From an uncultured Porphyromonadaceae bacterium (GTDB lineage: Bacteria; Bacteroidota; Bacteroidia; Bacteroidales; Muribaculaceae), in NCBI GenBank assembly GCA_946187345.1, contig CAMHQD010000003.1, positions 1-64,000 of the forward strand: DNA of 64,000 nucleotides, read 5' to 3'. A model generated the notes under the pieces. It was not told the origin of the DNA and did no database searches. It saw only the letters and a list, made by a program, of their open reading frames with translations. The first letter of the stretch is position 1; each line of letters starts with the position of its first letter. Shown in pieces: positions 1 through 64,000 of the stretch. Made by a program: the position numbers and the translations under genes.

Positions 1-115
1 TTTAACAAGTTAAAATGCAATATTTTTAACATAAAGTTATTCAACAAATTCACAGGCTATAAAAATCAACATAAAAAAATTAATTATTAAAAAATTAAAA
101 ATAAATAATAATAAT

Positions 116-1084
116 ATGAACGTGGACAAAGGATATGTGGACGCGCCCGTTGATCCGTCGCTGGACCTGCGTGCCGAGATTGCGCGCCTCAAGCGCGAGC
201 GCGGCGCCGTGATTATGGCGCATTACTATCAGCGTCCGGAAATCCAAGAACTTGCCGACGAGATTGGCGACAGCCTCGCGCTGGCACAAAAGGCGGCCCG
301 GACCGACGCAAAGGTGATTGTGTTGTGTGGCGTACACTTCATGGGCGAGACGGCCAAGATATTGTGTCCCGATAAGACTGTGATTGTGCCTGACGTGAAT
401 GCCGGCTGTTCGCTTGCCGACAGTTGTCCGGCCGACGAGTTTGCCGCGTTTGTGGCGGCTCATCCGGGCCACACTGTGATCAGTTATGTGAACACGAGCG
501 CGGCGGTGAAGGCGGTTACCGACATTGTGGTGACGAGCAGCAACGCGTTGAAGATAGTGAGCAGTCTGCCAAAAGACGAGAAGATAATCTTTGGCCCGGA
601 CCGCAATTTGGGCAATTATATAGCCGCGACAACCGGTCGTGAGATGTTGATTTGGGACGGTGCGTGCCACGTGCACGAGCAGTTCTCGTTGCAGCGTTTG
701 TTGGAACTGAAACGTGAGCATCCGTTTGCCAAGATATTAGTGCATCCCGAGTGTCCGCGGCCTGTGCGCCTGCTGGCCAATAAGGTAGGCTCAACGCAGG
801 CGTTGTTGGAGTTTGCCGTTACCGATGAGGCAGATGAGTTTATTGTGGCTACCGAGAGCGGCATCATGCACGAGTTGCGTCGCCGTTGCCCGTCCAAGAC
901 ATTTATCGCCGCACCTCCCGAGGACGGCACGTGTGCTTGCAACGAGTGTAACTTCATGAAGATGATTACGCTCGAGAAACTTTATAACTCGTTGTTGTAT
1001 ATGGCCCCGGCAATCGAGGTTGATGAGGAGGTGGCGCGCCGCGCTGTGGTGCCCATCCGCCGGATGCTGGAATATAGTAATTAG
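116..1084 (+). CDS. nadA: Quinolinate synthase NadA
   Basis: ORF 322 aa; MAHYYQRPEIQELADEIGDSLALAQKA, VHFMGETAKIL, VHPECP and CACNECNFMK (Fe-S Cys) motifs. Confidence 0.97.
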   Translation: MNVDKGYVDAPVDPSLDLRAEIARLKRERGAVIMAHYYQRPEIQELADEIGDSLALAQKAARTDAKVIVLCGVHFMGETAKILCPDKTVIVPDVNAGCSLADSCPADEFAAFVAAHPGHTVISYVNTSAAVKAVTDIVVTSSNALKIVSSLPKDEKIIFGPDRNLGNYIAATTGREMLIWDGACHVHEQFSLQRLLELKREHPFAKILVHPECPRPVRLLANKVGSTQALLEFAVTDEADEFIVATESGIMHELRRRCPSKTFIAAPPEDGTCACNECNFMKMITLEKLYNSLLYMAPAIEVDEEVARRAVVPIRRMLEYSN

Positions 1085-1098
1085 ATTTTAGATGTTAG

Positions 1099-1713
1099 AT
1101 GGGACGAAGAATATTATTTTTACTAACTTTTATATTATCAATAATTACGACGATTATGGCACAAGAGAATGTGTACGGCTTCACCGTGCTTGACCGCAAG
1201 GGCAACGAGGTGAACCTGGGTGAGGCTTATAGCGGCAAGGTGCTGCTGATAGTGAACACGGCAACACGCTGCGGCTTCACTCCGCAATATGAGGAGTTGG
1301 AGGCTCTCTACAAGCAGTATAAAGAGCAGGGATTGGAGATTCTTGACTTCCCTTGCAACCAGTTTGGCAACCAGGCTCCGGGCAGTGACGAGGAGATTCA
1401 CAGTTTCTGCCAACTGAACTACGGCACCGAGTTTCCGCAGATGAAGAAGGTGGAGGTAAATGGCGAGAACGAGTCGCCTCTGTTTGCTTATCTCAAGAGT
1501 GAGAAGGGCTTTGAGGGTTTCAACCTGGAGCATCCCATCGGCAAGGTGCTGGCCGAGATGATGGCCAAGGCCGACCCTGACTATGCGTCCAAGCCCGACA
1601 TAAAGTGGAACTTCACCAAGTTTGTGATTAACCGCGAGGGTAAGGTGGTGGCCCGCTTTGAGCCCACGGCACCTGTCGCCGAGGTTGAGGCTTGCGTGAA
1701 GTCACTCCTCTAA
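1099..1713 (+). CDS. Glutathione peroxidase family protein with N-terminal signal/TM segment
   Basis: NTATRCGFTPQYEELEALYKQYKEQGLEILDFPCNQFGNQAPG and KWNFTKFVINREGKVVARFEP motifs. Confidence 0.93.
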   Translation: MGRRILFLLTFILSIITTIMAQENVYGFTVLDRKGNEVNLGEAYSGKVLLIVNTATRCGFTPQYEELEALYKQYKEQGLEILDFPCNQFGNQAPGSDEEIHSFCQLNYGTEFPQMKKVEVNGENESPLFAYLKSEKGFEGFNLEHPIGKVLAEMMAKADPDYASKPDIKWNFTKFVINREGKVVARFEPTAPVAEVEACVKSLL

Positions 1714-1719
1714 AAAAAA

Positions 1720-1857
1720 GTTGAGCGTTGAGGGTTGAGAGGTTGAGCCAATCGCGATAGCGATTGGGAATAAATGTAAGGTCTGGCCGTTCCTGAGACA
1801 AATCAATTATCCCCGAGCGCGATAGTGCAAGGCTCAACCCCTCAACTCTCAACCTCT
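1720..1857 (+). repeat. Dispersed GTTGAG-type element, copy 1 (forward)
   Basis: GTTGAGC/GTTGAGG/GTTGAGA array, hairpin CCAATCGC-GATA-GCGATTGG, core GGGAATAAATGTAAGGTCTG, inverted CTCAAC array; homologous to the reverse complement of 31007-31197. Confidence 0.8.
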
Positions 1858-1873
1858 AAACCAATAAAGGATT

Positions 1874-2452
1874 ATGTGGAGTTTGATGTCGATAGTGGCG
1901 CTGGCGGTGGTGGTGTTTATCCATGAGTTTGGACACTACTTCATCGCCAAGGCGATGGGCGTGAGGGTGCTCGAGGTGCAGGTGTTCTTTTTCCCGATGG
2001 TGACCTACGAGCCTGAGAAAGACTCCTCGACGCCCGCCGACTCGTGGCGCCGCACACGCTGGGTGCTGGGTTTGCTGCCGCTTGGCGGTGTGACGCAGTT
2101 TTATGACGCCGGGCCATATTCGCCGTCGAGCCTGTCAAGCAAGGCGCCGTGGCAGCGGCTGCTGATTTCGCTTGGCGGCATCGTGTTCAACCTTGTCACG
2201 GCATTGGCAGTGTTCCTATGGTGGTTGGTGGGGCTTCCCATGCCCGCGCTGCTGCTCAATGTGGGGTATATATCGTTCATGCTCGCGCTACTCAATCTTA
2301 TTCCCGTCTATCCGTTGGACGGTGGGCAAGCACTGTTTATCGCCTACGAGATGGTGACCGGCCGTGCGCCGAGTGATGAGTTCCGCCGCGTTGCCGGCAT
2401 TGTTGGCTCTATATTCATTATTATATTTTTCTGGATACTTCCTCTTTTCTGA
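1874..2452 (+). CDS. Site-2 protease (M50) family membrane protein
   Basis: HEFGH zinc motif, NLIPVYPLDGGQ motif, multiple TM segments. Confidence 0.9.
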   Translation: MWSLMSIVALAVVVFIHEFGHYFIAKAMGVRVLEVQVFFFPMVTYEPEKDSSTPADSWRRTRWVLGLLPLGGVTQFYDAGPYSPSSLSSKAPWQRLLISLGGIVFNLVTALAVFLWWLVGLPMPALLLNVGYISFMLALLNLIPVYPLDGGQALFIAYEMVTGRAPSDEFRRVAGIVGSIFIIIFFWILPLF

Positions 2453-2453
2453 T

Positions 2454-4133
2454 ATGACTGACGACCAATTGCAGATTTACTGCAAAAACACCGGTGAGTA
2501 TATAGACGTTGACGGTGGTGAGATGCTGCTCAGCGTGTTTGAGACAATCAAGCAGCGGTTGGGTTTCACGGCTTTGTGTGCCTACGTTAACAACTGTAAC
2601 GAGGACCTGCATTATAAGATTTACGGTCCGCGGCAGGTGGAGTTTCTTGATATCACAAGCAACAGCGGCTATAGGGTGTACACGCGCTCGCTGTGCATGG
2701 TGCTCTATAAAGCCATTAACGACCTGTATCCCGGCAAGCGGCTGACGATAGAGCACTCGATTGGCAACGGCCATTATTGTCGTCTCAAGCACAACGGCGG
2801 TGAGATGATGAATGCCAAGATAATTTCGGCAATCAAGGCCCGTATGGCCGAGATTATTGACAAGGACATCGTGTTTCAGCGTCGCGAGCGGCTGACGACC
2901 GACGTGATTGAAATGTTCCGCAAGCAAGGATTAAATGATAAGGTGAGGCTATTGAGTACCATAGGTGACTTGTACACAGCCTATTATAAACTTGACGATA
3001 TTATCGACAGTTTCTATGGCCCGTTGGTGCCGAGCACGTCCTATCTGAAGGTGTTTGACCTTGTACCGTATGAGCAGGGTATGTTATTGATGGGTCCGGA
3101 CCGCGGCAACCCGACGGTTCCCGCCAAGGCCGTAGCGCAGCCAAAGTTGTTCAAAGCGTTTACCGACTATGTAAAGTTTAACGACATTATCGGTGTGGAT
3201 GATGTGGGCACGCTCAACAAGGTGATTAACGACCATCAGGCGTCGTTGCTCATTAATGTCGCCGAGGCGTTGCACAACAAGATGTTTGCCAAGATAGCCG
3301 ACGAGATTACTGAGCGTTATCACAAGGGTGGTGCTCGCGTGGTGCTAATCGCCGGTCCGTCGAGCAGTGGCAAGACCACGAGCAGCAAACGTCTGTCAAT
3401 CCAGTTACTCACCAATTATATAATTCCAAAGGTTATCGAACTTGACAACTACTTCGTTGACCGTCACAGGACTCCCAAGGATGAGAGCGGCAACTATGAC
3501 TATGAGTCACTTTATGCCCTCGACTTGGAGTTGTTCAACAGCGACATCAAGCGTTTGCTGGACGGTGAGGAAGTTGCCTTGCCGACGTATAATTTCACCA
3601 CCGGTGAGCGTGAATATCGCGGCAACAAACTGCGTTTGGAAAAGAACGATATTCTGCTATTAGAGGGCATTCACGGCCTCAACCCGGAACTGACGCGCCA
3701 GATACCCGAGGAGCAAAAGTTCCGCTTGTTCGTCAGTTCGCTCACCACGCTCAGCATCGACGACCACAACTGGATTGGAACCTACGACAACCGGTTGCTG
3801 CGCCGCATCATCCGCGACTACAAGTACCGTGGTCATAGCGCTCAGGCCACCATCGCTATGTGGCCGAGTGTGCGCCGCGGTGAGGAGAAGTGGATTATGC
3901 CGTTCCACGAGAATGCCGACGCGATGTTTAACTCGAGTTTGCTCTTTGAATTGTCGGTGATGAAGAACTATGCCGAGCCAATCCTGCGTCAGGTGCCGGT
4001 CAACTCGCCCGAATACAGCGAGGCCTACCGGTTACTGAAGTTCTTGAGTTACTTTGAGCCGCTCGACGAGAAGGAGATACCCAGCACGAGCCTGCTGCGT
4101 GAGTTCTTGGGCGGTAGCAGTTTCCATTATTGA
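2454..4133 (+). CDS. Uridine kinase-like nucleoside kinase
   Basis: VVLIAGPSSSGKTTSSKRL P-loop, ELDNYFVDR, LLEGIHGLNPELT; start at MTDDQLQ just after the upstream stop, so shorter than the tracked ORF. Confidence 0.85.
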   Translation: MTDDQLQIYCKNTGEYIDVDGGEMLLSVFETIKQRLGFTALCAYVNNCNEDLHYKIYGPRQVEFLDITSNSGYRVYTRSLCMVLYKAINDLYPGKRLTIEHSIGNGHYCRLKHNGGEMMNAKIISAIKARMAEIIDKDIVFQRRERLTTDVIEMFRKQGLNDKVRLLSTIGDLYTAYYKLDDIIDSFYGPLVPSTSYLKVFDLVPYEQGMLLMGPDRGNPTVPAKAVAQPKLFKAFTDYVKFNDIIGVDDVGTLNKVINDHQASLLINVAEALHNKMFAKIADEITERYHKGGARVVLIAGPSSSGKTTSSKRLSIQLLTNYIIPKVIELDNYFVDRHRTPKDESGNYDYESLYALDLELFNSDIKRLLDGEEVALPTYNFTTGEREYRGNKLRLEKNDILLLEGIHGLNPELTRQIPEEQKFRLFVSSLTTLSIDDHNWIGTYDNRLLRRIIRDYKYRGHSAQATIAMWPSVRRGEEKWIMPFHENADAMFNSSLLFELSVMKNYAEPILRQVPVNSPEYSEAYRLLKFLSYFEPLDEKEIPSTSLLREFLGGSSFHY

Positions 4134-4201
4134 TTGTCCTCTCCCGCCCTCTCCTTTAGGAGGGGTGTGGTAAAGGCGACTAACGTTTAATACTAACGAC
4201 T

Positions 4202-4921
4202 ATGTTAAAGTGTGTTGCTGTAGACGACGAGCCGTTGGCTTTGTTGCAAATTAAGAACTATGCGGCACAGGTGGCCGGCGTGGAGTTGGTGGCCGCTTGC
4301 AATAGTGCCGCCGAGGCGAAGCGCGCGCTTGTTGAGAATGATGCTGATGTTATTTTTGTGGACATCAATATGCCCGATCAAGACGGACTGTCGTTTGTGC
4401 AGAGTCTGCCGGTAAAACCCATCGTGGTGTTTACGACGGCCTACGACCAGTATGCCATCGATGGTTTTAAGGCAGGTGCGATGGACTATCTGTTGAAGCC
4501 GTTTGATTTAGAGGAATTCAAGCGTGTTGTTGAGAAGGTGTCACATCAGGTGGAACTGCTTCACAAGGCGGCTGATGAGACTGACGGCGATTTGTTTGTC
4601 AAAGCGGACTATAAAATTGTGAAGTTATCGTTGCAGAACATCCGCTATATAGAAGCCATGAGTGAATATCTGAAGATTTACACTGAAGACTATAAGCGAC
4701 CACTCACTGTGCTGATGAGCATGAAGAAAATGGAGGAACGCCTGTGTGGCAGTTACTTCATGCGCATCCATCGCAGTTATATCATTAACCTGCACAAGAT
4801 TGCTGAGGTGACGCGCAGCCATGTGGCACTGCAAGGTGACGGCGAGGCTTCTATTCCCATTGGTGACCTGTATAAGGAAACTTTCATGTCCTATGTGACT
4901 AAACGTTTTCTTGTGAAGTGA
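4202..4921 (+). CDS. LytTR-family response regulator
   Basis: Receiver domain (VDDEPLAL, VDINMPDQDG, TTAYDQYAIDGFKAGAMDYLLKPF) plus LytTR domain (FMRIHRSYIINLHKI). Confidence 0.95.
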   Translation: MLKCVAVDDEPLALLQIKNYAAQVAGVELVAACNSAAEAKRALVENDADVIFVDINMPDQDGLSFVQSLPVKPIVVFTTAYDQYAIDGFKAGAMDYLLKPFDLEEFKRVVEKVSHQVELLHKAADETDGDLFVKADYKIVKLSLQNIRYIEAMSEYLKIYTEDYKRPLTVLMSMKKMEERLCGSYFMRIHRSYIINLHKIAEVTRSHVALQGDGEASIPIGDLYKETFMSYVTKRFLVK

Positions 4922-4934
4922 AATAAGATAACAG

Positions 4935-6014
4935 ATGTTCAAAAAGATTTTTTACACAATATTACTATTTGGATTGCTTGGCGGTGGCGCCTATGGCTAC
5001 TTGAAATATAAGGAGCCTATTGACAGACTGTTGCATCCCGGCCAACGGCTTGATGAACTTTCCAATGGTGTGGTGGCGCTGACCAATAACTATTATTACC
5101 GGTTGCGGATGCCCGACGGGCAGACGCTCTACTTTAGTGGTGTTGGCGCCGACGCGTTTGACAATCTCACGTTTGAACGCGACAGTGTAAAGTTGCAAAC
5201 TGTGACCGGTGTGGCTGCCGCCGTAAGTGACAGCGGCTTGTTTGTCACGGCATCACGCTTGGTGTCACCTCAGTTGGCCACGGCCGGTGAGAAGCCGTTG
5301 CGTGTGCAGGATCTCATAGACAGGCTCGCGTCTTGGATTGAGGCCGAGCAGCGCGGCCGTGCCGGGGCATATCGCGCGCTTGAGGATTCCATCAACGATA
5401 ATTATTACATTGACAAATCAGACTCGATAGTGGAGCGCGTCAAGGGTCTTGAGGAGCGGCTCAAACAACGGCAGCGTGACTTGATGGCCGATATCCGTGC
5501 CGCCCGCGAGACGTTGGAGCGCCTTAAGGCGTTGGATCCGGCGCAGGTGAAGTTTGACTGCGTGAGCCACGTGACAGTGCGCATGGTGAATATTCCTTTA
5601 GACCCGAATAGTGCCGATACCATTCCATGTGTCGTGATGCCGGGCTCAGCCGCCGATGCCGATATTGTGAAGTTGAAACTGAATAGAGGCATCACGCCGG
5701 CAAGCGTGCCGGTGTTTGATATGCCCGGCAATGGATTGCTTGGCTTTGGAGGCGGTGATGATGTCACGGTTGCCGTTGGCGACAAGGTGCATCTGCTGTC
5801 AACGGTGAGGAGCAACGACAGTTACCGCACCACACGCATTGATGCTCACGTGGTGCAATGTGTCGGTGATAAATTGCTTGTTGACGTGGGTAGCGGACAC
5901 TCGGCCGCCGACCTGCTCGGCAGTCCCGTTTATACCGCCGATGGCGTGCTGGTGGCAGTGTGCACCGAACAAATGAAAGACGCGGTGAATTTTTTTCATT
6001 GCGCGATGAAATAA
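4935..6014 (+). CDS. Membrane-anchored hypothetical protein; possible degenerate trypsin-like fold with coiled coil
   Basis: N-terminal TM; GLFVTASRLVS and GSPVYTADGVLVAV resemble protease strands without catalytic His/Ser. Confidence 0.5.
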   Translation: MFKKIFYTILLFGLLGGGAYGYLKYKEPIDRLLHPGQRLDELSNGVVALTNNYYYRLRMPDGQTLYFSGVGADAFDNLTFERDSVKLQTVTGVAAAVSDSGLFVTASRLVSPQLATAGEKPLRVQDLIDRLASWIEAEQRGRAGAYRALEDSINDNYYIDKSDSIVERVKGLEERLKQRQRDLMADIRAARETLERLKALDPAQVKFDCVSHVTVRMVNIPLDPNSADTIPCVVMPGSAADADIVKLKLNRGITPASVPVFDMPGNGLLGFGGGDDVTVAVGDKVHLLSTVRSNDSYRTTRIDAHVVQCVGDKLLVDVGSGHSAADLLGSPVYTADGVLVAVCTEQMKDAVNFFHCAMK

Positions 6015-6049
6015 ATTATTAGTAGTAAATTATCAGTAATTACATAATA

Positions 6050-6628
6050 ATGAGAGACAAAATTGGTAAATTGTTGGTGATGGCCACTCTGGCCGCAACG
6101 GTTGCGTGCAATGGCATTGGCAATGCCGATGGAAGTGTCGCCAAGCCGGCCGACACCACGGCCGACAGCGTGGCCAATGAGGCGCGCATCGATAGTATGC
6201 GTCAAGCCGCTGAGCGTGACAGTGCCATTGTGAAGCATGTGCGCGATAGCCTTGCCGCCGACCCCAATTATCAAGAATTGAAAAAATTGATTGCCGACGA
6301 GGCAAAGGATTTTCCAAAGGAGTTGATGCCCGGCTTGCTGCTGGCCAACAACTATATTGAAGGCAGAGAGTTCTACTACCTGTACGGAGTGGATGAGCGA
6401 CAGATGGATTTCAAGAACATAGTGACTCAACGCGATGAGATGCGCCGTTCAATGGCCGAGAGCATCAAGAAAAGCGTTGCCGAGAAGGGTAACCCGATGG
6501 GTCGCTTTGTGGAGTTGTGCATCAAGTGTGGGGTGAATGTGAACTATATGTTTGAGGGTGCGCAAAGCCGTCGCACTATGGTAATCAGTTACACTCCGGC
6601 TGAGTTGCGCACTATAGTCGCCAAGTAG
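6050..6628 (+). CDS. Hypothetical lipoprotein
   Basis: Signal peptide with lipobox-like ATVAC. Confidence 0.6.
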   Translation: MRDKIGKLLVMATLAATVACNGIGNADGSVAKPADTTADSVANEARIDSMRQAAERDSAIVKHVRDSLAADPNYQELKKLIADEAKDFPKELMPGLLLANNYIEGREFYYLYGVDERQMDFKNIVTQRDEMRRSMAESIKKSVAEKGNPMGRFVELCIKCGVNVNYMFEGAQSRRTMVISYTPAELRTIVAK

Positions 6629-6631
6629 ATA

Positions 6632-7411
6632 ATGGTATTGCTGAGTTTTGACACCGAGGAGTTTGACGTGCCTCGCGAGCACGGTGTCGACATCCCGATT
6701 GAGGAGGCGATGCCGGTGTCGATAGAGGGCACGTCGCGCATTTTGGATGTTTTGAAGGCACATGGCGAGGTGAGGGCAACTTTCTTCTGCACGCTCACCT
6801 TTGCCGAGAATGCTCCACAGGTGATGCGGCGCATCGTTGCCGAGGGTCACGAGGTGGCCAGTCACGGAGTGGATCACACTCATCCTCAAGCGACTGACCC
6901 GTCGGTATCCAAGGTGGGCCTGGAGCGTTTGACGGGCGTCACCGTGACCGGTTACCGGCAGCCGCGCATGTTTGCCGTGGATGGTGACGAGTTGGAGCGC
7001 GCCGGATATGTCTACAACTCATCGTTGCACCCCACATTCATTCCCGGGCGTTATATGCATTTGAATATGCCGCGTGTGCCGTTCAAGCAGAGAAGTATAT
7101 TACAGATACCGGCATCGGTGAGCCCGTGGCTGCGGCTGCCGGTCTTCTGGTTGGCTTGCCACCATTATCCGCAGTGGCTATATCACCGGCTATGCCGGTG
7201 GACCCATCGCCATGACGACTTGTTTGTGACATACTTCCATCCGTGGGAGTTTTTCGCCCTGGGCGACCATCCCGAGTGGCGCCTGCCTTACACTGTGACA
7301 CATAACAGCGGTTACGAGATGGCGCGGCGTTTGGGCCGCCTTATCGATATGTTTAGAGCCGATGGTGCTGAGTTTGCCACATTTACCGACTATGTGAATC
7401 GTGTGTTATGA
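6632..7411 (+). CDS. Polysaccharide deacetylase family protein
   Basis: LLSFDTEEFD, ATFFCTLTFAENAP, GHEVASHGVDHTH motifs. Confidence 0.92.
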   Translation: MVLLSFDTEEFDVPREHGVDIPIEEAMPVSIEGTSRILDVLKAHGEVRATFFCTLTFAENAPQVMRRIVAEGHEVASHGVDHTHPQATDPSVSKVGLERLTGVTVTGYRQPRMFAVDGDELERAGYVYNSSLHPTFIPGRYMHLNMPRVPFKQRSILQIPASVSPWLRLPVFWLACHHYPQWLYHRLCRWTHRHDDLFVTYFHPWEFFALGDHPEWRLPYTVTHNSGYEMARRLGRLIDMFRADGAEFATFTDYVNRVL

Positions 7412-8349
7412 AGAAGGTGACAATAATATTGCCGGCTTATAACGAGGAGGCTTCGATGGACAGGCTGCGGGAGTGCATGGACAGCGTGGTGCGCGACAAC
7501 CCGGCATATGAGTGGGAATTTCTGCTGGTGAACGACGGCAGCACCGATAACACCCTGCAGCAGATGATCAGGCTTCACAACGAGGATCCGCATTATAGTT
7601 ATGTGGACCTCTCGCGCAACTACGGCAAGGAAATCGCGATGATGGCCGGTTTTGACTATGCGACGGGCGACGGTGTGATTATAATGGATGCCGACATGCA
7701 ACATCCGGTTGATGTGATTCCGGAGATGCTGCGTTGGTGGGAAGAGGGCTACGACGACGTGTATGCCACGCGCAAGAATAGTGGTGAGACGTGGTTCAAG
7801 CGCAAGACATCGCAGTGGTATTACGGCCTGCTGCAGTCGTTCACCAACATACCCATCCAGCGTGACACGGGTGACTTCAGGCTGCTGGACCGCTCGTGTG
7901 TTGACGCGCTGCGGCGCATGCGCGAGGTGGAGCGCAATACCAAGGGCATGTACTCATGGATTGGCTTCCACAAAAAGGGTATAACCTATGAGCAGCAGCA
8001 GCGTCAGCAGGGCAAGTCAAAATGGAGTCTGATGGCGCTGGTGAACCTCGCGCTGAACGGCTTCACGTCTTACACCACCGCGCCGCTGCGCATGGCTTCG
8101 GTGATGGGACTGATAGTGTCATTAGTGGCATTTATCTATCTTATTTATATCATTATTGTCACTAATGTATATGGTGAGCCTGTCCAGGGCTATCCAACGA
8201 TTATGGTAACGATGCTCTTCTTGGGCGGCGTGCAACTGCTCAGTCTGGGCATCATCGGCGAGTATCTGGGCCGAGTGTTCAACGAGGTGAAAGGCCGTCC
8301 GGGCTACTTCATCAATTCCTATAACGGCACCCGCGAGCATGTCAATTAA
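7408..8349 (+). CDS. GT2 family glycosyltransferase (DPM/ArnC-like) with two C-terminal TM helices
   Basis: ILPAYNEEASM, LVNDGSTDNT, IIMDADMQHP, RDTGDFRLLDR; ATGA overlap with upstream gene. Confidence 0.93.
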   Translation: MKKVTIILPAYNEEASMDRLRECMDSVVRDNPAYEWEFLLVNDGSTDNTLQQMIRLHNEDPHYSYVDLSRNYGKEIAMMAGFDYATGDGVIIMDADMQHPVDVIPEMLRWWEEGYDDVYATRKNSGETWFKRKTSQWYYGLLQSFTNIPIQRDTGDFRLLDRSCVDALRRMREVERNTKGMYSWIGFHKKGITYEQQQRQQGKSKWSLMALVNLALNGFTSYTTAPLRMASVMGLIVSLVAFIYLIYIIIVTNVYGEPVQGYPTIMVTMLFLGGVQLLSLGIIGEYLGRVFNEVKGRPGYFINSYNGTREHVN

Positions 8350-8358
8350 TTGTGAATT

Positions 8359-9477
8359 ATGAATTGTGAATTGATAAAGCGGAACCCGCGGACGGCCTCT
8401 GTGGTGCTGGCGGTGGTGGTGGCCATCGTGGCCACGGCTCTCGAGACGTTCCGCCTGCGCTACGCCAATTACTTGGTGTTCACAGATTCCACGCTCGACT
8501 TCTGGAACGGTGTGAGCCCATACACGCAGCGGTTTGTAGACGATCATGGCCGCTACTTTCTCTATACGCCGGTGTTCTCGGTGCTGTATCTGCCGTTCGC
8601 GTTACTGCCCAAGTGGCTCGGGCCGTTTGTGTGGAACCTGACCAACGTGGCGCTGTTCACCACGGCTGTGTTCACACTGCCGTCGCGATATGACGCGTGG
8701 AAGGTGAAGATTTACCTCTTCTTGTTGTTGATTTTGGAACAGAGCGTGTTTTGTTTCCAGTTCAACATTGTGGTGGCCTATGTGTTCCTGTTTGCCTACT
8801 CGTTGATGGAGCGTGGCAAGAGCGGCTGGGCGGTGTTGCTAATCATGGTGTCGGCCACAACCAAAGTGTACGGCATCGTGCAACTGCTCATGTTGTTCTG
8901 CTATCCCAAGGTGTGGCGCAACCTGTGCATATCCGTTGTGGCGGGTGTGGCATTACTTGCCTTGCCGGCGTTGAAGGTGGGTTTTTCCGGCCTCGTGCCG
9001 TGTTATCTGGACTGGTGGGCGATGCTATCACAGCATCAGAGCGCGGCCTCATTTGCCTCACTGCTATACACATGGCCGCTCAACCTGCTGCTCAGTCACT
9101 ACCGCATCGTGCAGTTGGTGACCGTGGGTGCTATAATCGTGTTTTTTTTCATGCGCCACAGCAACTGGAGCGACTTCACGTGGCGGGCTACGGCCTTGGC
9201 GGTGCTCATGGGTTGGATTATCGTTTTCGGTGACTCGTCAGAGACCCACACTTATATTATCGCCCTTGCCGGATATATGTTGTGGTATAGCCTGCAGGAG
9301 CGTCATACGCTCGTTGACCGCGTGCTATTCTGGGCAATGCTAATCTTTTTCGGGATTATCCCCGTGGACGCGCTCGTGCCGGCGCGTGTCCACAACTTGC
9401 TCAACGGCACTTTCTATATAGATGTATATCTTTATGCAATCGCATGGTGCCGAATGTTTTACCGTATGGCTAAATAA
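8359..9477 (+). CDS. GT87/DUF2029-like polytopic glycosyltransferase
   Basis: Multi-TM protein with DFWNGVSPYTQRF; follows the GT2 gene. Confidence 0.65.
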   Translation: MNCELIKRNPRTASVVLAVVVAIVATALETFRLRYANYLVFTDSTLDFWNGVSPYTQRFVDDHGRYFLYTPVFSVLYLPFALLPKWLGPFVWNLTNVALFTTAVFTLPSRYDAWKVKIYLFLLLILEQSVFCFQFNIVVAYVFLFAYSLMERGKSGWAVLLIMVSATTKVYGIVQLLMLFCYPKVWRNLCISVVAGVALLALPALKVGFSGLVPCYLDWWAMLSQHQSAASFASLLYTWPLNLLLSHYRIVQLVTVGAIIVFFFMRHSNWSDFTWRATALAVLMGWIIVFGDSSETHTYIIALAGYMLWYSLQERHTLVDRVLFWAMLIFFGIIPVDALVPARVHNLLNGTFYIDVYLYAIAWCRMFYRMAK

Positions 9478-9494
9478 ATAACTATCGACTAACA

Positions 9495-9833
9495 ATGGAG
9501 AAATTTGAGAAGAAATATTACCGCATTGGTGATGTGGCCGAGTTATTGGGTATTCCCGAATCGACGTTGCGTTACTGGGAGACACAGTTCACCATTGTCA
9601 AGCCCCGTCGCAATGCCCGCAATGTGCGTTTCTATACGCCGGCCGATATTGAGGTAATCCGCAAAATCTATTATCTTGTCAAGGAGAAAGGGCTCAAACT
9701 TGATGCGGCCCAAGCCCAATTGCGTGTCAACCGCGACGGTATTGACAAGCGGTTTGAGGTCATCGACCGCCTCAAGGCTATCCGTGCCGACCTCAAGCAG
9801 TTGCTCAATGCAATGGAAGACGTTAATGCTTGA
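9495..9833 (+). CDS. MerR-family transcriptional regulator
   Basis: YYRIGDVAELLGIPESTLRYWETQF. Confidence 0.92.
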   Translation: MEKFEKKYYRIGDVAELLGIPESTLRYWETQFTIVKPRRNARNVRFYTPADIEVIRKIYYLVKEKGLKLDAAQAQLRVNRDGIDKRFEVIDRLKAIRADLKQLLNAMEDVNA

Positions 9834-9926
9834 CGGCAAATCAGTTGCTCAGCGTGATCACAAATCGCGAGACAGAAATTTGGCAATCTGATGTCAAAAA
9901 AATTTTTCTGTTTTATGATTTTTGTG

Positions 9927-9934
9927 TACCTTTG
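9927..9934 (+). promoter_or_regulatory. Bacteroidetes-type -7 element TACCTTTG
   Basis: Matches TAnnTTTG; about 50 nt upstream of 9986 CDS. Confidence 0.6.
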
Positions 9935-9985
9935 CCGTTGCTAACAATTAGATAACATCGTTAATAAATCTATCAAGTTTTCACA

Positions 9986-10393
9986 ATGGAAGTTACCGGA
10001 AAGATTATCGACAAGTTCGAGTTGCAGAAAGGCACTTCAAAGGCAGGCAACGAGTGGCAAAAACAATTATATCTGATGGAAGTCAACGAGAATAACTCTC
10101 AATATCCCAAGAAGTTTGTGTTTGACTTCTTTGGTAGCCGCGTCAACGAGTATCCGCTTGAGGTGGGCGACACGGTGACGTTGTCGTTTGACATCGAGAG
10201 TCGCGAGTTCAACGGCCGCTGGTACACCGACATCCGCGGCTGGCGTGCCGTCAAGGTTGATGGCGCCGCGGCACCGGCCGGTGCCGCGCCCGGTGCCGCC
10301 CCTGTTGACCTGGGCGCTCCCGCCATCAGCGGTGCCCCCATTGCCGCCGGTGACCTCACCGATGGCGGCAGCACCGATGACCTGCCTTTCTGA
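9986..10393 (+). CDS. DUF3127-like protein (OB-fold-like, acidic DDLPF tail)
   Basis: MEVTGKIIDKFELQKGTSKAGNEWQKQLYLME; C-terminal DDLPF. Confidence 0.8.
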   Translation: MEVTGKIIDKFELQKGTSKAGNEWQKQLYLMEVNENNSQYPKKFVFDFFGSRVNEYPLEVGDTVTLSFDIESREFNGRWYTDIRGWRAVKVDGAAAPAGAAPGAAPVDLGAPAISGAPIAAGDLTDGGSTDDLPF

Positions 10394-10421
10394 TTAGCCT
10401 CAAGCAGCAGTTAACTATACC

Positions 10422-10473
10422 GCGTGCCCACCCTCCGGGTCTGTATCTTTCACCGGCCTGACGGTGGGCACGC
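10422..10473 (+). terminator. Hairpin/terminator-like inverted repeat
   Basis: GCGTGCCCACC...GGTGGGCACGC 11-bp arms followed by tatttt. Confidence 0.6.
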
Positions 10474-10497
10474 TATTTTCCCATTATCCAGCAAGCC

Positions 10498-10845
10498 ATG
10501 GCACTGAAACACTTGGGCCTAAACAAAAAAGCGGCATTTGTCAGTCTCATGCTTGAGGTGATTAATGCCGATGACAATATCGATGCCACCGAGTTTATCC
10601 TTTTCAACGATATAAATGAGTTGGAGAGAATAGGCACTGACGCTTTTGAGTTGGGCAAAAAGTTTGATTTGGAGTTGGCCTTGGCTACTCTCAAACGTTG
10701 CTCATCGGCAGTGAAGTGTGAAATTGCCACGTGGCTTATCTGCCTTGCCGAGTCCGATGGCACAATTCAGGCTCCTGAACGTGTCACACTCCACATGATA
10801 TTTGACAGACTCGGCATCCTTGACGAACTCCCAAAGGAAAAATGA
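10498..10845 (+). CDS. TerB-like small protein
   Basis: 115 aa helical, pattern AAFVSLMLEVINADDNIDATEF...CLAESDGTIQAPE. Confidence 0.55.
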   Translation: MALKHLGLNKKAAFVSLMLEVINADDNIDATEFILFNDINELERIGTDAFELGKKFDLELALATLKRCSSAVKCEIATWLICLAESDGTIQAPERVTLHMIFDRLGILDELPKEK

Positions 10846-11333
10846 CCGATTTTGCCGCTATAGATTTTGAGACCGCTAATAGTGAGCGCACCAGCGTCTG
10901 TGCCGTTGGCGTTGTTATTGTGCGTGACAATACCATCAGCGGCAAGTTATACTCCCTAATCAAGCCAGAACCCAATTATTACAACTATTGGTGTCGTCGC
11001 GTGCATGGTCTCGGACCCGAGGATACCGACACGGCGCCGGTTTTTCCGGACGTGTGGCGGCAAATCCGGCCGTTAATCACCGGTCTGCCGCTCGTGGCGC
11101 ATAACAAAGCGTTTGACGAGACGTGCCTGCGAGCAGTGATGCGCTGTTACGGTATCGATTGGCCGGACTTGGTGTTCTACTGCACGCTACAAGCCTCGCG
11201 CCGGGCAATGCCCGAGTTGCCGGACCACCGGCTTGACACCGTTGCGGCGGCCATTGGCCATCCAATGTCCAATCACCATAACGCCCTCGCCGATGCCGAG
11301 GCCGCGGCCCACATCGCCATCGAACTGATGTGA
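10842..11333 (+). CDS. DnaQ-like 3'-5' exonuclease domain protein
   Basis: FAAIDFETAN (Exo I), LVAHNKAFDETCL (Exo II), HNALADAEAAAHI (Exo III). Confidence 0.9.
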   Translation: MTDFAAIDFETANSERTSVCAVGVVIVRDNTISGKLYSLIKPEPNYYNYWCRRVHGLGPEDTDTAPVFPDVWRQIRPLITGLPLVAHNKAFDETCLRAVMRCYGIDWPDLVFYCTLQASRRAMPELPDHRLDTVAAAIGHPMSNHHNALADAEAAAHIAIELM

Positions 11334-11440
11334 GACACCCCTCAAACGTTCATAGAGAAGATGACTGCCTGATTTTTACGGGAAGTCGCGGAATAATATA
11401 TATTTTCGGAAAAATTCGGATTTTTTCGTGAGAAATTTAG

Positions 11441-11448
11441 TAACTTTG
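11441..11448 (+). promoter_or_regulatory. -7 element TAACTTTG
   Basis: Ends 5 nt before the ATG of 11454 CDS. Confidence 0.6.
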
Positions 11449-11453
11449 CACTC

Positions 11454-12425
11454 ATGACAATAATGGATGAAATACGGCGGATGTTGGGCGACGACATCGT
11501 TCGCTTGAACAACATCATCGCCGACACCCTGCGCAGCGATAGCATGATGACCAACGCTATCGTCACTCAATACCTGCGCACCAAGGGCAAGCAGTTGCGC
11601 CCAATCCTGGTGCTGCTGAGCGCGCGCTTCTTTGGCGACATCACCGATGCCGTGCTCTACGGCGCGGCGGCCATCGAGATGCTGCACAACGCGTCGCTCA
11701 TCCACGACGATGTGATTGACAAGGCCGGCAACCGCCGCGGCAATCCCACCATCAATAGCGTGTGGGACAACCACGTGGCGGTGCTCATTGGTGACCTTTT
11801 TGTTAGCGGCGCCCTGCAGGCGGCCGTCCATACCGGCAGTCCTCGCGTGCTGCAATCGCTGGCCGCCATGGGGCGCGACCTGTCCACAGGCGAGATCAAC
11901 CAGATTGACACCGCGCGCCGGCATCTCATCGACGAAGATACCTATATGGACAACATCCGCCGCAAGACGGCGTCACTCTTCGTGAGTTGCGTCACCGTTG
12001 GCGGTATCACCGCCGGCGCCGACGACGACACCATGCGGGTGCTCACGTCCTACGCCAAGTTGCTCGGCCTCTGTTTCCAAATCAAGGACGACATCTTCGA
12101 CTACTACGACCTGGCCGGAGTGGGCAAGCCCACCGGCAACGACCTTCGCGAGGGCAAACTCACCCTGCCGCTCATCCACGCCCTGGGTCACGACACCGAC
12201 GAGGCCTGTGCCATGCGTCAACTCATCACCGACGGCAACCTCGACGAGGCCGCTATCGCCGGACTGGTGGACTATGCCAAGCGAGCCGGCGGCATCGACT
12301 ATGCCCAAAGTGTGATGCACAACCTGCGATACCGTGCCGCAACGCTGCTCGACCCATACGCCGGCAACCCCGTCACACCGCTGCTGTTGGGACTGCTTGA
12401 CTATATCATCAACCGCGACCATTAG
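11454..12425 (+). CDS. Polyprenyl synthetase family protein
   Basis: KGKQLRP, LIHDDVID, GDLFVSGAL, FQIKDDIFDYY motifs. Confidence 0.95.
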   Translation: MTIMDEIRRMLGDDIVRLNNIIADTLRSDSMMTNAIVTQYLRTKGKQLRPILVLLSARFFGDITDAVLYGAAAIEMLHNASLIHDDVIDKAGNRRGNPTINSVWDNHVAVLIGDLFVSGALQAAVHTGSPRVLQSLAAMGRDLSTGEINQIDTARRHLIDEDTYMDNIRRKTASLFVSCVTVGGITAGADDDTMRVLTSYAKLLGLCFQIKDDIFDYYDLAGVGKPTGNDLREGKLTLPLIHALGHDTDEACAMRQLITDGNLDEAAIAGLVDYAKRAGGIDYAQSVMHNLRYRAATLLDPYAGNPVTPLLLGLLDYIINRDH

Positions 12426-12508
12426 TAGCATGTAGCACGTAGCACTGGGGGTTGGCCATGCCGCGCCCCCAGGCGCCGGCCATCTAACATCTAACATCTA
12501 ACATCTAT
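12425..12508 (+). repeat. Heptamer arrays: GTAGCAY x3 then CATCTAA x3 + CATCTAT
   Basis: 12425-12445 and 12481-12508 have exact 7-nt period; a CTGGGGG/CCCCCAG hairpin lies between them. Confidence 0.85.
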
Positions 12509-12585
12509 TAGTATACTTCCCTATAGCAACAGCAAGCCCCCCTCCTTTAGGAGGGGTGGGGGGGAGGCCAATCTTAACAACCGCA

Positions 12586-14142
12586 ATGCTTGCACGAACC
12601 ATTGGAGCCGCTGTACGCGGCATAGACGCCATCCGCGTCGATATCGAGGTCAGTGTCGACACCGGCGTGGGCTATACCCTCGTGGGCCTGCCCGATGTCG
12701 CTGTCAAGGAGGGAAGCGAGCGCGTGCGTTGCGCCATGCAGCAGTCGGGCATACGCTTCCCGGGGCGCAAGGTGGTGATTAATATGTCGCCGGCCGATGT
12801 CAAGAAAGAAGGCAGCGCCTACGACCTGCCGCTTGCCATCGGCATCATGGCCGCCAGCGAGAACGTGAGCATGGATCGTCTGGGACGCTATATGCTCATG
12901 GGCGAACTGGGACTGGACGGCAGCGTGCGGCGCATTCGCGGCGCCCTGCCTATGGCTATCGTGGCACGCTCGATGGGGCTTGACGGCTTTATCCTGCCAC
13001 ACGATAACGCCCGCGAGGCTGCCGTGGTCAACAACCTCACCGTTTACGGTGTGGACAACCTCACCCAGGTGGTTGACATCCTCAACGGCGTGCCATCAGT
13101 AGAGCCGACAGTGGTCGACACACGCGCCGAGTTTGCCGCGCGCCAGGGCGATTTTCCGTTTGACTTTGCCGACGTCAAAGGCCAGGAGGGCGTCAAGCGC
13201 GCCTTTGAGGTGGCATGTGCCGGCGGACACAACATTCTGCTGGTGGGCAGCCCGGGAAGCGGCAAGAGTATGATGGCCAAGCGACTGCCCAGCATCCTGC
13301 CGCCACTCACCCTCCAAGAGGCACTCGAGACGACCAAAATCCACAGCGTGGCCGGCAAACTCGGCAGCGATACCACGCTGATGACCACGCGCCCGTTCCG
13401 CTCGCCACACCACACCATCTCGCCGGTGGCCCTCGTGGGCGGTGGCTCTTACCCCACACCAGGCGAAATCTCGCTGGCACACAACGGCGTGCTCTTCCTC
13501 GACGAGTTGCCCGAGTTCCCGCGCGGCGTGCTCGAGGTGATGCGGCAGCCGCTCGAGGACCGCGTGATCAGCATCTCCCGGGCGAAATATTCCACCGAAT
13601 ACCCGGCCTCGTTTATGCTCGTGGCCTCGATGAACCCGTGCCCATGCGGCTACTACGGACACCCCCACAAGCAATGCGTGTGTACCTACTACCAGCGCAG
13701 CCAGTACATGAGCAAGATATCTGGGCCGCTGCTCGACCGCATCGACCTGCAAATCGAGGTGCAGCCCGTTGAGTTCGACGACATCTCAAGCCGCGAGAAG
13801 GGCGAGCCAAGCGCCGCCATCCGCCAGCGCGTCATCGCCGCACGCAACATCCAAGCCGAACGTTTCGCATCCTACAAGGGCATCTACTGCAACGCCCAGA
13901 TGACCTCGGCGATGCTCCACCAATTTGCCGAGCCCGACGAGGCGGGGCTGAAGAAACTGCGCGATGTGATGACCCGCGCCAACATGAGTGCGCGAGCCTA
14001 CGACCGCATCCTCAAGGTTGCCCGCACCATCGCCGACCTCGCCGGCAGCGAGCGTGTCACGTCCCAACACATCATGGAGGCCATCGGCTACCGCAACCTC
14101 GACCGCAGCGGCTACCTCGCCCCCGACGCCTCCTTGCTCTAA
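12586..14142 (+). CDS. YifB family Mg-chelatase-like AAA ATPase (ComM)
   Basis: VDIEVSVDTGVGYTLVGLPD, LLVGSPGSGKSMMAKRLPSILPP, FRSPHHTISPVALVGGG, ASMNPCPCGYYG. Confidence 0.96.
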   Translation: MLARTIGAAVRGIDAIRVDIEVSVDTGVGYTLVGLPDVAVKEGSERVRCAMQQSGIRFPGRKVVINMSPADVKKEGSAYDLPLAIGIMAASENVSMDRLGRYMLMGELGLDGSVRRIRGALPMAIVARSMGLDGFILPHDNAREAAVVNNLTVYGVDNLTQVVDILNGVPSVEPTVVDTRAEFAARQGDFPFDFADVKGQEGVKRAFEVACAGGHNILLVGSPGSGKSMMAKRLPSILPPLTLQEALETTKIHSVAGKLGSDTTLMTTRPFRSPHHTISPVALVGGGSYPTPGEISLAHNGVLFLDELPEFPRGVLEVMRQPLEDRVISISRAKYSTEYPASFMLVASMNPCPCGYYGHPHKQCVCTYYQRSQYMSKISGPLLDRIDLQIEVQPVEFDDISSREKGEPSAAIRQRVIAARNIQAERFASYKGIYCNAQMTSAMLHQFAEPDEAGLKKLRDVMTRANMSARAYDRILKVARTIADLAGSERVTSQHIMEAIGYRNLDRSGYLAPDASLL

Positions 14143-14208
14143 CAAGCCGTCAGGGACTCGCACTGCAGGCCGGCTTCTGCCGGGCCGCGCAGGCCACGCG
14201 TGGCAAAA

Positions 14209-14262
14209 GTTTACCGTTGACACTCTACCGTGCGCTGCTATTTCGGTTAACGGTAAGCGATG
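14209..14262 (+). repeat. GTTGACC/GTGCGTTG-core element, copy A
   Basis: GTTTACCGTTGACA...GTGCGCTGCTATTTCGGTTAACGGTAA aligns with 40047-40113. Confidence 0.7.
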
Positions 14263-14300
14263 ACTTTTTATAAAAAATTGTTTTATAAAAGTATTATAAT

Positions 14301-14308
14301 TATCTTTG
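14301..14308 (+). promoter_or_regulatory. -7 element TATCTTTG
   Basis: TAnnTTTG upstream of 14340 CDS. Confidence 0.6.
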
Positions 14309-14339
14309 CATAAAATATAACACACTTATTTTTAATATT

Positions 14340-15044
14340 ATGGAGCATTTGGTGGTGTTGACGGGGGCGGGGATGTCGGCCGAGAGCGGCATCGCGACGT
14401 TTCGCGATGAGAACGGGCTGTGGCGCAATTTCAACCCGATGGAACTGGCGAGCGTGAGCGGCTTTAGGCGCAACCGTGAGGCGGCGCTTGAATTTTACAA
14501 CGCGCGGCGGGCGCAACTGGCCACCGTGGAGCCTAACCACGGCCACAAAGTGCTCGCGGCGTTGGAGAACAACTACCGCGTGGACATCATCACACAAAAC
14601 GTTGACGACCTGCATGAGCGCGCCGGTTCGACGAGTGTGCTGCACCTGCACGGGCAGTTGGCTCTCGTGACGGGCATCAACAACCCCAATGACCCGCGTT
14701 GTATCCGCCCTAAGCCGCTGACGGAGCCTATCGGAATGGACGAGAAAGCGGCCGACGGCTCGCGGCTGCGGCCCTACGTGGTGTTCTTCGGCGAACCGGT
14801 GCCGAACATTCGCCGGGCGACGGAACTGGTGGAGAGCGCCGACATTTTTGTGGTAATCGGCACGTCGCTCCTGGTCACGCCGGCCGCCGACCTGCTCCAT
14901 GCGCCACACTGGAATGCCGCGCGCTACGTCATTGACCCGGGCGATGTGCCGTCGGCCGTCAATTTAGGCTACAAACACATTCGCGCCGGTGCCTCGGCCG
15001 GCCTCGACGCCCTTGCCGAAATTCTGCTCGCCACCGGAGATTGA
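14340..15044 (+). CDS. Sirtuin-like NAD-dependent protein deacylase
   Basis: LTGAGMSAESGIATFRD, ITQNVDDLHERAG, LHLHG, VVFFGEPVP. Confidence 0.95.
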   Translation: MEHLVVLTGAGMSAESGIATFRDENGLWRNFNPMELASVSGFRRNREAALEFYNARRAQLATVEPNHGHKVLAALENNYRVDIITQNVDDLHERAGSTSVLHLHGQLALVTGINNPNDPRCIRPKPLTEPIGMDEKAADGSRLRPYVVFFGEPVPNIRRATELVESADIFVVIGTSLLVTPAADLLHAPHWNAARYVIDPGDVPSAVNLGYKHIRAGASAGLDALAEILLATGD

Positions 15045-15173
15045 TTTCTTAGACATAAGCCTGAATTCCGCAACTCGATACTTTTATCTTGAAAATTTTC
15101 GTGACTATATTTAAGGTTGCGGATTTTAGGATAAGTATTTTTCGGGAAACATGCCATAAAAATCGGAGATATT

Positions 15174-15256
15174 TTCGCTGAATTTTTGGAGTACTACTTC
15201 AGATTTTCGCTGAAATTTTGAAGTGCCACTTCAGATTTTCGCTGAAATTTATGGGA
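15174..15256. repeat. 32-bp tandem repeat, about 2.6 copies
   Basis: TTCGCTGAAWTTTTG-RAGTRCYACTTCAGATT starts at 15174, 15206 and 15238. Confidence 0.8.
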
Positions 15257-15524
15257 TTTTCCCGTGAATGCACCAGGTTGGCATCCGATATATATCGGTG
15301 ATACTATTCCTCCTGGAATGGGTAATCCATAAGGATACACACCAATGCGTTATTCTCCTCCACAATAGAGTTTAACCGGGAGGATATTAGAATCTATTGT
15401 ACCTGAGCCTGCAGCAAAGTATTTGCCCGAAAGTTGGTTTGAGTAATCCATTTACATTTTGGCATATTTTTTGCATTAACACATTATATCATCTCATGAT
15501 TATTTTAATTATTTTCTTATCATT

Positions 15525-15725
15525 ATGGAGACTATTATTAAAACAATAGTTGATATGGGTGTCATTATTCTTGAAATGATAGCCCAAACGAATAGATGGG
15601 GGTCTTTAGAAGGACTGCTGATAATTCTTTTGTCGTTGCCTATCCTACCCTGCCTTATGATAATCGGTGTTTCCATTTTGCGATGGTTTATGCGATGGTT
15701 TATTGTAAAGTTTGAAGTAAAATAA
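15525..15725 (+). CDS. Small hydrophobic hypothetical protein
   Basis: 66 aa ORF with hydrophobic segments in AT-rich island. Confidence 0.4.
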   Translation: METIIKTIVDMGVIILEMIAQTNRWGSLEGLLIILLSLPILPCLMIIGVSILRWFMRWFIVKFEVK

Positions 15726-15736
15726 TTATTCAACTT

Positions 15737-16219
15737 ATGGAATCTATCTTCCAAGCACTCTGCGGAGTATTATTCTTAATTGGAGTTGCATTCGGCTTTA
15801 ATTATGAGGAGATTAGCGTCTATGTGTGTATCTATCTATGGCCAGCCCTTTGTTGTATCATGATTGCGGCTGTCCTTATTGCCGCAATTTATAATTGGAT
15901 AAAGAAAATGTCATTTTGGACTATTTTAAATCTTATGGCTTCATCTTCCGTTGCCATTTGGTTCTTTAAGTTGACCAATCAATTTTACGATCATTATGAA
16001 TTCCTCGAGGTAGAGCCATATGAAATGGTGCATTATCAATTTGTGACTTGCCAGAATGATTTGATAGCGATTGCCGATAGAGTGGGCATGACCTATGCCG
16101 AAGTGAATATTTATATATATTGCTATCTTTTTGCCGCGATCGCTCTTTTCACATGGTTATGGTTTGAAATTACATATCCAAAAAAATGGATTATTAATCG
16201 TCTATGGAGACGAGAATAG
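15737..16219 (+). CDS. Hypothetical multi-TM membrane protein
   Basis: 160 aa, several hydrophobic segments, AT-rich. Confidence 0.55.
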   Translation: MESIFQALCGVLFLIGVAFGFNYEEISVYVCIYLWPALCCIMIAAVLIAAIYNWIKKMSFWTILNLMASSSVAIWFFKLTNQFYDHYEFLEVEPYEMVHYQFVTCQNDLIAIADRVGMTYAEVNIYIYCYLFAAIALFTWLWFEITYPKKWIINRLWRRE

Positions 16220-16263
16220 TATTTTTTAAGTTAATAGTTTGACACCTCAGACTATTTGCTTGT

Positions 16264-16304
16264 GATAGAGGGTGAGCCATAATTCAGTTATGACTCACCC
16301 TATC
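16264..16304. terminator. Bidirectional terminator-like hairpin between convergent genes
   Basis: GATAGAGGGTGAGcCATAA...TTATGaCTCACCCTATC. Confidence 0.7.
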
Positions 16305-16331
16305 TTCTGTTCTATTTCTTTTTCTTATTAT

Positions 16332-17273
16332 CTATCGGTCCTCGATTAGGGTGCCGGTGAGGCCCCGGAGGGCGGCGCGGGCCGTAGTGAGCGAGGTGAT
16401 GAGGGCGGTGCCGCCGTGGCTGTGCTCCACAAAGTCGAGGCAGGACTCTACCTTGGGCAACATACTGCCGGGGGCGAAATGGCCTTGGGCGATGTACTCG
16501 CGCGCCTGTGCCGCGTTGAGGCGGTCGAGGTCTCGCTGGGAGGGCTGACGGTAGTTGATTGACACCTTCTCGACGGCGGTGAGGATAACAAGCATATCGG
16601 CACCGAGGTCGAGGGCGAGGCGCGCGCTGGCGCGGTCTTTGTCGATAACGGCCGCCACGCCGGTGTAGTCGCCCGGCGCGTTTTCCACAACGGGGATGCC
16701 TCCGCCGCCCACGGTGATGACCACCGTGCCGGCCTCGACGAGGCGCTCCACCACGGGCAGTTCCACAATCTTGACGGGCATGGGCGAGGGCACGACGCGG
16801 CGGTAGCCGCGGCCGGCGTCCTCAACAAAGGTGTAGCCCGTCGCGGCGGCGATGCGCTCGGCCTCGTCTTTACTGTAGAACATACCCACGGGCTTGGTGG
16901 GATGATGGAAAGCCTCGTCGGCACCGTCCACGACAACCTGCGTGACCACTGTGGCACACGGGCGGTTGATGCCGCGCCGCGCCAATTCGCGCGTCACGGC
17001 CTGCTGCAGGTGGTAGCCGATGTAGCCTTGCGTCATCGCGCCACACTCGGGGAATGGCATTGCCGGAGTACCCCCACCGTGGCCGGCGGCATACTCAAAG
17101 GCGAGGTTCACCATGCCCACCTGCGGGCCGTTGCCGTGGCCGATGACCACGTCATATCCTTCCTCAACGAGGTCGACGATGGTTGAGGCCGTGCCGTCCA
17201 CCAGAGCCAGTTGCTCCTCGGGCGTCTTGCCCAGGGCGTTGCCGCCCAAGGCAATCACTATTCGTTTGTTCAC
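16332..17273 (-). CDS. arcC: Carbamate kinase
   Basis: RIVIALGGNALGKTPEEQ, IGHGNGPQVGMVNLA, VVENAPGDYTGVAAVIDKD. Confidence 0.96.
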   Translation of the reverse strand: MNKRIVIALGGNALGKTPEEQLALVDGTASTIVDLVEEGYDVVIGHGNGPQVGMVNLAFEYAAGHGGGTPAMPFPECGAMTQGYIGYHLQQAVTRELARRGINRPCATVVTQVVVDGADEAFHHPTKPVGMFYSKDEAERIAAATGYTFVEDAGRGYRRVVPSPMPVKIVELPVVERLVEAGTVVITVGGGGIPVVENAPGDYTGVAAVIDKDRASARLALDLGADMLVILTAVEKVSINYRQPSQRDLDRLNAAQAREYIAQGHFAPGSMLPKVESCLDFVEHSHGGTALITSLTTARAALRGLTGTLIEDR

Positions 17274-17288
17274 TTGAGTAATTAGTAA

Positions 17289-18281
17289 TTAGTTGAGGGT
17301 AGCGTAGATGACGGCTTTGATGGTGTGCATACGGTTCTCGGCCTCGTCAAAGACACGCGACTGCGGTCCGCGGAACACGCTGTCGGCGACTTCCATCTCT
17401 TTGAGGCCGAATTTCTCGTAAATCTCGCGGCCGATGGTTGTCTCCAGGTCGTGGAACGACGGCAGGCAGTGCATGAAGATGGCGTCCGGGGCGGCGTTGG
17501 CCATCACGGCCTCGTTCACCTGATAAGGGCTGAGCAACTTGATGCGCTTCTCCCACAGTTCGGCCGGCTCACCCATCGACACCCAGATGTCGGTATAAAT
17601 CACGTTAGCGCCACGCGTGCCCTCCTCCACATTGTCGGTGAGGGTGATAGTGCTGCCGTTCTGGTCGGCAATACGGCGGCAGGTGGCCACCAGTTCGGCG
17701 TCAGGCATATTCTCCGCGGGGCCGCAGGCCACAAAGTTTATGCCCAGTTTGGCCGAGACGACCATGAGCGAGTTGGCCACGTTGTTGCGCGCGTCGCCCA
17801 TAAAGACCATTTTCAGGCCCTTGTAGCGGCCGAAGTTCTCCTCGATGGTGAGCACATCGGCGAGCATCTGTGTGGGGTGGAACTGCGTGGTGAGACCGTT
17901 CCACACGGGCACGCCGGCATAGCGCGCGAGGTCCTCGACAATCTGCTGGTCAAAGCCGCGGTACTCGATGCCGTCATACATGCGGCCCAGCACCTTGGCC
18001 GTGTCCTCGAGCGACTCCTTCTTGCCCATCTGCGACGAGCCCGGGTCGAGGTATGTCACGCCCAGGCCCAGGTCGTTGCCGGCCACCTCAAACGAGCAAC
18101 GCGTGCGCGTCGACGTTTTCTCAAACAGCAGCACGATGTTCTTGCCGGTGAGCCATTTGTGGGGCGTGCCGGAACGCTTCATGCGCTTGAAATCCTTGGA
18201 GAGTTCAAGCAGATATTTAATCTCGTCGGTTGTGAAATCGAGTAACTTCAGGAAACTTCTTCCCGCTAAACTTCTTGGCAT
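17289..18281 (-). CDS. Ornithine carbamoyltransferase
   Basis: FEKTSTRTRCSFEVA (STRT), VWNGLTTQFHPTQMLAD, FMHCLPSFHD. Confidence 0.96.
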   Translation of the reverse strand: MPRSLAGRSFLKLLDFTTDEIKYLLELSKDFKRMKRSGTPHKWLTGKNIVLLFEKTSTRTRCSFEVAGNDLGLGVTYLDPGSSQMGKKESLEDTAKVLGRMYDGIEYRGFDQQIVEDLARYAGVPVWNGLTTQFHPTQMLADVLTIEENFGRYKGLKMVFMGDARNNVANSLMVVSAKLGINFVACGPAENMPDAELVATCRRIADQNGSTITLTDNVEEGTRGANVIYTDIWVSMGEPAELWEKRIKLLSPYQVNEAVMANAAPDAIFMHCLPSFHDLETTIGREIYEKFGLKEMEVADSVFRGPQSRVFDEAENRMHTIKAVIYATLN

Positions 18282-18289
18282 AATCTTTA

Positions 18290-18360
18290 GTCGTTTGTTG
18301 TTAGTCGTTAATCGTTAGTTTTTGGGTGCAGCCACAAGGAGGCTGCACACGGGACGCGTC
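18290..18360 (-). repeat. TTAGTCG-heptad / CAGCCAC-hairpin element
   Basis: GTCGTTT GTTGTTA GTCGTTA ATCGTTA GTTTTTG (five 7-mers) then GCAGCC-hairpin and CACACGGGACG. Confidence 0.8.
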
Positions 18361-19588
18361 AGTCTCGCCAGAGGGGCATGCTCATGCAGCGGGGGCCGCC
18401 GCGGCCGCGCGAGAGTTCGCTGCTGGGGATTTCGAGCACGGTAATGCCTTGCTCCCGCAGGATGGCGTTGGTGACGTTGTTGCGCTCATAGACAATCACC
18501 TTGCCCGGGGCTACACAGAGGGTGTTGGAGCCGTCGTTCCACTGCTCGCGCTCGGCCGAGATGCGGTCGCCGCCGCCACATTCAATCAAGGTGACGCTCT
18601 CCACGCCGAGGGCCTCGGCGAGGATGTCGGCGAGAGTCTCACGCTTCCGCGAGATTTTCACGCGGTCGTCGTTCTTGCCCGGGGTGATTTTGAAGACTTC
18701 AAGCGGTCCGAGGATGCCCGGGTGCATGATGAACTTGTCGTGGTCCACCTGGGTGAAAACGGTGTCGAGGTGCATAAACGCACGGCTCTCGGGAATGCGT
18801 ATGGCAAGGATAGTCTCGATGGTGGCATGGCGGTTGGCAAAGATATTTTTTGCCAACCGCTCGATGGCGTCGGGCTCGGTGCGCTGCGAGATGCCCACGG
18901 CCAGAGTGTGCTCATTGAGGTTGAGCACATCGCCGCCCTCGATGTGGAAGGGGCGGGTGCGGTCGTAGTAATGCTCCACCTCCATGAAGTCGGGGTGGTA
19001 GCGGAAGATGTAGTCGGCATAGATTGTCTCGCGGCAGCGCGTGGTGGAGTACATGCGGTTGATGCCCACACCGGTGCCGATACTCTCAAAGGGGTCGCGC
19101 GTGAAGTAGAGGTTAGGCATCGGGTTGACCACGATGCGGCTCTCGCCCTTGACCATATCGGCCAGCGAACTGCGGATGTTGTGATTGCGAAGCGGCAACT
19201 CGTGCAGGGCGATGCCCTCCATGGTCTTGAGCACCAATTCTTTGTTTGACTTGATGTCGCTCAAATAGTCGTAAATTGCCTCGTGATAACGCGTTGCTCT
19301 CACTCCGGCCTCGGCAATGTACTGTCGCAGAAAGCCCTCGCGCACCTGCGGATTGAGGTCGAGCACCTGAGTCATATAGTCCTCCAGATAGACGACCTCC
19401 ACGCCGTTGTCGCGCAGCGTCTGCGAGAAAGCGTCGTGCTCCTCTTGGGCAACCTTGAGATAGGGGATGTCATCAAAAAGGAGTTCTTCCAGCGTGTTGG
19501 GCGTCAAATTGAGCAACTCGCGTCCGGGACGGTGCAGCAGCACCTTCCGTAGCGGTTTTATCTCGCTTGTGACATTTATACCTTTCAT
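18359..19588 (-). CDS. arcA: Arginine deiminase
   Basis: VTSEIKPLRKVLLHRPGRELLNLTP, NLYFTRDPF, FHIEGGDVL, RGRGGPRCMSMPLWRD (catalytic Cys). Confidence 0.97.
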   Translation of the reverse strand: MKGINVTSEIKPLRKVLLHRPGRELLNLTPNTLEELLFDDIPYLKVAQEEHDAFSQTLRDNGVEVVYLEDYMTQVLDLNPQVREGFLRQYIAEAGVRATRYHEAIYDYLSDIKSNKELVLKTMEGIALHELPLRNHNIRSSLADMVKGESRIVVNPMPNLYFTRDPFESIGTGVGINRMYSTTRCRETIYADYIFRYHPDFMEVEHYYDRTRPFHIEGGDVLNLNEHTLAVGISQRTEPDAIERLAKNIFANRHATIETILAIRIPESRAFMHLDTVFTQVDHDKFIMHPGILGPLEVFKITPGKNDDRVKISRKRETLADILAEALGVESVTLIECGGGDRISAEREQWNDGSNTLCVAPGKVIVYERNNVTNAILREQGITVLEIPSSELSRGRGGPRCMSMPLWRD

Positions 19589-19629
19589 GCGGATATATCG
19601 TTTCGTTAAGGTTTATGCATTTCAATGCA

Positions 19630-19637
19630 CAAAATTA
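19630..19637 (-). promoter_or_regulatory. -7 element TAATTTTG (minus strand) upstream of arcA
   Basis: caaaatta on + strand about 40 nt upstream of arcA ATG. Confidence 0.55.
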
Positions 19638-19757
19638 CAATTTTTTGCCGACACAATAGCAATACTTCGGTAAAAATTGTTTCGCGTGAATTGATGTTGT
19701 CATAGACGTGAATTGACGCTAACGAGTGGGGAGGGGAGACACGGTTGGGGGAGGGCA

Positions 19758-20468
19758 TTACTCGTCCTGGCCGGGCAGGGGAGGGGGCAGGACGTCCTGG
19801 TATTTGTCAAGGAACGCTTGGGGCGGGTTGGCGAGGTCTCGCTCATCGGCGCGCGTGACGTAGTAGAGCGCGACGCTGGCGGCGATGCTGCCGGCAACCA
19901 GGGCGAGTTCGCCGCCGTTGAAGTAATGCAGGTTGTTGAACGACAGCAGGGCAACGAGCAACGCCACCTGCAGCAACACCTTGAGCGCTTTCTTGCCCAT
20001 ACTCACCGGCGAGGGCTGCGCCATGCCGATATAGAGGCACATTCCCAACAGGAAGGCGCATAGCGGCATACCATAGACGGCTAACGCGAGGTCGCTGTTT
20101 TGTGGCCAGCCCCAGATGAGGCCCTTGAGGTCGACTGAGTAGGCGCTCGTGTCGATGTCGCCGCCGGTGATGGCTGCCGCGCCGACATCCACTACGGTTT
20201 CGGCGACAGACGCCGACACATCGTTGATGATGGAGTGGTAGAGCGACGGCAGGAAGAAATAGGATATAAAGGCCATCGCAATCAGTAGTCCCAAACCGAT
20301 TTTTGAGTTGCGGTCAGTTGTCTTTTGGTCATACGTGCAGTCGTCAATCGTGTCGCGGAAGGCGAGGCGGAATTGGACGCAGCAATAGGCGACTCCCACG
20401 ATAAAGAGGGTCGTTACCATGGCATAGAATTGCCACTTGGTCAAGCCGGGTAAAGTTGTTTCAAGCAT
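19758..20468 (-). CDS. Hypothetical membrane protein
   Basis: 236 aa with multiple hydrophobic segments; no family recognised. Confidence 0.55.
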   Translation of the reverse strand: MLETTLPGLTKWQFYAMVTTLFIVGVAYCCVQFRLAFRDTIDDCTYDQKTTDRNSKIGLGLLIAMAFISYFFLPSLYHSIINDVSASVAETVVDVGAAAITGGDIDTSAYSVDLKGLIWGWPQNSDLALAVYGMPLCAFLLGMCLYIGMAQPSPVSMGKKALKVLLQVALLVALLSFNNLHYFNGGELALVAGSIAASVALYYVTRADERDLANPPQAFLDKYQDVLPPPLPGQDE

Positions 20469-20469
20469 A

Positions 20470-20560
20470 GTAGATGTTAGATGTTAGATGGCAGCCACGG
20501 GGTGGCTGCAAACGGTCGTTAGTGGGCGTGGCGGTGTCCGCCCACCTTTAACGTTAGATG
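20470..20560. repeat. TAGATG-heptad / CAGCCAC-hairpin element
   Basis: TAGATGT TAGATGT TAGATGG, hairpin GCAGCCAC-GGG-GTGGCTGC, hairpin GTGGGCG...CGCCCAC. Confidence 0.75.
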
Positions 20561-21111
20561 TTGGATGTGGCGAAGTGCCACATGACGATGGCAGCGGTGC
20601 AGGCCACGTTCATGGAGTGCTTGGTGCCGCGCTGCGGCAGTTCGAGGCACGTGTGGGCGGCATCGACTACGGCTTGGCTGACGCCTTTCACCTCATGACC
20701 GAGCACGAGGGCGTAGCGCACGCCGGGCTGCGGCACAAACCGCTCGAGGCTGACGCTGCCGTGCACCTGCTCCACGGCGAGAATGACGTAGCCCTGTTGC
20801 CGCAACGCCTCCACCGCCTCAATCGCGGTGGCGTAGTGGACCCACGCAACCGCCTCTTCGGCACCAAGAGCGGTCTTGTGGATTTCGGGACGCGGCGGCA
20901 CGGGCGTGATGCCACACAGGACAATGCGCTCGATGCCCATCGCGTCGGCCGTGCGGAAAATCGAGCCCACGTTCATCTCGCTGCGCACCTCGTCCAGCAC
21001 GACAGTCACCGGCAGTTTCTCTGCCGCGAGGCTCTGCTCCACGGTGAGCCTGTGGAGTTCCTCCATCGTTTTCTTCTTCATGTCTTTTTTGAAAGGTTGA
21101 CCGTTGACCAA
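20554..21111 (-). CDS. TrmH/SpoU family RNA methyltransferase
   Basis: VVLDEVRSEMNVGSIFRTADAMGIERIVLCGITP, LVLGHEVKGVSQ, MNVACTAAIVMWH. Confidence 0.93.
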   Translation of the reverse strand: MVNGQPFKKDMKKKTMEELHRLTVEQSLAAEKLPVTVVLDEVRSEMNVGSIFRTADAMGIERIVLCGITPVPPRPEIHKTALGAEEAVAWVHYATAIEAVEALRQQGYVILAVEQVHGSVSLERFVPQPGVRYALVLGHEVKGVSQAVVDAAHTCLELPQRGTKHSMNVACTAAIVMWHFATSNI

Positions 21112-21147
21112 AATGTCAACGCACGGTCAATGGTCGATGGTCAACCT
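21094..21147 (-). repeat. GTTGACC/GTGCGTTG-core element, copy B (reverse)
   Basis: Reverse complement GGTTGACCATCGACCATTGACCGTGCGTTGACATTTTGGTCAACGGTCAACC aligns with 40047-40113. Confidence 0.7.
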
Positions 21148-21220
21148 TTATTAGATTGCGGATTTCGCCAATTATCCTGACTTGTGCAAACCCTCCTTTA
21201 GTGGGGGTGGCCCCGGGTCC

Positions 21221-22837
21221 TCAACGCTTGTCAGGATTGGGGGTGATGAAGACGCGGTTCCAGCGCAGGCCGCCGTTGTTGAGAGGTTTGTCTTTGTCAA
21301 AGGAGACGAGCACAACGTTGGGTGTGCCCACGATATGGTCCTCGGGCACGAAGCCCCAGTAGCGCGAGTCGAGCGAGTTGTCGCGGTTGTCGCCCATCAT
21401 CCAATAGTAGTCCATCTTGAAGGTGTAGGACGTGGCCCTCTTGCCGTTGATGAGGATTTGACCGTCGGCACCGCGCTCGAGCGTGTTGCCCTCGTAGGCG
21501 CGGATGCAGCGCTCGTAGAGCGGCAGCGTCTCGGCGTTGAGCGCGATGGTGGCGCCACGCTTGGGAATCCAGATGGGGCCGTAGTCGGTGTGGGTCCAGC
21601 CCATGTTGTAGCCGACGGGGTAGGACAGCAGGGCATCGACCTCGCCGGGCACGCTGCGTGTGATGGTTGTGACCTGCGGCAGAGCCTGCAACTGCTTGAC
21701 CATCTCGCCGGTGAGCGGAATGATGTAGCCGTGGCGGTCGTCGGTGAGATGGCGGTCGTCGACGGCTATGCCCAGGCGCTCAAAGGTGGCGTCGTCGATG
21801 GGCGCGGTGGCCTCGATGTAGTAGAGATACTGCACGGCGGCGGGCAGCGTCTCCGGCACGCCGTTGATAATCACGCGGCCGTCCTTGACGGCGAGCGAGT
21901 CGCCCGGCAGACCCACGCAGCGCTTCACATAGTTGTCGCGGCGGTCGACTGGACGCGTAATCACCTCGCCAAACTGCTGCGGATGGGCGGCGATATACTC
22001 GCGACCGGCCTGCATAATGGCCTCGCGCGGCGCGCCGGCACCAAGACGCTCGGCGCCAACCTCAAAGCACAGGGTGTAGTAGTCCGGATTGGGCATATTC
22101 ACGGCAACGGTGTCGCCACTGGGCACGTTAAAGACGACGATGTCGCCGTGCTCCACCGAGCGCAGGCCTTTCAACCGGTGATATTCAAACTGCGGCCACT
22201 CGATGTAACTCTTGCAGCCGAAGAGCGTGTTCTGGGCCAGCGGGAAGTGGAGCGGCGTTTGCGGCACACGCGGGCCGTACACCATCTTGTTGACCCAAAG
22301 GAAGTCGCCGGTGAGCAAAGTCTTCTCGAGCGACGATGAGGGAATCTGGTAGTTTTGCCCCACAAAGAGGAAGAGGAAATATACCAGCACGAGGGCGTAG
22401 ACGATGGCGTCCACCCAGCCCATGACGGTGCGCAGGGCGGTATTCTTCACGCCTCGCCACCACGTCCAGGGGATAAACTGGGTGAGGTAGATGTCGGCCA
22501 GCAGCGGCCAGGCGAGCAGCACCCAGGGGTTGCCAAGCCACACGACCCACGCCAGGAAGATGGCGCTGACGATGCCGAAGCGCACCCACCGCGTGGCCTT
22601 CACGCGGCCCAGGCGCTCCTTCAGGCCGCCCGTCTGCGGATCATAGGTAGGCTCGGCTTGAGCGCCATCGCCATTGCCGTCCACATCCCAGCCACCGGCC
22701 ACCACCGCCGCAATCACCAGTGGCAGCAGCCATTGCCACGAGAGGCTGTCGGTCTTGATGTCGTTAAAGAGAATGATGGCTATGAGCGCCAGCAGCGCCA
22801 CAACCACGATATATTTCACAACACGTTTTTTGTTCAT
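21221..22837 (-). CDS. lepB: Signal peptidase I (S26), large
   Basis: IPSSSLEKTLLTGDFLWVNKMVYG (catalytic Ser), NYVKRCVGLPGDSL, MMGDNRDNSLDSRYWGFVPEDHIVG. Confidence 0.95.
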   Translation of the reverse strand: MNKKRVVKYIVVVALLALIAIILFNDIKTDSLSWQWLLPLVIAAVVAGGWDVDGNGDGAQAEPTYDPQTGGLKERLGRVKATRWVRFGIVSAIFLAWVVWLGNPWVLLAWPLLADIYLTQFIPWTWWRGVKNTALRTVMGWVDAIVYALVLVYFLFLFVGQNYQIPSSSLEKTLLTGDFLWVNKMVYGPRVPQTPLHFPLAQNTLFGCKSYIEWPQFEYHRLKGLRSVEHGDIVVFNVPSGDTVAVNMPNPDYYTLCFEVGAERLGAGAPREAIMQAGREYIAAHPQQFGEVITRPVDRRDNYVKRCVGLPGDSLAVKDGRVIINGVPETLPAAVQYLYYIEATAPIDDATFERLGIAVDDRHLTDDRHGYIIPLTGEMVKQLQALPQVTTITRSVPGEVDALLSYPVGYNMGWTHTDYGPIWIPKRGATIALNAETLPLYERCIRAYEGNTLERGADGQILINGKRATSYTFKMDYYWMMGDNRDNSLDSRYWGFVPEDHIVGTPNVVLVSFDKDKPLNNGGLRWNRVFITPNPDKR

Positions 22838-22900
22838 AATTATTATAAGGTTTCTTAGGAATTTATCTCACCCTCCTTCAGGAGGGGTGGGGGAGAACAA

Positions 22901-25621
22901 TCACAGATGCTTGCCGGTAACGATGCCCTTGATGCTGTTGAGTTTGTTGAGAGCCTCGATCGGCGTGAGGTTGTTCACGTCGAGGTTGATAATCTCGTCG
23001 CGGATTTGTTCCAGCACAGGGTCGTCGAGTTGGAACAGCGAGAGTTGGTAGCCGCTGCGGTGGGTGGCCACGTCGGCCAGATCTCGCGTGACGGTCACCT
23101 TGCCGCCCTCGCCACGGCTGGCCTGTTGCTCAAGTTGCTTGAGCACCTCGCCGGCGCGCGCCACAATGCTGGGCGGCATACCGGCCAACTTGGCCACGTG
23201 GATACCGAAACTGTGCTCGCTGCCGCCCTTGGCCAGAGTGCGCACAAACACCACCCGTCCGTCAATCTCCTTGACCTGCACGTTGTAGTTGACGATGCGC
23301 TTGAACGACTTCTCCATCTCGTTCAATTCGTGGTAGTGGGTGGCAAAGAGCGTCTTGGGGCGGCAGGGGTGCTCATGGATATACTCCACGATGGCCCACG
23401 CGATGGAGATGCCGTCATAGGTGCTCGTGCCGCGTCCCAATTCGTCGAAGAGCACAAGGCTGCGGTCGCTCAGGTTGTTGAGAATTGAGGCGGCCTCGGT
23501 CATCTCGACCATAAACGTGCTCTCGCCCAATGAGATGTTGTCGCTGGCGCCCACGCGGGTGAAGATTTTGTCGACGATGCCTACTTCGGCCTTTTCGGCC
23601 GGCACAAAGCAGCCAATCTGCGCCATGAGCGTGATTAGCGCCGTTTGGCGCAGCAGAGCCGACTTACCGGCCATATTCGGGCCGGTGATAATCATCACCT
23701 GCTGCCGCTCGCTGTCGAGGCTGATGTCGTTGGGCACATACCGCTCGCCCGGCGGCAACTGGCACTCGATGACGGGGTGGCGGCCGGCGGTGATAACGAG
23801 CCCGGTGCCATCGTTCAGCGTGGGGCGGTTGTAGCGGTTGTCGAGCGACACGCGCGTGAACGATAGCAGGCAGTCGAGTTGCGCCAGCACGTTGCAGTCG
23901 ACCTGAATGGCGGGGATATACTCGGTGGCGGCGGCCACTAATGAGGCAAAGAGTTGACCCTCGATGATGAGGATGCGCTCCTCGGCACCGAGGATTTTCT
24001 CCTCAAGCGATTTGAGTTCGGCGGTGATATACCGCTCGGCGTTGACCAGCGTCTGCTTGCGGGTCCAGTCGGCCGGCACCTTGTCACGGTGGGTGTTGCG
24101 CACCTCGATATAGTAGCCAAACACGTTGTTATAGGCGATTTTGAGGCTGGGAATACCCGTCTGCTCGCTCAAGTCGCGTTGCATCTGCATGAGCACGTCC
24201 TTGCTCGAGAATGCGATGTGCCGCAGTTCGTCGAGCGTCTGGTCCACACCGTCGCGGATCACATTACCGCGGTTCACCATATTCGGCGCGTCGGGGTTGA
24301 CCTCGCGCTCGATGCGGTCGCTGAGCAGGCGGCACTCGTTCAGGCGGTCGCCCATGGCCTGCAGCACGGTGCTCGACGAGTCGTCACACATTGCCTTGAC
24401 GGGCTCCACGGCGCGCAGGGCGGCGCGCAACTGCAGCATCTCGCGCGGCGTGACGCGTGCCGTCGACACGCGCGAGGCCAGTCGCTCCACGTCGCCGATA
24501 ACCTCAAGTTGCTTGACGAGCACGTCGCGGGCGGCATTGTCGCGCATAAACTGCTCCACGACCTCCAGGCGATTGTCGATGGCGTCGCGCTCCTTGAGCG
24601 GGAAGAGCAGCCACCGGTGCATCATGCGGGCTCCCATGGGGGTGAGAGTGCGGTCAAGCACGTCTAAAAGCGACTTGCCGTCGTCGCTCATAGGCTTGAT
24701 TAACTCCAGATTGCGCACGGTGAAGCGGTCCAGACGCACGTAGCGGTCGGCCTCGATGCGCGACAGCGTCGTGATGTGGGCCAACTGGGTGTGCTGCGTG
24801 AGGTCAAGATACTGCATTATCACGCCCGCGGCGACGATGGCCAGGTCCATATCCTCGACTCCGAAGCCTTTGAGCGACTGCGTCTCGAAGTGCCGCAGCA
24901 GCCTCTCTCGCGCCGTTGTCTCGACAAAGGCCCAGTCGTCCAGTTCCTGGGTGAGATATTGGTTGCCGAAGGTCTCGACAAACTGTCGCCGTGTGGAGCG
25001 CTCGATGAGCACCTCCTTGGGCGCGAAGTTCTCTAATAGTTTGCCCACATACTCGCGCGTGCCCTCGGCGGCGAGAAACTCGCCGGTGCTGATGTCCAGC
25101 AGCGACAACCCAACGCGGTTGAGGCCGTTGACGGTTGACGGTTGACCGTTGGCCGTTGGTGAAAAGTTGACCGTTGACGGTTGACGGTTGACCGAAGAGA
25201 GGGAAGAGGGAGTGCTGCGCCTGGCCGGATGGACTGCGGCCAGGAAATTGTTCTCCTTGCGGTCGAGGATCGGGCCGCCCACCACCACGCCGGGGGTGAC
25301 AAGTTCGGTGATGCCTCGCTTGACGAGTTTCTTGGTGAGTTTGGGGTCTTCGAGTTGGTCACAGATGGCCACGCGCTTGCCGGCGCGCACCAGTCGCGGC
25401 AGATATGTGTCGAGGGCGTGATGAGGGAAGCCGGCCATCTCGGTGTTGCCCGAGGCGCCGTTGCTGCGGCGTGTGAGTGTGATGCCGAGTATCTCGGCGG
25501 CGACAACCGCGTCGGCGGCATAGGTCTCATAGAAGTCGCCCACGCGAAAGAGAAGCACCGCGTCGGGGTGCTTCGCCTTTATCTGGTTGAACTGCCGCAT
25601 CATCGGCGTTTCATCGGCCAT
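22901..25621 (-). CDS. mutS: DNA mismatch repair ATPase MutS, with low-complexity insert
   Basis: [65 protein letters not shown]. Confidence 0.98.
25125..25194. repeat. GTTGACN heptad array within mutS
   Basis: GTTGACG GTTGACG GTTGACC GTTGGCC GTTGGTG AAAA GTTGACC GTTGACG GTTGACG GTTGACC; reads [11 protein letters not shown]...GQPSTVNG in MutS. Confidence 0.88.
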
Positions 25622-25669
25622 ATCTCGTTTTTCGTTGTTTTTCTATAGGATTTCTAAGACAATGGTCTG

Positions 25670-27967
25670 TTATCGGATGATGGCGAGTTTGGTGATAGCC
25701 TGCTGCGAACTGCCGCCGTTGTCGCTATATGAGGCGATGATATAGTAGACACCTGTGCTCACGCGGTTGCCGTCCAAGCCGCAGCCGTCCCACGTGGCGG
25801 TGCCGCTGTCGCTCTTGAACTGCTTGATGACCAAGCCGCTGCTATCGGCAATCTTGACGATGCTATTGGCACGCAGACCCTGGATGGTGATCAACCCCAT
25901 GAAGTCGGGCCTAACCGGATTGGGATATACCAGCAGGTTGTCGAGTTCGTGATCGGGTGTGCCGCCACTGTCGCTGATATATTCTGCCAGGCCCTTGTTA
26001 GTCATCACGTACACCGAGTTGTTGCTCGTGTTGCAGGCCACGCTATAGATTATGTTGCCGGGCAGATAACTGTTGGAGGTGTTGAACTCCTTGAGAATTT
26101 GGGTGCCGTCCTCGCTGACAAGATATAATCCGTTGCCGTTGGTGCCCAACCACTTGCGGTTGGAGGCATCGACAGCGATGCAGGTCACGGTTGCACCGTC
26201 AAGCAGATAGTCGGCCGTGCCGGTGTTGTCGTTGCGCGGCACCTTGATGTGGTTGATGCGGAAGTCACTGGCGTAGGCCTGCGAGGGGTTGAAACTCACC
26301 ACGCCGGCCGAGGTGCCCATCCACACGATGCCATTGCGGTCGGCAGTGAGGCAGTAGACATACTCCCACTTCACTGTTTGGCCGTCCTGGTCGGTAAAAC
26401 TCGTGTAGGTGGCATGGTTGCGAGCGGCCATTGTGGAAGCGTCGGGCTGCCAGAATGTGACCTGCTCCAGGTATCCGCCCGGCGAGAAGACCATGTTGCC
26501 GCCTTGTCCCACAACGATGGCTCCTCGCTTGATTGAGGCGCCCTCGACGCGGGCGATGGTGGGTGTGACCCAATCGCTGAGTTTGACATCGTTGGCCAGC
26601 ACCTTGGCGCGCGGCAGCACGATAACGTTGGGTGCGCCGGTTGAACCGGGATTGGGATCCACGGCCCAGAGGTTGCCTTGAGCGTCAAATGCCAACTCGC
26701 GCGTGCGGCCCATCGGACTGTTGTCGGCATTGAACCACGCCGTGAGTTCGCCGCCACGTGCGCGACAGATGCCCCGGTGGCGTGTGGTGAAGAAATAGGT
26801 TGACGGGTCGGCGGGGCAGAACACAAGCGCGTGGTTTCCCATACCGTCCTCGGGCACTCCCGGCGGCGTGACGTCGCTCCACCGGCCGTTGCCATCGAGG
26901 GTGTACACCTCGGTTTGGGCGCCAACTTCGGCTTTGGGCAGCACGGCATTGTCGGTGGTTGAGGCGAGATAGAGTTTCTGCTCCGCTTCGTTGTAGTTGA
27001 GGTAGAACGGTGTGGTGGCGATGCCGTAAGACGTGGGGATGAACGGCTCGGCGTCACCGGCGCGCAGGCCATCGGCATTCAGAGACCAGATGGTACCGTC
27101 GCCTTGTGGCGACTGGCTATAGAGCGTACCCTCGGTGGCTTCCACACGAGTGGTGGCGTAGGTCGTCTTATCAATGGTGTAATAGTATGCCTTGCCCGAA
27201 AAATTGGCCAAATATCCGTCGGGAGTAGGCTGCAAATCTATAGGCGTACGGTCTAGCACCGTTGAAAACGTGACGTTGTCATCGCTGATTGTCGCCTTAT
27301 AGACATACCCCTCGTTAATGAAGAACGTGGTGTTGTCGATGGGCATTATCACACCATTGTTACGCTCCACACTCCGCATCTCGGTCAGCGTCTCATAGTG
27401 AGTTGCCGCTGAGCCGAAGTAGATGTGGTTGTTAGCGCTGAACACGATGTACTCGCCCACGATTGCCGCACAGCGCACGTTTGTGCCGAAATTGCGGCTG
27501 CGCCTGACAGTCCAATTCTCGTCGTCAAAGTCGATAAAGCCAAAGGCAGTGGCGACAATCATGTGGCCCGGAGCAAAGGTGATGTCGTTGATAGTCTTGT
27601 CGGCTGTCATCGAGGCGTTTTTGAGTTCGGGCACATTCACCACGGCACCATCGTTGAGCAGGATGTCGATGTTGCTGTTGTCGTAGGCGATGGCGAGCAA
27701 CTCCCGGTCATAGTTGTAGTAGATGCCGGTGATGGTGACATCCGACAACTTGTTGCGGTGGTTGATGGCCTCGTTCTCCAGAGTTTCCTTGTCGTAGCGG
27801 AACAGGCTGTTGAACACCAGATAATAGGTGCAGTCGCGCGTGTCTATCAGGCGTTGGATGCCCGTGCCGGCAAACCGCGAGTGGTAAATCCAGTCGCCGG
27901 TGGTCTGGGCCGCGGTGGCCATCGCGAGCGCCGCTGCCACGAGTGCTATCGCCAATCGATGTCTCAT
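25670..27967 (-). CDS. PorZ-like beta-propeller protein with T9SS-type C-terminal domain
   Basis: Signal peptide, propeller repeats (KWLGTNGNGLYLVSEDG), CTD LLVYPNPVRPDFMGLITIQGL...GVYYIIASY. Confidence 0.75.
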   Translation of the reverse strand: MRHRLAIALVAAALAMATAAQTTGDWIYHSRFAGTGIQRLIDTRDCTYYLVFNSLFRYDKETLENEAINHRNKLSDVTITGIYYNYDRELLAIAYDNSNIDILLNDGAVVNVPELKNASMTADKTINDITFAPGHMIVATAFGFIDFDDENWTVRRSRNFGTNVRCAAIVGEYIVFSANNHIYFGSAATHYETLTEMRSVERNNGVIMPIDNTTFFINEGYVYKATISDDNVTFSTVLDRTPIDLQPTPDGYLANFSGKAYYYTIDKTTYATTRVEATEGTLYSQSPQGDGTIWSLNADGLRAGDAEPFIPTSYGIATTPFYLNYNEAEQKLYLASTTDNAVLPKAEVGAQTEVYTLDGNGRWSDVTPPGVPEDGMGNHALVFCPADPSTYFFTTRHRGICRARGGELTAWFNADNSPMGRTRELAFDAQGNLWAVDPNPGSTGAPNVIVLPRAKVLANDVKLSDWVTPTIARVEGASIKRGAIVVGQGGNMVFSPGGYLEQVTFWQPDASTMAARNHATYTSFTDQDGQTVKWEYVYCLTADRNGIVWMGTSAGVVSFNPSQAYASDFRINHIKVPRNDNTGTADYLLDGATVTCIAVDASNRKWLGTNGNGLYLVSEDGTQILKEFNTSNSYLPGNIIYSVACNTSNNSVYVMTNKGLAEYISDSGGTPDHELDNLLVYPNPVRPDFMGLITIQGLRANSIVKIADSSGLVIKQFKSDSGTATWDGCGLDGNRVSTGVYYIIASYSDNGGSSQQAITKLAIIR

Positions 27968-28052
27968 TTTTCGTTGTTTCGTTAGTTCCTTATGTCTTGA
28001 CAAAACGGCGAGGCCGTTTCGCACTGCACTCCATTAATACTACAAGCCAAAC

Positions 28053-30377
28053 TCACTTGATGAGTCTCACTTTGGCCACGGCGACAGGCTCGGTAGAGTC
28101 GTCGGGCGAGGCAAGCACGGTGTAAACGCCCGTAGGCAGGCGATTGCCCCGGCTGTCGCAACAGTCCCACAGGGCGGTGCCACCGTCGGCGGTGAGCGTG
28201 GCCACCGTCTGGCCCGCGGCGTTGACAATGGTCAACCGCGAGTCACGCATGAGTTTCTTGATCTCGACAAAACCGGTGAAGTCGGGACGAACCGGGTCGG
28301 GCGTGACGTAGGTGTTGTCATAGTTGTCGGCGGCGGCACTGGCTCCGATGTGGAACTCGGCCAAGCCGGCGTTGGTCATGACAAACATCGAGTTGCGCGT
28401 GGGGTGGTAGCACATGCGGTAAATCGTCGTGCTGGGCAGCATACTGTTCGACGGAGAGAACTGGGCGAGCACACGCTTGCAGTCACGGCTGACAACGGTC
28501 ACACCCTGGGTGGAGGTGCCAATCCAGTGGTTGCCGTCGCCGTCGACAGTCACACAGTTGACTTGAACGCCCGCCAGCAGATTGCCAACCGTGTTACCGT
28601 TGCTGTCGTACTGTTTCAGGCGGTTGACGTGGAAGTCGCTGTCAAAGGCGGTCGACGGGTCGAAGTAAATCACACCCTCGGCAACCCCGAACCACACATT
28701 GCCATCAAGGTCGCTGCTCAAGTCATAGGGGAAAGTCCAGGCAAAGGTGATGTTGTCCTGGTCAACAAAAGTCGAATAAGACGTATAGCGGTTGGTCGTC
28801 AGGTCGGCGTTGCTGTCCCAGAAAAAGACGGGTTCATTAAAGACACAACTCGACGCCACCTTGGTGTCGTTCTTGCCGATTGCCATCGACATGCGTTTGA
28901 AAGCCCCGCCCGCGATTTCGGGCTTGTCCGACAACACCAGGTCGCTCACCGGTATCACGTCCTTGGCAAGGTTTTCGGCGCTAATTGCCGCCACCGAGTT
29001 GGGGTCTGACGCGGAGCAGAGTGCGGCAAAGAAGTTGCCCTGCGAGTCAAGCGCCATGGCGCCGCGCCTGATGAATGCCGTGCCGCCGGTAGTCGTGTTG
29101 CTGAACGTCTGCGTCACCACGCCGTCCACCACATGATGGGTGCCGGCTCCGCCGCGGGTGCCGATGAAGTAGGATGACGGTTGTGACGGCACAAAGAGCA
29201 TATCGTAGGTGCCGCCGTTGCCGTCCGAGCGTCCCACAATAGTGCCGTTGCTCTTGCGCGGGGTGGCATTGGCCCACGTGGTGCCGTCAAAGTTGTAAAT
29301 CTCGATGTTGCCGTCATAGTCTACCGAGAGGATGGCGTTGTCGGTGGTGCGCGACACATAGAGTTTGTCCTCGTTGGGACTATAGGCCATCCACCACGCG
29401 CGGTTGCTGATACCAAGCGCGTTGGGCATGATATAGGCGGTGGAGCCCTTGGGGGTGATGCCGTTGGCCGAGAGCGTCCAGATGGTGCCGTCGCCATGCA
29501 CGGCCTGGCTGAACAACTGGCCGGTGCTCGACACCTTCACCGGAGTGGTGCCGTCGGCCGCCAAAGTGTAGTAGCACTTGTTGGCCTTGCAATTGATCAG
29601 GAAACCGTCGTGAGAGGCACGGCCGTTGTCGATTGTCATGCCGGTGACCATCTCGGTGAGCGTCGGCGTCCCGTCGGCAAACGCGCCGTGAAGAACTTTG
29701 GCGGTGCCCACGACGACGAAGTCGTTGTCTCCGGCCGGCAGGATCTTGCCGGCAACACTGCCCGTGACGTTGGACATCTGGCCCAGGCGGTCAATGTCGA
29801 GCGTGGCGTCGCCGTAGTAGAGCGTGGTGGACACTGACATGACGATGCGCGAGCCCACGACGTTCACCGAGGAAATGTTGCTGTAGATGATGTGCGACTT
29901 CACCTTGCTCAGTGTCGCCTCATCCACCACCACATAGCCAAAGGAGGTGGCGATGTAGATATTGCCGGCGGCAAAGTTAATGTCGTTCACCTTTTTGGAG
30001 GCGCTCGAGGTGTACACCAGGTCCTTGATGTCGGGGAAGTTGACAATCGAGCCGTCGGCGCGCACCAGGTCGATGTTGCAGTTGTCGTAGGCGATGGCCA
30101 TCACGTCACTCGCGTTGTCGTAACTCAATAACACGGGAGTGATGTCGTGCAGGCCGTTCTGCCGCGACATCTGCGCCACCTCGCCGCTGGTCTTGTCATA
30201 ACGGAACAAGCCGTTGCTCACGAGGAAGTAGACTTTCGTGGGCGTGTCGACGATGTCCTGGATGTTGCTGCCGGCAAACGAGGCATGCAGTTGCCACTCG
30301 CCGGTGAGTGATTGCGCCGCGCGAGCCGGCAACAGAGCCAGCAATGTCAGCACGATGGTTGTCAATATCTGTTTCAT
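28053..30377 (-). CDS. PorZ-like beta-propeller protein with T9SS-type C-terminal domain (paralogue)
   Basis: Same architecture as 25670-27967; GEWQLHASFAGSNIQDIVDTPTKVYFLVSNGLFRYDK, CTD VTPDPVRPDFTGFVEIKKL...GVYTVLAS. Confidence 0.75.
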   Translation of the reverse strand: MKQILTTIVLTLLALLPARAAQSLTGEWQLHASFAGSNIQDIVDTPTKVYFLVSNGLFRYDKTSGEVAQMSRQNGLHDITPVLLSYDNASDVMAIAYDNCNIDLVRADGSIVNFPDIKDLVYTSSASKKVNDINFAAGNIYIATSFGYVVVDEATLSKVKSHIIYSNISSVNVVGSRIVMSVSTTLYYGDATLDIDRLGQMSNVTGSVAGKILPAGDNDFVVVGTAKVLHGAFADGTPTLTEMVTGMTIDNGRASHDGFLINCKANKCYYTLAADGTTPVKVSSTGQLFSQAVHGDGTIWTLSANGITPKGSTAYIMPNALGISNRAWWMAYSPNEDKLYVSRTTDNAILSVDYDGNIEIYNFDGTTWANATPRKSNGTIVGRSDGNGGTYDMLFVPSQPSSYFIGTRGGAGTHHVVDGVVTQTFSNTTTGGTAFIRRGAMALDSQGNFFAALCSASDPNSVAAISAENLAKDVIPVSDLVLSDKPEIAGGAFKRMSMAIGKNDTKVASSCVFNEPVFFWDSNADLTTNRYTSYSTFVDQDNITFAWTFPYDLSSDLDGNVWFGVAEGVIYFDPSTAFDSDFHVNRLKQYDSNGNTVGNLLAGVQVNCVTVDGDGNHWIGTSTQGVTVVSRDCKRVLAQFSPSNSMLPSTTIYRMCYHPTRNSMFVMTNAGLAEFHIGASAAADNYDNTYVTPDPVRPDFTGFVEIKKLMRDSRLTIVNAAGQTVATLTADGGTALWDCCDSRGNRLPTGVYTVLASPDDSTEPVAVAKVRLIK

Positions 30378-30407
30378 GATTGCGATGTACTTTTTTGTTT
30401 CAACCTG

Positions 30408-30415
30408 CAAAGATA
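30408..30415 (-). promoter_or_regulatory. -7 element TATCTTTG (minus) upstream of PorZ-like gene
   Basis: caaagata on + strand, about 30 nt upstream of ATG. Confidence 0.6.
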
Positions 30416-30547
30416 ATAAAAAAATAACAAAGTAAAACAATTAAGAACAATAAAGTCAACAAAGGCAACTTATTGTCGCCATTTTTTTGCTTTTTGGGGT
30501 GTAACGAGAGACTTCGTGTCGCGGGGTGAGACGAATAGGGCGGTGAT

Positions 30548-30997
30548 TCAGAGATGGGTGGCGACGGTAGCGGTTTGTCCGGCGGTGGGGGTGAAGGTGA
30601 GCACAGCCCATTGTCCGGTGATTTGGCTATCAAAACGAATGGTGTGTGGGTAGCAGGTTGCTGTTTTAATGGTGGCACTGATGTCCATCGGTGTGGTTGT
30701 GGGTGAGTCGCCTCGTGCACCTTGTTTCTCTGTGATGGTGATGTTGGTGCCGGTGGTGGTGATGATGAGGTTGACGGTGTCGCCATCACTCATTGGCACG
30801 CCGCTGTGCCTGAGTTGAACCACGCCGTGGTCTACAGCGTTCAGGTGCAGTCGCGCGTCCACCCCGGCGGCAGGTGATGGCTCGCCCGCCACAATGACTG
30901 TGGTGGGTTGGTGCTGTCGTGGCGAGGCAAGCAGTAGCCATAATAACGCTATGGCTACCACTAATGCAATCACGCACACTTCGGTTGTCAGTTCCAT
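30548..30997 (-). CDS. Hypothetical single-TM protein
   Basis: 149 aa with N-terminal TM; no family recognised. Confidence 0.45.
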   Translation of the reverse strand: MELTTEVCVIALVVAIALLWLLLASPRQHQPTTVIVAGEPSPAAGVDARLHLNAVDHGVVQLRHSGVPMSDGDTVNLIITTTGTNITITEKQGARGDSPTTTPMDISATIKTATCYPHTIRFDSQITGQWAVLTFTPTAGQTATVATHL

Positions 30998-31006
30998 CGT
31001 TTATTC

Positions 31007-31197
31007 GTTGAGAGGTTGAGGGTTGAGGGGTTGAGCCTCGCGCTGGCGCACTCGGGGAGATTAGTTCTGTTGCTATTTGCGGTCACGCTGTAGGGACGAG
31101 GCTTGCCTCGTCCTTTGTCAGACCATACATTTATTCCCATTTGCGTCAGCAAATGGCTCAACCCCTCAACGATCAACCCCTCAACCATTAAACCCCT
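31007..31197 (-). repeat. Dispersed GTTGAG-type element, copy 2 (reverse)
   Basis: Reverse complement contains GGTTGAGCC, CCATTTGC-TGAC-GCAAATGG, GGGAATAAATGTATGGTCTG, CCCCGAG-GCG...AGGCTCAACCCCTCAA. Confidence 0.8.
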
Positions 31198-31204
31198 AAT
31201 CCGG

Positions 31205-32527
31205 TTAGAGGCGAGCCTGAATGGCGCGCGTGGCCTCCTCATAGCCCGGCTTTCCCAGCAGGGCAAACATATTCTTCTTGTAGGCCTCCACACCCGGCTG
31301 GTTGAACGGGTTCACGCCAAGCATATATCCGCTGATGCCGCAAGCCTTCTCAAAGAAGTAAATCAGTTGGCCGATGTAACGCTCCTTGAGGGCGGGCAGC
31401 GAAATGACGATATTGGGCACGCCGCCGTCCACATGGGCGATGCGAGTGCCTAATTCGGCCATTTTGTTCACTTGGTCAACACGCTTGCCGGCGATATAGT
31501 TCAGCCCGTCAAGGTCGTCGTCATCGCTGGGGATGACAACGGTAGCGGCCTGCTCGCCCACGGTGATGACGGTCTCAAAGATGGTGCGCTCACCGTCTTG
31601 AATCCACTGTCCCATGGAGTGCAGGTCGGTGGTGAAGTCAACGCTGGCCGGGAAGATTCCCTTGCCGTCCTTGCCCTCGCTCTCGCCGTAGAGTTGTTTC
31701 CACCACTCGGCCAGATTGTGCAGGCGCGGGCAGAAGTTGGCCAGAATCTCCACCTTCTTGCCTGCCTGATAAAGGGCGTTGCGCGTCTGGGCGTAGCAGA
31801 GCATCGGCTCGTCGTCGCCCTGCTCGATGTCGACAGCGCCGGCCACCAGTTCGGCGATGTCAAAGCCGGCCACGGCGATGGGCAGCAAGCCCACCGGGGT
31901 GAGCACGCTGAAGCGGCCGCCCACGTTGTCGGGGATGACATAGGTGGTATAGCCCTCCTGGGTGGCCAAACCACGCAGCGCGCCACGCGCCGCGTCGGTA
32001 ATGGCGATGATGTGGCCGGAGGCAAACTTGCGTCCCTGTTGACGCTCGAGTTGCTCCTTGAGCAGACGGAAAGCGATGGCCGGCTCAGTGGTGGTGCCGC
32101 TCTTGCTGATGACGATGATGCCAAACGGGTGGCCGTCCACCAAGTCCATCAACTCATGGATATAGTCCTCACCGATGTTGTTGCCGGCAAAGAGCACCTT
32201 CGGTCCTTCGATTTTCTTGTAGGCGGCAAACGAGTCGCTGAGCGCGTCGATGACAGCCTTGGCGCCGAGATAACTGCCGCCGATACCGATGGCCACCACA
32301 TACTCGCAGTCGCGTCGCAACTTGTCGGCCGTAGCCTGGATGTCATTGAGTTCGCCCTTGCTGATGCTTGAGGGCAGGTGAAGCCAACCGAGGAAGTCGT
32401 TGCCGGCACCATTGCCGTTGTCGAGGGTTGCGGCGGCGTCGAGGGCTTGTTGGCGCAGGGCATCGACGTCGGCCTTGCTGATGGCACCGCCCAGGGCGGC
32501 GCTGTTGTTGATGGAGATTGTTGCCAT
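31205..32527 (-). CDS. pgi: Glucose-6-phosphate isomerase
   Basis: [64 protein letters not shown]. Confidence 0.96.
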
Positions 32528-32563
32528 ATTAGTTCGTTTTATGTGTTCTTTTATTTCAACCTG

Positions 32564-32571
32564 CAAAATTA
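32564..32571 (-). promoter_or_regulatory. -7 element TAATTTTG (minus) upstream of pgi
   Basis: caaaatta on + strand, 37 nt upstream of pgi ATG. Confidence 0.6.
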
Positions 32572-32624
32572 GTAAAAAAGTGCGAAATGAGTGGCCTTTT
32601 GAAAGAGTTTTCAAATCGGTCGCG

Positions 32625-33527
32625 TTATTCGTATTGCTTGAGTGCGCGTCGCAGGTCGTCGGCCATCATGGTGCGTAACTCGAGTGGAGCGATGACTTCG
32701 ATGTTAGAGCCGTGGCTCAGGAGTTCCTCGCGCAGGTCGTAGGTGATGCACATATGGTAGCGGAAAATGCTGCAGCCATCCTGCAGTTGCTCTTGCTGGC
32801 TGTGGTGCAGCGGCAGGGCCCGGAAGTACTTGGCTTGGGTGGGTTCAACCTTGAGCACGATGTCTCGAGGCTCGCTACGGCTGGTGGTGATGCCGAAGTA
32901 GTTGGCGAAAAATCGGTCGGGATCAAAGCCCTCGGGCATGGTGAACTCGCGATCGGTAATCACGAGTTCTCGCATACGGTCCAGTGCGTAGGTTTTAATG
33001 CGTTGGTCGGCAATGTGCATACCAATAACGTACCACTTCTGCTTGAAGATTTTCACAAAATATGGCTCGATGAGTACTCCGTCGGTGCCCACACTGCGGG
33101 TGTAACTGCGATAGGCGAAGCGGATGCACCGGTCGCGCTTCATGGCATCTATGACCACTGGCAGATGGTCGCGTGCGCTCGGCACCGGCTCGAGGACGAT
33201 GCGGTCGGCCAGGTCGCGCGAGTCGGTGAGCATGCCGCTGAGGGCCATCGAGTCCACGAGCCATTCGTGCAGGCTCGTCGCGTCGCCGCCGCGTTGTTGC
33301 TCAATGTAGAACTCACGCGTGGTCTTGTCACACACTATGTCAATTCCAAACATTTCTTCGATGGCGTTGCGCCACGTGAAGAACGTGCGCCGCGGCAGCG
33401 GTTTGCCTTCGCTCAACGACGACTGTAGCCACAACTCGTCAATGCGCTCATGGCTAAGCCGTCCGTAGCGTCCCAGCGTGTCCACCAGCCACACATATTT
33501 GTTGACAGTATTACGTATCATCGTCAC
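32625..33527 (-). CDS. WYL-domain transcriptional regulator
   Basis: N-terminal wHTH ([16 protein letters not shown]), WYL-like region [25 protein letters not shown]. Confidence 0.88.
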
Positions 33528-33590
33528 CTACAGACTTATACATTATATAACCAAACCATCAAATTTTATTTCCACGCAATTTTTCCGGAT

Positions 33591-33700
33591 TAATAGCGTG
33601 CCGTAACTCGATTTTTTTACCACTTACGGCACACTATTCTGGTGCTAATAGTGTGCCGTAACTCGATTTTTTTACCACTTGCGGCACGTTATTCGGGTCG
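33591..33700. repeat. 55-bp tandem duplication, each unit with internal hairpin
   Basis: TAATAGYGTGCCGTAACTCGATTTTTTTACCACTTRCGGCAC at 33591 and 33646; overlaps symporter stop. Confidence 0.9.
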
Positions 33701-35140
33701 GCGGCATAGTGCCAGGCCAATCATGGTGAGGGCGGCGTTGAGCAGCAGCAGTTCGAAGCCGATGGTGTAGTCAAACTGCTCCTTGAGCCACCACTGGATG
33801 GCATAACTGAGCACCGGCGCGGCGACGCACACCGCGGGCACCAGCCGGTCGCGCACCGGGCCACGGAACATCATGCCGTAGGCAAACAGGCCGAGGATTG
33901 GGCCGTAGGTGTAACTGGCAATCGAATAGACCGCGCTGATAGCGTCCTGGTCGCTGATGGCATAGAACACGAGAATCACAAGACCCATACACACCGCCAT
34001 GCCGATGTGCACCACGCGCCGCGTGCGGGCCAGCCGACGGTCGTCGTTCTGCTTGTCGGTGCCGAGGATGTCGACCGTAAACGAGGTCGTCAGGGCCGTC
34101 AACGCCGAGCCGGCCGCGCTATAGGCCGCGCTCACCAATCCCAGAATGAACAGCACGCCCACAACCACAGGCACCGGACCGCCACTGAAAGCAACCAGGC
34201 CAAAGAGTTCGTCGGTCTTGTCGGGCACGACAAAGCCCGCCTGGCGCGTGTAGAGCACTAATAGCGTGCCTAAAACAAGGAAAAGCCCAACTACAAACAC
34301 CTGCACGATGCCGCTCACGATAAGGCCCTTCTTGCTCTCGTCAACGTTCTTGCTGGCCAACGTGCGCTGCATCAAGTCCTGGTCGAGGCCGGTGGTGGCG
34401 ATGACCATAAAGATGCCGGCCACAAACTGCTTCCAGAAGTAGGTGCCCTCTTTGGGATTGTCAAAGAAGAAGATGCGCGACGTGTCGTCGGCCGCCACCG
34501 CGCCGCACAACTCGCCCACGCCATATCCCAGCGCGCGTGCGATAAACACGATGCAGAGCACCACGCTCATGATCAGGCAGAAACTCTTCAGCGTGTCAGT
34601 CCAAATCACCGTCTTCACGCCGCCCTGCAGCGTGTAGAGGAAAATCAAGGCGATGGTGGCTATCACGTTCACCACAAACGGGATGTGTAGCGGGCCGAAC
34701 ACCAGCAACTGCAACGTGACGCACACCACATAGAACCTGACGGCCGCGCCCAGCATCTTGCTGATGAAGAAGAACCACGCGCCCGTGCGGTGAGTCCCTT
34801 GGCCGAAACGTTGCTCGAGGTAACCGTAGATGGATACCAGGTTGCGCTTGAAGAAGAGCGGCATCAGCACATAAGCAATCACAAAGTAGCCCACGACAAA
34901 GCCCAGCACCATCTGCATGTAACTGAAACTCTTGACGGCCACCTGGCCGGGCACGCTCACGAAGGTCACTCCCGAGATGGGAGCGCCAATCATCGCGATG
35001 GCCACGATGAACCACGGTGCCTGGCGGCCGCCGGTGAGTGCCGTGCGGTCGTCGCTGCCGCGCGAGGCCAACCACGAGATAAGAAACAACACGGCAAAGT
35101 AGCCGATAATCGTCAATAAAACAATAACTGGTGTTGACAT
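33689..35140 (-). CDS. Sodium:solute symporter family transporter
   Basis: About 13 TM segments; GAPISGVTFVSVPGQVA, QVFVVGLFLVLGTLLVLYTR. Confidence 0.88.
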   Translation of the reverse strand: MSTPVIVLLTIIGYFAVLFLISWLASRGSDDRTALTGGRQAPWFIVAIAMIGAPISGVTFVSVPGQVAVKSFSYMQMVLGFVVGYFVIAYVLMPLFFKRNLVSIYGYLEQRFGQGTHRTGAWFFFISKMLGAAVRFYVVCVTLQLLVFGPLHIPFVVNVIATIALIFLYTLQGGVKTVIWTDTLKSFCLIMSVVLCIVFIARALGYGVGELCGAVAADDTSRIFFFDNPKEGTYFWKQFVAGIFMVIATTGLDQDLMQRTLASKNVDESKKGLIVSGIVQVFVVGLFLVLGTLLVLYTRQAGFVVPDKTDELFGLVAFSGGPVPVVVGVLFILGLVSAAYSAAGSALTALTTSFTVDILGTDKQNDDRRLARTRRVVHIGMAVCMGLVILVFYAISDQDAISAVYSIASYTYGPILGLFAYGMMFRGPVRDRLVPAVCVAAPVLSYAIQWWLKEQFDYTIGFELLLLNAALTMIGLALCRRPE

Positions 35141-35301
35141 TGTTCTATCCGTTTGTAGGAATAAAGTAAGAGTCCGCTGTAAAAAGTTGCTGATCTGTTT
35201 TAAACACGAATTACCATGAATTATCCATGAATTTTTATTCTGAATATTGTCGGTTTTATAAATAATTTATGGAAATTCATGTTAAAAAATTTTGCTGACA
35301 T

Positions 35302-36537
35302 TTACTCCGGGTAGAGGAGGTAGGGGCGGCGTTGGGCGCGGAAGGTCTCGACCTCGGCGGCCCAGGTGGCCTTGATGTCGGCGGGGCTCATGCCGGCCAC
35401 AATCATCTTGCGCACCGCCTCTGTGCCCATCAGTTTGTCGAAGAACTTGGTGAAGAACTGCTCGCCGCGGCCGAGGTTGCGATAGGCGTTGACGACGTAC
35501 TCGAGGTTGACGCCCATGGCGATGGCCTCCTCGTCGCTGATGCCGCTCAGGTCCACGCCGTGGCACAACTTGTCGAGTTGCGGCGGGTTTTTGGCTCCGG
35601 GCACGCTGCGCGGCGTGAACGAGTAACTATAGCCCACCATATCGGGGTGTCCGTACTGCTGGAACGGTTTGTCGGTGCCGCGCCCCAGGCTGACGTCGGT
35701 GCCCTCGAAGTAGCACGTGCTCGGGTAGAGGTAGATTGACGTCATGTTGGGCAGGTTGGGCGACGGTGCCACCGGCAGGCGGTAGCGCGTCTGATGGGTG
35801 TAACCCTTGCAGGGAATGACGGTGAGGTTTTTCACCTGCAGGTTGTCCTTGAGCCAGTGCTCGCCGTTGGCCATCAACGCGATCTCGCCCAGCGTCATGC
35901 CGTGCACTGTGGGTATTGGCAACCGGCCCACGCCCGAGCGCAGCCGCATGTCTAAAACAGGGCCGTCCACCGTCATGCCGTTGGGGTTGGGACGGTCGAG
36001 CACAACGACGTCCTTGCCGGCGGCGGCGCAAGCCTCCATCAGGTTGATCATCGTCACATAGTAGGTGTAGTAACGCAGCCCAACGTCTTGGATATCAACC
36101 ACGAGCACGTCAAAGGCGGCCATTGTCTCGGGGCTCGGCCCGGGGCGCTTGCCGTCGTAGAGCGACGCGATGGGGATGCCCGTGACCGGGTCAACGCTGC
36201 TGCTGACGTGCTCGCCGGCGTCCGCCGTGCCGCGGAAGCCGTGCTCCGGCGAGAAGATTGTCGTCACCTTCAGGCCCTTGAAGAGCATCAAGTCCAGCGT
36301 GTGAACGGGTTTGCCGGTGTGGTCCCAGCCCACGATGCCCGTCTGGTTGCTCAGCAGCGCGATGCGCTTGCCGTTCAGCAGGCTGACGTAGCGGTCAGGC
36401 TGCTGTGCGCCGGTCATCACCGTGGTGGCAGGGTCCAGCGACCGGCGCGTGGCCGCCATCTCCGGCGTGAGTGCCGGCGGCGTGGCAAACGCGATAAGCG
36501 CCACAGCGGCAGCAATAAATGAGAATACTCGTTTCAT
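35302..36537 (-). CDS. DUF1343 family protein (NamZ-like exo-beta-N-acetylmuramidase)
   Basis: ALLSNQTGIVGWDHTGKPVHTLDLM, FSPEHGFRGTADAGEHVSSSVDPVTGIPIASLYD, VDIQDVGLRYYTYYVTM, GRGTDKPFQ. Confidence 0.92.
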   Translation of the reverse strand: MKRVFSFIAAAVALIAFATPPALTPEMAATRRSLDPATTVMTGAQQPDRYVSLLNGKRIALLSNQTGIVGWDHTGKPVHTLDLMLFKGLKVTTIFSPEHGFRGTADAGEHVSSSVDPVTGIPIASLYDGKRPGPSPETMAAFDVLVVDIQDVGLRYYTYYVTMINLMEACAAAGKDVVVLDRPNPNGMTVDGPVLDMRLRSGVGRLPIPTVHGMTLGEIALMANGEHWLKDNLQVKNLTVIPCKGYTHQTRYRLPVAPSPNLPNMTSIYLYPSTCYFEGTDVSLGRGTDKPFQQYGHPDMVGYSYSFTPRSVPGAKNPPQLDKLCHGVDLSGISDEEAIAMGVNLEYVVNAYRNLGRGEQFFTKFFDKLMGTEAVRKMIVAGMSPADIKATWAAEVETFRAQRRPYLLYPE

Positions 36538-36661
36538 TTTGGCTAAAGGATTATCCTCCCCCCGCCCCTCCTAAAAGAGTGGGAGGCTTGCTGTTGTTTT
36601 AGGAGAGAAATATGAGAAATATGAGAACCAGACACCCTTCCTTATAAGATGGGTAGGGGGG

Positions 36662-37222
36662 TTACACGGTGAGGATTTCTTTCTCCTTGGCGGCAAAGAG
36701 TTCGTCAATCTTCTTCATGTACTTGTCGTGGAGTTTCTGGACGCGCTCCTCGCCGTCCTTGGCCACGTCCTCACTCATGCCGGCCTTGGTGGCCTTCTTG
36801 AGGCCGTCGATGCAGTCGCGGCGCGCGTTGCGCACGCTCACGCGGGCCTTCTCGGCCTCGGCCTTGCTGTCGCGCACGAGTTGCTTGCGGCGGTCCTCGG
36901 TCAGCGGCGGAATGTTCAGGCGAATCATCTCGCCGTTGCTCTCGGGCATGATGCCGATGTTGCTGTCGATGATTGCCTTCTCAATCACGCGGAACATGTT
37001 CTTTTCCCACGGCGTGATGGCGATGGTGCGCTGGTCGGGCAGGCTGATGTTGGCGACGTTGCTCAGCGGCACCTTGCTGCCGTAGTACTCGACGCGGATG
37101 GGGTCGAGGATTTTCACGTTGGCCTTGCCGGCACGGATGTGGGCCAGGCTGTCGTCGAGGAAGGCGATGGCCTCCTCCATGCGGTCGCGCGCGGCGTCCA
37201 GGAATTGATTCAAGTCGTTCAT
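36662..37222 (-). CDS. frr: Ribosome recycling factor
   Basis: AIAFLDDSLAHIRAGKANVKILDPIRVEYYGSKVPLSNVANIS; start at MNDLNQF inside the longer tracked ORF. Confidence 0.97.
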   Translation of the reverse strand: MNDLNQFLDAARDRMEEAIAFLDDSLAHIRAGKANVKILDPIRVEYYGSKVPLSNVANISLPDQRTIAITPWEKNMFRVIEKAIIDSNIGIMPESNGEMIRLNIPPLTEDRRKQLVRDSKAEAEKARVSVRNARRDCIDGLKKATKAGMSEDVAKDGEERVQKLHDKYMKKIDELFAAKEKEILTV

Positions 37223-37233
37223 AGTGTTATTTA

Positions 37234-37316
37234 GTCGTTTTGTCGTTAGTTGATAGTCGTTAGTTGAGGGGGACAGCCACAATGTGGCCGCACACCGGAC
37301 GCGTTGAGGACGGGAA
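37234..37316 (-). repeat. TTAGTCG-heptad / CAGCCAC-hairpin element
   Basis: GTCGTTA GTTGATA GTCGTTA GTTGAGG then ACAGCCACAATGTGGCCGCACACCGGACGCGT; aligns with 18290-18360. Confidence 0.8.
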
Positions 37317-38729
37317 TCAGGCCTCCATATATGCCTCCACGTCGTCGGCGCGGTAGGGGATGCGATCCTGCTCGCCGGTGATGTAGCGGCAGCCGTCGGC
37401 GGTGATGAGGATGTCATCCTCGATGCGTATGCCGCCAAAGTCCTTGTAGGTTTCCAACCGGTCAAAGTCGAGCCACTCGGCGCAGTGTCCGCTCTTGCGC
37501 CAGTTGTCGATGAGGGCGGGAATGAAGTAGATGCCCGGCTCGTCGGTGACCACAAAGCCTTCTTGCAGGCGGCGTCCCAAGCGCAGCGAGCCGAGGCCGA
37601 ACTGCGTGCTGGGCTGCACCTCGTCGTCGTAGCCGAGGTAGCGCTGGCCCAGTGCCTCCATGTCGTGGACGTCCAGGCCCATCATGTGTCCCAGGCCGTG
37701 GGGCAGGAACATGGCGTGGGCTCCGGCTGCCACCGCCTCGTCCACATCGCCGCGCATGAGACCCAGTTCTTTGAGGCGGGTGGCCATCAGGCGGCAGACG
37801 CTCAAGTGGACATCCATCCACTTCACGCCAGGCTTGGCGACCTGCAGGGTGTGGTCGTGGCACTCGACCACGATGTCGTAGATCTCGCGCTGGCGAGTGG
37901 TGTAGCGGCCGTTGATGGGCACCGTGCGCGTGTTGTCGCTGCAATAGTTGTGGATGGTCTCGACACCGGCGTCACACAGGGCGAGGCGGCCCGCCTCGAG
38001 CGGCTGCATGGTGGGCATGCCGTGCATAATCTCGCCGTGCTGGGTGAAGATGGTGGGGAAACTGGGTATCAGTCCGTAACTATGGGCCGTGCCGTCCACC
38101 ACGCCGCCCACAAACTTCTCGGTCACGCCCGGCTTAATCGCCCGCATCGCGGCCGTGTGCATCAGGTAGCCGATGTGTCCGGCGCGCTCGAGTTCCTCAA
38201 TCTCTTGTGGCTCCTTGACGCTGCGCATCTTGATGACGGCCATGCGCAGCGGCATCGACACCGCCTCCTCCTGCTCCTTGCCCGGGTGCAGGCCCAGCAA
38301 GTCCATGAGCATAATCATGATGTCATGGCGGTAGGGCGGCAGGAAGTGTATGGGGCGGCCCAGGGAGCGTGCCTGGCGGCACACGTCGTCGAGGTGACGC
38401 ATGGGCGCGCTGCCGGCGATGCCCGAGGCCGCGGCCATATCGGCCACGCTTTCCACGCTGCCATACCAGATGATGTCGTCGATGTCGATGTCGTCGCCGT
38501 AGAGAACCTCGCGGCCGGTGTCCAAGTCAATCAACAGGGCGAGGCCCTCGCGGTTGAGGCCGGTGTAGTAGAGGAAAGTGGAGTCCTGCCGCATGGCGTA
38601 GTACTCGTTGGCGGGGTAGTTGCAGGGCGAGAGGTTGTTGCCGGGCAGCACGATGATGCCGTGCTCGCCCTTCATCAGTTCCACGAGCCGCTCGCGGCGC
38701 GCTGTATAAGTCTCTTTACTGAAAAGCAT
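37317..38729 (-). CDS. Xaa-Pro aminopeptidase (M24B)
   Basis: N-terminal aminopeptidase P domain; HGLGHMMGLDVHD, VTDEPGIYFIP. Confidence 0.94.
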   Translation of the reverse strand: MLFSKETYTARRERLVELMKGEHGIIVLPGNNLSPCNYPANEYYAMRQDSTFLYYTGLNREGLALLIDLDTGREVLYGDDIDIDDIIWYGSVESVADMAAASGIAGSAPMRHLDDVCRQARSLGRPIHFLPPYRHDIMIMLMDLLGLHPGKEQEEAVSMPLRMAVIKMRSVKEPQEIEELERAGHIGYLMHTAAMRAIKPGVTEKFVGGVVDGTAHSYGLIPSFPTIFTQHGEIMHGMPTMQPLEAGRLALCDAGVETIHNYCSDNTRTVPINGRYTTRQREIYDIVVECHDHTLQVAKPGVKWMDVHLSVCRLMATRLKELGLMRGDVDEAVAAGAHAMFLPHGLGHMMGLDVHDMEALGQRYLGYDDEVQPSTQFGLGSLRLGRRLQEGFVVTDEPGIYFIPALIDNWRKSGHCAEWLDFDRLETYKDFGGIRIEDDILITADGCRYITGEQDRIPYRADDVEAYMEA

Positions 38730-38760
38730 TGCTATCGTGAAAAATTATCTTTATTATTAT

Positions 38761-38827
38761 CGATTGTTCGATTATTCGATTGCTCGAATGTTCAAAATTA
38801 TGAATTATGCATTATGAATTATGCATT
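38761..38827. repeat. Octamer array (4 x CGATTGTT-type) followed by heptamers (CAAAATT, 2 x ATGAATT/ATGCATT)
   Basis: Phase checked base by base: 8-nt units 38761-38792, 7-nt units 38793-38827. Confidence 0.88.
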
Positions 38828-38829
38828 AG

Positions 38830-39999
38830 TCAAAGGCTGGCGGCATAGATCTCGCGCAGTTCCTCGCGGTTGAGGAAGCGCGGGTCGTTGTCGAGCATCA
38901 TCGCGCCGGTGGTCACGGCGTTCTCCACCAGGTCGTCGAGGTGGGCGGCGGTGAAGCCCCACTGGCTCAACTTGAGGTCGGCCACGCCACACTCTCGCTT
39001 CATCACCTCGAGCGCGTCGAGGAAGTCGCTGGGGCGGGCGGCCTTTTGCTGCGTCATCTTCTCGCTCATCTTCATCAGACGCTTCATCACGTCATTCTTG
39101 AGCGTCTTGAAGTAGGCACCCGAGATGGCGATAAGTCCGGCGCCGTGCGGCAGTTCGGGCTTGAAGGCGCTCAGGGCGTGCTCCAGGGCGTGCTCGCCGG
39201 TGCAGCCGGCAGTGCTCTCCACCATACCGGCCAGCGTGCTGGCCCACGCCACCTTGATGCGTGCCCAGCGGTTGTTGCCGTCGGCCACGGCCACCGGCAG
39301 ATATTTATAGAGGAGACGGATGGCCTCGAGGGCATAGAGGTCGCTGGCGGGGCTGTGGGAGTGGCTGATGTAACCTTCGGCGGCGTGGAAAAAGGCGTCA
39401 AAGCCTTGATAGGCCGTCAGGCGCGGCGGCACGCTCATCATCAGGTCGGGGTCGACAATGGCTATGGTGGGGAAAATCTGTGGGCAACCGAAGCCCATCT
39501 TCTCGCGGGTCTGCTCGTTGGTGATTACTCCCCAAAGGTCCACCTCGGTGCCGGTGCCGGCTGTTGTCGGGATGGCCACGATGGGCAGGGCGCGCTCCAC
39601 GGCCTTGCCGCCGCCGGTGCCGCCGTGCACATAGTCCCAGAAGTCGCCGCCCATGGCCGCTGTGATGGCGATAGCCTTGGCCGTGTCAATCGAACTGCCG
39701 CCGCCCAGGCCCACGACGAAGTCGCAGCCCTCTTGCCGGCACACCTCTGCGCCCTCCATCACTGTGGCCCGGATGGGGTTGGGCTGCACGCGGTCAAACA
39801 CGACGCTGTCGGCGCCGCCTTGCGCCAGCAGGGCGCGCACGCGGTCCAGATAGCCCAGGCGGGCCATCGAGCCGCCGGCACTCACCACAAGCAACGCCTT
39901 TTTGCCGGGCAGGCCGGCGGTGGCCAGTTGATTGAGTTCCCCGGCGCCGAAGAGCAGGCGCGTGGGGATATACAGTCCGAATTTCATCTGTCCTCTCAT
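38830..39999 (-). CDS. Iron-containing alcohol dehydrogenase
   Basis: VVGLGGGSSIDTAKAIA, IPTTAGTGTEV, GEHALEHALSAFKPELPHGAGL. Confidence 0.94.
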   Translation of the reverse strand: MRGQMKFGLYIPTRLLFGAGELNQLATAGLPGKKALLVVSAGGSMARLGYLDRVRALLAQGGADSVVFDRVQPNPIRATVMEGAEVCRQEGCDFVVGLGGGSSIDTAKAIAITAAMGGDFWDYVHGGTGGGKAVERALPIVAIPTTAGTGTEVDLWGVITNEQTREKMGFGCPQIFPTIAIVDPDLMMSVPPRLTAYQGFDAFFHAAEGYISHSHSPASDLYALEAIRLLYKYLPVAVADGNNRWARIKVAWASTLAGMVESTAGCTGEHALEHALSAFKPELPHGAGLIAISGAYFKTLKNDVMKRLMKMSEKMTQQKAARPSDFLDALEVMKRECGVADLKLSQWGFTAAHLDDLVENAVTTGAMMLDNDPRFLNREELREIYAASL

Positions 40000-40046
40000 A
40001 ATGGGTAATCAAGTCTTTTATAAGGTTAGTGTTCAGTGAAAGGATG

Positions 40047-40113
40047 ACCGTTTACCGTTTACCGTTTACAGTGCGTTGCCGTTCCGGTTAACGGTCAACG
40101 GTCAACAGCCAAC
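40047..40113 (+). repeat. GTTGACC/GTGCGTTG-core element, copy C
   Basis: ACCGTTT x3, AGTGCGTTGCCGTTCC, then GGTTAAC GGTCAAC GGTCAAC AGCCAAC. Confidence 0.85.
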
Positions 40114-40198
40114 CTTTGAATAAAAGTGTGCTAAAGTAGTAATTTTTCACGAACCTACCAAATAATTCACAGTTTTTGTTATTCAAAACAAAAAGTTG

Positions 40199-40206
40199 TA
40201 CCTTTG
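40199..40206 (+). promoter_or_regulatory. -7 element TACCTTTG upstream of ssb
   Basis: Exact TAnnTTTG with TTTTTG about 20 nt upstream. Confidence 0.7.
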
Positions 40207-40234
40207 CGGCAACGAAACTATCAAAAGAAATAAT

Positions 40235-40624
40235 ATGGGAGTAAACAAAGTTATATTGATGGGCAACGTGGGCAATGACCCGCGTGTGAGATACGTGGCC
40301 GAGAACCAGGCCGTGGCTTCTTTCCCGTTAGCCACCAGCGAGCGCGCCTTCACCCGCAAAGACGGCACGGCTGTGCCCGAGCGCACCGAGTGGCACAACA
40401 TTGTGATGTGGGGACGCGACGCGGAGGTTGCCGAGCGTTATATCCGCAAGGGAATGTTGCTTTACCTCGAGGGGCATCTGCGCACCCGCGTGTGGGAAGA
40501 CAACACAAAGGTGAAGCGCTATGTGACAGAGGTGTACGTTGACAGTTTTGAGATACTGCGTCGACCGGGTGACCATGCCGGCGAGCATAGGGACAACGGC
40601 ACCGCGGCGGCCCCCGAGTCATGA
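40235..40624 (+). CDS. ssb: Single-stranded DNA-binding protein
   Basis: MGVNKVILMGNVGNDPRVRY, SFPLATSERA, EWHNIVMWGRDAEVAERYIRKGMLLYLEGHLRTR. Confidence 0.96.
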   Translation: MGVNKVILMGNVGNDPRVRYVAENQAVASFPLATSERAFTRKDGTAVPERTEWHNIVMWGRDAEVAERYIRKGMLLYLEGHLRTRVWEDNTKVKRYVTEVYVDSFEILRRPGDHAGEHRDNGTAAAPES

Positions 40625-41391
40625 TTGACAGTCACAGCCACATTTATTGCGATGCCTTTGACGGGGATCGTGACTTGGTGGTGGAGCACGCGGCGGCGGC
40701 CGGCGTGACCCACATTGTGTTGCCCAACGAGAATTTGGCTTCGGTGGCTCGCGTGGTTGACACGCGTGACCGTTGGCCCGAGATGATGTCCGTGGCCATC
40801 GGTCTGCATCCCGAGGAGGTGAAAGGTGATTGGACCGCCCAGTTGGAGCAGTTGCGGCCGTTGGTTGAGGAATGTGGCGCGGTAGCCGTTGGCGAGGTAG
40901 GCATTGACTTATATTGGGACACCACCTACCGCGCCCAACAACTCGACGCGCTGCACGAGCAGTTGCGGTGGTGTGTGGAGTTGGGTCTGCCATTTATCCT
41001 GCACTGTCGCCGCGCGCTCGACGACTGTCTGACGGTGTTGCGGCGTTTTGGCGCCGGCGACCGTCCGCCCGGCGTGTTCCACTGCTTTGAGGGTGACGCG
41101 ATGGCGGCGCGCGAGGTGCTCGACGCGGGCGAGTTCTTGCTTGGCGTGGGAGGCTCGTACACGTTCAAGCGCAATGACGTGACCAGAAGAATGGTGACCG
41201 CGGTGGGGCTGGATCACATTGTGCTCGAGACCGATAGCCCATATCTGGCGCCCGTGCCTCATCGTGGACAGCGCAACGAGAGTGCCTATATTGCCGACGT
41301 GGCGCGCGCTATCGCCGCCAATACAAATCTTGACGTTGTCGACGTTGATCGCGTCACCACCGGCAATGCCCGCCGCCTGTTCAAGATTTAA
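40621..41391 (+). CDS. TatD family metal-dependent hydrolase
   Basis: MIDSHSHIY, GLHPEEV, GEVGIDLYWD, VLETDSPYLAPVPHRG. Confidence 0.96.
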   Translation: MIDSHSHIYCDAFDGDRDLVVEHAAAAGVTHIVLPNENLASVARVVDTRDRWPEMMSVAIGLHPEEVKGDWTAQLEQLRPLVEECGAVAVGEVGIDLYWDTTYRAQQLDALHEQLRWCVELGLPFILHCRRALDDCLTVLRRFGAGDRPPGVFHCFEGDAMAAREVLDAGEFLLGVGGSYTFKRNDVTRRMVTAVGLDHIVLETDSPYLAPVPHRGQRNESAYIADVARAIAANTNLDVVDVDRVTTGNARRLFKI

Positions 41392-41452
41392 CAAGAGTTT
41401 TAAGAAATCTAAGTTTTCTGAGGAAATGTGACATTTTGTCACATTTTTTTTG

Positions 41453-41460
41453 TACCTTTG
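41453..41460 (+). promoter_or_regulatory. -7 element TACCTTTG
   Basis: TAnnTTTG with ATTTTGTCAC in the -33 region; upstream of 41517 CDS. Confidence 0.65.
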
Positions 41461-41465
41461 CGGCA

Positions 41466-41503
41466 ACGTTCAGTGTGCGGCTACCCCATGGCCGCTAAAT
41501 ATC
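41466..41503 (-). repeat. CAGCCAC-type hairpin, degenerate copy (reverse)
   Basis: Reverse complement GCGGCCATGGGGTAGCCGCACACTGAACGTT aligns with reverse complement of 50536-50566. Confidence 0.6.
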
Positions 41504-41516
41504 CTCAATAACTAAA

Positions 41517-42377
41517 ATGGAAACTTCAAACGACAACAAATATACCGCGGCCGGCGTGAAGCGCGCTGTGCTCGACTATGACGACATCCGGCAGATGGCG
41601 CCGTTCTTTGACGGCAAGCCGCGTCTTGTGGCCGCCCTGCAATGGCTGCTCGACATCGACAAGGTGAACGAGGCCCACAGCCACAACTGCGAGACCCCCG
41701 GCGTCCCCTTCACCGAAGGGCTGCTGGCCGAACTAAACGTCAAGCGCGTCGTGCGTGGCGAGGAGCACCTCGAGGCGATGAAAGAGGGGGCATTCATCAC
41801 GGTGTCGAACCACCCCTTTGGCGCCATGGACGGCATCATGCTCATCAATCTCGTGGGCAAGCACCGCCCCGACATGAAGGTGATGGTGAACATGATCTTG
41901 AATTATATCCAAGCCATGCGACCCAACTTTATCGCCGTGGACGCGCTGGCCAGCGATGACCCGGCAAAACAGGCTGTGTCGCGCCGTGGCATGATGGAGG
42001 CCATGCGGCACGTGCGCGACGGCCATGTGCTGTCGTTCTTCCCGGCCGGCGCGGTGAGCAAGTTCACCAGCCAGTTGCGCATCCAAGACCGCGAGTGGCA
42101 GCCCAGTGTTATCCGCTTGATAAAAAAACTGCGTGTGCCGGTGATACCTATCTACTTCCACGGCCACAACAGTTTCTTGTTCAATCTGCTTGGAGTGATT
42201 GACTGGCGGCTGCGCACCCTCAAACTGCCCAGCGAGGTGTTCCGCAGCAAGAACCGCACCTTCCGCATCAGCGTCGGTCAGCCGATTACAGTGGTCGAGC
42301 AGGACGCCATCACCGAGGTGGAAGAGTTGGCCACTTTCTTACGAACCAAAACCTACGACTTGAGACAATGGCAATAA
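41517..42377 (+). CDS. 1-acyl-sn-glycerol-3-phosphate acyltransferase-like protein
   Basis: FITVSNHPFGAMDGIML (HPxxxxD), FFPAGAVSKF. Confidence 0.88.
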   Translation: METSNDNKYTAAGVKRAVLDYDDIRQMAPFFDGKPRLVAALQWLLDIDKVNEAHSHNCETPGVPFTEGLLAELNVKRVVRGEEHLEAMKEGAFITVSNHPFGAMDGIMLINLVGKHRPDMKVMVNMILNYIQAMRPNFIAVDALASDDPAKQAVSRRGMMEAMRHVRDGHVLSFFPAGAVSKFTSQLRIQDREWQPSVIRLIKKLRVPVIPIYFHGHNSFLFNLLGVIDWRLRTLKLPSEVFRSKNRTFRISVGQPITVVEQDAITEVEELATFLRTKTYDLRQWQ

Positions 42378-43759
42378 ATTCAGTACGTCCGCGGCGCCCC
42401 GTGCCCACCCTTGACGATGACACCGCGCCTATATCCGCCCCAACCGCCGAGCCGTCGGCGACATCACCCATCGCCAAGCAGGTGGCCACCGAGATGCGCA
42501 AGAAGCAGATTGTTGGCGAGGCTCCGTTGCTGCTTGCAGCCGTTGAGCGTGCCATCCGTGTGGCACCCACCGAGATGGGTGTGCTCATCACCGGCGAGAA
42601 CGGTACCGGCAAGGAGAATCTGGCGCGCATTATCCACGACAACAGCAAGCGCAAGCACAAGGTGTTCATCACCGTTAACTGTGGCGCTTTGCCAGAGGGA
42701 ACCATCAATAGTGAACTTTTCGGTCACAAGAAAGGTGCTTTTACCGGTGCCGACAACGACCACGCGGGCTTCTTTGAGCGCGCCGACGGCGGCACTATTT
42801 TTCTTGATGAGGTGGCCGACCTGCCGCTCAACATTCAAGTGTTGTTACTGCGGGTGATTGAGTATGGCGAGTTTTACCGCATGGGTGAAACGACACCTCG
42901 CAAGACCAACGTGCGCATCGTGGCGGCCACCAACCGCGACATGGCACAGGCCATTGCCGACGGCAAATTCCGCGAGGACCTATACTATCGTCTGTCGACG
43001 GTGCAGGTCACGTTGCCCCCATTGCGCGAGCGCGGTGCCGACATCATGCGTCTTGTCGACTTTTTCGTCGACCGGTTTGTCAAGGACAACAATAGCCTGC
43101 CGCCCAAGTTCTCGCCCGACGCGGTGTCTGCCCTCGAGCGATACCGTTGGCCCGGAAACATCAGGGAGTTGCGCAGTGTCGTCAACGAGTTGTGCGTCAT
43201 GGAGCCCGGCAACATCATCACGCGCGAGCGTTTGAACCAGTCCTTGCCGTCGATGCGGCGCACCGATGTCGTGCCGGCCGGCCACGGCCCGCAGTATGAC
43301 TACAACCGCGACCGCGAATTCATTTTCCAGATGATTATGCAGATGCATGGCGAGATTGAGAGCCTTAAGGCGATGATTAACAATGATGGGGCGACCCACG
43401 AGCCGGTGCATGTGAGCACGCGCATTGATGACATCCGCCGTCCCGCCCATCGGCTGACGATGGACACCCTGCGCGGCGTTGACGAGAACCATTACAGCGA
43501 CATCGCCGTCAGCGACTACCTTGCCGATGACCTGCCTCAAGACCTTGGTCACGCCGACGAGGTGGTGCATCATCAGATAAGTGATCATGCTGCGCCGGCC
43601 CACGCTCCCTCCGGCATCAGGCCGCTTGACCAGATGAAGCGCGATAGCATCGAGGGCGCTCTCAACGAGTTTGACGGCAACCGCCGTAAGGCCGCCGAGG
43701 CACTCGGCATCAGCGAGCGCACTCTGTACCGCAAAATCAAGCAGTACGGCCTTGAGTAG
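42368..43759 (+). CDS. Sigma-54-interacting transcriptional regulator without receiver domain
   Basis: GENGTGKENLARIIH, ELFGHKKGAFTGAD (GAFTGA), RWPGNIRELRSV, C-terminal Fis-like HTH. Confidence 0.95.
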   Translation: MAINSVRPRRPVPTLDDDTAPISAPTAEPSATSPIAKQVATEMRKKQIVGEAPLLLAAVERAIRVAPTEMGVLITGENGTGKENLARIIHDNSKRKHKVFITVNCGALPEGTINSELFGHKKGAFTGADNDHAGFFERADGGTIFLDEVADLPLNIQVLLLRVIEYGEFYRMGETTPRKTNVRIVAATNRDMAQAIADGKFREDLYYRLSTVQVTLPPLRERGADIMRLVDFFVDRFVKDNNSLPPKFSPDAVSALERYRWPGNIRELRSVVNELCVMEPGNIITRERLNQSLPSMRRTDVVPAGHGPQYDYNRDREFIFQMIMQMHGEIESLKAMINNDGATHEPVHVSTRIDDIRRPAHRLTMDTLRGVDENHYSDIAVSDYLADDLPQDLGHADEVVHHQISDHAAPAHAPSGIRPLDQMKRDSIEGALNEFDGNRRKAAEALGISERTLYRKIKQYGLE

Positions 43760-43923
43760 CCCAATTCCGGTCTCTCCCCCCTCCAAAAGGAGAGGTGTAT
43801 AGGAGATGTGCTCTAAAACACAGAAAATAAAATATTTACGAAAATTCACGGAAATTCACGGGAGATTAATTTTCGGAAATTTTCGATAATTTTCGAGAGA
43901 TAAAAAACGTGAATTATAAAGAA

Positions 43924-44439
43924 ATGAAAAAATACTTTGTACTTTGTACTTTGTACTTCGTACTTCTTCTTGTCACCGGCGGTTGCTTCAGTTATAAGTT
44001 CAATGGTGCCGCACTCGACTATAACGTCTATCGCACAATATCCTTCAGTGAGTTCCCCATCCGCTCCGCGCTGGTTTATCCGCCGCTGCAGCAACTCTTT
44101 GAAAACAAACTGATGGATATGGTGACCCAGCAGACACGCCTGCGGGTGCAGGACAATCCCAACAGTGACCTGCGCATTGAGGGGGAGATTACCGGCTATC
44201 AGTTGTCGCCGCAGGCCGTGGGCGAGGACGCCTATGCCACCAAGACGCGCCTGACAATCACGGTGCGCGTCAAGTATATCAATAACCGCAACGAGGCCCT
44301 GAGCAAAGACCAGACCTTTAGCGCCTACCGCGATTTCTCGTCCAGCCAGATGCTCACTGATGTGCAGGACGACCTGTGCAACCAGATCACGACCGACCTC
44401 ACCGACCTCATCTTTAACGCGACAATCGGCGATTGGTGA
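43924..44439 (+). CDS. lptE: LptE-like outer-membrane lipoprotein
   Basis: Lipobox VTGGC, CFSYKFNGAALDYNVYRTISFSEFPIRSALVYPPL; follows the sigma-54 regulator. Confidence 0.8.
   Translation: MKKYFVLCTLYFVLLLVTGGCFSYKFNGAALDYNVYRTISFSEFPIRSALVYPPLQQLFENKLMDMVTQQTRLRVQDNPNSDLRIEGEITGYQLSPQAVGEDAYATKTRLTITVRVKYINNRNEALSKDQTFSAYRDFSSSQMLTDVQDDLCNQITTDLTDLIFNATIGDW
43933..43967 (+). repeat. Heptamer array TACTTTG x3, TACTTCG, TACTTCT in lptE signal peptide
   Basis: Five exact-phase 7-nt units in coding sequence. Confidence 0.93.
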
Positions 44440-44444
44440 AACAC

Positions 44445-44497
44445 GGGGACGGTTCTTCTGTTTCAGCAACAAGTAGTGAAACAGAAGAACCGTCCCC
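44445..44497. repeat. Perfect 21-bp inverted repeat
   Basis: GGGGACGGTTCTTCTGTTTCA - 11 nt - TGAAACAGAAGAACCGTCCCC. Confidence 0.95.
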
Positions 44498-44533
44498 ACC
44501 CGGAGGCCTCCTCCGACCAACGAAAAACTAAAA

Positions 44534-45772
44534 ATGAAAAACGAAATGAAAGCGGAGTTTGTCGATAGCATACGGCGGTTGCTGCCGGTGGACGACGCGG
44601 CGGCGTTGCTCGATGCGCTTGCCGAAGGCGAGCCCACGGTGAGCGTGCGCGTCAACACGGCGCGCGGCGCCACTGTGCCCGACGGTGTCACGCGTGTGCC
44701 GTGGTGCCCCGAGGGCTACTATATCGACGGCGAGCGCCCGCAGTTCACTTTCGACCCGCTTTGGCACAGCGGCATGTACTATGTGCAGGATGCCTCGTCG
44801 ATGTTCATCTCCCACGTCATCCGGCAAGTTGTCGACAGGCCGGTGAACTACCTCGACCTCTGCGCCGCGCCGGGCGGCAAGGCTACCGCCGCACTGCAGG
44901 CACTGCCCGCGGGCTCACAAGTCGTGGCCAACGAGGTAGTGCCGCAGCGCGCTCTCGCCCTCAGCGACAATGTCACGCGCTGGGGCGCGCCGGGCGCGAC
45001 GGTCACGCGCGAGCAGCCTCGCGCCTTCGGCCGGATGGCAAACACGTTTGACGTCATCGCCACCGACGTGCCGTGCAGCGGCGAGGGCATGATGCGCAAG
45101 GACGACCAGGCCGTCGACCAATGGTCGCCGGTACTCGTCAAGCAATGCGCCGACACGCAGCGGCAAATCCTGCGCGACGTGTGGCCGGCCCTCAAGCCAG
45201 GCGGATTGCTCATTTACAGCACTTGCACCTTCAACCGCGAGGAGAATGAACTCATGCTCGACTACATCGCCGGCGAACTCGGTGCCGAGAGTGTCGCCGT
45301 GCCAATCGACCCGGCGTGGAATATTGCGCCCGGTATAGATACAGACCGCCCCTGCTACCGTTTCATGCCACACCGCACTCGCGGCGAAGGTCTCTTCATG
45401 GCCGTGCTGCGCAAAGCCCCCTCCTTTAGGAGAGGGATGGTGGAGGCCAGAAGTAAAGCCCCCTCCTTTAGGAAGGGGGTGGGGGAGGTCACTACACGTC
45501 GCCCCGACCCGGCGTTAGCCTATAGCCTCACCGCCGACCGCAACGCCTGGCCACCGGCCGATGTGGACTATCCAACCGCTATCGCCTACCTGCGCGGCGA
45601 AGCCCTCATCCTGCCGCCCGATGTGCCACGCGGCATCGTGCTCGTCACCTATCGCGGTGCCCCACTCGGCTTTGCCAATAACATCGGCTCTCGCGCCAAC
45701 AATCTTTACCCCAAGCCCTGGCGCATCACCGGCAGCCACGCGCCGGCCGCCGCTCCCCGCGTCATCGACTGA
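44534..45772 (+). CDS. RsmF-like rRNA cytosine-C5 methyltransferase
   Basis: YVQDASSMF, LDLCAAPGGKATA, DVPCSGEGMMRKDDQAV, YSTCTFNREENE. Confidence 0.94.
   Translation: MKNEMKAEFVDSIRRLLPVDDAAALLDALAEGEPTVSVRVNTARGATVPDGVTRVPWCPEGYYIDGERPQFTFDPLWHSGMYYVQDASSMFISHVIRQVVDRPVNYLDLCAAPGGKATAALQALPAGSQVVANEVVPQRALALSDNVTRWGAPGATVTREQPRAFGRMANTFDVIATDVPCSGEGMMRKDDQAVDQWSPVLVKQCADTQRQILRDVWPALKPGGLLIYSTCTFNREENELMLDYIAGELGAESVAVPIDPAWNIAPGIDTDRPCYRFMPHRTRGEGLFMAVLRKAPSFRRGMVEARSKAPSFRKGVGEVTTRRPDPALAYSLTADRNAWPPADVDYPTAIAYLRGEALILPPDVPRGIVLVTYRGAPLGFANNIGSRANNLYPKPWRITGSHAPAAAPRVID
45413..45490 (+). repeat. Two 42-bp units of the CCCTCCTTTAGGAGGG element inside the methylase CDS
   Basis: AAAGCCCCCTCCTTTAGGA... 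at 45413 and 45455; translated KAPSFRRGMVEARSKAPSFRKGVGEV. Confidence 0.9.
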
Positions 45773-45986
45773 TGCCATCCCCGCATTGTGCCGTAAGGGG
45801 GGGCGGTTTTTACGGCTATAGGAGAGGAAAACGTGTGTTTGTTTTTGGCATAAATTTCCGTAATTTCGGATATTTTGGGCAAAAAGATTTGCGTAAAATA
45901 AATAAATCGTCTCCCTCCCGACCCCCCGAAAGTGCGAATTTTGAGAAAAACTTTGTGGTTGTTGTCGGTCGGGTCGCAGTTTTTTA

Positions 45987-45994
45987 TTAATTTT
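45987..45994 (+). promoter_or_regulatory. -7 element TAATTTTG
   Basis: TAnnTTTG about 30 nt upstream of 46023 CDS. Confidence 0.55.
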
Positions 45995-46022
45995 GTGGTG
46001 ACAAACGCAATTAAGTTTCGCG

Positions 46023-47123
46023 ATGACAACCAATGTGTTTCATATAGTGAGCGACAAGGTGTGGACCGGCACTTGCCAGCAGGTCTACGACCTCGTGTCC
46101 AAGATGCGGCATGACGACCGTTTCTATGTTGAGGTGGTGTGCAAGAAGCACGATGCCGTGCTCAAGCACTTCCGCCGCCTCGAGGTGCCCGTGTCGATTC
46201 TGCCGCTCAAAGGCCTCACCGACATCGACAGCCCTGTGCGCCTGGCCGAGATGCTGCGCACCGGCCGCAATGTGGTGCACGTCCACAACTTCTCGGACGC
46301 CTTCCTTGCCGTGTGGGCACGTCGCATCAGCGGCAACCGCGACACGCGTGTCATCGCCACCATCCACACCATCTCCAAGCCGCGCAGCAACTACCTCTTC
46401 AACCGCATCTATCGCGCTCTGGACGGCGTGGTGTTTGTCAGCGACATGACCAGCCGTCACTATCTTGAGGCCTGCCCACGCCTCAACCCGGCCAAGTGCC
46501 GCGTGATCCGTGACAGCGTCTTCTGGCCGGAGCCGATGCCCGGCGCGCCCGTTGTACCCGACTTGCGGCGACAACTCGGCCTCTTGCCGGGCCAGGTTTT
46601 GCTCATGTATCATGGGCGCGTCAACCACGACAAGGGTGTTGATGTGCTTCTGCGAGCCGTCACCCAACTCGACAAGTCAAGTTATCACCTGATGATCCTT
46701 GGCGATGGCCAGCCCAAGTTCATGAGCCAAATCAAGGCCTTTATCGTCGCCAACCAGTTGCTGCGCAACGTCACCCTCGCCGGCTTCAAGGAGCAGGTGC
46801 TGCAGCACATAGAGCAGTGCGACATCGGCATCGTGCCCAGCGTCATGCCTGAGGCCATGGGTCTGTCGTGTCTCGAATATATGATGTGTGGCAAGGCGCT
46901 TATCACCACCGGCAACGGCGCTCAGCGCGAGTATATCCGTCACCGCGAGAACGGCGTGCTCGTGCCGCCGGACAATTACAAGGCCATCGCCTCGGCACTC
47001 AAGGTGCTCATCGAGAACCCTGACCTGCGCGCCGATATAGGCCGCGAGGCGGCGGCCGACTTTGACGCCACGCTGGCCTACGACCGTTATTACTCCGACA
47101 TGACTAACCTTTACCTGCGATGA
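46023..47123 (+). CDS. GT4 family glycosyltransferase
   Basis: YHGRVNHDKGVDVLLRA, VPSVMPEAMGLSCLEYMMCGKALI. Confidence 0.93.
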   Translation: MTTNVFHIVSDKVWTGTCQQVYDLVSKMRHDDRFYVEVVCKKHDAVLKHFRRLEVPVSILPLKGLTDIDSPVRLAEMLRTGRNVVHVHNFSDAFLAVWARRISGNRDTRVIATIHTISKPRSNYLFNRIYRALDGVVFVSDMTSRHYLEACPRLNPAKCRVIRDSVFWPEPMPGAPVVPDLRRQLGLLPGQVLLMYHGRVNHDKGVDVLLRAVTQLDKSSYHLMILGDGQPKFMSQIKAFIVANQLLRNVTLAGFKEQVLQHIEQCDIGIVPSVMPEAMGLSCLEYMMCGKALITTGNGAQREYIRHRENGVLVPPDNYKAIASALKVLIENPDLRADIGREAAADFDATLAYDRYYSDMTNLYLR

Positions 47124-48214
47124 TTCTCAACCGGCTCACCATCGTCAACTATAAGAACATCGCCGACGCGCGCCTCGAGTTCGCTCCCAAACTCAACTGT
47201 CTGATCGGCAACAACGGCATGGGCAAGACCAACGTGCTCGACGCCATCTACTACCTCAGCCTGTGCCGCAGTCACACCGGTCAGCCCGACCAATCGGTCA
47301 TCGCCCACGATGCCGACTACATGATGCTGCAAGGACAATACACGCGTCGTGGCGTGGCCGAGGACGTCACCATCGGCCTGCAACGCGGCAAGCGCAAGAC
47401 CATCCGCCGCGCCGGCAAGGAGTACAAGCGTTTGAGCCTGCATATCGGCCTGCTGCCCGTGGTGCTCGTCTCGCCGGCCGACGCTGACCTCATCAGCGGC
47501 GGCAGTGAGCACCGCCGCCGACTTATGGACATGATTATCTCGCAGGGCGATAATGAGTATTTGGCCGCGCTCATCCGCTACAACAAGGCGTTGGAGCAGC
47601 GCAACACAATGATACGCAACGAGATGACTGACGCGTTGCTGTTTGAGACCGTTGAGCAGGTGATGGACACCACCGCGACTCTAATCCACGCGCGTCGCCG
47701 CGAGTGGGCCGCCAATTTCGCCCCGATTTTCACCGAGCGTTATTGTGCCATTGCCGGCGGTGACGAGGTGGTGGGCATCGACTATGCCAGTCACCTCAAT
47801 GAGATGCCGCTACATGACCACCTCAACGCAACGCGTGCGCGTGATTTGGCTATCGGCTACACCACCCGCGGCATCCACCGCGATGACATTACCCTCTCGT
47901 TGGGCGACCACCCGATGCGCCTCACCGCCTCGCAGGGCCAGCGCAAGACCTACACCATCGCCTTGAGGCTCGCGCAGTTTGACTTCATGGCGCGCCAGAG
48001 TGCCACCACGCCGCTGTTGCTGCTCGACGATATTTTTGACCGTCTTGACGCCACACGCGTCGAGAACATCATGCATGTGGTGGCCGGCGACAACTTCGGC
48101 CAGATTTTTGTCACCGACACCAACCGTGACCATCTTGACCGTATTCTCGCCCGCATCAGCGGCGACAATACACTGTTTGCCGTTCACCACGGCGCCGTCA
48201 CCCCACGTTCCTAA
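47120..48214 (+). CDS. recF: DNA replication/repair protein RecF
   Basis: NYKNIADARLEFAPKLNCLIGNNGMGKTNVLDAIYYLS, ASQGQRKTYTIALRLAQ, LLLLDDIFDRLDATR. Confidence 0.96.
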   Translation: MILNRLTIVNYKNIADARLEFAPKLNCLIGNNGMGKTNVLDAIYYLSLCRSHTGQPDQSVIAHDADYMMLQGQYTRRGVAEDVTIGLQRGKRKTIRRAGKEYKRLSLHIGLLPVVLVSPADADLISGGSEHRRRLMDMIISQGDNEYLAALIRYNKALEQRNTMIRNEMTDALLFETVEQVMDTTATLIHARRREWAANFAPIFTERYCAIAGGDEVVGIDYASHLNEMPLHDHLNATRARDLAIGYTTRGIHRDDITLSLGDHPMRLTASQGQRKTYTIALRLAQFDFMARQSATTPLLLLDDIFDRLDATRVENIMHVVAGDNFGQIFVTDTNRDHLDRILARISGDNTLFAVHHGAVTPRS

Positions 48215-48256
48215 GACAATCAGTAACCATCAACACTAAAAATTATTGTCTGAAAG

Positions 48257-48547
48257 ATGAAACGGACTAACGCGCAGTCGATAGGTGAGATAATCGACGC
48301 GTACTTCAGGCAGGAGAACCTGCGGCAGGAGTATGACGAGCATCAGGCGGCGGCCCTGTGGCCCACGATTGTGGGCGACGGTATCAACCGTTATACAGTC
48401 AGCCGTGAGGTGCGCGATGGTGTGCTGTACATCGGCCTGAGTAGTCCCGCGTTGCGCAACGAGTTGTCGCTCAACCGGTCGCGCCTTGTGAAACTTATCA
48501 ATGACGCGCTCGGCAAGCCCGTGATCAAAGAGGTCCGCTTCCGGTAA
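48257..48547 (+). CDS. DUF721/DciA-like protein
   Basis: LWPTIVGDGINRYTVSREVRDGVLYIGLSSPALRNELSLNRSRLVKLIN; adjacent to recF. Confidence 0.85.
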   Translation: MKRTNAQSIGEIIDAYFRQENLRQEYDEHQAAALWPTIVGDGINRYTVSREVRDGVLYIGLSSPALRNELSLNRSRLVKLINDALGKPVIKEVRFR

Positions 48548-48586
48548 GTGATATAAGAATAAAAAGCCCCCCACTATAGACTGATT

Positions 48587-49021
48587 ATGGATTGTGAATT
48601 AGATGCCTCATTCCGTTGTGCCACGCCGGTGCAGTTGCGCTTTAACGACTTGGACACGCTGGGCCACGTCAACAACTCTGTATATTTCCAACTCTTTGAT
48701 TTGGGCAAGACAGACTATTTCACCCGCGTGAACGGCGCCCCGCTTGATTGGGAACAGGTGCCAATCATGTTGGTGAATGTGAATTGTGACTTTATGGCCC
48801 AGACTCGTTATGGCGAGCCACTTGAGGTTCTCACCCGCCTTGACCGTGTCGGCAACACCAGCATCACCCTCATGCAGGCCTTGCGCAATAAGGATACCAG
48901 CGAGGTGAAATGTGCCTGTCGTTCGGTCTCGGCCTATCTTGACCTCGCCACTCTTCAGCCCACTCCCGTGCCGGAGCGGTGGCGTGAGGCCCTCGCGCGT
49001 TTTGAGAGTGGCGTGAAATGA
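48587..49021 (+). CDS. Hotdog-fold acyl-CoA thioesterase
   Basis: RFNDLDTLGHVNNSVYFQLFDLGKTDYF. Confidence 0.9.
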   Translation: MDCELDASFRCATPVQLRFNDLDTLGHVNNSVYFQLFDLGKTDYFTRVNGAPLDWEQVPIMLVNVNCDFMAQTRYGEPLEVLTRLDRVGNTSITLMQALRNKDTSEVKCACRSVSAYLDLATLQPTPVPERWREALARFESGVK

Positions 49022-49103
49022 TGATTTTCATGATAAAACAGGTGATTGGCCGCAAAATATCAGCAATTTATTGATTTGATTTGCGCTAAAACCGAATAAT
49101 AGT

Positions 49104-49111
49104 TAATTTTG
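49104..49111 (+). promoter_or_regulatory. -7 element TAATTTTG
   Basis: TAnnTTTG about 50 nt upstream of 49162 CDS. Confidence 0.55.
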
Positions 49112-49161
49112 CGACCAATAAAATACAGGTGGTTTATCCCATCCACAATAATTATTGCCCT

Positions 49162-49572
49162 ATGAAGAAATATATTCTCACCCTGGTGCTCATGTTGTGC
49201 GGCCTGGCCGCCAACGCGGACTATGGTTATCTCAAGTTCACCACCACCTGTGGCAAGGAATCCACTATCGCCACCGGCGGGTTGAAGATTACCTTTGCCG
49301 ATGGCATGGCGGTCGCCACGGCGGGCGGCGATTCGCAAAGTTTCACCCTGGCCGAGTTGGCCACGATGCTCTTTACCAATGATGCCGTGATTTCCTATAG
49401 CATTTATGACGTCAACCGCGACACGAGTGTCGATGTGGGCGATGTAAACAAAGTGCTTGAGGTAATTCTCGCCAATGGAACTGACACGACAGCGGACGTC
49501 AACAATGATGATGCCATTGATGTGGGTGATGTGAACGCTATCCTCGGCCACATTCTCGGTGCCAACGAATGA
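49162..49572 (+). CDS. Small secreted protein with paired dockerin-like calcium-binding repeats
   Basis: Signal peptide; DVNRDTSVDVGDVNKVLEVIL and DVNNDDAIDVGDVNAILGHIL. Confidence 0.8.
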   Translation: MKKYILTLVLMLCGLAANADYGYLKFTTTCGKESTIATGGLKITFADGMAVATAGGDSQSFTLAELATMLFTNDAVISYSIYDVNRDTSVDVGDVNKVLEVILANGTDTTADVNNDDAIDVGDVNAILGHILGANE

Positions 49573-49679
49573 TGTGTTGACACATAAAAACGTTGTGCGG
49601 GCGCGATAATCACTTTATGTAACAATATCGCTGCTCGCACCTCGTTATTTATTCAGACCAGAACCCTCTGTTACCCTCA

Positions 49680-50513
49680 ATGAACGCGCTGACCGACATA
49701 GTGTCCCGCTTGCGCCCCATCACTCTGGAGCAGATGAGTGGCGTGAAGCTGATGAACCGCACCGACACCAAGTTTGTCACCACCGAGCCCATGCTGCTGC
49801 GGCTGCTGGAACTCGCCGGTGACAGTTACCGCGTGCAGGATATCGCCGGCGAGCGGATGGCATCATACCACACTCTCTACTATGACACGCGGGCGATGGA
49901 AATGTATCTGATGCACCTGCATGGCCACACCGGCCGCCAGAAAATACGCGTCCGCTCCTACCTCGGTTCAAACCTTAGTTTCCTCGAGGTGAAAACCAAG
50001 AACAACCACGGTCGCACCAAAAAGAAGCGCGTCGCGCTTGACTTCAACGATGTTACAGCCGCCATCTCCGGTGTCAACAGTTGGATGGAACTGGCGCAAT
50101 CTCAACGGCAGTGGGTCGACAATCATCTGCGCTACGGTACCAACGCCATCGTGCCCAGGCTCGAGAACAACTTCGAGCGGCTCACTCTGGTCAACGATGC
50201 CATGAGCGAGCGGCTCACCATTGACCGGCAGTTGCGGTTCCACAACCGCGACACCGGCCGTGACATCGACCTCACCGGCCTCGTCATCATCGAACTAAAG
50301 CGCGACGGGCTGCAACCCTCGCCCGTGACGGCCATGCTGCGACGGCTGCGCATCATGCCCCACGGCTTCTCAAAATACTGCATGGGCACGGCAATGACCA
50401 ATCCTGACGTGCCGCGGGGACGCTTCAAGGAACGACTCCACAGCATCAACCGCATTCTATCTGGTATTCCCGCCACCCAAAGCGGCCAGGCCAAGGCCAG
50501 GACCTACAAGTAA
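49680..50513 (+). CDS. VTC-domain (polyphosphate polymerase-like TTM) protein
   Basis: NRTDTKFVT, RQKIRVRSY, FLEVKTKNNHGRTKKKRV, VIIELKRDG, FSKYCMG. Confidence 0.92.
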   Translation: MNALTDIVSRLRPITLEQMSGVKLMNRTDTKFVTTEPMLLRLLELAGDSYRVQDIAGERMASYHTLYYDTRAMEMYLMHLHGHTGRQKIRVRSYLGSNLSFLEVKTKNNHGRTKKKRVALDFNDVTAAISGVNSWMELAQSQRQWVDNHLRYGTNAIVPRLENNFERLTLVNDAMSERLTIDRQLRFHNRDTGRDIDLTGLVIIELKRDGLQPSPVTAMLRRLRIMPHGFSKYCMGTAMTNPDVPRGRFKERLHSINRILSGIPATQSGQAKARTYK

Positions 50514-50535
50514 GGGGTGACAAACGACAAAAACG

Positions 50536-50590
50536 TTCGGTGTGCAGCCACCTCGTGGTTGCCCTCTATCGACTAACGACTGACGACTAT
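50536..50590 (-). repeat. TTAGTCG-heptad / CAGCCAC-hairpin element (reverse)
   Basis: CGACTAA CGACTGA CGACTAT 7-mers; reverse complement GCAACCAC-GAG-GTGGCTGCACACCGAACG. Confidence 0.8.
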
Positions 50591-50591
50591 A

Positions 50592-51272
50592 ATGGACGCA
50601 TTACTTGATTTTACGATCTCCTACGGATTTGTAGAGATGCTGATACGCTTCGCCATCAGCACGGCTTTCGCGTGGCTCATCGTTGACCGGCTTTATTTCG
50701 CCAAGAGCCACCGGCGCGACTTCTATTTTACTTTCATGCTATCGAGCATCGCCATCTTTCTGATTGTATTCTTCATGATTTTCGTGCTCGAGGATATGAA
50801 GACCAAGACGAGCATCGGTATCGGAATCGGCCTCTTCGGTATCTTCTCCATCATGCGATACCGCACCGACGCGATGCCCGTGCGCGAGATGACTTATCTA
50901 TTCCTGCTCGTCGCGCTGGCCGTGGTGAACGCGATTGCCAACACCATGTCGATAGCCGAACTGCTCATTACCAACGCGATGGTTGTGCTCTGCATCTTCC
51001 TGTGTGAGATGCACCTGGGCAAGGAACACTCCAAACTCATCCAGTATGACCGCATCGAACTCATCACTCCCGAGCGAAGAGCCGAACTGATCGCCGACCT
51101 CGAGAAGCGCACGGGCCTCAAGGTGGAGCGCGTCACCATAGGCGCCATCGACTTTCTGCGCGACATGGCCATCGTCAAAATCTTCTATCAACTGCCCGAG
51201 GACGAGCATGAAGAAAAAGAAATCAACAACCTGACCAAACTTCCACGACAAGAATGGGAAACAGTAAATTGA
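50592..51272 (+). CDS. DUF4956-like membrane protein
   Basis: Four TM segments then cytosolic domain; GIGLFGIFSIMRYRTDAMPVREMTYLF; next to VTC gene. Confidence 0.88.
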   Translation: MDALLDFTISYGFVEMLIRFAISTAFAWLIVDRLYFAKSHRRDFYFTFMLSSIAIFLIVFFMIFVLEDMKTKTSIGIGIGLFGIFSIMRYRTDAMPVREMTYLFLLVALAVVNAIANTMSIAELLITNAMVVLCIFLCEMHLGKEHSKLIQYDRIELITPERRAELIADLEKRTGLKVERVTIGAIDFLRDMAIVKIFYQLPEDEHEEKEINNLTKLPRQEWETVN

Positions 51273-52078
51273 AATATAAAGAATTGTGCCGCTTTGCAAC
51301 AAAGGAGTTGTGTGCAAAACGGCCATGCCGTTTTGCAACAGCGTGCCGCATTGTGGCAATCGCGCTGGCGATGCTGCTGGCGACGCCGGCCGCCGTGGCC
51401 GACGACACCGGCCTTGTCGTCGAAGCCGGCGTTTCAAAGAAAATCACCAAAACGGTGAGTGCGGGCATTGACGCCGAGTTCCGCACCCGCAACGACTTCC
51501 GCACGGTCGACCGCTTCAGCATCGGTGCCGACGTGAGTTACAAGCCGTTGAAGTGGCTTAAAATCTCGGCCGGATATATCCTCATGGTCGACAACAACGG
51601 CGAGGACATCAGCCGCAACGAGGACGGCACCTACAACAACTGGCGCCCGAGTTACTACGGCCTGCGTCACCGCTTGAACGTGAGCCTGACCGGTGAGTAT
51701 AAGCCCCACAAGCGAGTGAAAATTTCCCTGCGCGAGCGCTATCAGTACACACACCGCGGCACGCACGACACGCGCCGTTACGACTTCGACAACGAGTGGT
51801 GGGAAGACGTCACCGTCAAGGCGCGCGACCGGCACATGTTGCGCAGCCGCCTGCAGGTCGAGTGGGACATCCCAAAGTGCAAGTTTGACCCCTTTGCCAG
51901 CGTCGAAATCTACAACGACCGCTACTTCGACAAAGCGAGGTTCACTCTGGGCGGAGAAATCTCCATTAATAAGATCCACACTTTCGGTGCCTACTACCGC
52001 TACCAACTCACCGGCGCCAAAGAGGACGAGGAGCCAAACTTCCACTACATCGGCCTGAGTTACAAATTCAAATTTTAA
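51254..52078 (+). CDS. DUF2490-like outer-membrane beta-barrel protein
   Basis: ISAGYILMVDNNGEDI...YRHRLNVSLTGEYKPHKRVKISLRERYQY...TFGAYYRYQLTG...YIGLSYKFKF. Confidence 0.82.
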   Translation: MGNSKLKYKELCRFATKELCAKRPCRFATACRIVAIALAMLLATPAAVADDTGLVVEAGVSKKITKTVSAGIDAEFRTRNDFRTVDRFSIGADVSYKPLKWLKISAGYILMVDNNGEDISRNEDGTYNNWRPSYYGLRHRLNVSLTGEYKPHKRVKISLRERYQYTHRGTHDTRRYDFDNEWWEDVTVKARDRHMLRSRLQVEWDIPKCKFDPFASVEIYNDRYFDKARFTLGGEISINKIHTFGAYYRYQLTGAKEDEEPNFHYIGLSYKFKF

Positions 52079-52183
52079 GCCTACAGCATCTTATTTTTAA
52101 ACATGAATTTCCATGAATTTCCATAATTATTTATTAATAATAATTCATGATAATTCATGTTTAGTATTATCCTCAACCAGACT

Positions 52184-53410
52184 ATGATAAAGAGACTTCT
52201 ATATATAACGGCATGCGCCATCGTGCTGGCCGGTTGCGTCAAGGACGACACCGACTTCGGCAGCCTCGTGCCCGCCGACCCCGGCACCGACCCCGTGCCC
52301 ATCACCCCTATCAGCATCGAGTTTGACACCTCGGCACTCACCGGCGAGACCGAGACCATCCCCACCGACCCCACCGACGTGACCTACAACGACTACGTGG
52401 AGAACGACACGTTTGACCGCACGGTCACCGTCACTTTCGACGGCGAGACGGCCACCGTCACCGGCACACGCACGGGCATCACGGCCACCGTCACCGGCGC
52501 CCATGTGACCGTCAACTGTGCCATCGGACGAATGGCGATTGTGGCCTCGGGCACGAGCACCGACGGCTCTCTGAAGGTCTATAGCGAGCACAAGTTTAAA
52601 CTGACTCTTGACGGCCTCACGCTCACCAATCCCACGGGTCCTGCCATCAACAACCAATGCGGCAAGACGCTCTACCTTGTGCTGGGTGACGGCACCACCA
52701 ACAGCCTGGCCGACGGCGAGACCTATGCCACACCCGAGTTGGCCGACGAGCAGGCCAAGGGAACCCTCTTCAGCGAGGGACAAATCATCTTTAGCGGCAG
52801 CGGCGCGCTCACGGTCAATTCGGTCGGAGCCAAGGCAATCGTCAGCGACGACTACCTGCGCTTCCGCCCGGGCATAAACATCCAAGCCGTCAGCAGCGTG
52901 GACCACGCCATCAAGGCCAACGACGGTATCTGGATTGACGGCGGCGTGATTAACGCTTCAACCTCGGCCGCCGGCGCCAAAGCCATCAAGTGTGACTACC
53001 GCACCTACATCAGCGGCGGCCGCACCACGCTCATCACCACCGGCGCGCCGGTCATCGGGACATTTGACGGCTTGAGCGACACCACCAGTTGCGCCGCCAT
53101 CAAGAGCGACAGCCTGATGACCGTCAGCGGCGGCACACTGCGCCTCAAGAGCATTGGCGAGGGAGGCAAGGGGCTCAACACCGGCGATGACCTCGTCATC
53201 ACCGGCGGCACCGTCCAAGTCGTCACCACCGGCATCAAGGGCCTCTCCTCTCCCAAGGGCGTGAAGGTGGACGGCGATTTCGCAATAAGCGGAGGCTCAT
53301 TCTACAGTTATAGCGCCGCCGCCGCACCGCTCGAGGCCGCCTCGCAAACCATCGCCACCGGCTATACCACCCTCGAGAGCAAGCCCCGTCGTCTAATCAT
53401 CGAGTATTAG
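52184..53410 (+). CDS. Carbohydrate-binding-domain-like surface lipoprotein
   Basis: Lipobox VLAGC; repeats ALTVNSVGAKAIVSDDYLRFRPGINIQAVSSVDHAIKANDGIWIDGGVINAS. Confidence 0.8.
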   Translation: MIKRLLYITACAIVLAGCVKDDTDFGSLVPADPGTDPVPITPISIEFDTSALTGETETIPTDPTDVTYNDYVENDTFDRTVTVTFDGETATVTGTRTGITATVTGAHVTVNCAIGRMAIVASGTSTDGSLKVYSEHKFKLTLDGLTLTNPTGPAINNQCGKTLYLVLGDGTTNSLADGETYATPELADEQAKGTLFSEGQIIFSGSGALTVNSVGAKAIVSDDYLRFRPGINIQAVSSVDHAIKANDGIWIDGGVINASTSAAGAKAIKCDYRTYISGGRTTLITTGAPVIGTFDGLSDTTSCAAIKSDSLMTVSGGTLRLKSIGEGGKGLNTGDDLVITGGTVQVVTTGIKGLSSPKGVKVDGDFAISGGSFYSYSAAAAPLEAASQTIATGYTTLESKPRRLIIEY

Positions 53411-53485
53411 CGTTGAGATGTTGAGCCATTTGCGATAGCAAATGGCTCAACGCTCAACCTCTCAACTTCTCAACCCCTCAAAGCA
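53411..53485. repeat. GTTGAG-type element, short form
   Basis: Perfect hairpin GTTGAGCCATTTGC-GATA-GCAAATGGCTCAAC (53420-53451) followed by CTCAAC units at 7-8 nt spacing. Confidence 0.85.
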
Positions 53486-54577
53486 ATGTTCAACAAGCAG
53501 GAATATAGTATTTATGCGGTCGTGTGGATTTTTATTTTCCTCGCGCCCGTGTTAGGACACTTTGTATTCACTTCGGTACAGAGTGTGCCCTTCGACTGGC
53601 ATGACGTGTGGCGCATCTGGGGCGCGCTCGCGTTGTATCTTGTGGTGTTCTTTATTCACGACCTGCTCGTGGCCCCACTATTGGCCCGGTACGGTAAAAA
53701 ACAACTTTATGTCGTTGCCACATTAGCCCTGGTTGCCGCCGGCTTTGCCTATAATTTCAGCCATCGCCCCGACAAGCCCGGTCCGCCGCCGGGTGTCACC
53801 GAGGGGCGCACCGACGGCGGCCGCCCGTTGCGGCCGCCGGTGGGCATGCACGACATGATGTCGCTGGCGATGCTGGTCACCACCATCGGCGCCAACATCG
53901 GCCTCAAACTCTTCTTCAAGAGCCAACTTGAGCAACAGCGCATCGACCGCGAGCGAACCGCCCACCTCCAACAAGAGTTGGAGTACCTGCGCTATCAGGT
54001 GAACCCTCACTTCCTGATGAACACCCTCAACAACATCCACGCCCTTGTCGATATCGATCCCGCCAAGGCCAAGCAGAGCGTGGTGGAACTGAGCAAGATG
54101 CTGCGATATATGCTCTACGGCACCGATAGGCGCTCCATCTCGCTTGAGGAAGGCTTCAAGTTTCTGGACAACTACATCAGCCTGATGCGGTTGCGGCACG
54201 ATGAGAACAAGGTCAGGATAACGCTCGACCTGCCGGACCCCGTGCCCAACGTGTGGCTGCCGCCACTGCTCTTTATCCCGTTTATAGAGAACGCGTTCAA
54301 GCACGGCATCAGTTATGACTACGGCTCTTTTATTCATATAACCGTCTCTGTAGCCGATGGCCGCATCACCTTAAACTGCCGCAACAGCATTCCCATGAAG
54401 GCGCAGAACGGGCACGATAAAGGCGGCATTGGCGTGGTGAACGTCAAACGCCGCCTCGAGTTGATTTTCGGCAAGGATAATTATTCCCTAACAATCGGTC
54501 CGGACATCTCGGCGCCGGAGCCTGCCTTTGCGGTCTCGCTATCGATACCGGCCCTTTCGGCTCCGCTTGAGTTGTGA
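53486..54577 (+). CDS. LytS/YehU-type sensor histidine kinase
   Basis: LEYLRYQVNPHFLMNTLNNIHALVDID, LPPLLFIPFIENAFKHGI, GIGVVNVKRRLELIFG. Confidence 0.95.
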   Translation: MFNKQEYSIYAVVWIFIFLAPVLGHFVFTSVQSVPFDWHDVWRIWGALALYLVVFFIHDLLVAPLLARYGKKQLYVVATLALVAAGFAYNFSHRPDKPGPPPGVTEGRTDGGRPLRPPVGMHDMMSLAMLVTTIGANIGLKLFFKSQLEQQRIDRERTAHLQQELEYLRYQVNPHFLMNTLNNIHALVDIDPAKAKQSVVELSKMLRYMLYGTDRRSISLEEGFKFLDNYISLMRLRHDENKVRITLDLPDPVPNVWLPPLLFIPFIENAFKHGISYDYGSFIHITVSVADGRITLNCRNSIPMKAQNGHDKGGIGVVNVKRRLELIFGKDNYSLTIGPDISAPEPAFAVSLSIPALSAPLEL

Positions 54578-54581
54578 GGGT

Positions 54582-55847
54582 TTAATTGCGCAGCGAGACT
54601 TCGATTGAAGCCACGGGAGTGGCGCCGCCCGGATGGAAAGCGTTGTAGATGCCTCGCAATAGTGGCTCCAATCCCATTGTGGTGTCGGCAAAGTCAGGTC
54701 GTGCCGCGTTGTCGTCGGCTCGTGTCGATGACGCGCTGACCCATTGCGGCAGCACATCGGGCAGTGTCACCGAGATGTGGTCAGCGCCCGTGGCGCAGGC
54801 GCCGCTGAGTGTGAGCAGGTGGGTGCGCCCCTCAAGGTATCGGCGGTTGTTGCCGGTGATGATGTCATCGGTGATGGGCGCGATGCTCAGTTTGAACCCG
54901 CCCATTGATTTCACCTCATAGTTTGTCGAGTCGAGCAGCGCCGCGCTGTCGAGGCCTGTGTGGCTCAAGTCGGCGGCCACGGTGAACGTCAGCCGTCCGG
55001 TCTCGTCATCTGCGCCGCAGCCCGTGAGGGCGAGTTCGTCGCCGCGGGCGATGCGCCATCGTCCGGCGTTGCTCTCGTGGCGCGGCATTATTGCCGCGTT
55101 GGTCGCGACTGTGCCGCGGTTGAAACGGTAGGTCGCTATCGCGCGCTCTGGCGACAGCAGCGCTGTCGCGGCCGCGTCGCCGGCTGCCTCGATGGCCGCC
55201 AGAGTGCCGCGTCGGGCAATCACCATGATATAGAATGGCCGTTGGCCGCGATAGTCAAACGCTCCACCCATGGCGGGGTAGTATCGTCCGTGATAGTCAC
55301 CCGTCATCTTGTGCACAACCACGTCAAGGTCGGCGTGGCCGTTGAAGGCGGCGTGGGTCACGCCGGTCGCCTCGTTAAAGAGTTTGTCGAGGCTTAATCC
55401 GTCGGTGCCTCGCGGCGAGTAAATCAAGTCGCTCACCAGCACGCTCACGTGGCCGGGGCGCAGTCTGTCAAGCAGTGTGTTGAAGATGAGTTGGAAGTCG
55501 GTGTAGGCCGCGTTGCCCACGCCGGCCGTGCTGCCGTAGATGTCGCGGTCTTGCAGAAACGATGCGATGGTGCCGCCATAGGGCCACACACTGTCGTTCA
55601 CAATCGAGATTGTCACCGAGTCGGCGTTCGGCGCCGCGTTGATAATCTCGTTGACTGTCGCCTTGAGTTGTCCACCGCCATCCGGTGTGTCGTAGGCCAC
55701 CATCGAGCCGCTGCGCTCAAGGTAAATATCCACGGCGGTGAAAGCGGCGCTATCCTCCGGGGCTGCCACATCGGCACCACGGTTGTGGCGGTGTCCGCCA
55801 CAACCGGCCAATAACAGCAATGCCGCCGCTAAGCAAATCTGTCTCAT
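54582..55847 (-). CDS. Lipoprotein with vWA-like N-terminal domain
   Basis: Lipobox LLLLAGC; VDIYLERSGSMVAYD MIDAS-like motif; HVSVLVSDLIYSPRG. Confidence 0.65.
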   Translation of the reverse strand: MRQICLAAALLLLAGCGGHRHNRGADVAAPEDSAAFTAVDIYLERSGSMVAYDTPDGGGQLKATVNEIINAAPNADSVTISIVNDSVWPYGGTIASFLQDRDIYGSTAGVGNAAYTDFQLIFNTLLDRLRPGHVSVLVSDLIYSPRGTDGLSLDKLFNEATGVTHAAFNGHADLDVVVHKMTGDYHGRYYPAMGGAFDYRGQRPFYIMVIARRGTLAAIEAAGDAAATALLSPERAIATYRFNRGTVATNAAIMPRHESNAGRWRIARGDELALTGCGADDETGRLTFTVAADLSHTGLDSAALLDSTNYEVKSMGGFKLSIAPITDDIITGNNRRYLEGRTHLLTLSGACATGADHISVTLPDVLPQWVSASSTRADDNAARPDFADTTMGLEPLLRGIYNAFHPGGATPVASIEVSLRN

Positions 55848-55896
55848 CTTTTTTAACGTTTAGCGTTGAGGGGTTGAGCCTCTCAACTCTCAACTC

Positions 55897-56853
55897 TCAA
55901 TAGACAAGGGCGAAATTGTCGACCCAGAGAGTCATGCCGATAGTGCCCACAAAGGCTGTGCCGCAGCCGCTGCTGGCCATCACGAGCATATGGGTGGGGG
56001 TGGCGTTGGCGTCGTCCCACTTCTCTTCCACAACCGGAACCATCTTGCCCTTGCTGTTGCGCGCGCTGTAACTCTTGTCTTTGGGAATGAGCCCCATATA
56101 GGACTGGTAACCCTGATGCTTGGTGATGTCGCCATACCACACGGGGATGCGGTAGCCGTTGACCCAATTCTTGGTCGTCGCGCCCAGGCGGCGGCGGCCG
56201 GTGCCCACGCGTGCGGCGTGGATGTTACCTTTGGAGTCTTCCCAACGGCGCTGCAGGATGATATACACTTCGGCGAAATCACGGCCCAGGATTGTCTTCT
56301 TGGCGCTGAAGCCGGTACTTTGCGTGCGGTCTTCAAGCGGCGCGAGCAGTTTGTAGTCAAACTGCAACGCGGTGGGGCGGCCTGTGAACGGCACGCCCAT
56401 GTCGAGTTTGGCGTAAGGATTCTTGCTGCTGGTGATGGGCTCAATCATTCGGCCCAAGAAGATGCTGCCGCTCACGAGCACCTCGATGTTGATGATGCCG
56501 ATAGCCTTGGCCTTCTCGAGAATGGTGGTGAGTTTGGCACACTTGCCGGCGCCGCGCGCCTCGGGAAAAACGGCATTGCTCGTCTTGACAACGCCCATCA
56601 CTTTGGCATAGACGTTGCTCGAGGCCCAGGGCGAGCCGCCCTCGGGCACGTAAGCCTTGGCGCCGTTGATTGTCTTGGTGGGACCGATGGCATACACCGT
56701 CTTGGTGTTGCCGCCCAGCACGGCGCTCTCCTTGATGTTACGGGTCACCCAGTGATCCATGTCGCCAAACTTGATGGGCACGACCTTCTCGGCCGTGGCC
56801 GGCATTGTTGCCGCTGCGGCAATCACTGCCGCCATGATAAGAAATTTCTTCAT
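55897..56853 (-). CDS. PCMD-domain-like secreted protein
   Basis: Signal peptide; GVPFTGRPTALQFDYKL...GTAFVGTIGMTLWVDNFALVY. Confidence 0.7.
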   Translation of the reverse strand: MKKFLIMAAVIAAAATMPATAEKVVPIKFGDMDHWVTRNIKESAVLGGNTKTVYAIGPTKTINGAKAYVPEGGSPWASSNVYAKVMGVVKTSNAVFPEARGAGKCAKLTTILEKAKAIGIINIEVLVSGSIFLGRMIEPITSSKNPYAKLDMGVPFTGRPTALQFDYKLLAPLEDRTQSTGFSAKKTILGRDFAEVYIILQRRWEDSKGNIHAARVGTGRRRLGATTKNWVNGYRIPVWYGDITKHQGYQSYMGLIPKDKSYSARNSKGKMVPVVEEKWDDANATPTHMLVMASSGCGTAFVGTIGMTLWVDNFALVY

Positions 56854-56939
56854 TATAACAGATGTTATTCTATAATGTTGTTATATTCAATCGCCGTATG
56901 CTGCTTGTAGCATACTTTTATTAAGACTATGGCGAGGCG

Positions 56940-58247
56940 TCAAGGTTTAATTGTCGCGGCTTGTCGCAGCAGTCGCCTGCCCAAGCGGCAGTAGATACAC
57001 TTGCGCGTGTCGCAATAGGCTCGTCGCAGTTGGATTAGCGCTTGGGACTCCAAAGCGTTGTCGCAGGGCAACCCGGCACGGACAAACGTGTCGATGATGC
57101 TGTTGCGTTCTGCCGGCAGTTGCTCGAGCAGGCTGATTGCGGCGTCTTGCAGGCGGGCATTGCCTGTCGAGTCGCCGTAGGCGAATAGCAGCGGAGCCAC
57201 CGTGTTGATGACCACCACATCAATCATGCGGCCGCTCAGACCGCTTGCCCCGTTAGTCCCCTCGCTGTCGTCGAGCGTGTAGTGCTTCGCCCAATAGCCA
57301 GTCAGTTCGATGGTGAACAGTGCCCGTTGCCGGTCTAAGTCCTCGCCGCAATCAATCACCCTCGCCATCAGGTCAAAGCCGTTGTGCACCATCTGGGCCA
57401 GCATGGCGATGCGGCGCATGGGGAAATTTTGCGGTCGGGTGCGCATCATCTTCCATGCCACGGGCTCCATGGGCGTGAGCGAGAATTTGTTGCGCAGGAA
57501 GGCGTACTCTCGCATCAGTTGCGCGTGATAGCCATCGCGCGGAGTCGTTGTCGTGTCAAGCAGCCCGGCTTGTCCCATAAGCAGAGCCTCAACCTGCAGC
57601 AGCGAGTCGCTGTGCTTGGCCAGCAGTCGCAGGGGTGTGCGCCGCGCGAGTCGCTCAAATGGGTCGCTGTTGATGCCAAAGCCCAACGTGCGTGCCATTG
57701 TCACGTAGCACACGTCTTGCCAACTGCCGCAGTAAGTCTCAAGCAACGCGTGCAGCCGGTCCACTTTGCTGTGCAGGCGTTCAAATGCCAGAGCCTCCAC
57801 CCAGTCGGTCACCGTGAGGCTCGGCACCTCGTTCAGATTGCAGGCGCATGCCACGCCGCGGCCCGATGAGCCGGCGCCGATGAGTTGCTCTAACCGAGAT
57901 GTGAACTGTGGCGCGATTTGCAGTACCATCTGTGGAATGACCTCACCGCGCGCGTTTCTCACCTCGGCGTCGTTCTCGGCCACAACGTGCAGCACCACAT
58001 TGTCGTAGGCCTTGTCGCCGTGATGTCCGTGGCGGTACCAGTCGCCGGCACGCACGTGAATCTCGATATTGCCCACCCATATGCGTCCGTCAATAGTCAC
58101 CTTGGCGTTGAAGAAGTCCGGTCCGGAGCCGCTGTTGAGCAGTCCCGGATCAATGATGCGCAGCGCGCGACCATCGGTCGTGCTCATCCGGCCGTAACTC
58201 CACAGCCGGTGTTGCCACACGTATTGCAACACTGCCTCGCTTGCCAT
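56940..58247 (-). CDS. DUF2851 family protein
   Basis: EAVLQYVWQHRLW, NSGSGPDFFNAKVTIDGRIWVGNIEIHVRAGDWYRHGHHGDKAYDNVVLHVV. Confidence 0.92.
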   Translation of the reverse strand: MASEAVLQYVWQHRLWSYGRMSTTDGRALRIIDPGLLNSGSGPDFFNAKVTIDGRIWVGNIEIHVRAGDWYRHGHHGDKAYDNVVLHVVAENDAEVRNARGEVIPQMVLQIAPQFTSRLEQLIGAGSSGRGVACACNLNEVPSLTVTDWVEALAFERLHSKVDRLHALLETYCGSWQDVCYVTMARTLGFGINSDPFERLARRTPLRLLAKHSDSLLQVEALLMGQAGLLDTTTTPRDGYHAQLMREYAFLRNKFSLTPMEPVAWKMMRTRPQNFPMRRIAMLAQMVHNGFDLMARVIDCGEDLDRQRALFTIELTGYWAKHYTLDDSEGTNGASGLSGRMIDVVVINTVAPLLFAYGDSTGNARLQDAAISLLEQLPAERNSIIDTFVRAGLPCDNALESQALIQLRRAYCDTRKCIYCRLGRRLLRQAATIKP

Positions 58248-58399
58248 GAGTGCCAGTTGGTTCCGTTGAGTGTTTCAAAAAACGTGCCAAATTACACATT
58301 TTTTCCCACACAACGGTTATCAACCTCGCTAAATATTGCTAAAAACGCTTTTTTTGTGATTTTTTTTCAAAAAAATTTTGTCATTCCAAAAACTCGCCG

Positions 58400-58407
58400 T
58401 ACCTTTG
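58400..58407 (+). promoter_or_regulatory. -7 element TACCTTTG upstream of tRNA-Phe
   Basis: TAnnTTTG with ATTTTGTC about 20 nt upstream. Confidence 0.7.
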
Positions 58408-58424
58408 CAGTCGCAATTCCGAAA

Positions 58425-58496
58425 GGTACCTTAGCTCAGCGGTAGAGCAATGGACTGAAAATCCATGTGTCCCCGGTTCGATTCCTGGAGGTACCA
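58425..58496 (+). tRNA. tRNA-Phe (GAA)
   Basis: 7-bp acceptor GGTACCT/AGGTACC, anticodon loop CTGAAAA, TTCGATT loop; CCA not encoded. Confidence 0.96.
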
Positions 58497-58502
58497 CGAT
58501 TT

Positions 58503-58537
58503 AAGTACGAAGTGCTAAGCACGGAGTGGTAAGTGAG
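58503..58537 (+). repeat. Degenerate heptamer array in tRNA spacer
   Basis: AAGTACG AAGTGCT AAGCACG GAGTGGT AAGTGAG. Confidence 0.7.
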
Positions 58538-58542
58538 TCAAC

Positions 58543-58616
58543 GGTGCGTTAGTTCAGTTGGTTAGAATGCCTGCCTGTCACGCAGGAGGTCGCTGGTTCG
58601 AGTCCTGTACGCACCG
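58543..58616 (+). tRNA. tRNA-Asp (GTC)
   Basis: 7-bp acceptor GGTGCGT/ACGCACC, anticodon loop CTGTCAC, TTCGAGT loop. Confidence 0.96.
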
Positions 58617-58626
58617 CAAAGGCGGT

Positions 58627-58661
58627 AAGGCGTGTGAGATTAATTTCTCATGCGCCTTTTT
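58627..58661 (+). terminator. Rho-independent terminator after tRNA pair
   Basis: AAGGCGTGTGAGA-ttaatt-TCTCATGCGCCTT followed by T-run. Confidence 0.85.
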
Positions 58662-58663
58662 CA

Positions 58664-59752
58664 TTATACCAGATCCTCAAATGTGTTGCGCACCTCGTTG
58701 ACGTAGTGGCGCAGGCGTTGCTCGTCGCTCTTGGGGATAATGAGCAGCGCGTCGGGTGTGTCGGCGATGATGTAATCATTGATGCCGCTTGCCACGAGCA
58801 CTTTGTGGCCCTTGACGGCGATAACGTTGTTGTGGCAGTCGTGCAGCAACGCGCGGCTGTTCTGCACCACGTTGCCGTCAACACCCTTGGGCGACACATC
58901 ATAGAGGGCGCCCCATGTGCCCAAGTCGCTCCATCCGAAGTCTACCTCCTGGACGCAAACGCCGGCCGCCTTTTCCATCACGGCATAGTCGATTGAAATG
59001 TTTGGACAGCGCTCATATGCGTCATTGATGAACTCTTGCTCACGCGGCGAGGCCATCAAGTCGAGACCGTCGTCCATGACGGCCGCGATCTCCGGCGCGT
59101 GGGTGCGCATGGCGTTGATGATGGCTTGCGCTCCCCAGAAGAACATACCGCTGTTCCAAAGGAACTCGCCGCTGTCGAGGAAGACGCGGGCCAACTGCTC
59201 GTTGGGCTTCTCGGTGAATGTCTTTACCATGGAGAATGGCCCCTCAAGGTGTGTGCCGGTCTGGATGTAGCCATAACCGGTCTCGGGTCGTGAGGGCTTG
59301 ATGCCGAGCGTGAGTAGCGATGAGTTGTGTCGCTCGACAAAGTCAAACGAGGCGCGCACCGCTTGCGCATACTCGTCGGTGCGGATGATGAGGTGGTCGC
59401 TTGGCGCGACCATGATGCTCGCATGGGGGTTGCGCGCGGCGATGTGCCACGCGGCCCATGCGATGCACGGCGCCGTGTTGCGGCGGGCCGGTTCGAGCAG
59501 AATCTGCTCCGGCGCGAGTTCCGGCAGTTGCTCTGCCACGATGTCGGCATAGCGGCTATTGGTCATCAGGATGATGTTCTCTATGGGCACGATGTCGCGC
59601 AGGCGGGCCACAGTCATTTGCAGTAGGGAACTGCCGGTGCCGAAGAAGTCGATGAACTGCTTGGGCTTGGCCTCGCGGCTGAATGGCCAGAAACGGCTGC
59701 CCACGCCGCCACACATAATCACACAATATCGGTTGTTGTCCATTTTAGTCAT
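58664..59752 (-). CDS. manC: Mannose-1-phosphate guanylyltransferase
   Basis: IMCGGVGSRFWPFSREAKPKQF, VAPSDHLI, FTEKPNEQLA, LWNSGMFFW. Confidence 0.95.
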   Translation of the reverse strand: MTKMDNNRYCVIMCGGVGSRFWPFSREAKPKQFIDFFGTGSSLLQMTVARLRDIVPIENIILMTNSRYADIVAEQLPELAPEQILLEPARRNTAPCIAWAAWHIAARNPHASIMVAPSDHLIIRTDEYAQAVRASFDFVERHNSSLLTLGIKPSRPETGYGYIQTGTHLEGPFSMVKTFTEKPNEQLARVFLDSGEFLWNSGMFFWGAQAIINAMRTHAPEIAAVMDDGLDLMASPREQEFINDAYERCPNISIDYAVMEKAAGVCVQEVDFGWSDLGTWGALYDVSPKGVDGNVVQNSRALLHDCHNNVIAVKGHKVLVASGINDYIIADTPDALLIIPKSDEQRLRHYVNEVRNTFEDLV

Positions 59753-59893
59753 TAGTCGTCAGTTGTTAATGGATACTCTATTATTTAACGGATAGTGGCA
59801 CTGAATATTGTTGTGAGAAATTTTCTAGTTGTGTTCTAAAAATTTAGTCACTTTTTACAGTGGACTTCTATTTAAAATTTCGCAGTTTTTATC

Positions 59894-59901
59894 TAACTTT
59901 G
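59894..59901 (+). promoter_or_regulatory. -7 element TAACTTTG upstream of R-M cassette
   Basis: TAnnTTTG about 45 nt upstream of the methylase ATG. Confidence 0.6.
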
Positions 59902-59944
59902 CAAACAGATTTTGACATCATCTGAAAATCTTATCAGAACATCA

Positions 59945-60862
59945 ATGAAAGCGAAACCATTTATCAAGTGGGTTGGCGGAAAAACGCAACTCATTGAACA
60001 ACTCGAAGCACTGCTTCCGGCTGACTTTGATACTTGTGAAGATGTCACTTACATTGAGCCTTTTGTGGGCGGAGGAGCAATGCTCTTTAATATGTTGCAG
60101 ACACATTCCAACATCAAATCGGCTATTATCAACGACATTAATCAGGACCTCACGACTTGTTATAAAGTGGTGAGAGACTATCCAACTGAGTTGATTGCGT
60201 CCCTTAACGAAATCCAGCGAAAATATTATGCTCACAAAACGGATGATGAGCGCAAGCAGTTCTTCATGCTGATGCGTGACGAGTTTAACACTAAAAAGTT
60301 AACTCCGATACGCAACACAACTCTCTTCTTTTTTCTCAATCGCACTTGCTTCAATGGATTATACCGCGTGAATAAAGCGGGCCTGTTCAATGTCCCGTTT
60401 GGCAAATACGAGACCCCAACAATCTGCGACCCAGAGACTATTCTGACAGACAGCAAATTGCTGCAAAATGTGGAAATCCTTACCGGCGACTATCAACAGA
60501 CCCTTGCTTACGCCAAAGGAAATACGTTATTTTATTTCGATCCTCCTTATCGTCCTCTGAGCAACACCAGCAGTTTTAATAGTTATGCCAAAGAAGCCTT
60601 TAACGACATCGCCCAACAACGGCTTAAAGACTTCTGCGACCGCGTCGAGCAAGCGGGCTTCAAGTTTATGTTAAGCAATTCTGATTGCTTTAACACACCG
60701 CTGAAAGACCGTTTTTTTGAGGATTTATATTTTAACTACATCATTGACCGCGTTTGGGCTGCACGCAGCGTAAATGCAAATCCGGCAAAACGCGGAAAAT
60801 TGCAGGAAATCCTTGTTCACAATTATATAAGGACACGTCGACAATTAAACGTTACTGTATGA
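59945..60862 (+). CDS. dpnM: DpnM/Dam-type N6-adenine DNA methyltransferase
   Basis: KPFIKWVGGKTQLIEQL, YIEPFVGGGAMLFNML, LFYFDPPYRPLS (DPPY), NRTCFNGLYRVNK. Confidence 0.94.
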   Translation: MKAKPFIKWVGGKTQLIEQLEALLPADFDTCEDVTYIEPFVGGGAMLFNMLQTHSNIKSAIINDINQDLTTCYKVVRDYPTELIASLNEIQRKYYAHKTDDERKQFFMLMRDEFNTKKLTPIRNTTLFFFLNRTCFNGLYRVNKAGLFNVPFGKYETPTICDPETILTDSKLLQNVEILTGDYQQTLAYAKGNTLFYFDPPYRPLSNTSSFNSYAKEAFNDIAQQRLKDFCDRVEQAGFKFMLSNSDCFNTPLKDRFFEDLYFNYIIDRVWAARSVNANPAKRGKLQEILVHNYIRTRRQLNVTV

Positions 60863-61695
60863 TGGCGGCACACTCTATTGAACAATTCAATTTGTTTATG
60901 TCTCAATTGCGCGAGACAAACGCAACTCTCGATTTCTACTGCGACTTCCGAAAGATTTCCAAGAATGTGGAAGACATTGAGATAAGCCTCAATATGCTGA
61001 ACTATCTGATTGGTAAAAACAATCTTCGCGAGGCCGTTGAAGCATTATGGATGCGGGACCCAAAAGTTTTTGAGGTAATGGATATCCTTATTGCCACACG
61101 CAAGAAAGATGACAAGAAATATATTGACGATACAGGCTCAATGCACTCTGTCCATTCATTGTTCAGTTCTGTTGATGGCGTAATGACATTCATCAGCGGA
61201 ACTGGACTTGACAATGTTTTCAAGAACAAAAAGGTCAAGGATTTGGTGGATTATGTGTTCGGAGTGGAAACCGGACTTGACACCAACGCTAGAAAGAATA
61301 GAAGCGGAGAGATTACCGAAACTCTTGTTGCACGCATCTTCAACAACAGTGGCATTAACTACCGCGAGCAGGTTTCTTCCAATGAGTACCAGGCGATTTC
61401 AAGAGTTCTTGGAGCCGACCAAAAGGTGTTTGACTTCGCTATCACCGCCAAAGGCATTACATACCTTATCGAAGTGAATTTCTATTCCGGTGGTGGTTCC
61501 AAGTTGAATGAAGTTGCACGCTCATACACAGATGTTGCACCTAAGGTGAATGGAGTTCCAGGATTTGAGTTCGTCTGGATTACAGACGGCATCGGTTGGA
61601 GAAGCGCGCGAAACAAATTAGAAGAGGCTTTCGCCGCGATTCCCCATATCTACAATCTAACGACTATAAGCGAGTTCATCTCTAAAATCAAATAG
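60859..61695 (+). CDS. DpnII-family type II restriction endonuclease
   Basis: FDFAITAKGITYLIEVNFYSGGGSKLNEVARSYTDVAPK...FEFVWITDGIGWRSARNKLEEAF; ATGA overlap with methylase. Confidence 0.92.
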   Translation: MMAAHSIEQFNLFMSQLRETNATLDFYCDFRKISKNVEDIEISLNMLNYLIGKNNLREAVEALWMRDPKVFEVMDILIATRKKDDKKYIDDTGSMHSVHSLFSSVDGVMTFISGTGLDNVFKNKKVKDLVDYVFGVETGLDTNARKNRSGEITETLVARIFNNSGINYREQVSSNEYQAISRVLGADQKVFDFAITAKGITYLIEVNFYSGGGSKLNEVARSYTDVAPKVNGVPGFEFVWITDGIGWRSARNKLEEAFAAIPHIYNLTTISEFISKIK

Positions 61696-61726
61696 CGAAA
61701 TAGAACTATGATTACTGCGTCATTTT

Positions 61727-62914
61727 ATGGTTCAACCGAACAAGACATATCCTGACTTTATCCTGCTGCATGGCGATTGCATGGAACGGCTGCGCGAGAT
61801 CGAAGACAATTCGATCAACGCGATTTTTGCCGATCCTCCATATTTCTTGAGTAATGGCGGTATCAGCGTGCAAAGCGGCAAACAGGTGTGTGTGGATAAA
61901 GGGGAGTGGGATAAAGGAGGCACACCAGAGTACGTCTATGAGTTCAACCGTCAATGGCTATCCCTTTGCCACTCAAAACTCAAGGATGACGGGACGATAT
62001 GGATTAGTGGTACTCACCACAATATTCATGTGGTAATGCGTTGCTTGCAGGAACTTGGCTACAAAGTCTTGAACACAATCACTTGGCAAAAGACCGACCC
62101 TCCCCCCAACTTGTCGTGCAAATACTTCAACTTTTCGACCGAACTAATCATTTGGGCGCGAAAACTCGTAAAGAAAACCCATAAATTCAACTACGATGTA
62201 ATGAAGCGGCTGAATGGAGGCTCTCAAATGACTGATGTTTGGAGAATCCCCGCAGTTGGCTCTTGGGAAAAACAGCAAGGCAAACACCCGACCCAAAAGC
62301 CTCTAAGGTTATTGTATCGCGTTATACTTGCCTGCACTAATGAGGGCGACATTATTCTTGACCCCTTTTGCGGCTCAGGGACAACAGGCATCGCCGCCAA
62401 TCTGTTGGGGCGTAGATTTATTGGAATAGAACAAGAACACAGTTTTTGCGAACTTTCGTTAGCCCGCAGAGCGGCACTTGAGGATGCCGAGGTGCGCAAA
62501 CGACTTTTCGACAAGATGCGTGAGAACCCACAGGAAACGACAGTTTTGGTCAATCACATGCGGAACCAAGATATTATTATTGCGAAGCAACTTGGCATTA
62601 CATACTTAAGAGCCGGTGACTCAAAGGGTTCTCTTTTAGTGAAACAAGGTTTCGAACGGCTGGGCTATGTCTGCCTGCATACTAACGGTGATAATCCTCA
62701 AATGTATAAACTACGGAGCAAAGGGTTCCAAATATGGACAGCGGAGGAACTTCGCGGTAAAGGCTTTACAGCAGAGAATGCGCCTTACTATGCGGTGCTG
62801 CGATTTGACGGCTTAAATTCAATACCATTTGACCTTTCGGTCAACCTAAGGCAGAAGTCGTTTACAAATGTGGCGAAAATACGGCCGTTGTCAGACTTCA
62901 TCGCAATCATATAG
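61727..62914 (+). CDS. DpnA-like DNA methyltransferase with C-terminal extension
   Basis: LLHGDCMERLREIEDNSINAIFADPPYFLSNGGISVQSGKQVCVDKGEWDKG, ILDPFCGSGTTGIAANLLGRRFIGIE; about 110 extra C-terminal residues. Confidence 0.9.
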   Translation: MVQPNKTYPDFILLHGDCMERLREIEDNSINAIFADPPYFLSNGGISVQSGKQVCVDKGEWDKGGTPEYVYEFNRQWLSLCHSKLKDDGTIWISGTHHNIHVVMRCLQELGYKVLNTITWQKTDPPPNLSCKYFNFSTELIIWARKLVKKTHKFNYDVMKRLNGGSQMTDVWRIPAVGSWEKQQGKHPTQKPLRLLYRVILACTNEGDIILDPFCGSGTTGIAANLLGRRFIGIEQEHSFCELSLARRAALEDAEVRKRLFDKMRENPQETTVLVNHMRNQDIIIAKQLGITYLRAGDSKGSLLVKQGFERLGYVCLHTNGDNPQMYKLRSKGFQIWTAEELRGKGFTAENAPYYAVLRFDGLNSIPFDLSVNLRQKSFTNVAKIRPLSDFIAII

Positions 62915-63071
62915 TTATTTAATCAATCAGCCGCTATCTCATAGAGTCGTTACGGCCTCGTTTTTTGCGGCGTTTAGTGTGTTTTTCTTGCAAAGGGGTT
63001 GCGGGTCAGCGGATTTTAGGGTTGAACGAGATTTTCTTGTTGCAATGCGAGGATATTCCGAAAATTTGCCG

Positions 63072-63079
63072 TAAATTTG
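63072..63079 (+). promoter_or_regulatory. -7 element TAAATTTG upstream of dnaX
   Basis: TAnnTTTG about 35 nt upstream of dnaX ATG. Confidence 0.6.
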
Positions 63080-63114
63080 CATTTCTGTAATTGTGCATTG
63101 TGAATTAAAAACCT

Positions 63115-64000
63115 ATGAGCGACAACAATTATATCGTGTCGGCGCGCAAGTATCGCCCGTCTACGTTTGCCAGCGTGGTTGGTCAGCAGTCGCTGACCCA
63201 CACTCTCAAGACGGCCATTGCCAGCGGCCGGTTGGCTCACGCCTATCTTTTTTGCGGGCCTCGCGGCGTCGGCAAGACAACGTGTGCCCGCATTTTTGCC
63301 AAGACAATCAACTGTGAGCATCCCACAGCCGATGGCGAGGCGTGCAACGAGTGCGCCTCGTGTCAGGCGTTCAATAATCAGCAGAGTTATAATATAACCG
63401 AACTTGACGCGGCGAGCAACAACTCGGTAGAGGACATCCGCAACATCACCGACCAGGTGCGCATTCCGCCACAGGGCGGTCGTTACCGTGTGTTTATTAT
63501 TGATGAGGTGCACATGCTGTCCAACCAGGCTTTCAACGCGTTTCTCAAGACGCTCGAGGAGCCGCCGGAGTATGCCATCTTTATATTGGCGACGACCGAG
63601 AAGCAGAAGGTGATACCCACCATCTTGTCGCGTTGTCAGATTTACGACTTCGCGCGCATTACAGTGCCCGACATTGTGGCTCAACTGCAGCGCATCGCTG
63701 CCGACCAGGGTGTTGAGGCGGCACCAGAGGCACTCAACGTCATCGCTCAAAAGGCTGACGGCGCCATGCGAGACGCGCTGTCGATCTTTGACCAGGTGGT
63801 GGCCAGCACCGAGGGGTACATCACCTATCAGAACACGATAGCCAACCTGAATGTGCTTGACTATGACTACTACTTCAGGCTGGTGGACACGTTTGTGGCA
63901 GGCGATGTGCCACAGTCGTTGCTCATCTATAAGGAGGTGCGCGACAAGGGTTTTGATTCGCTATTCTTCATCAATGGCTTGGCGGCTCACTTGCGCAACC
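63115..64000 (+). CDS. dnaX: DNA polymerase III subunits gamma/tau, truncated by window end
   Basis: ARKYRPSTFASVVGQ, AYLFCGPRGVGKTTCARIFAK, zinc Cys motif, FIIDEVHMLSNQAFNAFLKTLEEPP; no stop before 64000. Confidence 0.96.
   Translation, partial: MSDNNYIVSARKYRPSTFASVVGQQSLTHTLKTAIASGRLAHAYLFCGPRGVGKTTCARIFAKTINCEHPTADGEACNECASCQAFNNQQSYNITELDAASNNSVEDIRNITDQVRIPPQGGRYRVFIIDEVHMLSNQAFNAFLKTLEEPPEYAIFILATTEKQKVIPTILSRCQIYDFARITVPDIVAQLQRIAADQGVEAAPEALNVIAQKADGAMRDALSIFDQVVASTEGYITYQNTIANLNVLDYDYYFRLVDTFVAGDVPQSLLIYKEVRDKGFDSLFFINGLAAHLRN

Follow-up and report, generated by a model that had tools for sequence, protein, structure and literature searches.

REPINs and BIMEs are inverted doublets of REP sequences that are mobilised by RAYT (TnpA_REP) transposases (Bertels and Rainey 2011, PMC3116915), and in their simplest form, of about 70 bp, they consist of a pair of inverted hairpins separated by a spacer. 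GTAG-REPs, in which GTAG is followed by a palindrome, have been recorded for Proteobacteria, Cyanobacteria, Chloroflexi and the PVC group, Bacteroidetes not being named (Di Nocera et al. 2013, PMC3733652). Subclasses 1.2 and 2.6 of the TnpA_Y1 proteins are known from Bacteroidetes, and subclass 1.2 generally goes without terminal structures and REPs (PMC6006769). Short tandem arrays of another kind, TAACTGA and other intergenic heptamer direct repeats, lie near start and stop codons and occur also in Bacteroidetes, with relatives that have shorter gaps (MacGregor 2015, PMC4679880).

Here we analyse a palindromic element tipped by GTTGAG arrays, of which two copies lie in the window, a stretch of 64,000 nucleotides from the genome of an uncultured Porphyromonadaceae bacterium (Muribaculaceae in GTDB). 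Like REPINs and BIMEs (PMC3116915), it is built on a pair of inverted hairpins with a spacer, has many dispersed intergenic copies with compensatory changes and no ORF, and resides in a genome with Y1 genes. It differs from them in that its two hairpins follow GTTGAG and have no GTAG (or GT[AG]G) foot, GTAG being found only at REPs nested inside it, in that it is tipped by inverted GTTGAG/CTCAAC arrays, and in that no cognate flanked RAYT was found. The element therefore behaves most like a REPIN or a Y1 MITE, yet we do not class it as a REPIN, because it has no GTAG foot and no cognate flanked transposase was found in the 94.6% complete assembly. The nested units do resemble GTAG-REPs (PMC3733652), since GTAG is followed by a palindrome (of the GGCCTGGCC, GGACGAGG and GGGCAGAAT types) and they stand alone or as inverted pairs, but here they are passengers within a larger element. 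The arrays share with the heptamers of MacGregor (PMC4679880) a tandem unit of the 7-nt class placed near start and stop codons; those, however, are simple direct repeats, whereas here facing arrays bracket a conserved hairpin element.

Architecture of the element

A sequence-only reading had described an ordered structure common to 1720-1857 (+) and 31007-31197 (-), and the order of parts that it gave is indeed seen in both (Table 1). Every copy of the family opens with a (GTTGAG)n array, continues with hairpin 1, an A/T linker and hairpin 2, and closes with a (CTCAAC)n array. A glutathione-peroxidase-like gene (1099-1713) precedes copy 1, whose left array begins 6 nt past the stop codon of that gene and whose right array ends about 16 nt short of the next ATG (1874), and the left array of copy 2 directly follows a glucose-6-phosphate-isomerase-like gene (31205-32614, -). 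The two were said to be in opposite orientation, which is correct by strand, but relative to the flanking genes both have the same orientation to transcription. The window also holds two relatives, a reduced one with a single hairpin and co-directional genes on either side, and one with arrays only.

Table 1. Parts of the two window copies and of their relatives
Feature	Position	Strand	Basis
Copy 1 left array, GTTGAG units spaced 1-2 nt	1720..1747	+	sequence
Copy 1 hairpin 1, CCAATCGC GATA GCGATTGG	1748..1767	+	sequence; helix covarying in 32 copies
Copy 1 A/T-rich linker, GAATAAATGTA	1768..1778	+	sequence, alignment
Copy 1 nested degenerate GTAG-type REP unit (GTAAGGTCTGGCC...), missing from 69-bp class	1776..1806	+	size ladder; free-standing TGTAGGGCCTGGCC units
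Copy 1 hairpin 2, CCCCGAGCGC GATA GTGCAAGG, tandem G-A mismatches breaking the stem	1811..1832	+	sequence, alignment, covariation
Copy 1 right array, CTCAAC units complementary to left array	1833..1857	+	sequence, fold
Copy 2 left array, GTTGAG units	31157..31192	-	sequence
Copy 2 hairpin 1, CCATTTGC TGAC GCAAATGG	31137..31156	-	sequence
Copy 2 nested REP, GTAG-GGACGAGGCTTGCCTCGTCC, on strand opposite to element	31090..31113	+	recurs in copies at L080, L093, L079
Copy 2 hairpin 2, CCCCGAGTGC GCCA GCGCGAGG	31037..31057	-	sequence
Copy 2 right array, CTCAAC units	31007..31036	-	sequence, fold
One-hairpin reduced relative: GTTGAG array, CCATTTGC GATA GCAAATGG, CTCAAC array	53411..53475	+	sequence
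Array-only relative, GTTGAG units facing CTCAAC units, no hairpin	55847..55896	.	

Three versions of hairpin 1 exist (CCATTTGC, CCAATCGC and CCATTCGC), with loops that are mostly TNNC; for hairpin 2 the usual form is CCGAGCGC(GNNA)GCGCGAGG, which has two tandem G-A mismatches, and CCAATCGC...GCGATTGG is found sometimes. As single-stranded DNA both window copies fold far better than shuffled sequences, with z values of -6.5 for copy 1 and -7.8 for copy 2, and the predicted fold is one long hairpin in which the GTTGAG units pair with the CTCAAC units and the inner hairpins protrude as side arms. The hairpin arms had been seen to covary between the two copies (CCAATCGC/GCGATTGG versus CCATTTGC/GCAAATGG), and this holds across the family: in 32 aligned copies, 8 of the 26 pairs show two-sided changes, against a shuffle mean of 3.8 and with none of 500 shuffles reaching 8. 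Standard pairs fill 91.6% of the pair cells of this alignment, and pairing drops to 21-43% when the structure is slid by 1-3 columns.

Nested REPs and the ladder of sizes

Measured between the inner GTTGAG and CTCAAC units, the copies fall into classes of about 69, 96-98, 107-110 and 131-133 bp (a ladder of 69, 97, 109 and 132). In the 51 extracted elements, the 69-bp class consists of hairpin 1, a GGGAAGAAATGTATTATTACC linker and hairpin 2, that is, two inverted palindromes with a short spacer, in many intergenic copies; the larger classes are this 69-bp element plus inserted GTAG-tagged REP palindromes. In the 97- and 109-bp classes the linker is occupied by a REP unit, TGTAGGGCCTGGCC(TTGGCCTGGCC)G. 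In window copy 2 and in others this unit itself contains a second one, GTAG-GGACGAGGCTTGCCTCGTCC, and a third, TTGTAGGGGCAGAATTTATTCTGCCC, lies inside hairpin 2 of a few copies. All of them have the form of a GTAG-REP, namely GTAG followed by a stem-loop of 6-13 bp, and are dispersed. Beyond the extracted elements, 1.6 Mb of the genome contains TGTAG[AG]GCCT units at 34 further places, of which about 30 are truly on their own, two or three belonging to truncated or complex element copies and a few apparently lying inside genes. The third unit is also found free, alone or as REPIN-like inverted pairs (L063:6408, L064:4434, L077:16704, L080:5181, L080:5320 and L080:9656).

What had been taken for a conserved internal core thus marks the place where the linker meets an inserted REP that is dispersed independently, and is not a functional core, because the REP unit sits in the linker of the larger classes and also occurs free. 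The internal palindrome noticed in copy 2 (GGACGAGG...CCTCGTCC) is present but is not peculiar to it, since other copies share this nested GTAG-REP. Since some two dozen copies or more have the REP at one and the same position, a single insertion followed by copying of the composite seems more likely to us than many independent insertions.

The window carries other repeats besides. A separate dispersed palindrome family, CCCCTCCTTTAGGAGGGG, occupies intergenic positions 4140-4179, 12531-12570, 22862-22901 and 45410-45491, with 38 simple stem matches in 1.6 Mb. Arrays of the GTTAGT and TAGATGT types joined to a GCAGCCAC...GTGGCTGC hairpin, at 18294-18359, 20476-20513, 37239-37304 and 50540-50577, possibly form a second array-plus-hairpin family.

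Copy number, host range and position

The core GGGAATAAATGTANGGTCTG, of 20 bases, has exactly two matches in the window, and 100 dinucleotide shuffles, with up to 3 mismatches allowed, give an expectation of none. Within the window there are thus two copies, as had been said, but a covariance model finds 67 matches in the window's genome, the window copies belonging to the same family; both chance and a simple two-copy reading are therefore rejected. A search for the core pattern at up to 3 mismatches gave 38 cores in this genome (2.79 Mb in 131 contigs, 94.6% complete), and the 51 extracted elements come from about 1.6 Mb of it, except for a few among them that lie in smaller loci beyond that set. 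When 297 genomes of the taxonomic family were scanned for the hairpin pattern, 60 copies were found in the window's genome, 69 in the congeneric genome G336, that of a sister species, and none in the remaining 295. The covariance model likewise gave no convincing match among 36 other congeneric genomes. Two weak matches outside the lineage were set aside, one (L120, in genome G001) being a different palindrome cluster and the other (L121, in G050) coding-like. In the former, at L120:1500-1700, alternating hairpins are clustered together with A/T-rich linkers, in a sequence unrelated to the GTTGAG element, and G001 may own a separate family. Copy 1 was matched in neither phage nor plasmid collections, and an origin from either was rejected on this basis.

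Gene pairs, called by a simple codon-usage script, are co-directional around 41 of 46 copies, against 886 of 1093 in the background. Thirty of 41 copies have one orientation relative to transcription, and the arrays typically start a few nucleotides past a stop codon. This bias may have arisen because harmful insertions, or one of the strands, were selected against, or because the enzyme has a preference of its own, and the data do not separate these.

Occupied and empty sites in related genomes

The orthologous gaps of four sites were read in up to 29 congeners. Between nuoK and nuoL, where the gap is about 150 bp with the element here, the element is absent from all 29, and 28 of them have a gap of about 5 bp (e.g. 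CGATT before ATG). The murD-ftsW, rplY-pth and pth-hsp15 sites of relatives are also without the element. The pth-hsp15 gap of relatives often has unrelated TTTAG arrays or hairpins, and in many congeners (L220-L228, L231, L232 and L235) it contains differing heptamer arrays and hairpins, as if refilled repeatedly.

In G336, where occupancy was deduced by using the joined flanks, with the element removed, as query and reading the insert length from the match coordinates, 19 of 22 testable sites hold an insert of similar size; window copy 2, whose flanks lie on different G336 contigs, is outside these 22. Insert lengths here and in G336 are 142 and 140 bp at window copy 1, 93 and 116 at nuoK-nuoL, 160 and 219 at murD-ftsW, and 154 and 154 at gldM-gldN, and the flanks of occupied sites are mostly 83-100% identical. 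One site is cleanly empty (L070:16421; G336:C48:34460-34674, a single match with 215 bp of subject for a 231-bp query), and two are shortened, to about 29 bp at rplY-pth and about 58 bp at L101:6110.

Past mobility is well supported, because about 5 bp separate nuoK from nuoL in 28 of 29 congeners and because one G336 site is cleanly empty and two are shortened. From the 19 occupied sites of 22 it follows that most copies predate the split of the window's species and G336, with gain or loss since, and recent movement is not shown, since most sites are common to both genomes. The search of this genome and its relatives and the look for empty sites, which the sequence-only reading had proposed, both bore fruit, and the outcome that would have spoken against it, two copies with no empty alleles, is not what we found, even if most sites are shared with G336.

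Y1 transposases of the genome

A profile search with PF01797 found seven Y1 genes of full length in the window's genome, besides two weak matches, and Y1 genes are present in most congeners. The proteins here, of about 150 aa and with the motif Y-x-x-[NK]-Q-x-x-H-H, match the motif of subclass 1.2 (Y---Q--HH; PMC6006769), which they appear to resemble as judged from the motif. One of the genes, that of contig C120, present in two copies (L035 and L036), has concentric-hairpin ends of about 125 bp on either side, in contrast to what is general for the subclass, and ORF-less copies accompany it. About a dozen other places have such ends as well, and at least two loci have both of them, back to back, but lack the gene; one of these gene-less copies, L115:7161-7427, begins directly past the gldN stop codon. 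Further ORF-less elements or single ends of this family lie at L089:342-598, L085:13837-13968, L094:15118-15241 and L053:6226-6349. The C120 family may thus be regarded as a precedent, within the same genome, for the mechanism proposed below.

Ends shared with a Y1-encoding element are found for the C120 family and not for the GTTGAG element: neither hairpin 1 nor hairpin 2 occurs at any of the 8 Y1 loci of the 94.6% complete assembly, and none of the Y1 ends in this genome is matched by the element. The Y1 gene at L035 abuts a CTCAAC array, but the adjacency may be chance, because the second copy is array-less; since its own derivatives moreover have other hairpins, it was rejected as the cognate enzyme. 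The Y1 genes that had been anticipated do exist, therefore, but none is flanked by the element's hairpins.

Discussion

In this work we describe a genuine family of non-autonomous, lineage-restricted, previously mobile palindromic elements with nested REPs, located in the gaps between genes. A non-autonomous MITE/REP-like element, as first proposed, is the best reading, because there are many dispersed copies with no ORF, compensatory changes that keep the structure, and empty sites in relatives; the partner transposase with the element's hairpins is the part of that proposal for which no counterpart was found. The element was gained at intergenic sites where relatives are without it, and we propose, with a confidence only somewhat better than even, that it is REPIN/MITE-like and was mobilised by a trans-acting IS200-like Y1 (HUH) transposase. 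The single strand of the element would fold into a long hairpin with side hairpins, which the Y1 enzyme, acting in trans, would cut and rejoin. Insertions that settled right after stop codons would survive, genes being left unbroken; the 69-bp element has hosted the insertion of smaller GTAG-tagged REPs, which gave rise to the 97-, 109- and 132-bp classes, and the composite copies may have multiplied as units in the common ancestor of the window's species and G336. We infer the partner enzyme, and mobilisation in trans appears to be the best mechanism, although its link to the GTTGAG element rests on analogy, because no Y1 locus has the element's hairpins. Inverted arrays, to our knowledge, are not a feature of IS200/IS605 ends, which counts against a Y1 enzyme.

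The ends of the element bear directly on the choice of enzyme. It is rather unlikely, in our view, that we are dealing with the MITE of a cut-and-paste (DDE) transposase whose terminal inverted repeats would be the GTTGAG arrays and whose autonomous partner, with terminal repeats that would match TGAAAGGTTGAG, has been lost or left unassembled. The element has inverted repeats at its termini and no ORF, GAAAG lies immediately beyond 17 of the 92 array ends, compared with 0.8% of background 14-mers, and the partner could be missing since the genome is 94.6% complete; against this, the ends are arrays of variable length and not a fixed terminal repeat, and internal hairpins are unusual for such MITEs. 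No target-site duplication was evident by eye in the outer flanks compared, where the array ends are ragged and variable in length, so that duplications could be overlooked or eroded; their apparent absence from the ends compared would fit the expectation for Y1 rather than for DDE enzymes. Hairpins, which a non-autonomous IS200/IS605 derivative should have near its ends, are present in the element. The position of the copies could suggest instead a structured intergenic RNA, spread via recombination and kept for a function such as mRNA stabilisation, processing or attenuation within operons. The co-directional neighbours, the prevalent orientation, the arrays starting just past stop codons and the compensatory changes would all agree with this idea, which we nevertheless hold to be improbable: the same operons of congeners do without the element (nuoK-nuoL in 29 of 29, and murD-ftsW), so there is no conserved role, the excess of co-direction is modest and comes from simple gene calls, and the location of the copies can be put down to the survival of harmless insertions. 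Moreover, a search of the window against Rfam gave only two tRNAs above the gathering score and left the element unmatched, so a known Rfam RNA was rejected, and an intrinsic terminator at copy 1 was rejected as well, since 1600-2000 contains no G+C-rich stem followed by a T run.

Still less credible is an origin in place, in which slippage would expand the arrays, palindromes would form and copies would convert one another without any transposition. TTTAG-type heptamer arrays are found across the genus, also at the pth-hsp15 site of relatives, and insert lengths vary between the sister species at shared sites, but slippage cannot produce one particular pair of hairpins with its linker at about 67 sites that are unrelated, and it is made unlikely by nuoK-nuoL, where the relatives have 5-bp empty sites without any starting array. 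Hairpins stand beside the arrays of relatives in only 3 of 18 cases, near background; a genus-wide habit of joining arrays to hairpins was accordingly rejected, arrays being common in congeners and adjoining hairpins not above background. Returning to mobilisation by a Y1 enzyme, one may speculate further, and at considerable risk of being wrong, that subclass 1.2 enzymes actively mobilise multi-hairpin miniature elements, of which the array-tipped GTTGAG element would be one product, with stepwise nesting of REP into REP and with the end arrays made during mobilisation. If this were true, an orphan subclass would gain a function, and the origin of some intergenic heptamer arrays would be explained.

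What does the family mean for its hosts? The element arose in one small lineage of the genus and came to lie in essential-gene operons (nuo, mur/fts, gld and rplY-pth), and the ladder of nested insertions records how it was built up. Together with the hairpin-ended C120 Y1 gene, it opens to testing the question of how REP-like elements and short intergenic arrays arose in Bacteroidetes.
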